Below are positions 1 through 33,762 of a stretch of 33,762 nucleotides of DNA, piece by piece. This stretch comes from Muribaculum sp. (GTDB lineage: Bacteria > Bacteroidota > Bacteroidia > Bacteroidales > Muribaculaceae), in the NCBI GenBank assembly GCA_023666965.1, contig JAMPAZ010000013.1, positions 1-33,762 on the forward strand, in the 5' to 3' direction. The notes beneath the pieces are model-generated. The model was not told the DNA's origin and made no database searches. It saw only the letters and a list, made by a program, of their open reading frames with translations. The stretch's first letter is position 1, and each line of letters begins with the position of its first letter. The translations under genes and the position numbers were made by a program.

Positions 1-104
1 CTGCAAATTTAACACTTCATATGCAATTTCATGCACTATACATTCGGCTTGTGCCTATATTTTTAATTAATGGTAAAAGCCATCTATGAGGTTGATTTGC
101 TCGT
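1..104. other. Left-edge non-coding stretch with possible promoter
   Basis: No credible reading frame is visible: each minus-strand ATG here runs into a stop within about eight codons. The minus strand carries TAAATTTG at 11-4, which fits the Bacteroidota -7 consensus TAnnTTTG and could start a leftward transcript beyond the window edge. No matching -33 TTTG was found at the usual spacing, so this is only a candidate. Confidence 0.3.
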
Positions 105-3100
105 TCAAAGATTATACCGGGCGACGTTCAAAATGCTTATAGAATATGGATCGTCATCCTTAATCGGAATTGGTGCTTGTGAAAAATATGGGTTAATCCC
201 ACTCATGTCAGTTTGGGTAATATCTTTTATAAAAATGTACTTTTCAAACTCATGCTCAATTTGTGGATTGAAATAGCAGAATGGTTTTGCGCGTGAATCC
301 AGGTCGGGAATTACTTCTGACATTTTTGTTGAATCGGGCAGAAATTGCCATTTGTCTAAATTTTGCCGACTAACGTATTCTTTCATGCTAAAATTATTCA
401 GACCTCTGACAATTGACTTGTTAAGCGTACTGTCTGCCTTAACAATTTCCTCTAAATCAGAGCCAATGGAATAATTGTCGTATATTGATTTTAACTCAAT
501 GGATTTCAGCATTTTTTCTTGCCAAATGGAATAGTATCTGTGTAATAAATCGTTGTTAAGTACTGCTAAGAAAGGATACGGGACATTAGGAGTCATCGTT
601 TCGCTCTTGTCCACGCATTTATTATAAAGAAGGAGCCATGAGGTGTCGAATAAGTGAAGTTTGTGGTACTGCGATAAAAGCGAAAGACGATAATTCTCGA
701 CTTTGCCAATAATGGTCCCATGTATATGGGCTTTGATGTCAAGACTTGCTTTTTGTTCTTGAAGCCGGTTTTTATCGTTAGAAAGAGTTTGTATTTGGTC
801 TCTCAAGTCTTGTCTGTATTTTCGCCATGAAAAACCGTATGTTCCTATAAGACTAAGAGAGAAGAGGGTGATTACCGAAACTATGATCCAGTACCACGAA
901 TAATCGTGGAGGAAATACAGTAATATCCATGAGATAACGGTCAAAACGCCCATTCCAATGAGTTTCCAAAGATGATATTGTTTAAAATCGATAAGTTTTT
1001 CGTTTTTGGAAGACTGCAACAGCTCAAGACTGCTTTCGACTTCTTGGATTTTTTTATCAAAATCGTTTTTGGCCTTTTCGACTATTTGTGATTGGGTGTT
1101 TGCATTTTCGAGGGTGGCGATATTGCGGGTCCAATCTGTTTTTAATTTATTGGATTTTTCCGCCAAAGATTCCAGATCAAATCGGTCCTCATCTATTAAA
1201 TTCTGAAGAATTGCTATTTCGATATTGCGGTCGCTAATATTGAAATTTAGAGTTTTGGCATCAACATGAGACCTCTTTGAATCGGTTGAGGTGGTTACTT
1301 TGGTTATTATGCACGCTTGAAGAAAATACTTTTGAGCGTAAGAATACGGGATATAGCAATATCCATTATCCCCAAAATCGGCACCCCATGAATTTCTGAC
1401 AACGAAAATCCTTTCTTGGTCGGAATAGCCGCATACTACCATGGCATGATTTCTTTGTCCGTCAGTTCTTGAGTCTTTTGTAATCTCTTCCTTGGAGGGA
1501 TGCTTTATAAAACCGGCATTTGTGTCGGAAAATGAATCGAAAATTCGTGATGCGATTATTACGGGATAGCCATCGGAAATAGCGGATTTAATGTCGGCAA
1601 TATTGGGTTCGACAGATAGGGCTTCGAGTACTTTGCATTTCTTAGCGTCCTCAAAAGCTTTCTCGGATGGTTCAACGGAATAAACGGCAGGATTATATGG
1701 CATATTTTCTTCCGGACATATTCCGTTTTCAGTTGCACTACGAATAATTTCATATAAGGTTGCACCGGAGTCTATTTCTGTGGAATTTAGACTTTTTCTT
1801 GCATTCCAGTACAGAAATGCAGGGCTATACCTGTTACTGTCATGCAGCAGGGCTTCTATGACGGATGCGACGGCAAAGGCCGCACAACAACCCTGTGTTT
1901 CTTGGTTCCGTATGGGCGCGAAGATGTTGCGCATGTCGATACTCGTTGCTTTGACATTGTGGGATTCGTAAATATGTTCAAGCGGTTGTTTATCGATATT
2001 TAAGTCGAGTTTATACCCAATCCCGCCGAAACGATACCTGTCGCCTTCGATATGTGTCTCCGAAGGGAGATTATCTTTTATCTGCATATTAAGCGTGGCG
2101 AGCCGTTCTTCTCTTTTACGGTTAGCTACGGCTATATTTCGCATACGGCTACGAATTTTCTTAATGTCCTGTTGCGAGACATTTTTAAGCGTAGACCTAT
2201 CAACGTCAAGGTCAATGAAAAATTTAGCGGAATCATCGATAATGTCGTCTATAGTGGCTTCTTTTGCGTTAACGGCGCTGCTGTCAAACATCGAACAATC
2301 GTCGCCCAAAACCAGTGCCAATAAAGCTTCGCATTCAAAAATAGTAATTTTTCCCGATGAAAGCAGTTCTTGGATATTCAAGCGCAACTTTTCGACAATA
2401 TCTTTTACTTCCTTGTCGATAGAGCCAACCACGTCTGATGCCGTCGTGCCTCCCGACAATGCCAGACTGGCCTTTGCGTTTGCTGTTTTTGTTTTGTAAA
2501 AATCATGAATTTCATTTAGAGTCGCTTTAATAACCGGATTTGTGCGCCGAGCAAGGGCATTAATGTTGAACGAGATGTTGTCTATACCCTGTTTAAGCAA
2601 TTTGTCGATTATTATTTGACTCCGAATGTATTCTTTATAATATTCCAAATCGAATAATATTGAAGATATACCGAAAGATTCCACAGGAAATTCATCTGAA
2701 CTAATTACCGTGGAATGAATTGAGAGGTAGTGTTTGCATATAATTGCGGAAAATTCTGCGCATATACGAGCCATAGCTCGTTCGTTTAAGTCCAATGATA
2801 CATTGTCGATATTGCGATTGGATATTAATCGCAGTGCAGAGATTTGTCTACGTATTTTACGCAAACTATCTATATTCTTGCTGAAGTTGGATTTGTAAAT
2901 CCCCGGGTTAAGTCGTTCCTTAGGTTTAGGAATAAAACATGTTACTGCATCATTGGTAAATCCTGCTATTTCAACCTTGATGTTTGAATTGCAATGATTT
3001 ATAGCCGAGACCAACTCTTCGATAATTGGGAATACGTTGTCGGAATAAAGTTTCGTCCATACGATCACCACTAGTGACTCGTTACCTCTATGTGCCACTG

Positions 3101-3371
3101 TGACCTTACGGCTGTATAAATCCTCGAAATAATTAATTAGGCAATTATGTCGATTGTTATTGTCAATGACAGCACCGTCGAGAGAGTCGCCGTTATTGTC
3201 CGGTATTAAGTAGATTTGAGAGTCTTCGGCTAACTTTAGTGTGATAGCAGAGAAGAGCGAATATTCTATATCCGGATGTAGGTTCCTGAATATGGAGGCA
3301 AATTGATCTCTGAAAGAGGTAAGGTCATCTCCTGTAAAGATATGGACTATATGTTGCATTTCATTAAGCAT
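105..3371 (-). CDS. Membrane-anchored papain-like (C1) cysteine protease with coiled coils
   Basis: This is a 1088-residue protein that I do not recognise as a named family. Residues 1 to about 470 are mostly helical and resemble nothing I know. A papain-fold protease domain follows. It has the oxyanion Gln490 and nucleophile Cys496 spaced as in papain (QETQGCCAAF, six residues apart), His642 in NHAMVVCGY and Asn660 in VRNSWGADFG, so the triad looks intact. About 715-800 and 850-885 are rich in charged heptads and probably form coiled coils. They flank two membrane helices at about 804-822 and 827-848. The last 200 residues are unassigned. There is no signal peptide, so both large flanks are probably cytoplasmic. 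It is the last gene of the vWA/tubulin-like cassette, 113 bases after the tubulin-like gene. The substrate is unknown. A second ATG at 3359 is an alternative start. Confidence 0.85.
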   Translation of the reverse strand: MLNEMQHIVHIFTGDDLTSFRDQFASIFRNLHPDIEYSLFSAITLKLAEDSQIYLIPDNNGDSLDGAVIDNNNRHNCLINYFEDLYSRKVTVAHRGNESLVVIVWTKLYSDNVFPIIEELVSAINHCNSNIKVEIAGFTNDAVTCFIPKPKERLNPGIYKSNFSKNIDSLRKIRRQISALRLISNRNIDNVSLDLNERAMARICAEFSAIICKHYLSIHSTVISSDEFPVESFGISSILFDLEYYKEYIRSQIIIDKLLKQGIDNISFNINALARRTNPVIKATLNEIHDFYKTKTANAKASLALSGGTTASDVVGSIDKEVKDIVEKLRLNIQELLSSGKITIFECEALLALVLGDDCSMFDSSAVNAKEATIDDIIDDSAKFFIDLDVDRSTLKNVSQQDIKKIRSRMRNIAVANRKREERLATLNMQIKDNLPSETHIEGDRYRFGGIGYKLDLNIDKQPLEHIYESHNVKATSIDMRNIFAPIRNQETQGCCAAFAVASVIEALLHDSNRYSPAFLYWNARKSLNSTEIDSGATLYEIIRSATENGICPEENMPYNPAVYSVEPSEKAFEDAKKCKVLEALSVEPNIADIKSAISDGYPVIIASRIFDSFSDTNAGFIKHPSKEEITKDSRTDGQRNHAMVVCGYSDQERIFVVRNSWGADFGDNGYCYIPYSYAQKYFLQACIITKVTTSTDSKRSHVDAKTLNFNISDRNIEIAILQNLIDEDRFDLESLAEKSNKLKTDWTRNIATLENANTQSQIVEKAKNDFDKKIQEVESSLELLQSSKNEKLIDFKQYHLWKLIGMGVLTVISWILLYFLHDYSWYWIIVSVITLFSLSLIGTYGFSWRKYRQDLRDQIQTLSNDKNRLQEQKASLDIKAHIHGTIIGKVENYRLSLLSQYHKLHLFDTSWLLLYNKCVDKSETMTPNVPYPFLAVLNNDLLHRYYSIWQEKMLKSIELKSIYDNYSIGSDLEEIVKADSTLNKSIVRGLNNFSMKEYVSRQNLDKWQFLPDSTKMSEVIPDLDSRAKPFCYFNPQIEHEFEKYIFIKDITQTDMSGINPYFSQAPIPIKDDDPYSISILNVARYNL

Positions 3372-3401
3372 ATTAAGATTATCGTGATTATACTATAAAC
3401 T

Positions 3402-3440
3402 TGAGGGTGTTGCAAAAACCGAAGTTTTGCAACATCCTCA
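3402..3440 (-). terminator. Hairpin between tubulin-like and protease genes
   Basis: Arms at 3402-3417 and 3425-3440 are 16 bp with one imperfect pair and a 7-base loop. In the minus-strand transcript the hairpin lies about 45 bases after the tubulin-like stop codon and about 30 bases before the protease start. It is not followed by a clean U-run. It may be a partial terminator that lowers protease expression, or an RNA-processing or stability element. No separate promoter for the protease was found in the gap. Confidence 0.5.
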
Positions 3441-3484
3441 GGCTTGATAAAATCACTAAATCGAATGATTTGAATAACAAGATA

Positions 3485-6268
3485 TTACATCTCTTTGTTT
3501 ACGAACTTTAGTTCTGATGTCAGTTGATCTCTTATGCCTTTATAGAGAGGATTAATCAAATCCGAATCACGAAGGTCGTTTAACGAATACTTATCAAGAT
3601 AGTTTATTTTAGCATCGGCAAGAATTGCGTCTATTGCATCTTGTCCTTCATATTTAGCCCGGTTGTGCATATAGTCCTCATACTGGGATTGCAGACGGGA
3701 GGCTTCCCGCTTAAATCCTTTGAATGCCTCATCTCTATATGTAGTTCCAAGCGAAGTCCAATATCCGAAGAGAGCCATCTCGTCGTTGCTGTCGTCCTTA
3801 TACTTGTATGTTCCGTCTTTGTCTCGGGTGATTAGGCCAAAAATTAATCCTTTCACCCAAAGCTCAAGGCTGTTGTCGGTTTTTTCCTTTGGCAGTACGG
3901 AGAAACCCTCGCGTTCCATCGCGATGCGGATATCTTCATCGATAAAGCAAGAGTAGGCTGTGTCACGGGACATGTAGTTGTCGTGGGCTTGTCGATAACT
4001 GTTTGTTCCGGCAATGGCAAAGGTCGGAAAGACGCCATATTGATGGTAAATGACAATTCTGTCGCGAGAGCCTATAGACGCGAAAGAAACTTCATGTTGT
4101 TCTCCTGCCTGAATACAATTTTCAATGTCGATGATTCCTCCTTGCAGTCGCGTTGTTGACTGTTCCTGTACACCGATGTAATAGTAGTTGTTCAATGTAG
4201 GTTTAATGTATCCACGATAGTTAAGCGGACACATTGGACTCGAAAGGGCTATCGCTCTGTTAATGATAGCTTCGATTTCACCCTTTGGCAGTTTCGCGAG
4301 TGCATCTTCTACTGACATGGATTCCCATATACTGCCGGTATTGAGTGTAGCAGTGTAATTGAGCATGTGGTTGACAATACTTTCCGGAGTCAAATTGTCA
4401 AAGTCGAATACTTTGGAACCCTTAGGAAGAGACAATACGAATTGATTGAGGTTGACATCCGAAGATTGCACTACTACTTGATTGACATACGGCTGCGTAA
4501 GATCAATTTCAAACATCCCGCTTGGTGACATTAGGTCGCTGCCCAATCGGGCGATGTCGTTTCGCAGAATCTGACAAGCATTCTTTATCGCAGACTCAAT
4601 ATTAGCAAGTTTATCGTCTGCATTAGCCAATTCTTGCATAAGCCAAGTGTAAAATGTGATTGCTCCGTTTCGGCGATGTATTTCGCGGTCATTAATGACG
4701 GCTCTTGTAGTTACGGCGCATAGATTCTCTTCTGCTTCTTGTACAGCCGTTTTTCTCCCAAAGAATTTGCTGTTGGCCGCCTTATATTCTTCAATGGCAG
4801 TGCGTATGGCGCTTTCGCAGGCAGTCGCTGCATTCAGGCAAACTTCACGCTCTTCTCTCATTTCCTTCAAGCAAATCTCGATTTGGGCTTTTACTTGGTC
4901 GATGAATTCTGCCGCATAAACAGGCCCTTTAGAATTTACTAAACTGCATATTTTACCGTCAAAGGACGGTTTTACCTTTTTCTTTAGCTCGTCAATCTTG
5001 TCGGATATTTCGTCAGGTTTGACGGCGACACCGTTTAAAGCGCGATAACTATCGATGTCGGCCTTTGGATTGGATTTTTCAAATATGTTTGTTAAGACTG
5101 TTTGAGGGTTTTTCGGGAGAAGAAAGTCGATGACTTGATCCTGACCGTTGTTTTCGCGGATTTCTTCTGTGTCAATCCATGCGTTGGCGACTATATTAAC
5201 GTTACTTCCCGGGTTGAGTAGCGACGCGGCGAGTTCACGGGCGGCCTTAACCCGATATAATGCAGTGAGTTCTGAAGCGCGGAATGTTATTTCACTCATT
5301 CCGAGTGTCCCGATTATTGCCTTCTTGTTTGCGATGTTGTAGTCGCCCGAGTTAATATCTCTCTCAAGATTATTTGCGGTACTGCTTACCCCGCTTGAAA
5401 GCTCTCCAGCAGTCACCACCATGGCCATACTCATCATTTGCGACAGATAATCGCTATGATCGACAACATCACCTTTTATATTACGATTGCTTATGGCAAT
5501 GATAGTATTGAATGGAGTGCCGACAAGGGTCTTTTGATGAGTTAAATAGTTCGCGTAGATTTGTTTGTTGTAAGGCAGATGCATAAGGTAGTCGAGGTCG
5601 ACTAAAGAACCGCATCCATTAGGAAATAGGCGCTCTTTCCCGAAATTAAGCTGTGCGTCATATACATCTGGGAGTACCATATAACCGACAATTTTTGATG
5701 TAGATGGCAGTGCCTGGGCTCTAAAAATATCTTTTACGAGATAAGCCATATCCAAGAAATTACCCGAGCCGGTGCCACCGGCAATTGAAAATACGAGGTT
5801 GACCTCTACGTCATTTGAGATAAGTTCGTATTTGGAGTTGTGTATTGTGGTCAGACTGCTGATTTGGTTAAGGGCATTTTGTATATTTGACCGGGATTTT
5901 GCATAGTTGAATGAAAATGCAAATCGTCCGTTAGTACGCACCATGCCACATCCGTTCTCCAAATCTACAATTGCTTGAAGATTTCTGTCCGGTAGCCAGC
6001 TCAATTTTGTGCGGTGTCTGTTGACTATATCTCCTGCATCGCTGACCATAATGTCGGAAGATTCGGAGGGGTCAAATTTGATGTCGCCATAAATTGATTT
6101 CAGGGTATAATTTTTATACTGATTCTTATCCGAGTCAAAGGCCAGGAATTTTATCATCGGAGGAACTTCTCCATACGTTTCAATAAAAGCACGTTTTGTG
6201 TGTAACAAGGTTTTAAAACCAGTACCGCCTAACCCTATGTAGAGGGTTCTTTTGAGTTTGGGTGCCAT
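3485..6268 (-). CDS. Tubulin/FtsZ-like GTPase-domain protein (Tubulin_2-like)
   Basis: This is a 927-residue protein. The N-terminus has the features of a tubulin/FtsZ nucleotide-binding domain: a first loop IGLGGTG at about 11-17, an acidic DSD after the second strand at 45-47, a GCGMVRTNGRFAF segment at about 107-119, and the tubulin signature loop AGGTGSGN at 163-170. I could not place the catalytic T7 loop that contacts the next subunit, so polymerisation and GTP hydrolysis are inferred from family only. About 430-600 is charged and helical, a likely coiled coil. The C-terminal 300 residues are unassigned. There is no signal peptide or membrane helix, so it is cytoplasmic. It starts 20 bases after the vWA gene, which implies co-transcription. 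From memory, Makarova and Koonin described an FtsZ-like family linked to vWA proteins in a predicted membrane-remodelling system, and this may be a relative. Confidence 0.85.
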   Translation of the reverse strand: MAPKLKRTLYIGLGGTGFKTLLHTKRAFIETYGEVPPMIKFLAFDSDKNQYKNYTLKSIYGDIKFDPSESSDIMVSDAGDIVNRHRTKLSWLPDRNLQAIVDLENGCGMVRTNGRFAFSFNYAKSRSNIQNALNQISSLTTIHNSKYELISNDVEVNLVFSIAGGTGSGNFLDMAYLVKDIFRAQALPSTSKIVGYMVLPDVYDAQLNFGKERLFPNGCGSLVDLDYLMHLPYNKQIYANYLTHQKTLVGTPFNTIIAISNRNIKGDVVDHSDYLSQMMSMAMVVTAGELSSGVSSTANNLERDINSGDYNIANKKAIIGTLGMSEITFRASELTALYRVKAARELAASLLNPGSNVNIVANAWIDTEEIRENNGQDQVIDFLLPKNPQTVLTNIFEKSNPKADIDSYRALNGVAVKPDEISDKIDELKKKVKPSFDGKICSLVNSKGPVYAAEFIDQVKAQIEICLKEMREEREVCLNAATACESAIRTAIEEYKAANSKFFGRKTAVQEAEENLCAVTTRAVINDREIHRRNGAITFYTWLMQELANADDKLANIESAIKNACQILRNDIARLGSDLMSPSGMFEIDLTQPYVNQVVVQSSDVNLNQFVLSLPKGSKVFDFDNLTPESIVNHMLNYTATLNTGSIWESMSVEDALAKLPKGEIEAIINRAIALSSPMCPLNYRGYIKPTLNNYYYIGVQEQSTTRLQGGIIDIENCIQAGEQHEVSFASIGSRDRIVIYHQYGVFPTFAIAGTNSYRQAHDNYMSRDTAYSCFIDEDIRIAMEREGFSVLPKEKTDNSLELWVKGLIFGLITRDKDGTYKYKDDSNDEMALFGYWTSLGTTYRDEAFKGFKREASRLQSQYEDYMHNRAKYEGQDAIDAILADAKINYLDKYSLNDLRDSDLINPLYKGIRDQLTSELKFVNKEM

Positions 6269-6288
6269 GATGTGTTATTTGGGGTTTA

Positions 6289-8070
6289 TTATTGAATTGA
6301 GATTTTGATTTTTGTTGTAGGGGATTGTGGGTTGAGGACTGAATATTCCGAACCGCGGGTCCAAATCGGAGAGGGGTCACTGATTAAGTTGTTCGACGGG
6401 CAGTGAAACCGCATATTTCTGCCTGAGGGTGTGACGGTTGCCAAAGAAGTCCACTGCGGATTTATGTGATATAAAATCTTCCCTTTCCATATCTTGTCAA
6501 ACCACCCTTGTTTTTTAGCAGTAGAGCAGAATACGACTTGACGATAACCGCTTAAACGAATGAGGGCAAAGTAGGGGGATGCTATCGTTATGGTTCCTTT
6601 TTTAAACTTCGGATATATTTTATTTCGGATGATGGAAAACCAGAGTATTAGGAATAAAATCGCGAGTGACAATACAGTCCAGAACACAATCTCAACGACG
6701 CTTATTGATGTACTGTAGCCTCCGCAAATGTCAAATGAGAAATTGTTGGGGTAGTTGTCGTTAATCCTGTCGAGATTGTGTGACTTAATTTCTGTCAAGT
6801 AGAGCTTAAATTCACCATCTTCTTCCTGCCGCGGGATTATGACGTCAATGATGCCATGCCCATCGGGCCTGATTATTATAGTGCTGTCGGTTGACAGAGA
6901 TTCTCCATCATAAAAAATTTCCAGACCGGAGATGTCTCTGTCCGATTTCAGTTGAAATAGGGTAAAAGACGAATCTCCTATAGCTGTGGAATTAAATTTC
7001 GGATTCAGATTGAAGTGGATGGTATCTGAAGAATTGCCCTCTAACCAAAGAAAAGGTTTTACACGCTTTACTGCCCGGATATTCTCCTCAGACTTATTAT
7101 GATTTATAAATGTGTCCAACTGGAGTGAGCGAATCGGCGTGGTGTTAATGACGATGTCGATGTTCGGATTGGTGATATTGACCTCTTCGCTCATAACCGT
7201 TATCGGTATACTGGTGGTGGAGGTTGATATTGCTCGGTTAAGAGTTTCAATATTTTTCCCGAATTTGGACTCGACATGAAGGATGGCTTTACCTTGGTTG
7301 ATAGAGCCTTCCTTAACTGAAATGTCAACGAACGGATTCTCCGTATTGATGAGAGAAGTTGCGAAAGTACCCGAGTTAGAGAAACCTAAATTGATGTCCA
7401 CTGGAAGGTCGCGTGTATTTATATTTATAATGTTATCCGAAAAACATCCAAAGAGTGGTATACCGGAGCTGGCATCGACTTTATATAAATCATCGCAAAG
7501 GTCTATTATGTTTTGGATGTTTAGAGGCAGGGATGCGGCTTGAGTAAGCTCTACATAGAAGCCTTTAGTGTTCTGATATTTACCGCAAAATGTGCTGAAA
7601 ATTTCAGTTAGCTTTTTGATTCTCTGCGCTTCGTTGGATGAGCCACCGATATTATCGTGTCCATCGGTCATGAGTACGATATAATTGTCGCAGGTCTGGT
7701 CAATATGCTTTTCTGCTTCGAGCCAAGAATCGCAGATATTGGTTGCGGTTAGCCGTTTCAGATAATTGTCCAGGACGTTTTCGAGATTGGGCCAAGCGAT
7801 ATGATCCAAATCCACATTGATCGGATGCAGGACTTTTTCTTGAAAGGGCAAGATGACTACGCGTGCGTCCGGATTTTCCCTGGCCTCCTTTTCAAGTTCG
7901 GATTTAAGAAATTTTTTTGTTGGCTCCCAGATATTTGGCGCACCATTATAGCCACCCATAGAACCGGTACAATCTAAAACATAGATTGTGTTACGTTGCC
8001 GACTCTGTTTTTGGCTGAAGCCGCTCAACGCTGTAAGAGTCAAAATCACTGATAATAAAATTCGCATCAT
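6289..8070 (-). CDS. Exported membrane-anchored von Willebrand factor A domain protein
   Basis: This is a 593-residue protein. A signal peptide covers roughly residues 1-20. The vWA domain follows at once, with a complete metal-binding MIDAS: DCTGS at 33-37, a conserved threonine at about 108-110 (RLTATN) and TDG at 135-137. The middle (about 200-450) looks beta-rich and has no recognised domain. A single membrane helix lies at about 457-480, followed by basic residues and a cytoplasmic tail of about 110 residues. The expected topology is therefore a periplasmic vWA domain and a cytoplasmic tail that could meet the downstream tubulin-like protein. It is the first gene of the cassette, 33 bases after a predicted transcription start. 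Two consecutive ATGs (8070, 8067) are both possible starts. The ligand is unknown. Confidence 0.85.
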   Translation of the reverse strand: MMRILLSVILTLTALSGFSQKQSRQRNTIYVLDCTGSMGGYNGAPNIWEPTKKFLKSELEKEARENPDARVVILPFQEKVLHPINVDLDHIAWPNLENVLDNYLKRLTATNICDSWLEAEKHIDQTCDNYIVLMTDGHDNIGGSSNEAQRIKKLTEIFSTFCGKYQNTKGFYVELTQAASLPLNIQNIIDLCDDLYKVDASSGIPLFGCFSDNIININTRDLPVDINLGFSNSGTFATSLINTENPFVDISVKEGSINQGKAILHVESKFGKNIETLNRAISTSTTSIPITVMSEEVNITNPNIDIVINTTPIRSLQLDTFINHNKSEENIRAVKRVKPFLWLEGNSSDTIHFNLNPKFNSTAIGDSSFTLFQLKSDRDISGLEIFYDGESLSTDSTIIIRPDGHGIIDVIIPRQEEDGEFKLYLTEIKSHNLDRINDNYPNNFSFDICGGYSTSISVVEIVFWTVLSLAILFLILWFSIIRNKIYPKFKKGTITIASPYFALIRLSGYRQVVFCSTAKKQGWFDKIWKGKILYHINPQWTSLATVTPSGRNMRFHCPSNNLISDPSPIWTRGSEYSVLNPQSPTTKIKISIQ

Positions 8071-8106
8071 ATCGGCTGAATTTCATGTCCATTGACTCCA
8101 ACATGG

Positions 8107-8137
8107 CAAAACTACTTATTTATTTATGAAAAAGAAA
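8107..8137 (-). promoter_or_regulatory. Promoter of the vWA/tubulin-like/protease cassette
   Basis: The minus strand reads TTTC at 8137-8134, a 19-base spacer, then TAGTTTTG at 8114-8107. The -7 element matches TAnnTTTG exactly and the -33 element matches three of four bases of TTTG. The predicted transcript starts near 8103, giving a 33-base leader to the vWA gene. Confidence 0.5.
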
Positions 8138-8475
8138 GCGGGAGCCGGTATCGTTGCTCTCTCCGCTATCCGTGGCCGTCGAACTTGCCCATCTTACCGA
8201 ATTGAGCAACTTAGACTCCACGCTGTATATGCAAATACCTCAAATCGCATTTCTAGCTGTTGCCAGAAATGGATTCGGATAGGTAAATACATACCCGTGG
8301 CGACTATCGTTGCTTTGTTCTTTGGTAAGATTTCAGAGTGTTCGACGTTCCGAATAGCCAAGAACATGCGCTGATATACGCTTTTCTTAAATATGTCATA
8401 GACATCCCGCGTGCCGTAGCGCAACGCTCCTTTGAGCAACGCTCCCACAGCGTGGTCAGTCCGATGCAAATTTAC
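8138..8475. repeat. Suspected dispersed intergenic repeat or decayed frame
   Basis: This stretch lies between the cassette promoter and the porZ terminator. A minus-strand open frame of up to 91 codons runs through 8469-8194, but only from a TTG start, and it shows no domain. A -7-like TAAATTTG sits at 8474-8467. The 10-mer GCAACGCTCC occurs twice, at 8421 and 8436. The translated text resembles one I recall recurring in intergenic regions of Muribaculaceae genomes, so I suspect a dispersed non-coding repeat. That is from memory and unverified. Bases 8476-8626 hold nothing I can identify. Confidence 0.35.
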
Positions 8476-8626
8476 AACAAATTTGGGAACCGCAAGGGGA
8501 TTTATTGTTAAATGGCGGATTTAAGGGCGAAATGTATACGGAATTTTGTGGTAAATGGTGAAATTTTAGACGCTGAATATGCTGGATTAAGTGTGGCCTA
8601 CATGACGACATCTATCTGATATAGCT

Positions 8627-8668
8627 AAAAAGCCGATGATTGAGTCAAACGACAATCATCGGCTTTTT
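8627..8668 (-). terminator. Terminator after porZ
   Basis: Perfect 16-bp arms at 8627-8642 and 8653-8668 enclose a 10-base loop. The core is AGCCGATGATTG, flanked by A5 on one side and T5 on the other, so the hairpin ends in a U-run in either direction. It lies 25 bases beyond the porZ stop codon and fits an intrinsic terminator for that transcript. Confidence 0.85.
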
Positions 8669-8692
8669 GCTTGTAATAATATAATCGCGACG

Positions 8693-11116
8693 TTAATTCA
8701 CGACGAGTATCTTAGCTACTACGTCGCCTGTGGAGCCGTCTTCGTTTTGCGAGGCGTATACAAAGTATACGCCTGTGCGTACGCGCTCGCCCCCCGGATT
8801 GCATCCGTCCCATATCACCATTCCTCCTTCTGAACGTGTTTGATAAAATACGTTTCCGGCCGTATCGGCAATCTTCACCAAAGAGTGGTCCATAAGTCCT
8901 TTTATAGTAATCCAACCGGTATATTCGGGGCGTACCGGATTAGGATAGGCATAGACTTCGGAATAGTCGTTCTCGGCCGGAGCTGACGTAGAGCTATATG
9001 CGGCCAGGCCATATTCGGTGCCGAAATACACTTTGTTGTTTGTCGGGTCGCAGGCCACGGTATGGACTGTGTTGGAGGGCAAATAACTGTTGTCTGTGTT
9101 GAAGTTTTCGATAATCTCCTTTCCATCGGCGCTTACTAAGTACACTCCTGATGCAGTCGTGGCTATCCACTTGCGGTTGGCTCCGTCGACTGCAATAGCC
9201 GACACCTGTTGGTTTTGGAGCAGATAGTCGGCATAGTTTGTTCCGTCGTTTCGCGGCACTTTAACGCGTTCGACTGTGCCGGTGGCAGTGGTCATGGCTT
9301 GGGCATTGTGGATGACGATGACTCCGTCTTCAGTGCCGACCCAGATGTCGCCGTTGTGGTCTTCGACCATCGCGGTTATAGATGCCGGACCGAACGAGCG
9401 GCCGTCCTGGTCGACAAATTTGTTGCGTATATAGCTCGAATCGTCCGAAAGATTGTCTATTGTGCCGTTGGTGAAGTATGTGCATAGGTTTTTATCTTCA
9501 TAGCCTTCGGAAATGAACACTATATTTTTGTTCTTCGGATGGGAACAGGGATATATAAGGGCATTTCGGGTGTCGTCGCTCTTGATGCGTGGCAGATTTA
9601 GGGCAATCCAGTCAGATGCCGAAGAAGAGTCCAATCGGCGCTTAGAAGCGGGCAGCACATAGACGCCGACGTTCGGAGCGGGCTTATTGTTGTCGCGATG
9701 GTAGACCCACAGATTGCCTTGTGGGTCGATGGCAATATTCATGGCTGCTCCGCAATAGTCCATGGTCAGCGGGCTGTTGGTCCAGTCATATTTCATCACC
9801 TGTTTTCCATCCTTAATTTTATATATGCCTTCAAACCAAGTGCCCATGTAGTAGGCTTCCGGGTCGTCGGGGTCTGACACGATATTAAATGCCGCTCTTA
9901 GGGCTCCGGAGGAGTTCGAATTGCGAATCTCTACGTCGGCAGTCGCCGGGGTTATATCTTCAATAAATCCGTTTGTGAAGCTGTTTATGTTGGCGGGTGC
10001 CGATATGGACGCAACGTTCGGGTAACGGTTGGCTGCGACGTTGTATAGATAAGCGGTTCCGGAGTCGGTCATGGTCATGCGCTGTACGCCGTCGGCTATG
10101 TTTGTCCCCGCCGGCCGGGAGGGCATCATGACGTGTTCCGGATTCTCCATGTTGCTGTCATAGCGCATACGGCCCAGACCCAGTGAATTGATATACCAGA
10201 GCGAATTGTCGTTGTTTAGTCCGAGAGAATAGTAATTGCGTCCAGATGCTCGGCTCTCTGAGGGAGTTTCGTGGTACGATGCGCTATATTCCCCGTTTTC
10301 GGCTTTTACGACAAAAAATCCGCCACTATTTGACACCATGTAGCGGGAGCCGAGAGGCAGGATGTCAGATGACGAGGGCAAATTCCAGTTCCTGAGGACA
10401 GAAATGCTTTGTGTGTCGGGTTGCGGTCTAAAGACGTTGACTTTTCCGTTTGACTTGTCGGCCGAGAGGACAATTTCGGATGAAATTGCTTCCATGTTGT
10501 TGGCATTAAGTTCACCCAAGTCTGTGAATGAGCCGAACGAACTGATTCGCCCCGATTTGGGCATGGTGTAGATATGTCCGTCCATGCAGATTAGCAGATG
10601 AGAGTCCATGACAGTGACCGCTGTAACCGGCGAGGCATAAATCCCCGACTCGGCGACGCTGTGGTTTTTGAGGTTGAACTTTACGAGGCCGAAGCCGGTG
10701 GCCACGTATGCGCAATCGTCGTCAAATGCGACATCGTTAATGGTGCGGTCGCTGACATATTGTGCATCCTTAATGTCGCTCAGATTCACTGTCGATCCGC
10801 TGTCGTCGAGCAGATCGATGTTTCCCGATTCGTATGCTATGAGGATATAGTTTCGGTCGGGATGGCGATAGAAGTCGGCAATGTCCACGTCGTTGAGCGA
10901 GTTCCGCGATGTATAGCCGAAAGTCTCCTCTGAATCCTTGTCGTAGGAATATAGATTACCTCCCGTCAGGAAGTAGACTTTGTGGCCGGTGTCGAGCACT
11001 TTGACCACATTTGGTGAGTAGTTATTATAGATTTGCCAGTCGCCGATAGCGAGTTGTGCAAGTGCATTTGCCGGCAATAAGGCCGTCAAGAACACTGCTA
11101 ACCATATTTTCAACAT
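8693..11116 (-). CDS. porZ: PorZ-like type IX secretion beta-propeller protein
   Basis: This is an 807-residue secreted protein. Residues 1-21 form a signal peptide (cleavage likely after ALAQ). The bulk is beta-propeller repeats, including blades of the Reg_prop type such as GDIWVGTEDGVIVI and RKWIATTASGVYLV, consistent with PorZ's two seven-bladed propellers. The C-terminal 90 residues (from YAYPNPVRP) form a type IX secretion sorting-domain-like beta-sandwich, as in Porphyromonas PorZ (about 776 residues). PorZ belongs to the outer-surface attachment complex with PorU, PorV and PorQ, which handles sorting and anchoring of secreted cargo. The gene starts 36 bases after rdgB and ends at a strong terminator, so it is the last gene of the nadA-leuS-rdgB group. 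The propeller repeats could suggest a hybrid sensor, but there is no kinase domain or membrane helix. Confidence 0.85.
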   Translation of the reverse strand: MLKIWLAVFLTALLPANALAQLAIGDWQIYNNYSPNVVKVLDTGHKVYFLTGGNLYSYDKDSEETFGYTSRNSLNDVDIADFYRHPDRNYILIAYESGNIDLLDDSGSTVNLSDIKDAQYVSDRTINDVAFDDDCAYVATGFGLVKFNLKNHSVAESGIYASPVTAVTVMDSHLLICMDGHIYTMPKSGRISSFGSFTDLGELNANNMEAISSEIVLSADKSNGKVNVFRPQPDTQSISVLRNWNLPSSSDILPLGSRYMVSNSGGFFVVKAENGEYSASYHETPSESRASGRNYYSLGLNNDNSLWYINSLGLGRMRYDSNMENPEHVMMPSRPAGTNIADGVQRMTMTDSGTAYLYNVAANRYPNVASISAPANINSFTNGFIEDITPATADVEIRNSNSSGALRAAFNIVSDPDDPEAYYMGTWFEGIYKIKDGKQVMKYDWTNSPLTMDYCGAAMNIAIDPQGNLWVYHRDNNKPAPNVGVYVLPASKRRLDSSSASDWIALNLPRIKSDDTRNALIYPCSHPKNKNIVFISEGYEDKNLCTYFTNGTIDNLSDDSSYIRNKFVDQDGRSFGPASITAMVEDHNGDIWVGTEDGVIVIHNAQAMTTATGTVERVKVPRNDGTNYADYLLQNQQVSAIAVDGANRKWIATTASGVYLVSADGKEIIENFNTDNSYLPSNTVHTVACDPTNNKVYFGTEYGLAAYSSTSAPAENDYSEVYAYPNPVRPEYTGWITIKGLMDHSLVKIADTAGNVFYQTRSEGGMVIWDGCNPGGERVRTGVYFVYASQNEDGSTGDVVAKILVVN

Positions 11117-11152
11117 ATAAAGCCGATATAATACGAGTGAGGATAATGATAT

Positions 11153-11728
11153 TTACTTTAATAGATATTCCAGGAGTTTTCGCATGGCACGTCCGCGATG
11201 GCTTATGGCGTTTTTGGCCTCGGCATCCATCTCGGCAAAGGTCGTGTCGCGTCCGTCGGGCATGAACACCGGGTCGTAGCCGAATCCGCTGTCGCCCTTG
11301 GGTGCATCGGTAATTGTGCCTTCGACTATCCCGTCCATAAGACGCTCTTTATCGCCTTCGACCAGCGCTATGACAGTGCGGAACCGTGCGGAGCGGTCTG
11401 TCGTGCCTTCCATGTTTTTTAGCAGAAGGCGCATATTCGCCTCGGAGTCATGTCCTGGTCCGGCATAACGTGCCGAATAAACACCGGGGGCGCCATTCAG
11501 AACGGTAACTTCAAGGCCGGTGTCGTCGGCAAAGCAGTCGTATCCGTAGTGTTGTTTCACATAGCGGGCTTTTATCTGAGCATTGCCTTCGAGGGTGGAA
11601 GCCGTTTCCGGTATATCTTCATTGCAACCGATGTCGGCCAGGCCGAGTATGTTTATGCGGTGCCCGACGATGCTTCTTACTTCGTCGAGTTTGTGGGCGT
11701 TGTTTGTAGCGAACACTAAGTCTCTCAT
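11153..11728 (-). CDS. rdgB: Non-canonical purine NTP pyrophosphatase (RdgB/HAM1)
   Basis: The enzyme hydrolyses dITP, dXTP and ITP to the monophosphate plus pyrophosphate, keeping deaminated purines out of nucleic acids. In 191 residues the family marks are all present: [12 protein letters not shown] at 6-17, Glu41 in the IPET segment, ADDTGLEV at 67-74, GVYSARYAG at 82-90, SGFGYDPVF at 147-155 and SHRGRA at 177-182. I chose the ATG at 11728 because the protein then begins [10 protein letters not shown] as family members do. An upstream in-frame start at 11752 would add eight residues. It lies between leuS and porZ on the same strand. Confidence 0.95.
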
Positions 11729-11786
11729 ACCTTTGCGACAATTATGGGTCAATGAAATAACGTATTATATGGTTTAAATATTGTGT

Positions 11787-11816
11787 AGGCCCCGACCTGG
11801 AAAGCAGGCGGAGCCT
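11787..11816 (-). terminator. Imperfect hairpin between leuS and rdgB
   Basis: Arms at 11787-11799 and 11805-11816 (AGGCCCCGACCTG against CAGGCGGAGCCT) pair with one bulge and one mismatch around a 5-base loop. No U-run follows on the minus strand, so this may attenuate rather than end the leuS transcript. A -7-like TAGCTTTG at 11837-11830 could give rdgB a start of its own, but no -33 element was found. Confidence 0.4.
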
Positions 11817-11841
11817 TATATCTGGGAGTCAAAGCTATCGT

Positions 11842-14613
11842 TTATGCCACAACTATGTTGACAATCTTCCCCGGTACAACGATAATCTTTTTTATGGTCT
11901 TGCCTTCAAGCCATTTGGCCGAACCTTCATGCTCGAGGGCAATCTTCTCGACAATCTCTCGGGGTGTGTCGGCGGCCACTTCGATATTGTAGCGGGCTTT
12001 GCCGTTGAACGACACTGCCATCGTGACAACATCTTCTTTCAAATAGTCTTCGTTGTACGAGGGCCATTTTGCGTCGACAATGGTCGTGGTGTTGCCGATT
12101 GCGTGCCATAGTTCTTCAGCGATGTGGGGAGCGAAGGGGGCGAGCACTATTAGTAATTGCGATAGCACTTCGTGGCTGTGGCATTTCTGCTGGCTTAATT
12201 CGTTGACGCAAATCATAAAGGCGGCGATTGAGGTATTGAACGAGAAGTTCTCAATGTCCCATGTCACCTTCTTGATGAGCTTATGCAGCGACTTTAGCGA
12301 CTCCTTCGTCGGCTTCACGTCGGTCACCAGAAGATTATCGCCTTTATAGAAGAGCCCCCACAGCTTTTTCAGGAAGCGGTTGACTCCGTCGATGCCGTTG
12401 GTGTCCCAAGGTTTGCTTTGTTCGAGCGGGCCGAGGAACATTTCGTAGAGGCGTAGTGTATCGGCCCCGTATTTCTCGACAATGTCGTCGGGATTTACGA
12501 CGTTGAACATCGACTTTGACATCTTTTCTACCGCGTAACCGCATACATATTTGCCGTCTTCGAGTATAAACTCGGCACCGTTGAACTCCGGGCGCCAAGC
12601 CTTGAACTTTTCGGTGTCCAGAATGTCGTTGCTGACGATGTTCACGTCGACATGTATCGGTGTGACGTCATAATTCTTTTTAAGGCCATGGGATACGAAT
12701 GTGTTAGTGTCCTTGATTCGGTACACGAAGTTTGAGCGACCTTGAATCATGCCCTGGTTTATGAGCTTTTTGAATGGTTCGTCTTTTACGACTGCGCCCA
12801 GGTCGTAGAGAAATTTGTTCCAGAATCGACTGTAGATGAGGTGGCCGGTGGCATGTTCGGTTCCTCCGATGTATAAGTCGACATCTTGCCAGTATGCGTT
12901 GGCCTCTTTTGAGACGAGGGCTTCGTCGTTGTGTGGATCCATATACCGGAGATAGTACGCCGATGAGCCTGCAAAACCTGGCATGGTGTTCAGCTCGAGT
13001 TGATAGCCCTCCTCAGTATGCCATTCTTTGGCGCGTCCTAAAGGCGGCTCGCCGCTTTCCGTCGGGAGGAATTTGTCTACTTCGGGGAGTAAAAGGGGAA
13101 GCTTGCTCTCGTCGAGCAGATGAGGGATGCCGTCCTTATAATAGACGGGGAATGGCTCGCCCCAATAGCGTTGGCGACTGAATATCGCATCGCGCAGACG
13201 GTAGTTGACCTTGACTTTTCCGATTCCCTTTTCCTCGATGAAGCGTTTTGTGGCGGCGATGGCATCCTTCACTTCCATGCCGTTGAGATTCAGTTCGTCC
13301 CCGGCGGAGTTGATCATTTTCCCGGACTTTGCGTCGAAACTCTCTACGCTGACGTCGCATCCCTCTATAAGAGGTATGATGGGAAGTGAGAAGTGGCGTG
13401 CGAATGCATAGTCGCGGCTGTCGTGGGCCGGAACGGCCATTATGGCTCCGGTGCCGTAACCGGCGAGTACGTAGTCGCTGACCCAAACGGGAATTTTTTT
13501 CCCAGTCAGCGGATTGATGGCGTGCGAGCCGGTGAACACGCCCGACACGGTCTTCTCTATCATTCGCTCGCGTTCCGTCTTATGCTTTACCTCGTTTAGA
13601 TACGCCTCGACAGCCTCTTTTTGTTCCGGGGTGGTCACCATCTTAACGTAGGCGCTTTCGGGGGCAAGAACCATAAACGTCACGCCAAACACGGTGTCGG
13701 CTCGGGTAGTGAATATTTCGAGTTCAACGTCGGAGTCGGCGATGGGGAAACGCATTTCGGCACCCTCTGAACGGCCGATCCAGTTGCGTTGGGTCTCTTT
13801 TAGGGAGTCTGTCCAGTCGATGCGGTCAAGTCCTTCAAGTAGCCTCTGTGCGTAGGCCGACACTCGAAGGCACCATTGATACATCAATTTCTGCTCCACG
13901 GGGTATCCGCCACGGATTGAAAGCCCCTCGCTTACTTCATCGTTGGCGAGGACAGTGCCAAGTTTCGGACACCAGTTGACCATCGTGTTTCCGAGATACG
14001 CTATGCGGTAGTTCATCAGCACGTCACTTTTCTGCTTTTCGTCGAAAGCATTCCATTCGTCGGCTGTGAACGACATCTCTTTTCCGCAAGCGGCGTTGAT
14101 GCCCTCCGTGCCATGCTTTTCAAAATGAGCTGTCAGGTCTGATATAGGCATAGCCTTGTCGGCTGTCTTATCATAGTAGCTTCCGAACATCTTCATAAAT
14201 GCCCATTGGGTCCACTTGTAATATTCAGGGTCGCACGTTTTTATTTCCCTGTCCCAGTCATAGCAGAAGCCTATTTTGTCAAGTTGTCCGCGATAGCGGT
14301 TGATGTTTTGGCGAGTAGTCACTTCCGGATGCTGTCCGGTCTGGATGGCATACTGTTCTGCCGGAAGGCCGTATGCGTCATAGCCCATCGGATGTAGCAC
14401 GTTGAATCCCTGTAGGCGCTTGAAGCGGGAGTAGATGTCGCTTGCGATATAGCCGAGGGGATGTCCCACGTGGAGTCCTGCTCCGGAGGGGTAGGGAAAC
14501 ATGTCGAGGACGTAGAATTTAGGCTTGTCCGGGTTTATTTCGGCTTTATATACGTTGTTGTCTTTCCAATACTGTTGCCAGCGGCTTTCGATGTCTCTAT
14601 GGTTATATTCCAT
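11842..14613 (-). CDS. leuS: Leucyl-tRNA synthetase
   Basis: This class I synthetase charges tRNA-Leu with leucine. The 923-residue protein has the ATP-binding HIGH-type motif HVGH at 48-51, the CP1 editing-domain threonine-rich stretch TTRADTVFG starting at residue 302, and the KMSKS loop at 697-701. The C-terminal anticodon-binding and extension domains follow. It is longer than the E. coli enzyme (860 residues), as I recall is usual for Bacteroidota. The start [16 protein letters not shown] is the family's normal beginning. It lies 37 bases after nadA, so the two are probably co-transcribed. Confidence 0.98.
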
Positions 14614-14650
14614 TTCTTATTATTGTCGTTATTGTTTTTGTTTGAGTCGG

Positions 14651-15631
14651 TTATAGTCCGAGCTTTTCGCTGATTTCAAGCATACGCTCTATCGGTTTTC
14701 GTCCGAGTTCGGCTATTTCGGGGTCTACTTTGACCTCAGGAGCGAGATATTTAAGCGTGTTGTACAGCTTTTCGAGCGAGTTGAGCTTCATGTATGCGCA
14801 GTCGTTGCACGCGCATGTCGAGTCGTTTGGAGCGGCCGGGATAAAAGTTTTGTCCGGGCAGCGCTTCTGCATTTCGTGCAGGATGCCGCTTTCGGTGGCC
14901 ACGATGAACTCATTTTCATCGCTTTCGACGGCGTATTTTAGCAAGGCCGCTGTGGAGCCTACTTTATCGGAGAGGATGATTATCTGCTGTTTGCACTCCG
15001 GGTGGGCGAGTACTTTGGCATTGGGATGTTGGCGTTTAAGCTCGATGAGCTTTTCGACTGAAAATTCCTCATGCACGTGGCAGGCACCGTTCCACAGTTT
15101 CATCCTACGGCCGGTGATGGAGTTAATGTAGTTGCCGAGATTGCGGTCGGGGCCGAATATTATCGGGGTCTCTTCGGGAAAACTTTCGACAATCTGCCGT
15201 GCATTGCTTGATGTCACTACCACGTCGGTTAGTGCTTTTACCTTGGCCGAAGTATTGACATAGCTTATCACGGTATGTCCCGGATTGTCCTTGATGAAGG
15301 CTTCGAATTCGTCAGCCGGACAGCTGTCGGCGAGCGAGCATCCTGCCGAAAGGTCGGGAATCAGGACTGTCTTGTCGGGGCACAGCATCTTGGCTGTTTC
15401 GCCCATGAAGTTGACACCGCAAAGCACTATGACCGACTCTTTAAGCTTCGACGCTATCTGTGCAAGCGCGAGGCTGTCTCCGATATAGTCCGCGAGGTCT
15501 TGAATCTCGCCTTTTTGGTAGTAATGTGCGAGTATAACGGCATCTCTTTCTTTCTTAAGACGCTTAATTTCTTCTTTCAGATTGATGCCTGGCTCAATAG
15601 GAGCGTCGACGTATCCTTTTTCAACAGTCAT
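14651..15631 (-). CDS. nadA: Quinolinate synthase A
   Basis: NadA condenses iminoaspartate with dihydroxyacetone phosphate to quinolinate, a precursor of NAD, using a [4Fe-4S] cluster. The 326-residue protein has the three expected ligand regions: Cys71 in VLCGVNFMGETA, Cys184 in GACHVHEEF, and a CACNDC cluster at 273-278 in which the last cysteine is the likely ligand. The substrate motifs ILAHYYQ (33-39) and VTSSNA (139-144) are present. No nadB or nadC is in the window, so the partner L-aspartate oxidase must be elsewhere. It is the first gene of the nadA-leuS-rdgB-porZ group and has its own promoter. Confidence 0.97.
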   Translation of the reverse strand: MTVEKGYVDAPIEPGINLKEEIKRLKKERDAVILAHYYQKGEIQDLADYIGDSLALAQIASKLKESVIVLCGVNFMGETAKMLCPDKTVLIPDLSAGCSLADSCPADEFEAFIKDNPGHTVISYVNTSAKVKALTDVVVTSSNARQIVESFPEETPIIFGPDRNLGNYINSITGRRMKLWNGACHVHEEFSVEKLIELKRQHPNAKVLAHPECKQQIIILSDKVGSTAALLKYAVESDENEFIVATESGILHEMQKRCPDKTFIPAAPNDSTCACNDCAYMKLNSLEKLYNTLKYLAPEVKVDPEIAELGRKPIERMLEISEKLGL

Positions 15632-15696
15632 AATGGATTTATGATGATTTAATTATTGCCGGATTGAAAGTCGTATCGCGACAGCTTTCCGTGCGG

Positions 15697-15727
15697 CAAA
15701 GTTACACAGAAATCTACACATTTCAAG
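15697..15727 (-). promoter_or_regulatory. Promoter of nadA group
   Basis: The minus strand reads CTTG at 15727-15724, a 19-base spacer and TAACTTTG at 15704-15697, an exact TAnnTTTG with a three-of-four match to the -33 TTTG. The predicted start is near 15693, giving a leader of about 62 bases before nadA. Confidence 0.55.
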
Positions 15728-15794
15728 CCGATTATGACCCTAAATTTGGCGGGTGGTTGTTAAAGGCTCCTTAAATACACTTTGCGTCGAACTC

Positions 15795-16415
15795 CTATTC
15801 TGTGACGCGGCGCGCCCCTACGTAGCGACTTTTGTAATAGGGTTCAAGTGAGTGGCTGATTGTGATGCCCGAAGAATTGGCCGAATGAATAAAGCTGAAA
15901 GTGCCGTCGCCGTGAATTTCCACTATCATGCCCACGTGTCCCACGGTCATGGTGCCGCCCCTGCGCCCGGAGAAAAATACGAGGTCGCCCGGTCGTAGAG
16001 AGTCGTCGTCCACGGCATCGCCTTGAAGAAATTGACTTCGCGACGATGCGTTGAGCTTCATACCGAATTGATTAAATAGATAGCCGGTAAAGCCTGAGCA
16101 GTCGAATCCTTTAGGCGTCTTGCCTCCACGGCGGTAGCGCAATCCCATAAACTCCTTGGCATGGCTGATCATGTCTGCGATGTAGGCGGGCTGTTCGTCG
16201 TCGACCACCGGACCGCCGAGCGTAGGCAACGTCGGCTTCCAAGCATTGACGTAGGCCAGATGCAGTGATTCCTTTTCTGGGACAGCAATCGAATGATCTA
16301 CAACCGGTGCGCTTGGCTCAGACTTCTGCTTCTTTAGCGACAGTGGCAGGGCCGGAACCGTGAAAACGATTCCTAAAATCAAAGTCGCGATGTATCGAAA
16401 CATTCTGTTGGTCAT
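15795..16415 (-). CDS. NlpC/P60 family cell-wall endopeptidase
   Basis: This is a C40-family cysteine peptidase, predicted to cut peptide bonds in peptidoglycan stems. With the start at 16415 it has 206 residues. An N-terminal hydrophobic signal or anchor covers about 6-25, a linker runs to about 80, and the NlpC/P60 domain has catalytic Cys106 in FDCSGF, His160 in VGHVGM and His177 in FIHSAN. The further upstream start at 16445 would add ten polar residues ahead of the signal. An ATG at 16403 is also possible. It is a single-gene unit between two non-coding stretches. The precise bond cut is not deducible. Confidence 0.92.
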   Translation of the reverse strand: MTNRMFRYIATLILGIVFTVPALPLSLKKQKSEPSAPVVDHSIAVPEKESLHLAYVNAWKPTLPTLGGPVVDDEQPAYIADMISHAKEFMGLRYRRGGKTPKGFDCSGFTGYLFNQFGMKLNASSRSQFLQGDAVDDDSLRPGDLVFFSGRRGGTMTVGHVGMIVEIHGDGTFSFIHSANSSGITISHSLEPYYKSRYVGARRVTE

Positions 16416-16505
16416 GCTAAGGTTAAAAATTAAATCTGCCTTCAATCCGCTAGCACCGCAATTACTCGCTGACTGCGCGGTATTACCATGCCGGTCAATG
16501 CATTA

Positions 16506-16513
16506 CAAAGTTA
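16506..16513 (-). promoter_or_regulatory. Candidate -7 element for the NlpC/P60 gene
   Basis: TAACTTTG on the minus strand matches TAnnTTTG exactly and predicts a start near 16502, about 87 bases before the ATG. No TTTG lies at the usual upstream spacing, so the call rests on the -7 element alone. Confidence 0.42.
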
Positions 16514-16594
16514 CAAAAATTTCCTTAAACCGCCTGTTAACTTAACTTAAAAGGTCGTGTTTCCAAAATATAAGGGGATACAGTTCAAATCTCC

Positions 16595-16690
16595 GTGTAG
16601 CCGGGGCATGAGCGAATGGCGGGGTGTCGCAGAATCTCTGCAATTTACGGGGGGCGCTGCGCTCATGCCCCGGCTACACAAAGATTCTGC
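16595..16690. repeat. Long inverted-repeat element between rpiB and NlpC/P60 gene
   Basis: Perfect 20-bp arms at 16595-16614 and 16660-16679 share the core GCCGGGGCATGAGCG and enclose a 45-base GC-rich spacer. Within the spacer GCAGAATCT (16629-16637) can pair either with the nearby TCTGC (16637-16641) or with AGATTCTGC just outside the main arm (16682-16690), so two alternative folds exist. It is 137 bases past the rpiB stop codon. It may end the rpiB transcript or be a copy of a dispersed palindromic repeat. The rest of the 16416-16815 gap holds only the candidate promoter. Confidence 0.7.
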
Positions 16691-16815
16691 AGTTCGGAAT
16701 AACTCAGTATGCACACAGCCTCATTTCAGTCGGTTCTGCAACGCCTTCGATAATTTTATTTCGATACAGCTTTATCTGTTGTAGCTACGACGTGGTCTGT
16801 TAAGAGGCGAGGTCG

Positions 16816-17268
16816 TTATTTTGTCGGGATTTTTTCTATGCGACGTTGATGGCGACCGCCCTCAAATTCAGTGTCGAGAAATGCATCGACTATTTCAAGC
16901 GCAAGCTCCGGCGATATGAAACGCGCCGGAAGGACTAATATGTTTGCATTGTTGTGTTGGCGCGCCAGGCGGGCCAGTTCAACGTTCCAGCAGAGTGCCG
17001 AGCGGATACCCTGATGCTTGTTTAGGGTCATGTTTATGCCATTGCCGCTTCCACAAATACCGATTCCCGGGTAGTCGCGTCCTGTCTCAACCGCTTCCGC
17101 GCATGGATGTGCAAAGTCGGCATAGTCGCAACTTTCAGGAGATGAGGTTCCGAAGTCTTCATATTCCACACCTTTGGCAATCAGATAGCCTTCGACGATG
17201 TTTTTCAGTTCATAGCCCGCATGGTCGGAGCAGATGGCGAGTTTTTTGTCTGGTTCAAGTATTGACAT
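16816..17268 (-). CDS. rpiB: Ribose-5-phosphate isomerase B
   Basis: RpiB interconverts ribose 5-phosphate and ribulose 5-phosphate in the pentose phosphate pathway. The 150-residue protein carries the family residues: Asp15-His16 in CSDHAG, Cys72 in the GICGSGNG phosphate loop (the E. coli Cys66 equivalent) and His105 in QHNNAN. I chose the ATG at 17268 because it gives the normal family N-terminus. An open frame extends upstream to 17355, but those extra 29 residues overlap the end of the ABC transporter gene and have no family match. The gene starts 28 bases after the ABC exporter stop, so they are probably co-transcribed. Confidence 0.96.
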   Translation of the reverse strand: MSILEPDKKLAICSDHAGYELKNIVEGYLIAKGVEYEDFGTSSPESCDYADFAHPCAEAVETGRDYPGIGICGSGNGINMTLNKHQGIRSALCWNVELARLARQHNNANILVLPARFISPELALEIVDAFLDTEFEGGRHQRRIEKIPTK

Positions 17269-17296
17269 AATGTTTCTGGGGTATATTGTTGTGTTA

Positions 17297-19123
17297 TTAA
17301 AATTTCTGCATATCCACAAGTCGCTTGTAGTAGCCCTCTTTGTTGATAAGTTCATCGTGAGTCCCGGCCTCTACGATTCTGCCCTCATGCATGACGCATA
17401 TCATGTCGGCATTTTTGATGGTAGACAGGCGGTGGGCGATGACGAGCGTCGTACGATTTTTCATAAGCCGTTCGAGAGCTTCCTGAACCGACTTTTCGCT
17501 CTCGCTGTCAAGGGCCGATGTGGCCTCGTCAAGAATCAATATGGGCGGATTCTTGAGTATTGCGCGAGCTATCGACAGGCGTTGGCGCTGCCCCCCTGAC
17601 AAGCGGCACCCGCGGTCGCCGATGCATGTCTGATAGCCTTCTTCTGTCGAAATTATGAAGTCATGGGCATTAGCAATTTTGGCGGCCTCCTCTACCTGAT
17701 CCATCGTGGCCGACTTTACACCGAATGTGATGTTGTTGTATATGGTGTCGTTAAACAAGATGGCCTCTTGATTCACGTTGCCCATAAGCGACCTTAAGTC
17801 ATGGACTTTCATGTCACGGATGTCGACCCCGTCGATTTCGATGGCCCCCGACTGCACATCATAAAAGCGGGGGAGCATATCGGCCAATGTCGACTTGCCG
17901 GACCCGCTCTGCCCGACGATGGCCACTGTAGAGCCGGCGGGAATGTGGAGCGAAACATCGTCAAGCACCGGAGCCGTATTGTAGGCGAAAGTCACGTCTT
18001 TATAGCTGATGTCGCCCTTGAAATCCTTAATCGCTACCGGATTTTCTGGATCCTTTATCGGATTTACGGCATCCAAAATCTTATCTACACGAATCATCGA
18101 GGCAAGACCTTTCTGGATGGAGTAAACCGACTTTGACAGATCCTTAGCCGGATTGATGATGTTGTAGAATATTATCATGTAGTAGATAAACGACGATGCC
18201 GTGATGTTCGACGTGCCGTATATGATCAGTGTACCTCCGAACCATAGCACAATTGCAATCGTCAACGTACCGAGAAATTCGCTCATCGGATGTGCCAGCG
18301 ACTGGCGGCGCGCAATACTGTTGCTCATTCGGTAAAACACCTGGTTTTCACGGTGGAAACGGTCTTCCACCTTTCCTTCGGCGTTAAACGCCTTGATTAT
18401 GCGGAGACCGCCGAGAGTCTCTTCGATGTTGGACATCAAAAGTCCCCATTGATTCTGAGCGTCGAGCGACTTGCGCTTCAGTCTCTTCCCGACACGTCCC
18501 ATGACCAGACCGGCAACGGGAAGCAAAATGAGCACGAATAGAGTTAGCTGCCACGACATGTAGAGCATCATGCCCAAGCACCCGATTATCATAATCGGAT
18601 TCTTGAAAAACATGTCCAACGTCGACATGATTGAATTCTCAATTTCAGCCACGTCGCCCGTCATTCTGGCCATGACATCGCCTTTGCGCGCTTCGGTAAA
18701 GTAGGATATGGGGAGCTGTACGATTTTATCGTACAGATAGTTGCGGATGTCGCGCACCACGCCGGAGCGCATCGGTATGATGAAGTAAGAGGCAAGGTAA
18801 GCCGTTCCGGTCTTAAGGCCGGTCATCACTACGAGCATGGCGGCAAGTGCGGCCAGTGCGGTCGACTGCCCCCATTTGTTGATGAGATACTGCGTATAAT
18901 AGTAGAAGTTGTTTACGGCCACGGTCTTCAGGTCGTCCGAACCCCATTCCATAAAATCGTAAGTGCCCTCGTTGATTCCGAATAGCATCTGAAGAATAGG
19001 TACGATAAGAGCAAATGAGAACAACGTCAAGAACGTCGTCAAGATATTAAACAGAATATTTAATATCAGGTATTTTTTGTAGGGAGGCACAAAACGCCTC
19101 AGTATACTCATCAGATCTTTCAT
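17297..19123 (-). CDS. MsbA-like ABC exporter (fused membrane and ATPase domains)
   Basis: This is a half-transporter of about 609 residues that should work as a homodimer in the inner membrane. Six membrane helices occupy roughly the first 330 residues. The ATPase domain has Walker A GQSGSGKST from residue 404, signature LSGGQRQR, Walker B ILILDEATSALD and switch histidine in IAHRLST. The family includes the lipid A flippase MsbA and many drug or lipid exporters. MsbA is the closest in layout, but the substrate cannot be read from sequence. I chose the ATG at 19123. The open frame continues to 19282, but that would cross the divergent promoters. A -7 element only five bases upstream of 19123 makes the ATG at 19111 a real alternative. 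Confidence 0.93.
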   Translation of the reverse strand: MKDLMSILRRFVPPYKKYLILNILFNILTTFLTLFSFALIVPILQMLFGINEGTYDFMEWGSDDLKTVAVNNFYYYTQYLINKWGQSTALAALAAMLVVMTGLKTGTAYLASYFIIPMRSGVVRDIRNYLYDKIVQLPISYFTEARKGDVMARMTGDVAEIENSIMSTLDMFFKNPIMIIGCLGMMLYMSWQLTLFVLILLPVAGLVMGRVGKRLKRKSLDAQNQWGLLMSNIEETLGGLRIIKAFNAEGKVEDRFHRENQVFYRMSNSIARRQSLAHPMSEFLGTLTIAIVLWFGGTLIIYGTSNITASSFIYYMIIFYNIINPAKDLSKSVYSIQKGLASMIRVDKILDAVNPIKDPENPVAIKDFKGDISYKDVTFAYNTAPVLDDVSLHIPAGSTVAIVGQSGSGKSTLADMLPRFYDVQSGAIEIDGVDIRDMKVHDLRSLMGNVNQEAILFNDTIYNNITFGVKSATMDQVEEAAKIANAHDFIISTEEGYQTCIGDRGCRLSGGQRQRLSIARAILKNPPILILDEATSALDSESEKSVQEALERLMKNRTTLVIAHRLSTIKNADMICVMHEGRIVEAGTHDELINKEGYYKRLVDMQKF

Positions 19124-19128
19124 AATTG

Positions 19129-19136
19129 CAAAGTTA
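19129..19136 (-). promoter_or_regulatory. Candidate -7 element for the ABC exporter
   Basis: TAACTTTG on the minus strand matches TAnnTTTG. The predicted start near 19125 would leave almost no leader before the ATG at 19123 and about 14 bases before the ATG at 19111. No clear -33 element is present. Confidence 0.4.
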
Positions 19137-19179
19137 TGATTTTTAGAGCAAATGTGACGCTTTTGTCGGTGGGATTTTG

Positions 19180-19187
19180 TAATTTTG
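19180..19187 (+). promoter_or_regulatory. Candidate -7 element for the iron-sulfur/thyA/folA group
   Basis: TAATTTTG matches TAnnTTTG and predicts a start near 19191, 27 bases before the ATG at 19218. A TTTG at 19162-19165 is closer (14 bases) than the usual 19-21. This position rules against the upstream TTG start at 19185. Confidence 0.42.
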
Positions 19188-19217
19188 TTGACTAACATTC
19201 TCTTCCTGAAAGCTACG

Positions 19218-20237
19218 ATGCCACATTTTAAGCGATATACGGCTCTAAAGATGTCTCGTGTAGCGGTGTCGCTTATCGTCACCTCTATGCTGACTCTGTT
19301 GTGGATCGAATTCGGCGACCTTTTTCTGTGCAGTTTCGGTTGGGTAGAGCGGTGGCTTGTTATTCCCGTAGGTGTGTCGATGTCGATGATTACGGTGGCT
19401 TTTTGGATTGCATTTACCTCGTTGTTCGGCAGGGTCTATTGTTCATCAATCTGTCCGTTGGGTACATTTCAAGATATAGCGGCGAGGTTGGGTCGGGCAT
19501 CCCGCCGAGGCACTGCAAAAGATTATAGATATTCCCCTCCGCTCAACAGACTACGTTACGCCGTCTTGGCGATTGTGATCGCCTGCTGGATTGTCTCGTT
19601 TATGTTTATTCCCGTGCTTGTCGAACCCGACCATATATACAGCAGCTTCATCAATGAGCTTTTTAAGCCGGTTTGGGGGCACGTCAATAATGTCATAGCT
19701 CGAATCGGAGTAGCCACCGGTTGGTGGAGCCTTACATACGTGGCCGGTATCTCCGTGTCGCTGTTTGCTCTGGCGTTTGCATTGGTGTCTATTCTGACTG
19801 TAGGGACGATGGCTTGGTTCTTTGGTCGCACATACTGCAACACCATCTGCCCCGTCGGCACAGCTTTAGGCGTTGTCTCAAAGCAGTCGCTTTGGCACAT
19901 CGACATTGACACCGACCTGTGCATCAACTGCGGCAAATGCGAGTGGGCATGTAAAGCCTCGTGCATCGACCTTAGGGATCATGTGGTAGATGGATCGCGG
20001 TGCATAAACTGCTTCAACTGTTTGACGGTGTGCCCTAACGATGCCATATTCTATCGCCCTGTAAAAAAGCAACTGTCCCTGCCGATGATGCAACGAATAG
20101 ATGCCCCGAAAGTGGGTGCTACAACCACTATGTCGGCCGACGCGGGATGTCCTGTCTCCGACATGCGGCCCGGTAAATCTATTCAGGAAACTAATTTAGT
20201 AAATTCAACCAATCAATCAGATGAAACAATATCTTGA
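19218..20237 (+). CDS. NapH-like 4Fe-4S membrane ferredoxin protein
   Basis: This is a membrane electron-transfer protein of 339 residues. It has four likely membrane helices (about 14-33, 49-70, 113-135, 175-200), two NapH-type motifs [10 protein letters not shown] (71-80) and [10 protein letters not shown] (203-212), and two complete [4Fe-4S] ferredoxin motifs CxxCxxCxxxC at Cys235-245 and Cys262-272. The C-terminal tail (about 285-339) is polar. Its electron donor and acceptor are unknown. NapH, CcoG and NosR-like proteins share this architecture, and none can be named with confidence here. The ATG at 19218 fits the predicted transcript start. The last 17 bases overlap thyA, so translation of the two is probably coupled. 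Confidence 0.88.
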
Positions 20238-21015
20238 CCTTATCAATAGAGTGCTGACCGACGGTGTCGACAAAGGCGACCGTACGGGAACGGGTACCCG
20301 GAGTATATTCGGACATCAAATGCGGTTCAATCTTGAAGAGGGATTTCCCCTGCTGACTACTAAAAAGCTGCATCTAAAGTCTATCATTTATGAGTTGCTT
20401 TGGTTTCTGCAGGGCGACACCAACGTCCACTACCTGCAGCAAAACGGAGTAAGAATCTGGAACGAATGGGCCGATGCCGACGGCGAGCTTGGTCCCATTT
20501 ATGGAAAGCAATGGCGTTCGTGGCCCGATTATTCCGGTGGTTCCATTGACCAAATAACCGAAGTGGTGAACACTATAAAAAATAATCCCGACTCGCGCCG
20601 AATTATCGTAAATGCTTGGAATGTAGCTCAAATCGACGATATGGCCTTGCCTCCGTGTCATTGCTTTTTTCAATTTTATGTGGCCGCCGGACGCTTAAGT
20701 CTGCAACTTTACCAACGCTCGGCCGATATATTCCTGGGCGTTCCGTTCAACATTGCCTCGTATGCCCTGTTGCTTATGATGATGGCTCAAGTCACAGGAT
20801 TGCGTCCCGGCGATTTCGTACATACGCTCGGCGATGCACACATTTATAACAATCACTTTGAGCAGGCTCGTCTGCAGCTCGAGCGCGATCCTCGGCCTCT
20901 CCCCAGAATGATTATCAATCCGGAAGTAAAGGACATTTTCAACTTTAAGTATGAAGATTTTACGCTTGAAGGCTATGATCCGCATCCCCATATCAAAGCT
21001 ACTGTTGCCGTATGA
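20221..21015 (+). CDS. thyA: Thymidylate synthase
   Basis: ThyA converts dUMP and methylene-tetrahydrofolate to dTMP and dihydrofolate. The protein has 264 residues, the same as E. coli ThyA, with the nucleophile at Cys146 in [12 protein letters not shown]. Arg21 in GDRTGTGT (phosphate binding) and the dUMP-contacting [13 protein letters not shown] segment are present. The gene begins inside the end of the iron-sulfur gene and its stop overlaps the folA start (ATGA), giving a three-gene translationally coupled unit. Confidence 0.98.
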
Positions 21016-21527
21016 CATCATCCTTAGACCGACCTAAAGTCACTGTTATAGCCGCTATGACGCGCGACGGCGGTTTGGGACGCGCAGGTCAATTGCTCTA
21101 CCACATCAGCGACGACCTTAAACACTTTAAAAGGGTCACTATGGGGAAGCCGATTATCATGGGCCGTAGGACATTTGAATCGTTTCCCAATGGTGCGCTC
21201 CCAGGAAGGCGCAACATTGTCGTTACCACCCGTGCCGATTATTCCGCCTCCGGAATAATGACTGCCGGCTCCGTTGAAGAGGCTCTTCGACTCGCTTCCG
21301 ACTGCGAGGAGGCAATGGTGATAGGTGGGGGAGAAATCTACCGTCAGATGATGCCGTTGGCCACGTCGCTCGAATTGACCGTCATAGATGCCGACGCACC
21401 CGAAGGTACAGACACATTCATGCCGGCCATCGACCCAAGCCAATGGAGTGAGGAAAGTGCCTCGGAGCCTGCTGTCGATCCGCGCACCGGTGTCAGCTAC
21501 CGCTTCATCACCCTTCGACGCAAGTAA
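21012..21527 (+). CDS. folA: Dihydrofolate reductase
   Basis: FolA reduces dihydrofolate, the by-product of ThyA, back to tetrahydrofolate using NADPH. Its 171 residues include the active-site acid Asp35 in [10 protein letters not shown], the NADPH-binding stretch [12 protein letters not shown] at about 46-57, [10 protein letters not shown] at 65-74 and [10 protein letters not shown] at about 97-106. The usual LPW before the active acid reads LLY here, which I recall as normal for Bacteroidota enzymes. The start ATG overlaps the thyA stop by four bases. A strong terminator follows. Confidence 0.96.
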
Positions 21528-21538
21528 CCCTTAGTAAT

Positions 21539-21596
21539 TCATACAAAACAACGGGGCGTTGCCAAAAATTCGGCAACGCCCCGTTGTTTTGTATGA
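21539..21596. terminator. Bidirectional terminator between folA and secDF
   Basis: Arms at 21539-21563 and 21572-21596 pair perfectly over 25 bp around an 8-base loop. The core is GGGGCGTTGCC, with A/T-rich bases at the foot of the stem. It sits 11 bases past the folA stop and 12 bases before the secDF stop, so it serves both converging transcripts. Confidence 0.9.
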
Positions 21597-21608
21597 GATG
21601 AATGCTAT

Positions 21609-24491
21609 TTACTTCTTTGCTCCACGGCGACGATCGATAAGATAAGCTACCGGCGAAGCGATGTAGATAGTTGCAAGAGTACCGATAATCACACCGAACA
21701 GCATCGCAAACACGAAGCTGCGGATTGACTCACCGCCAAGGATGAAGATACAGAGAAGTACCAAGAGGGTAGAACCTGAAGTGATCACCGTACGGCTGAG
21801 AGTGCTGTTGATTGACTGATTAACAAGCGTGTAGAAGTTCTGCTTCGGATAAAGCTGAATATTTTCACGTACACGGTCGAATACCACCACCGTATCGTTA
21901 ATCTGATAACCAATCACGGTAAGTATTGCGGCGATGAACGACTGGTCAATTTCCATAGAGAACGGAAGAATGCCCCAGAACAGAGTGTAGAAACCAATGA
22001 TGGTGAATGCTGTAAACGCTACTGCTGCAAGAGCTCCTACTGAGAATGCTACGTTGTGGAAGCGTACCAAGATGTAGAGGAACATTGCGATAAGCGAGAA
22101 GATTACGGCCACGTAGGCATCTTGCTTCATGTCGGCCGCGATGGTCGGTCCCACTTTCTGTGAACTCTGGATACCGACATTCTCGTTTGTTGTCGAGAAG
22201 TCTTCGAGGCTCATTCCGCTAAGCTCGTCCTTAAGACCGTTATAGAGGATGTTGGTAATCTCTGAGTCAACGCCGTCGGTCTCTTCGTCAATCTTATAGT
22301 TCGTAGAGATGCGCACCTTGGTGTCGTTGTCGATAGTGATTACCGACAAAGAAGCGTCGGGGAACATAGGAGCAAGCTTGCTCTCAATCTCCTGAGTCTT
22401 CACGGGGTGATCAAACTGTACGATATAGTTACGTCCGCCGGAGAAGTCGATACCTTGGTTAAGACCGCGGGCAAAGAGCGAAATCACTACGATTACCACT
22501 AAGGCTGCACATACTGAGAACGATATCTTGCGCTGGTCGAGGAAGTTGATCTTAGTGTTGTAGAACATGCCCTTCGACAACGAAGTCGAGAATGTTAGCT
22601 TCTGGAACGGAGCGGTCTTGCCGAATCCGATGAATACCAGACGGGTCAAGAACACTGCGGTGAAGAACGAGCAGACGATACCGATGATCAACGTAGTGGC
22701 GAAGCCCTTGATGGGGCCTGTTCCGTAAAGCAGAAGGATTACGGCTGTGATGACTGAAGTGAGGTTGGAGTCGAAGATAGCAGAGAATGCATTGCTGTAA
22801 CCGTCAGCGATGGCCTGCTGAATCTTCTTGCCGGCGCGAAGCTCCTCTTTGGCGCGCTCAAAGATAAGCACGTTGGCATCGACTGCCATACCTAACGCAA
22901 GCACGATACCGGCGATACCCGAAAGGGTGAGCACTGCCTGGAAGGAGGCCAAAATACCCATCGTAAAGAACAAGTTGCAGACAAGACCCATGTTGGCGAC
23001 AAGACCGGGGATTACCCCATAGAACGCCATCATAAAGATCATAAGCAGAATCAAGGCGATTACGAACGAAAGGAATCCGTCTTGAATCGCTTGTTTACCG
23101 AGCGACGGACCGATGACCGTGTCGCTGATAATCTCGACCTTGGCGGCCATCTTACCTGACTTAAGCACGTTGGCTAAGTCCTTTGCATCGTCAACGGTGA
23201 AGTTTCCGGTGATTTCTGAACGTCCGCCCTCAATCACTGAATTGATACGAGGCGCTGAATAGACTGCGTCGTCGAGAACGATGGCCACCGGCTTGCCGAT
23301 GTTGTTCTGAGTCACGCGGGCCCAAGCCTTTGCGCCTTCGTTGTTCATCTCCATGGTCACGTAGTTGCCCTTCATGGTCTCGAAGTCGCTTCCTGCGGCT
23401 ACGACGACGTCACCGGCCAAGGCGGGCTTGCCGTTATTGGTCTTAAGAGCCACGAGCTGATAGATGTCGGCCTTGCGGGTAGTATTGGTTACTGTGTCGG
23501 TGTACTGTACCTCCTGCGGCTTAACCTCCCAAAGGAGCTTAAGGTTGGACGGAAGTATGCGGGCGGCCATCGGTGAGTTGATGATAGAGTCAATCTTTTC
23601 GCGGTGTGCCTGAGTGGCCATACCCACGTAAGGGGTGCCATTGTAGCCCGAGCCGTCGAAATATCCAAACAGTGTATTGAACGAGCCGATAGTGTCGGCG
23701 CGGAGGGCGTTTTCAAGAGCCATCAACTGCGGATATATCTCATCGAGAGAGTACACTTCGTAGAACTCGAGATTTGCCGATGCTTTAAGAAGGTCGCGTA
23801 CACGGTCGTGTTCCTTAACGCCGGGAAGTTCGAGAAGTATCTGACCGTCCTTTTCAAGCTCTTGGATGTTGGGGGCTACCACACCGAATTGGTCGATACG
23901 GTTGCGGAGCACATTGGTTGAGCTGTTTACGCGGTCTTTAACCTCCTGCTTAACGATGGCTTCTACCTGGTCGGCATTGTCGCCGCGCTTGGCCACGTTC
24001 TTGAACACCACTGCCATGTCGGCGCTCGGGTCGATACGCTTATATTCGTTAAAGAAAGCGCCTACATAGTCGCTTGTCTTATTTTTCTTAACTACTGAAT
24101 CGGTGGCGTGAAGAACGCGGTTGAAGGTCTTGTTGCCGTCGGCGTTCGCGATTGAGCGGAGAATGTCGGGAACCGACACCTGAAGAATCACGTTCATACC
24201 CCCCTTCAAGTCCAGACCGAGACCAACGCCCATCTTCTGTACCTGATTGAAAGTATATCCGAATACGGGATAAACCTTTTCTTTACCGATTGAATCAATG
24301 TAATTCTTGTATGCCTTAGTGTAGGCTTCAGAATTGGCATCGCCGTTAGCGAGCACCAGCGCATACTCCTGTGCCTTCTTCTCGTGCTTGTTGGTCACCC
24401 ACGAGAACGAGAGGTAAAACAGACACACGAGCACCAAGAAGATTGCTATCACACCGGAAATAGCACTTCCGGTCGTACCTTTGCTTTGCAT
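21609..24491 (-). CDS. secDF: Fused SecDF protein-export membrane component
   Basis: SecDF assists Sec translocation using the proton gradient, pulling substrates out on the periplasmic side. The 960-residue protein joins SecD and SecF in one chain, as is normal in Bacteroidota. The SecD half has one N-terminal helix, the GLDLKGGMNVILQV motif, a large periplasmic domain, and GMAVDANVLIFERAKEE in the membrane part. The SecF half begins near GIDFSGGRNYIVQFDHP and includes YQINDTVVVFDRVREN. About twelve membrane helices are expected. It has its own promoter and ends at the terminator shared with folA. Confidence 0.97.
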   Translation of the reverse strand: MQSKGTTGSAISGVIAIFLVLVCLFYLSFSWVTNKHEKKAQEYALVLANGDANSEAYTKAYKNYIDSIGKEKVYPVFGYTFNQVQKMGVGLGLDLKGGMNVILQVSVPDILRSIANADGNKTFNRVLHATDSVVKKNKTSDYVGAFFNEYKRIDPSADMAVVFKNVAKRGDNADQVEAIVKQEVKDRVNSSTNVLRNRIDQFGVVAPNIQELEKDGQILLELPGVKEHDRVRDLLKASANLEFYEVYSLDEIYPQLMALENALRADTIGSFNTLFGYFDGSGYNGTPYVGMATQAHREKIDSIINSPMAARILPSNLKLLWEVKPQEVQYTDTVTNTTRKADIYQLVALKTNNGKPALAGDVVVAAGSDFETMKGNYVTMEMNNEGAKAWARVTQNNIGKPVAIVLDDAVYSAPRINSVIEGGRSEITGNFTVDDAKDLANVLKSGKMAAKVEIISDTVIGPSLGKQAIQDGFLSFVIALILLMIFMMAFYGVIPGLVANMGLVCNLFFTMGILASFQAVLTLSGIAGIVLALGMAVDANVLIFERAKEELRAGKKIQQAIADGYSNAFSAIFDSNLTSVITAVILLLYGTGPIKGFATTLIIGIVCSFFTAVFLTRLVFIGFGKTAPFQKLTFSTSLSKGMFYNTKINFLDQRKISFSVCAALVVIVVISLFARGLNQGIDFSGGRNYIVQFDHPVKTQEIESKLAPMFPDASLSVITIDNDTKVRISTNYKIDEETDGVDSEITNILYNGLKDELSGMSLEDFSTTNENVGIQSSQKVGPTIAADMKQDAYVAVIFSLIAMFLYILVRFHNVAFSVGALAAVAFTAFTIIGFYTLFWGILPFSMEIDQSFIAAILTVIGYQINDTVVVFDRVRENIQLYPKQNFYTLVNQSINSTLSRTVITSGSTLLVLLCIFILGGESIRSFVFAMLFGVIIGTLATIYIASPVAYLIDRRRGAKK

Positions 24492-24546
24492 GTGTTTGAA
24501 AAAATGATGATATTAAGTTATTAAAATTTTTCTGAAATTCAGGGTG

Positions 24547-24554
24547 CAAATATA
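24547..24554 (-). promoter_or_regulatory. Candidate -7 element for secDF
   Basis: TATATTTG on the minus strand matches TAnnTTTG and predicts a start near 24543, about 52 bases before the secDF ATG. Upstream there is only a partial -33 match (TTTATG around 24580-24575). Nothing else was identified in the 180-base gap. Confidence 0.48.
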
Positions 24555-24671
24555 ACTCTTTTTTCTGTGACTATCATAAAAGAGAGCCGATAAAATGACT
24601 CTTAACGACTCATTTAGCCGTCGGTGACATGGCATATCGCCTTTGAAAATGTTAAATTTTGAAAAATCGCA

Positions 24672-25631
24672 TCAATATTGCAATCCGAGATTGTCGACCC
24701 ATAGGGTCATGCCCGGTGTCCCTTCGTATGCTGTTCCGCAGCCTGACGAGCACATCACCAAGATGTGGGTAGGTGTTGCGTCGGCATCGTCCCAGCCCAC
24801 TTCCTTTACCGGAACCATCTCGCCTTTTGAGTTTGTGGCATAGTAGCTTTTATCTTCAGGAATAAGCCCCATATAGCTCTGGAAGCGTGAGTCGCCGGTG
24901 ATGTCGCCGTACATTACCGGAATCTTATGGCCTTTAATCCACCCGGAGGTCGACTTTGAGTAGCGTTCACGGCCCGTTCCGACCCGCTTGGCATACAAGT
25001 TGCCGTCCTTGTCTTCCCAACGGCGCTGAAGCAGGATGTAGACTTCGGCGCTGTCATGGCCGGGAAGATTCTTTTTCGACGTTCCTGTAGCACGCACTTT
25101 CTGTGCCCCTTCCGGGACTTCAACCCGATAGTCAAGCGTCAAGTATTTAGGATGTTTCGTGAACGGCACGCCCATTTCCATTTTCCCGTAAGGATTGGAT
25201 GTGCTTCGGATCGGCTCATTGTTGTGGCCTAGATAGATTGATCCGCTGACGAGTACTTCAAGATTGACTATCCCGAGCACTTTTACCTTTTCATAGATGG
25301 TGGTCAGCTTGCAGCATCGTCCTCCCGATGGGTTTTCATCCGGAAATACGGCGTTGCTCGCCTTGACTATGCCCGCCACTTTCGCCATCACGTTTGAAGT
25401 GGCCCAAGGCGAACCGCCTTGGTTGCTGTACGCCTTGTTGCCGTCGACCTCGCCGTTTGGGGCTATTTCGTAAACCTTTTTCTCTGCCCCGCCTATCAGC
25501 TTGGATTCATGGATGTTGCGAGTAAGCCAATTCTCAAAATCGCCGTATTTCAGCGTCTCGGTAGTCTGTGAATATGCCGTCGAAGTCCACAGTGGGAGCA
25601 ACAACGGCACGAAATATTTCATAAAATGCAT
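24672..25631 (-). CDS. Secreted PCMD-domain protein
   Basis: This is a 319-residue exported protein with a signal peptide at about 1-22 (cleavage near AYSQ). The remainder matches my knowledge of the PCMD family (putative carbohydrate metabolism domain), a jelly-roll-like module common in Bacteroidota. Characteristic stretches are near the C-terminus: THILVMCSSGCGTAYEG and MTLWVDNLGLQY. Many family members are lipoproteins, but this one has no lipobox cysteine, so it is probably periplasmic or surface-associated without a lipid anchor. It starts 16 bases after ispF and is the last gene of the porV-ispF group. Its ligand is unknown. Confidence 0.82.
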   Translation of the reverse strand: MHFMKYFVPLLLPLWTSTAYSQTTETLKYGDFENWLTRNIHESKLIGGAEKKVYEIAPNGEVDGNKAYSNQGGSPWATSNVMAKVAGIVKASNAVFPDENPSGGRCCKLTTIYEKVKVLGIVNLEVLVSGSIYLGHNNEPIRSTSNPYGKMEMGVPFTKHPKYLTLDYRVEVPEGAQKVRATGTSKKNLPGHDSAEVYILLQRRWEDKDGNLYAKRVGTGRERYSKSTSGWIKGHKIPVMYGDITGDSRFQSYMGLIPEDKSYYATNSKGEMVPVKEVGWDDADATPTHILVMCSSGCGTAYEGTPGMTLWVDNLGLQY

Positions 25632-25647
25632 AATAAACGTATTAAGT

Positions 25648-26130
25648 TCAGGTTCGGTAAATCAATGCCGAAGCTTGTGCGGCAATGCCTTCGCCACGTC
25701 CCGTGAAACCAAGTTTTTCGGTCGTGGTGGCCTTTACCGACACACACGAAGGTTCAACGCATAAGTCGGAGGCTATGTTCGCGATCATGTCCGGAATATA
25801 CGGAAGCATTTTGGGCGCTTGGGCCATGATTGTGACATCTACATTGCCCACCTTATAACCTTCTGACGACAATAAGTCGCGCACTTTGCGGAGCAACATC
25901 CTCGAATCGGCGCCTTTGTATGCGGGGTCGGTGTCCGGAAAGTGGTAGCCGATGTCGCGGAGTGCGGCAGCTCCTAAGAGCGCATCCGCAAGCGCGTGCA
26001 GGGCCACGTCGGCATCGCTGTGGCCGAGAAGTCCCAAATGATAGGGTATTTTGACTCCGCACATCCACAAGTCGCGGCCTTCTACGAGCCTGTGTACGTC
26101 AAATCCGTTGCCTACGCGAATATTAACCAT
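25648..26130 (-). CDS. ispF: 2-C-methyl-D-erythritol 2,4-cyclodiphosphate synthase
   Basis: IspF forms the cyclic diphosphate intermediate of the non-mevalonate isoprenoid pathway as a zinc-dependent trimer. In 160 residues the metal ligands Asp11, His13 (FDVHR) and His45 (VALHALADA) are present, along with HSDAD at 37-41, the FPDTD motif at 64-68 and [18 protein letters not shown] near the C-terminus. It lies 11 bases after porV, so they are co-transcribed. The pairing of an isoprenoid gene with a secretion gene has no obvious functional reason. Confidence 0.97.
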
Positions 26131-26141
26131 ATTACTCTGAT

Positions 26142-27344
26142 TTATCTTCCGAAAAGTTCTTTGATTCCGTCCATGTCGAAGGTCAGTGTAAACCTCAGAG
26201 TTTGGTCGAGCGGTGACGTCTGGGCTGTGGCCATCATATAAGATGCGTCTATTTTAAGCACGTTGAGCGAAAATCCGGCTCCTAAACCGAAATACTTACG
26301 GCCGCCCTTGAATTCATTTTCGTAATAGTAACCGGCGCGGAGGAAGAACTGCTGATTGTAGCTGTATTCCGCTCCGATCGACCATGTTATTTCGCGAAGC
26401 TCTTCCTTCAGTCCACCGGGAGCATCGGAGAATGACTTGAAAATACCCGTGATTGGCGACATGTTTTTCCAGTCTTCAAGCGCGTTGATATACTCTTCTT
26501 GACCTTCGATATCGTCGGGATAGTCGCTTAGACGGGGCTTGGTGGGCACAAGCAGCTTGTTGAGATCCAGCGACAGCGCGAGATTGTGGTAATCGGCAAG
26601 AGGGAAGGTGAACGTCGTACCCAACCGCAGATTGGTCGGCAGGAATGCTGGCTCCTCGCCGTCGCCGTAATTGACCTTGCTTCCGATGTTGGAGATGTTC
26701 CACCCGAACGACCACTGGCACTCGTTGCGGCCTATGATTGGATATTTTGTCAAGAATCCGGATATGTCGGCCGAGAAAGCCGACGCTCCGGTATTACCGT
26801 TGTCATACGACATGCTTCCTCCGTAGCCGAGGTCGGAATAGATGTAACGAAGCACGATACCCATCGAATAGCTTTCCGACAGCTTGCGCGAGTAGCCTAC
26901 GTCGACCGACAGTTCGTAGGGGTTCAAGTTCTGGCCGGTATAAATGTCGCTGCCCGTACTAACTTCGCCGAGCGAGAAGTAGCGAAGCGACGCCGAGATG
27001 GCTTGATTGTCGTAAGTTCCCAATTTCCAGAAGCCTGACACGTTTGCCAGAAAAATGTCGTTGACCAACTTGCGCAACCAAGGGGTATAGCTTAACGAGA
27101 TGCCGGCATTGCTGTAGGCAAACGCGTATTTTGATGGATTCCAGAATTGGCTGTTGGCATCCGGGTCGGTAGCCGCGCCGATGTCGCCCATAGCCGCTCC
27201 ACGGGCATCCGGAGCTATACTCAATGAGTTAACGCCGGTCTGTACGGGATTAAACTGATCGCCTTTGGTGTCGGCCCAAATCGTTGCCGGCACAATGATG
27301 GCCAAGGCGCAAACCGTCAATATTTTACTAATATGTCGAATCAT
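26142..27344 (-). CDS. porV: PorV type IX secretion outer-membrane barrel protein
   Basis: PorV (LptO) is an outer-membrane beta-barrel that binds the C-terminal sorting domain of type IX cargo as it leaves the translocon and delivers it to the attachment complex. The 400-residue protein has a signal peptide (about 1-24), then the family opening [18 protein letters not shown] with WNPSKYAF. A series of amphipathic beta-strands of the FadL-like PorV/PorQ fold follows, ending in an aromatic-rich final strand ([11 protein letters not shown]). It is the first gene of porV-ispF-PCMD. I found no consensus promoter in the 209 bases before it. Confidence 0.93.
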
Positions 27345-27480
27345 GCTGTAATGTTGTGTAACTTTATTAACTCGTTATCGGGCATATTTATTGTATCGAT
27401 GGCCGAAAATCGGGTTGCCGACAGGTTTTATGCCCCTAATAGTGCTTATTGCCGGTTATGTTGTAGAACATGTGTGCAGA

Positions 27481-27512
27481 TTTGTGCAAAATGGATTATT
27501 CGGGTAACTTTG
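27481..27512 (+). promoter_or_regulatory. Promoter of bglX
   Basis: TTTG at 27481-27484, a 20-base spacer, and TAACTTTG at 27505-27512 match both elements of the Bacteroidota sigma-ABfr consensus with ideal spacing. The predicted start is near 27516, giving a leader of about 38 bases to the ATG at 27554. It is the best promoter in the window. Confidence 0.78.
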
Positions 27513-27553
27513 TGGAAATACAGTTAACAACCCCTATTATCGCTTACGGAAAA

Positions 27554-29827
27554 ATGAAGAGAAGTCTGGTAGCCGCGATTGTGTCCGTGGCACTCGCTCC
27601 TGCATTCATGCATGGAGCTGACAATCAAGATATGGATGAGTATATTGACGACCTGCTGTCAAAGATGACGTTGGAGGAAAAGTTGGGGCAGATGAACCTC
27701 CCTCCTTCCGACGACATTGTGACCGGTGCTCCCATGACGAGCAACATCGGGCAAGCGGTTGCCGAAGGCCGTGCCGGAGGCACCTTCAATGTCAAGGGTG
27801 CCGAAAAAGTCCTGGCTTTACAAAAAATCGCCGTTGAAAAGAGTCGTCTTGGCATCCCGCTGATAATCGGGATGGACGTCATCCATGGCTACGAGACGAT
27901 ATTCCCTATTCCGTTGGCGATGGCCGCTACATGGGACATGCAGGCCGTGGAACGCTCCGCTCGGGTGGCCGCTACAGAGGCGTCTGCCGCGGGAATAAAC
28001 TGGACTTTCAGCCCGATGGTCGACATTAGCCGCGATCCGCGTTGGGGTAGAATGGCCGAAGGTGCCGGCGAAGATCCATATTTGGGCAGTGAAGTGGCTC
28101 GGGCAATGGTGCGCGGTTACCAAGGCGACCTAAAGGCAGATACCCAGATCATGGCTTGTATAAAACACTTTGCCCTTTATGGGGCTTCGGAGGCCGGACG
28201 TGACTATAATACGGTGGATATGAGTCGCCTACGTATGTTTAACGAGTATCTTGCCCCATATAAAGCCGCGGTTGACGAAGGTGCCGGAAGCATTATGACA
28301 TCCTTCAATCTTGTCGACGGCATCCCGGCAACAGCCAATAAATGGCTTGTGACCGATGTCTTACGCGACACGTGGGGTTTCAACGGCTTTGTCGTTACCG
28401 ACTACAATTCCATCGGTGAAATCACTGTCCACGGACTCGGCGAACGGGTTCACGCCTCTGCAATGGCGCTTAACGCCGGAACTGACATGGACATGGCCGC
28501 CGGAGCTTTTATCGGTTCATTGAAGGATGCCATTAAGCGGGGAGAAGTAACCGAGGAGCAGATAGATGTCGCAGTGCGTCGCATCCTTGAAGCGAAGTAT
28601 AGGCTTGGTTTGTTTGAAAATCCCTATAAATACAACGACATTTCTCGCGAAAAGACCGACATTTACACTCGCGCAAATAGGGACGAAGCCCGTTCGGCTG
28701 CAGTTAAGTCATTTGTGCTTCTGAAAAACGAAGGTAACCTTCTTCCGCTCGAACGTAAGGGAAGAATAGCTCTGATAGGGCCGCTTGGCAATACGTCCGA
28801 CAATCTGACCGGCACATGGTGCGTGGCCGCCGACCATTCAAAGTATAAAACTTTGTTGGACGGACTGCGTGATGCCGTCGGCGACCGGGCAGAGATTCTT
28901 TATGCGAAAGGCTCCAATATTTATGCCGACGCAACGACTGAGCGTGGCGTGGCATTCGGGCGTGACATTCGTGATGGCAGAAGCGAGGATGAACTTCTTG
29001 CAGAAGCCTTGGCAACTGTCTCTCAAGCCGATGTAGTAATTGCCGCTGTGGGCGAGATGTCGGAATCGAGCGGTGAATCGGCAAGCCGGACTGACCTCGA
29101 ACTCCCCGACACGCAGAGGCGTCTGCTCGATGCTTTGTTGTCGACGGGAAAGCCTGTGGTTATGCTCAATTTCTCAGGACGTCCTACCGTGATGTCGTGG
29201 GAGGCTGAGCGTGTCCCGGCCATTCTCAACGTATGGTTTGGCGGATCAGAGAGTGCAGATGCCATAGCCGACGTGGTATTTGGCGACGCCAATCCTTCTG
29301 GCAAACTCCCGGTTTCGATGCCGCGTAACGTCGGGCAGATTCCCGTTTACTATAATCATCTGCCTACCGGCCGTCCGGCCCGTGAACCATGGGCAGGGTT
29401 CCAGCAATATGTCAGCAATTATGTCGATGCCCCGAACACTCCGCTGTATCCATTCGGATTCGGTTTGAGCTATACCGATTTTGAGTATTCCGAATTTAAT
29501 ATTTCTTCCACGGAGATGAACATGGACGGCAAGATAACAGCTTCCGTGACCGTAACCAACATCGGCGACCGCGAAGGCGACGAAATAGTCCAGTTTTATA
29601 CGCGCGACCTTGTCGGCTCAATATCACGCCCGGTTCAGGAGCTGAAACACTTTGAGCGAATCAGTCTGCGTCCGGGCGAAAGCAAGACCGTGAGCTTCGA
29701 CATTACGGTCGACTGCCTGAAATTCTATAATTCTGATTTGAAGTTTGTTGCCGAACCTGGCGAATTTCTCGTTATGGTCGGGCCGTCGAGCACTAAAGTC
29801 GCTACTTTAAGTTTCTCGCTCAAATAA
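27554..29827 (+). CDS. bglX: Exported glycoside hydrolase family 3 beta-glucosidase
   Basis: This is a GH3 enzyme of 757 residues, predicted to release terminal beta-linked glucose or similar sugars in the periplasm. It has a signal peptide at about 1-22, then the GH3 barrel with INWTFSPMVDISRDPRWGR and the KHFALYG loop. The nucleophile is Asp283 in VVTDYNS (E. coli BglX uses Asp287). The second alpha/beta domain contains GEMSESSGE, and a C-terminal fibronectin-III-like domain contains VQFYTRD and LRPGESKTV. There is no type IX sorting tail. The ATG at 27554 gives a clean signal peptide and suits the promoter. A further in-frame start at 27470 would lie inside the promoter. Exact sugar specificity is not readable. 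Confidence 0.95.
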   Translation: MKRSLVAAIVSVALAPAFMHGADNQDMDEYIDDLLSKMTLEEKLGQMNLPPSDDIVTGAPMTSNIGQAVAEGRAGGTFNVKGAEKVLALQKIAVEKSRLGIPLIIGMDVIHGYETIFPIPLAMAATWDMQAVERSARVAATEASAAGINWTFSPMVDISRDPRWGRMAEGAGEDPYLGSEVARAMVRGYQGDLKADTQIMACIKHFALYGASEAGRDYNTVDMSRLRMFNEYLAPYKAAVDEGAGSIMTSFNLVDGIPATANKWLVTDVLRDTWGFNGFVVTDYNSIGEITVHGLGERVHASAMALNAGTDMDMAAGAFIGSLKDAIKRGEVTEEQIDVAVRRILEAKYRLGLFENPYKYNDISREKTDIYTRANRDEARSAAVKSFVLLKNEGNLLPLERKGRIALIGPLGNTSDNLTGTWCVAADHSKYKTLLDGLRDAVGDRAEILYAKGSNIYADATTERGVAFGRDIRDGRSEDELLAEALATVSQADVVIAAVGEMSESSGESASRTDLELPDTQRRLLDALLSTGKPVVMLNFSGRPTVMSWEAERVPAILNVWFGGSESADAIADVVFGDANPSGKLPVSMPRNVGQIPVYYNHLPTGRPAREPWAGFQQYVSNYVDAPNTPLYPFGFGLSYTDFEYSEFNISSTEMNMDGKITASVTVTNIGDREGDEIVQFYTRDLVGSISRPVQELKHFERISLRPGESKTVSFDITVDCLKFYNSDLKFVAEPGEFLVMVGPSSTKVATLSFSLK

Positions 29828-29838
29828 TCCGGAGGCTC

Positions 29839-31641
29839 TTAATGCGGCTGTTCTGCGAAGGTGTCAAAGGTTATGATTCGGTCTGAAACGGCGCGGGCTG
29901 TCAAAACATTGTTTATGACAGCGGGGTCGACACCTACCGTGTCGCCCTCTATGCGGTTGGTCATCGAGCTGACCGCAAATGCCGGTTTTCCGGGGGTGAG
30001 TATGCTCTGTCCCATGCCTTTCCAGCTATAGCCGTCGAGATGCATAAGGTTGAGCAGTGTCGGATACATGTCGATTTGCCCCATCACGCCCTCGTAGCGG
30101 CCGCCGACAGGCGAGTTTAAGACTATAAAAGGTGTAAACTGGCGGTCGGAGACAATTGATTTTGCCTCTGCCGATTTTAATATTTCGGCACGGTCCGAAG
30201 CAAGCCCTTCGTGGTCGCCGGTGATTACTATGAGGGTGCTGTCGTAGTCGGGGCGCGAGCGCAGATAGTCGAGCAGCTCCCCTAATGAGCGGTCGGTATA
30301 GTTTGCCATGGTCATGTAGTCGACCATACGTTGCGGATATTTGCCGGAAAAGTCGATGCCTTTAAGCTTCTCGGGAAGACGGAAAGGATTGTGCCCGGAA
30401 TATGTGACAAACTGTATGAAGGCGTTTTCGCCGTCAGGCCATATCTCGCCCGACTTCATCTTTTCGACGCTTTGACGCAAGAACGACCCGTCGCTCAGCT
30501 TTGCCGGATTTCCGACAAGTTCGTCGTTACGCCATGAGTCGCGGTCGAGAAGCGTGTCGATTCCGAATGCGCGAGCTATCGGTTCCTGATTCCACACTAT
30601 AGGTTTGTCGCATGTCAAGATATATCCTTTGACCCCATTTTTCTCTTTAAGGGCTTGGTTTAAAGTGAAATATTTGTTGTCGGGATACTTCATGCTGTAG
30701 ACCGACGACTCCATCGGCATCATTCCTGCATTGAGCAGGAGTTGGCAGTCGATGGAGCGGCCCGAGCCGACTTGGGTCAGCACATTCGGCGCATACAGCG
30801 TAGTTGAGTCCTTAAGCAGCGAGTTTAACACGGGCGTGATTTGTTTCCCGTCGACTTCGCGGTCGATGACCCAGCTTTCGAGCGACTCGCAAAGAATAAT
30901 AACAAGATTTTTCCGCCCCGGGATGCTGTCGGGAAGTGCGACGTAGGGTCGCAACGACTCTTTTTGGCTCATCCATTCCGCTATCATCTGCCTGTCCTCG
31001 TCCGACATGGTCTTTGACGTTCCGATGGCATCGTACAGAACGCTTCCTCCAACGGTGTACACCGGGGTCGTGCATGTCGTATAGTAGCACGACTCTTTCA
31101 ATTTGGAGTAGTGCGCCGTAAATCCGCCTCTGGCGAGTGCGGTAAGGTAGGCTAAAATCCCGGCGACCAGCAGTGTGAGCAGGTAGCGCCACAGGCAACC
31201 TTTGGGGAAGTTGCGCCATGCGGGGATGCATATCAGTGCCGCCGCGGCCGTGGAGAGTGGCAGAAGAATGTCGGCCCAACGCATGGAGTCGACCACGCTT
31301 GCCTTAAAGTCGGCGAGATTTCCTGCCAAAAGATAGCTGTCGAGCGGGATTGCCGTAAAATATGTGCGGCAATACATCAGATTGCACACTAAAAGTATGT
31401 CGACAAGAAACATAACCGCGATTTCCATCCAAAGTCGTCGAGTCAACATGTAGGGAAGCACAATAAGCAACGCTGCAAAAACGGCATTTACATGAAGACC
31501 GATGTCCGACATGGCGCGGAAAGTGGTTCCTGAACACCAAATTACATCGAAAATGATTAACTTAAGGAATGCGGCGGCAACGAGTAGCGTCAATCGGCCG
31601 ACCCACATATCGGCGGGAAAAAGGCGAGAGAAAAGTTTCAT
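29839..31641 (-). CDS. LTA-synthase-like membrane phosphotransferase/sulfatase-fold protein
   Basis: This is a 600-residue inner-membrane protein with about five N-terminal helices (up to residue 171) and a periplasmic alkaline-phosphatase/sulfatase-fold domain. Metal and active-site landmarks are Glu252 in ILCESLESW, the nucleophile region GSGRSIDCQ with Ser296 where LtaS has Thr300, and GDHEG with Asp476-His477. Relatives transfer phosphoglycerol or phosphoethanolamine groups onto glycans or lipids. A Gram-negative bacterium has no lipoteichoic acid, so the acceptor is probably a membrane or surface glycolipid (inference). It starts one base after the formate-channel stop, and its stop codon is 11 bases from that of the convergent bglX. 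Confidence 0.88.
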   Translation of the reverse strand: MKLFSRLFPADMWVGRLTLLVAAAFLKLIIFDVIWCSGTTFRAMSDIGLHVNAVFAALLIVLPYMLTRRLWMEIAVMFLVDILLVCNLMYCRTYFTAIPLDSYLLAGNLADFKASVVDSMRWADILLPLSTAAAALICIPAWRNFPKGCLWRYLLTLLVAGILAYLTALARGGFTAHYSKLKESCYYTTCTTPVYTVGGSVLYDAIGTSKTMSDEDRQMIAEWMSQKESLRPYVALPDSIPGRKNLVIILCESLESWVIDREVDGKQITPVLNSLLKDSTTLYAPNVLTQVGSGRSIDCQLLLNAGMMPMESSVYSMKYPDNKYFTLNQALKEKNGVKGYILTCDKPIVWNQEPIARAFGIDTLLDRDSWRNDELVGNPAKLSDGSFLRQSVEKMKSGEIWPDGENAFIQFVTYSGHNPFRLPEKLKGIDFSGKYPQRMVDYMTMANYTDRSLGELLDYLRSRPDYDSTLIVITGDHEGLASDRAEILKSAEAKSIVSDRQFTPFIVLNSPVGGRYEGVMGQIDMYPTLLNLMHLDGYSWKGMGQSILTPGKPAFAVSSMTNRIEGDTVGVDPAVINNVLTARAVSDRIITFDTFAEQPH

Positions 31642-31642
31642 G

Positions 31643-32434
31643 TCATTTCTTTAAATGAAGGTATGTATGAACGCAGCCGACGAAGAGCGCGCCTCCAACG
31701 ATATTGCCAAGAGTGGCCGGAACGAGATTGTTGAGAAACATCTGCACGAATGTGACATCGGCACCCTCGAGAATACCGCACGGAATGAAGAACATGTTGG
31801 CTATCGAGTGCTCGTAGCCGAGGGCCACGAAGGCGGCCACGGGAAGCCAGCATCCAAACATTTTCGCTCCTCCCGACTTGGCCGACAAGGCAAGCCAAAT
31901 TGCCAGACAAACGCACCAGTTGGCTCCTATACCCTTGATGAAAACCGTCAGCCACGGCATCGACACTTTTGCCTGAGCTATGTTGACGATTGCTGTATGA
32001 TACGGCTCCGGTGTTGTCAGCCCGGCTGAATATACCATGATGTAGACAAACAACAACGCTCCGACGAAATTGCCTAAGTAGACCATTATCCAGTTAAACA
32101 ACACATCTTTTAGCGAGCATCCCTTTGTCATCCAGTAGGGCATCAGCAACGCATTGTTGCCTGTGAAAAGTTCGGCCCCAAGCACCACTACGAGAATCAG
32201 TCCCACCGGAAATGCAACTCCGCTAAGCAACTTTTGCAGTCCCGGGTTTGAAGCCGACAGCTCCGGAAATCCGTAACCGAGAATCAGCGACAGCGTCCCG
32301 CCGAACGCGATATATATTCCGGCCAAAATGGTGAGTACTGCAAACCGCCCATAACCGGACGATTGGAGATCAATCTTGTTTTTGCCGATTTTAAGTACGG
32401 AGTTTATGACTTCTGAAGGAGTGTTGGTGGGCAT
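31643..32434 (-). CDS. Formate/nitrite transporter family channel (FocA-like)
   Basis: This is a pentameric inner-membrane channel of the FNT family, 263 residues, six membrane helices. The key residues fall at the same numbers as in E. coli FocA: Thr91 in GAELFTGN and His209 in GYEHSIANMF. That favours formate, though nitrite or hydrosulfide members share most of this. It is shorter than FocA (285 residues), mostly at the ends. It lies 12 bases after argF' and immediately before the LTA-synthase-like gene. No pyruvate formate-lyase gene is nearby. Confidence 0.93.
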   Translation of the reverse strand: MPTNTPSEVINSVLKIGKNKIDLQSSGYGRFAVLTILAGIYIAFGGTLSLILGYGFPELSASNPGLQKLLSGVAFPVGLILVVVLGAELFTGNNALLMPYWMTKGCSLKDVLFNWIMVYLGNFVGALLFVYIMVYSAGLTTPEPYHTAIVNIAQAKVSMPWLTVFIKGIGANWCVCLAIWLALSAKSGGAKMFGCWLPVAAFVALGYEHSIANMFFIPCGILEGADVTFVQMFLNNLVPATLGNIVGGALFVGCVHTYLHLKK

Positions 32435-32446
32435 ATAGCGTTGTGG

Positions 32447-33400
32447 TTATAGTGATTCAAGAATCCGTTTTAACACCACCTCTGCCGAAATCTCGCGGTT
32501 GGCGGCTTCGGGAATGACGAGCGAGCGCGGACTTTCAATCACGTCGTCGCTGACGATCATGTTACGTCTGACCGGTAAGCAATGCATAAAGAATGCGTCG
32601 TTGGTCAGAGCCATTTTTTCGGCTGTGACAGTCCATGAGAGGTCAGTGCTTAATACTTTGCCGTAGTTGGGATCGGTATAGGCGCTCCAGTTCTTGGCAT
32701 AAACGAAGTCTGCCCCTTCGAGAGCCTTGTCCTGGTCATATTCCACGCGGGCGTTTCCGACGAACATCGGATCAAGTTCGTATCCGTGGGGATGCGTAAT
32801 GACGAAGTCATATCCAGCGGCATTCATCCATTCGGCAAACGAATTCGGGACGGCTTGCGGGAGCGACTTCGGATGAGGTGCCCATGTCATAACAACTTTG
32901 GGCCGATCCACGGTCTTGTGTTCCTCGATCGTAATAAGGTCGGCAAACGATTGGAGCGGATGGCGCGTCGCCGCCTCCATTGAAAAGACGGGTCGACCCG
33001 AGTAGCGGATAAACTGGTTAAGAATCTTTTCCTCATAGTCGTCGGCTTTCGACTGGAACTGGGCAAACGAGCGGACTCCAATCACATCGCAGTAGCAACC
33101 CATGACGGGGATGGCTTCGAGCAGGTGCTCAGGCTTGTCGCCGTCCATTATCACCCCTCGTTCGGTCTCGAGCTTCCAGGCGCCTTGATTGACATCGAGC
33201 ACCATCACGTTCATGCCGAGGTTCATTGCGGCTTTTTGGGTACTTAAGCGTGTGCGCAGCGAAGAATTGAAGAAAATCATCAGCAAAGTCTTGTCCTGCC
33301 CGAGATGCTTATAAGCGAAGCGGTTGGCTTTGACTTCGAGGGCTTCGCGTACGGCCTTGTCCAGTGGCCCTATGTCGTGTACGTTGGTGAAATTTCGCAT
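32447..33400 (-). CDS. argF': N-succinylornithine carbamoyltransferase
   Basis: The enzyme transfers a carbamoyl group to N-succinylornithine in the succinylated arginine pathway of Bacteroidota. In 317 residues it has the carbamoyl-phosphate loop SSLRTR (46-51), RHPLQSFAD and HCLPVRR. Residue 90 is proline in DGDKPEH. In the related acetylornithine enzyme this position is glutamate, and Pro is the determinant for succinylornithine. The near-identity of many blocks to the Bacteroides fragilis enzyme, as I recall it, supports the call. I chose the ATG at 33400: an upstream in-frame start at 33430 lies before the predicted transcript start. It leads an operon with the formate channel and the LTA-synthase-like gene. 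Confidence 0.95.
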   Translation of the reverse strand: MRNFTNVHDIGPLDKAVREALEVKANRFAYKHLGQDKTLLMIFFNSSLRTRLSTQKAAMNLGMNVMVLDVNQGAWKLETERGVIMDGDKPEHLLEAIPVMGCYCDVIGVRSFAQFQSKADDYEEKILNQFIRYSGRPVFSMEAATRHPLQSFADLITIEEHKTVDRPKVVMTWAPHPKSLPQAVPNSFAEWMNAAGYDFVITHPHGYELDPMFVGNARVEYDQDKALEGADFVYAKNWSAYTDPNYGKVLSTDLSWTVTAEKMALTNDAFFMHCLPVRRNMIVSDDVIESPRSLVIPEAANREISAEVVLKRILESL

Positions 33401-33427
33401 TTTGTAAGCAAATGATTGATTATTCCA

Positions 33428-33435
33428 CAAAGGTA
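33428..33435 (-). promoter_or_regulatory. Candidate -7 element for argF'
   Basis: TACCTTTG on the minus strand matches TAnnTTTG and predicts a start near 33424, giving a 24-base leader. No clear -33 TTTG was found upstream. I saw no arginine-operator-like palindrome I could name. Confidence 0.48.
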
Positions 33436-33762
33436 ATGAAAATATCGTTAATTTAATAATCCGTTAATTGTTGCCCTGATTGTTGAGAGTAGGTGATGAA
33501 AAATATTTGCAAAAGTCGTCTGCAAGACAGAAAATTTCTGTAATTTTGTCCTCGGTTATCATGAATAATACATTGTAAATGTTATACTTAGAGTTACTGT
33601 AAATTTACAAAGTTCTCATGAATCCCACAAGAAAATCAGCCACTTAGTTTATTCCAAAAGGCTGATTGTTTTACATTTAATATTGTAGATTCTTATATCG
33701 AACCCACGTTAAATAAGTGCGAAGAAAAAATCATTAATAAATTAAATTCATCTGAAAATAAT
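33436..33762. other. Right-edge AT-rich non-coding region with palindrome and hairpin
   Basis: There is no reading frame of note. The plus strand has TAATTTTG at 33541-33548, a -7-like element that could serve a gene beyond the window, though no -33 element sits at the right distance. The perfect palindrome TGTAAATTTACA lies at 33598-33609, with further TGTAAA/TTTACA half-sites at 33574 and 33670, which could be an operator. A hairpin with 7-bp arms, ATCAGCC (33635-33641) and GGCTGAT (33660-33666), is followed by TGTTTT and may be a leader or weak terminator structure. Confidence 0.4.

Follow-up and report, generated by a model that had tools for sequence, protein, structure and literature searches.

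A conserved gene cassette of vWA, tubulin-like and papain-bearing proteins in some gut Bacteroidales

A 33,762-nucleotide contig of Muribaculum sp. (JAMPAZ010000013.1), analysed here in its entirety and called the window, encodes a vWA protein, a tubulin-like protein and a protein with a papain-like protease domain side by side. Is this arrangement a real cassette, and what might a tubulin-like GTPase have to do with a tethered protease? The window ends soon after the third gene, and the region 3' of that gene lies beyond the contig data in this genome.

Gene order, domains and inheritance of the cassette

Three intact open reading frames, all on the minus strand, make up the cassette. The gap between the vWA and tubulin genes is 20 bases and that between the tubulin gene and the third gene 113 bases. 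The main features are:

8107..8114, minus strand: TANNTTTG-like box, weak promoter candidate 5' of the vWA gene (read by eye)
6289..8070, minus strand: gene 1, vWA protein, 593 aa (open reading frame; VWA_2 E 2.6e-4, sub-threshold; conserved position 5' of the tubulin gene)
7957..7974, minus strand: DCTGSM at residues 33-38, a MIDAS-type motif on the predicted periplasmic side (sequence motif)
6616..6714, minus strand: sole membrane helix predicted in the vWA protein, about residues 453-485 (hydropathy, basic residues after the helix)
3485..6268, minus strand: gene 2, Tubulin_2 (FtsZl1-type) protein, 927 aa (open reading frame, Pfam)
5231..6244, minus strand: tubulin-like GTPase domain, residues 9-346 (Pfam; residues 12-17 and 164-169 are the glycine loops)
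105..3371, minus strand: gene 3, papain-like protease in a scaffold probably related to the tubulin-like protein, 1088 aa (PF00112 E 1.4e-15; profile comparison)

The original prediction of an exported one-helix vWA protein, a tubulin-like protein after a 20-base gap and a membrane-bound papain protein is borne out by these frames. The single promoter that it placed before them has weak support: the TANNTTTG-like box can be picked out by eye, but the full Bacteroides-type consensus has no exact match 5' of the vWA gene.

The vWA protein begins with a hydrophobic stretch and carries a TDG motif besides DCTGSM. Its VWA_2 match lies under the curated Pfam cut-off, and the VWA or VWA_2 cut-off is passed by three of the seven vWA-domain proteins of the family that were scanned (L046, L048 and L054). 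The two motifs and the hydropathy profile agree with an exported protein that has an intact MIDAS and one membrane helix. The predicted topology likewise holds by hydropathy and basic flanks, with the vWA domain in the periplasm and the tail (residues 486-593), the tubulin-like protein and the protease in the cytoplasm. The vWA part and the tail are two separate genes in G630 and G498 and one gene elsewhere, which links the two parts.

The tubulin-like protein passes the PF13809 (Tubulin_2) cut-off (E 1.4e-51, 176 bits against 27). Its glycine loops, the GTP-binding T1 and T4, are invariant in 26/26 aligned tubulin-like proteins, and a pattern scan recovered T1 in 27 and T4 in all 28 of the proteins scanned. 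Structure prediction agrees with the sequence match, as the model of the GTPase domain has the tubulin/FtsZ fold and matches CetZ/tubulin. FtsZl1-type proteins are characterised by an extended coiled coil and a C-terminal domain that is mainly helical; in the model of the window protein long helices occupy residues 418-580, and the C region, modelled with low confidence, consists of helices and strands. Both structural models in this study were built from six-row alignments and are poor (pLDDT 59.5 and 61.9).

This tubulin type occurs in 27 of the 397 sampled genomes of the family Muribaculaceae. Where the locus could be checked on contigs, the vWA gene lies directly upstream of the tubulin gene in 26/26 cases and the papain-bearing gene directly downstream in 25/26, so the proposed tabulation of neighbours shows that the three genes stay together. 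They are also the only genes that recur across the 27 loci. The cassette is absent from all 13 sampled congeners of the window genome. Pairwise distances of the cassette genes are correlated (Mantel rho 0.79, 0.71 and 0.87; 24 loci), and the tubulin-like GTPase domain diverges more slowly than the third protein and the larger part of the vWA protein. The three co-inherited genes form a real conserved cassette in some gut Bacteroidales.

The third protein and its resemblance to the tubulin-like protein

The third gene product can be divided as follows:

2577..3371, minus strand: N domain, residues 1-265, possibly a degenerate tubulin-like domain that lacks GTP loops (E 8.2e-5 against the tubulin domain, hhalign)
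1302..1946, minus strand: papain domain, residues 476-690, with Q490, C496, H642 and N660 (Pfam, PDB match, alignment)
828..974, minus strand: predicted two-helix membrane hairpin, residues 800-848 (hydropathy, basic residues on both outer flanks)
108..581, minus strand: C domain, residues 931-1088, a probable relative of the tubulin-like protein's C region (hhalign E 1.1e-4)

The Peptidase_C1 (PF00112) match reaches 58 bits against a cut-off of 20.7, and the closest PDB match of the domain is 3ois. The catalytic Gln, His and Asn are kept in 25/25 family members and the Cys in 24/25. By domain and catalytic residues the third protein is a papain-like protease of predicted activity, which differs from other members of family C1 in that the domain is embedded in a membrane-bound scaffold of 1088 aa. 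Ser replaces the catalytic Cys in the remaining protein, so protease activity is possibly dispensable at times. Third genes without papain exist, such as that of locus L059 (745 aa), which has no recognisable papain domain, and the protease thus resembles an output module. By eye this L059 gene was taken for the same protein minus papain; profile tests did not support the kinship.

At profile level the two ends of the third protein resemble the tubulin-like protein. The N pair scores 40.1 against a shuffle maximum of 17.9 and the C pair 35.4 against 19.9, while the cross pairs (12.4 and 16.8) remain at shuffle level. Both end regions are collinear with their counterparts in the tubulin-like protein, and the papain domain and the membrane hairpin lie between them. 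No glycine loop is present in the N part of any of the 25 proteins, and no PF13809 match is listed for the third protein up to E 1. Therefore we term it a degenerate relative and do not file it as a Tubulin_2 member.

An ordinary papain-like protease in an unrelated scaffold, resembling tubulin by chance or through a shared general fold, would account for several observations. Structure comparison of the N domain, from a poor model, tied among several Rossmann-like folds, the vWA type included; the first profile comparisons gave weak statistics; the long-type tubulin profile alone scored at noise level; and the protein has no Tubulin_2 match in Pfam. Because about 120 profile pairs were run in total, we lowered our confidence in the kinship slightly and raised that in a chance resemblance. 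Two collinear segments at E about 1e-4 with cross pairs at shuffle level speak against chance, as do scores that climbed with greater alignment diversity and the IDN-N-G and G-S-F type motifs common to both proteins in many members. We therefore consider the ordinary protease doubtful and the kinship with the tubulin-like protein probable. As for a vWA identity of the N domain, vWA profiles give no match and the structure comparison is tied, and this assignment was rejected.

The most fitting reading of the papain domain is that it was inserted into a degenerate relative of the tubulin-like protein. The protease had been named as a third member that departs from the set of Makarova and Koonin; it does so, but it now appears as an insertion and is absent from some third genes.

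Known systems and genomic setting

The link of an FtsZ-like family with vWA proteins is confirmed in the text of Makarova and Koonin 2010 (PMC2875224), where FtsZl1/Tubulin_2 genes are linked with vWA genes in operons and Bacteroides caccae is among the FtsZl1 members. Like these operons, the window cassette combines a Tubulin_2 protein, whose middle is predicted to be long and helical, with a vWA protein that is possibly secreted or membrane-bound. It differs in having three genes only, in lacking a conserved gene for a GTPase, kinase or OmpA protein, and in its papain-bearing third gene, of which an earlier mention in Additional files 5 and 6 of that paper is possible. Such GTPase, kinase or OmpA partners, frequent and not universal in FtsZl1 operons, do not recur in the 27 loci, and the three proteins have no such Pfam match.

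The GAP1-N2 GTPase-centric systems (Kaur et al. 2020, PMC7159879) are also similar, as they are described with coiled-coil tubulin-domain proteins, encoded by a pair of tubulin genes in Firmicutes, and a membrane vWA protein with its vWA domain outside. They are described there from Firmicutes and Actinobacteria, and the text, as far as it covers them, describes no papain-bearing tubulin relative. Their conserved TRAFAC GTPase gene has no counterpart here, since only three genes recur and their products show no match to P-loop GTPase families. The MoxR-vWA ternary systems of the same paper follow a comparable logic, in which an NTPase and a vWA protein are joined by a constant third element and some effectors are peptidases. 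In the window cassette a tubulin-like GTPase stands instead of the MoxR ATPase, the protease sits on the third component and the vWA protein is exported; the three proteins show no AAA match and no other gene recurs, so a MoxR AAA+ ATPase gene is not a conserved part of the cassette.

The suggestion of a possibly undescribed system thus stands in part. The combination of vWA with tubulin-like proteins was in print in 2010 and again in 2020, then as predicted conflict systems (PMC7159879), but the variant with papain and a degenerate partner appears new: a third protein whose end regions match the tubulin-like protein at profile level, without its GTP loops and with papain and hairpin between.

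A link with defence comes from Thermales relatives only. On three Thermales plasmids the vWA, tubulin and third genes adjoin brxL and other defence genes, near helicase and methyltransferase genes as in BREX or BREX-related loci (PMC12839542). Profile tests did not support kinship between the third genes of Thermales and Bacteroidales, although one weak alignment covered the corresponding region. The window cassette, in contrast, has no brxL, helicase or methyltransferase genes next to it, and PMC12839542 mentions neither tubulin nor FtsZ. PADLOC-DB 2.0.0 gave no model match for the window proteins, the lowest E being 0.017; of the A. silvanus trio, one protein had no hit at all and the others reached 0.0042 and 0.0078.

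Enrichment in defence islands is not supported for the Bacteroidales form. From 121 listed flanking ORFs, 14 small or probably spurious ones were dropped by eye, and a PADLOC scan of the remaining 107, judged without a background set, gave no defence-island look. At 1e-15, 30 families matched; among the 25 listed, mad3 was found in two members and each other family in one, Cas3-type models, PDC-S14, WYL and a UvrD-type helicase model being among these. The flanks are mostly housekeeping. A defence role is plausible.

Carriage by phages or plasmids was considered and rejected: no tubulin relative was found in viral contigs, phage records gave one weak match in an unverified, unannotated 9.8-kb record, and plasmid matches are distant. 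When viral contigs were scanned with a protease profile, the matches in the 80 loci retained out of 310 fell on the papain region.

A possible mechanism and its alternatives

The occurrence of a papain-bearing, apparently degenerate tubulin relative beside a tubulin-like GTPase and a sensor-like membrane protein hints at a protease controlled by tubulin-like assembly. Our preferred reading, held tentatively, is an inner-membrane signalling machine in which the GTPase and its degenerate partner control the tethered protease. The periplasmic vWA domain would sense a protein or the state of the envelope, and the signal would pass through the single helix to the cytoplasmic tail, which may act on the GTP-binding tubulin-like protein. 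This protein would assemble with its degenerate relative, which presumably lost its GTP loops, and GTP-dependent co-assembly would cluster and thereby activate the papain-like protease, which would then cut cytoplasmic targets. The likeliest use would be an emergency response, e.g. phage defence or programmed arrest. Gene order, distance correlation, conserved catalytic and GTP-loop residues, topology, the split of vWA part and tail into two genes in G630 and G498, the resemblance of the third protein's ends to the tubulin-like protein, papain-less third genes and the Thermales setting are consistent with such a machine. The points on the other side are the poor models, the fold ties of the N domain, the noise-level long-type profile, the Ser in one of 25 proteases, the Bacteroidales flanks and the unsupported kinship of the Thermales third gene.

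Two other functions have to be weighed. Membrane or envelope remodelling, in which tubulin-like filaments lying on the inner membrane reshape it, with the vWA protein as their periplasmic anchor and the protease as the enzyme that trims or dismantles the complex, would suit the tubulin fold and the two membrane-bound partners, and follows the Makarova-Koonin proposal. According to the text of PMC2875224, that proposal is based on gene context and was disputed by a reviewer in the same paper; the OmpA and GTPase partners are unconserved here, and a conserved cysteine protease is not predicted by it. We regard it as the least likely reading. Regulated proteolysis outside defence, with envelope stress or a host signal relayed by the periplasmic vWA domain so that a regulator is cleaved in the cytoplasm, would fit the predicted topology and the mostly housekeeping flanks. 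It sits poorly with the patchy distribution in the family and the absence from the sampled congeners, with the slower divergence of the GTPase domain relative to the third protein and much of the vWA protein, and with the defence genes around the Thermales relatives, and seems unlikely, if somewhat less so than remodelling.

The signalling machine could take a more specific form, a bacterial inflammasome-like machine in which the periplasmic vWA sensor prompts an active tubulin-like GTPase and a GTP-dead relative to assemble together at the membrane, switching on the protease embedded in the dead relative. We rate this form as improbable, on a par with the non-defence relay. If true, the core may serve as a platform for effectors in general, since the protease module is absent at times, and act in phage defence in some lineages.

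In the literature consulted, PMC2875224 included, the function of FtsZl1/Tubulin_2 is left as a hypothesis, and the variant described here would link this GTPase to a proteolytic output. With this output and a candidate partner that lacks GTP loops, the function of the GTPase becomes testable in a simple assay, and if a tubulin relative does carry a protease, the tubulin fold would have gained a new use.

The cassette and its conservation in Muribaculaceae

The window is one entire contig (G000:C4 of its own genome, 33762 bases). Three minus-strand ORFs lie at its left end in the order vWA, tubulin-like, papain, with intergenic spacings of 20 and 113 bases:

6289-8070, minus strand, vWA protein with a single helix and a predicted cytoplasmic tail
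3485-6268, minus strand, tubulin-like protein
105-3371, minus strand, third protein, with N domain, papain domain, membrane hairpin and C domain

Searches against Pfam matched the tubulin-like protein to Tubulin_2 (E 1.4e-51) and the third protein to Peptidase_C1 (E 1.4e-15). The vWA match of the window protein is sub-threshold, and a vWA cut-off was exceeded by three of seven scanned vWA-domain proteins of the family. The single promoter proposed for the cassette in the original prediction proved to be a weak claim. Upstream of the cassette lie, among others, PorZ, a purine NTP diphosphatase, leuS and nadA. A PorZ-like gene lies close to the cassette in two distant loci, adjoining it in the window (8693-11116) and several genes off in locus L022 (3-2006); this shared neighbour is probably a coincidence.

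A first scan of species genomes gave three close relatives, on MAG contigs labelled uncultured Bacteroidales, Alistipes timonensis and Bacteroides sp., with the identical gene trio in the same order and differing flanks. At 1e-10 the tubulin profile matched 29 of 397 sampled family genomes at 31 places. In 27 of these, among which the three contigs, to judge by their identical lengths, are included and counted once, the window-like short type of tubulin was matched across its full or nearly full length. The other four matches span only 519-843 bases in ORFs of 1036-1075 aa and represent a different, long type.

Inspection of the 27 short-type flanks revealed a vWA gene upstream of the tubulin gene in 26/26 checkable loci, including L043, where it was detected on second inspection; L056, which starts at a contig end, is outside this count. 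The vWA gene is broken into two ORFs in L021, and in L059 (6735-8530) and L060 (6585-8466) one gene encodes the vWA part and another the helix-tail part. Downstream, the N domain of the third gene is present in 26 of 27 loci, the exception being L059, and papain in 25 of 26 checkable loci; it is missing in L059, and L058 is truncated by the contig end. By eye, the helix-tail gene of L059 and L060 starts with a lipoprotein-like signal. In L006 (12811-16068) the catalytic Cys of the third protein is replaced by Ser, with a Cys one position before.

In the reverse direction, with the third protein as query, 15 of 247 family genomes had matches. Twelve encode the full-length protein, each adjoining a short-type tubulin gene by coordinates, and partial or papain-less matches occur in genomes G566, G520 and G630. 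Pairwise distances of the three cassette proteins correlate across 24 loci (Mantel rho 0.79, 0.71 and 0.87; maximum of 500 permutations 0.49, 0.25 and 0.25). The cassette is a real, conserved and patchily distributed unit.

Probable kinship of the third protein to the tubulin-like protein

We compared the N domain of the third protein with the tubulin domain by profiles, whose alignments took in sequences stepwise, within about 120 profile pairs overall, the majority for other questions. The first comparison scored 29.7 (100 column shuffles reached no more than 22.6), more diverse alignments 31.5 and 35.5 (shuffle maxima 24.5 and 20.1; 60 shuffles each), and the final one 40.1 (E 8.2e-5; at most 17.9 in 40 shuffles). 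For the C domain compared with the tubulin-like protein's C region, the score rose from 23.4, versus 21.3 in shuffles, to 35.4 (E 1.1e-4; shuffles at most 19.9). The cross pairs, C with N and N with C, stayed at shuffle level (12.4 and 16.8), and neither papain nor vWA profiles matched the tubulin domain. The aligning part of the N domain contains IDN-x-N-xx-G and G-x-S-x-x-x-F motifs, which recur in many, not all, members of both families.

The glycine loop is missing from the N part in 25/25 third proteins. Against the kinship speak the scores of the long-type tubulin profile alone, which stayed at noise level (25.7 vs 25.6 and 20.4 vs 24.5), and a structural model of the N domain that was tied between several folds, as do the stepwise growth of the alignments and the number of profile pairs. 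On the profile evidence, there is a good chance that the third protein is related to the tubulin-like protein. The protease of the cassette probably sits on a degenerate tubulin relative.

The papain module and occurrence outside the family

The genome G1120 comes from another family within the order; downstream of its vWA and tubulin genes lies a 770-aa gene with no papain match, whose N part aligns with the N domain of the third protein (E 1.2e-5 across 193 columns). In G520, a 585-aa protein aligns with residues 171-323 and 854-1095 of the papain-bearing congeneric relative L054, and contains nothing matching the intervening papain domain and hairpin; its upstream neighbours fall outside the contig. 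G630 carries vWA, tail and tubulin genes and a 745-aa third gene, whose kinship to the third protein was not supported by profile tests. Judged from these sequences, papain is separable from the third-gene scaffold. Elsewhere in G630 (L091, 7753-8607), the similarity of a 284-aa ORF to the third protein is restricted to the C end of the latter (E 4e-31), and the ORF may be left over from a lost cassette.

Outside the family the cassette is rare. At 1e-10 the third protein matched 65 of 395 genomes of the class, beyond the papain region only in the window's own genome, and was absent from 13/13 congeners. The tubulin profile matched 5 of 296 phylum genomes, at full length again only in the window's own. 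That genome holds a second, long-type Tubulin_2 gene of about 1070 aa (L023; G000:C11:1003000-1019000), adjoining a gene for a cysteine-rich 233-aa protein, several further genes and one for an FGE-sulfatase domain protein (E 6e-40). In the surroundings of the ten long-type tubulin genes of >900 aa, no third-gene match was found. In IMG/VR, 310 viral-contig stretches encode third-protein relatives; in the 80 of these that were kept (L092-L171), the similarity is essentially confined to papain (about 28-35% identity).

Thermales plasmids and relation to known systems

Plasmids of Allomeiothermus silvanus, Thermus oshimai and Meiothermus taiwanensis, the 3 of 13 plasmid records with match coverage of at least 80%, carry vWA, tubulin and ~680-aa genes in identical order. 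Homology to the Bacteroidales counterparts holds for both the vWA protein (E 4.5e-20) and the tubulin (E 7.5e-67). A brxL gene directly follows the trio on two plasmids and lies past a transposase gene on one; nearby are helicase genes (3/3 plasmids), methyltransferase genes (2/3) and a Swt1-HEPN gene (1/3). PADLOC identified BrxL (6.3e-98) and a DrmD/BrxH-type helicase (2.8e-117) at the A. silvanus locus and gave no convincing match to the trio proteins themselves. Loci with DUF499, DUF1156 and HEPN have been described as BREX-related defence (PMC12839542). In four of the other ten plasmid records, which we inspected, the tubulin-like protein is longer and brxL was not in view. For the Bacteroidales cassette, a defence-island setting, raised in the original prediction, was not supported; most identified flanking genes are housekeeping genes.

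On Azospirillum sp. TSA2s plasmid p2 (L079, 4990-15861), a long tubulin-like gene has OmpA family genes on one side and, on the other, two caspase family genes encoded on the opposite strand. On a Thermus thermophilus plasmid (NZ_AP025610.1, 30984-31766), a sequence annotated as hypothetical shows 72% identity to the final 29% of the Thermales tubulin-like protein and no match to the rest.

FtsZl1 has been reported with vWA, GTPase, OmpA and kinases (PMC2875224), conflict systems with GAP1-N2 include tubulin and membrane vWA proteins (PMC7159879), and Tubulin_2 proteins have been placed apart as divergent FtsZ-like proteins (PMC9871819). Among the literature matches listed, from a search that lay outside supplementary tables and most subscription papers, no paper dealt with a tubulin/vWA/papain cassette. 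The cassette is a variant of the FtsZl1-vWA kind, and what is new in it would be a protease on a probable degenerate tubulin relative.
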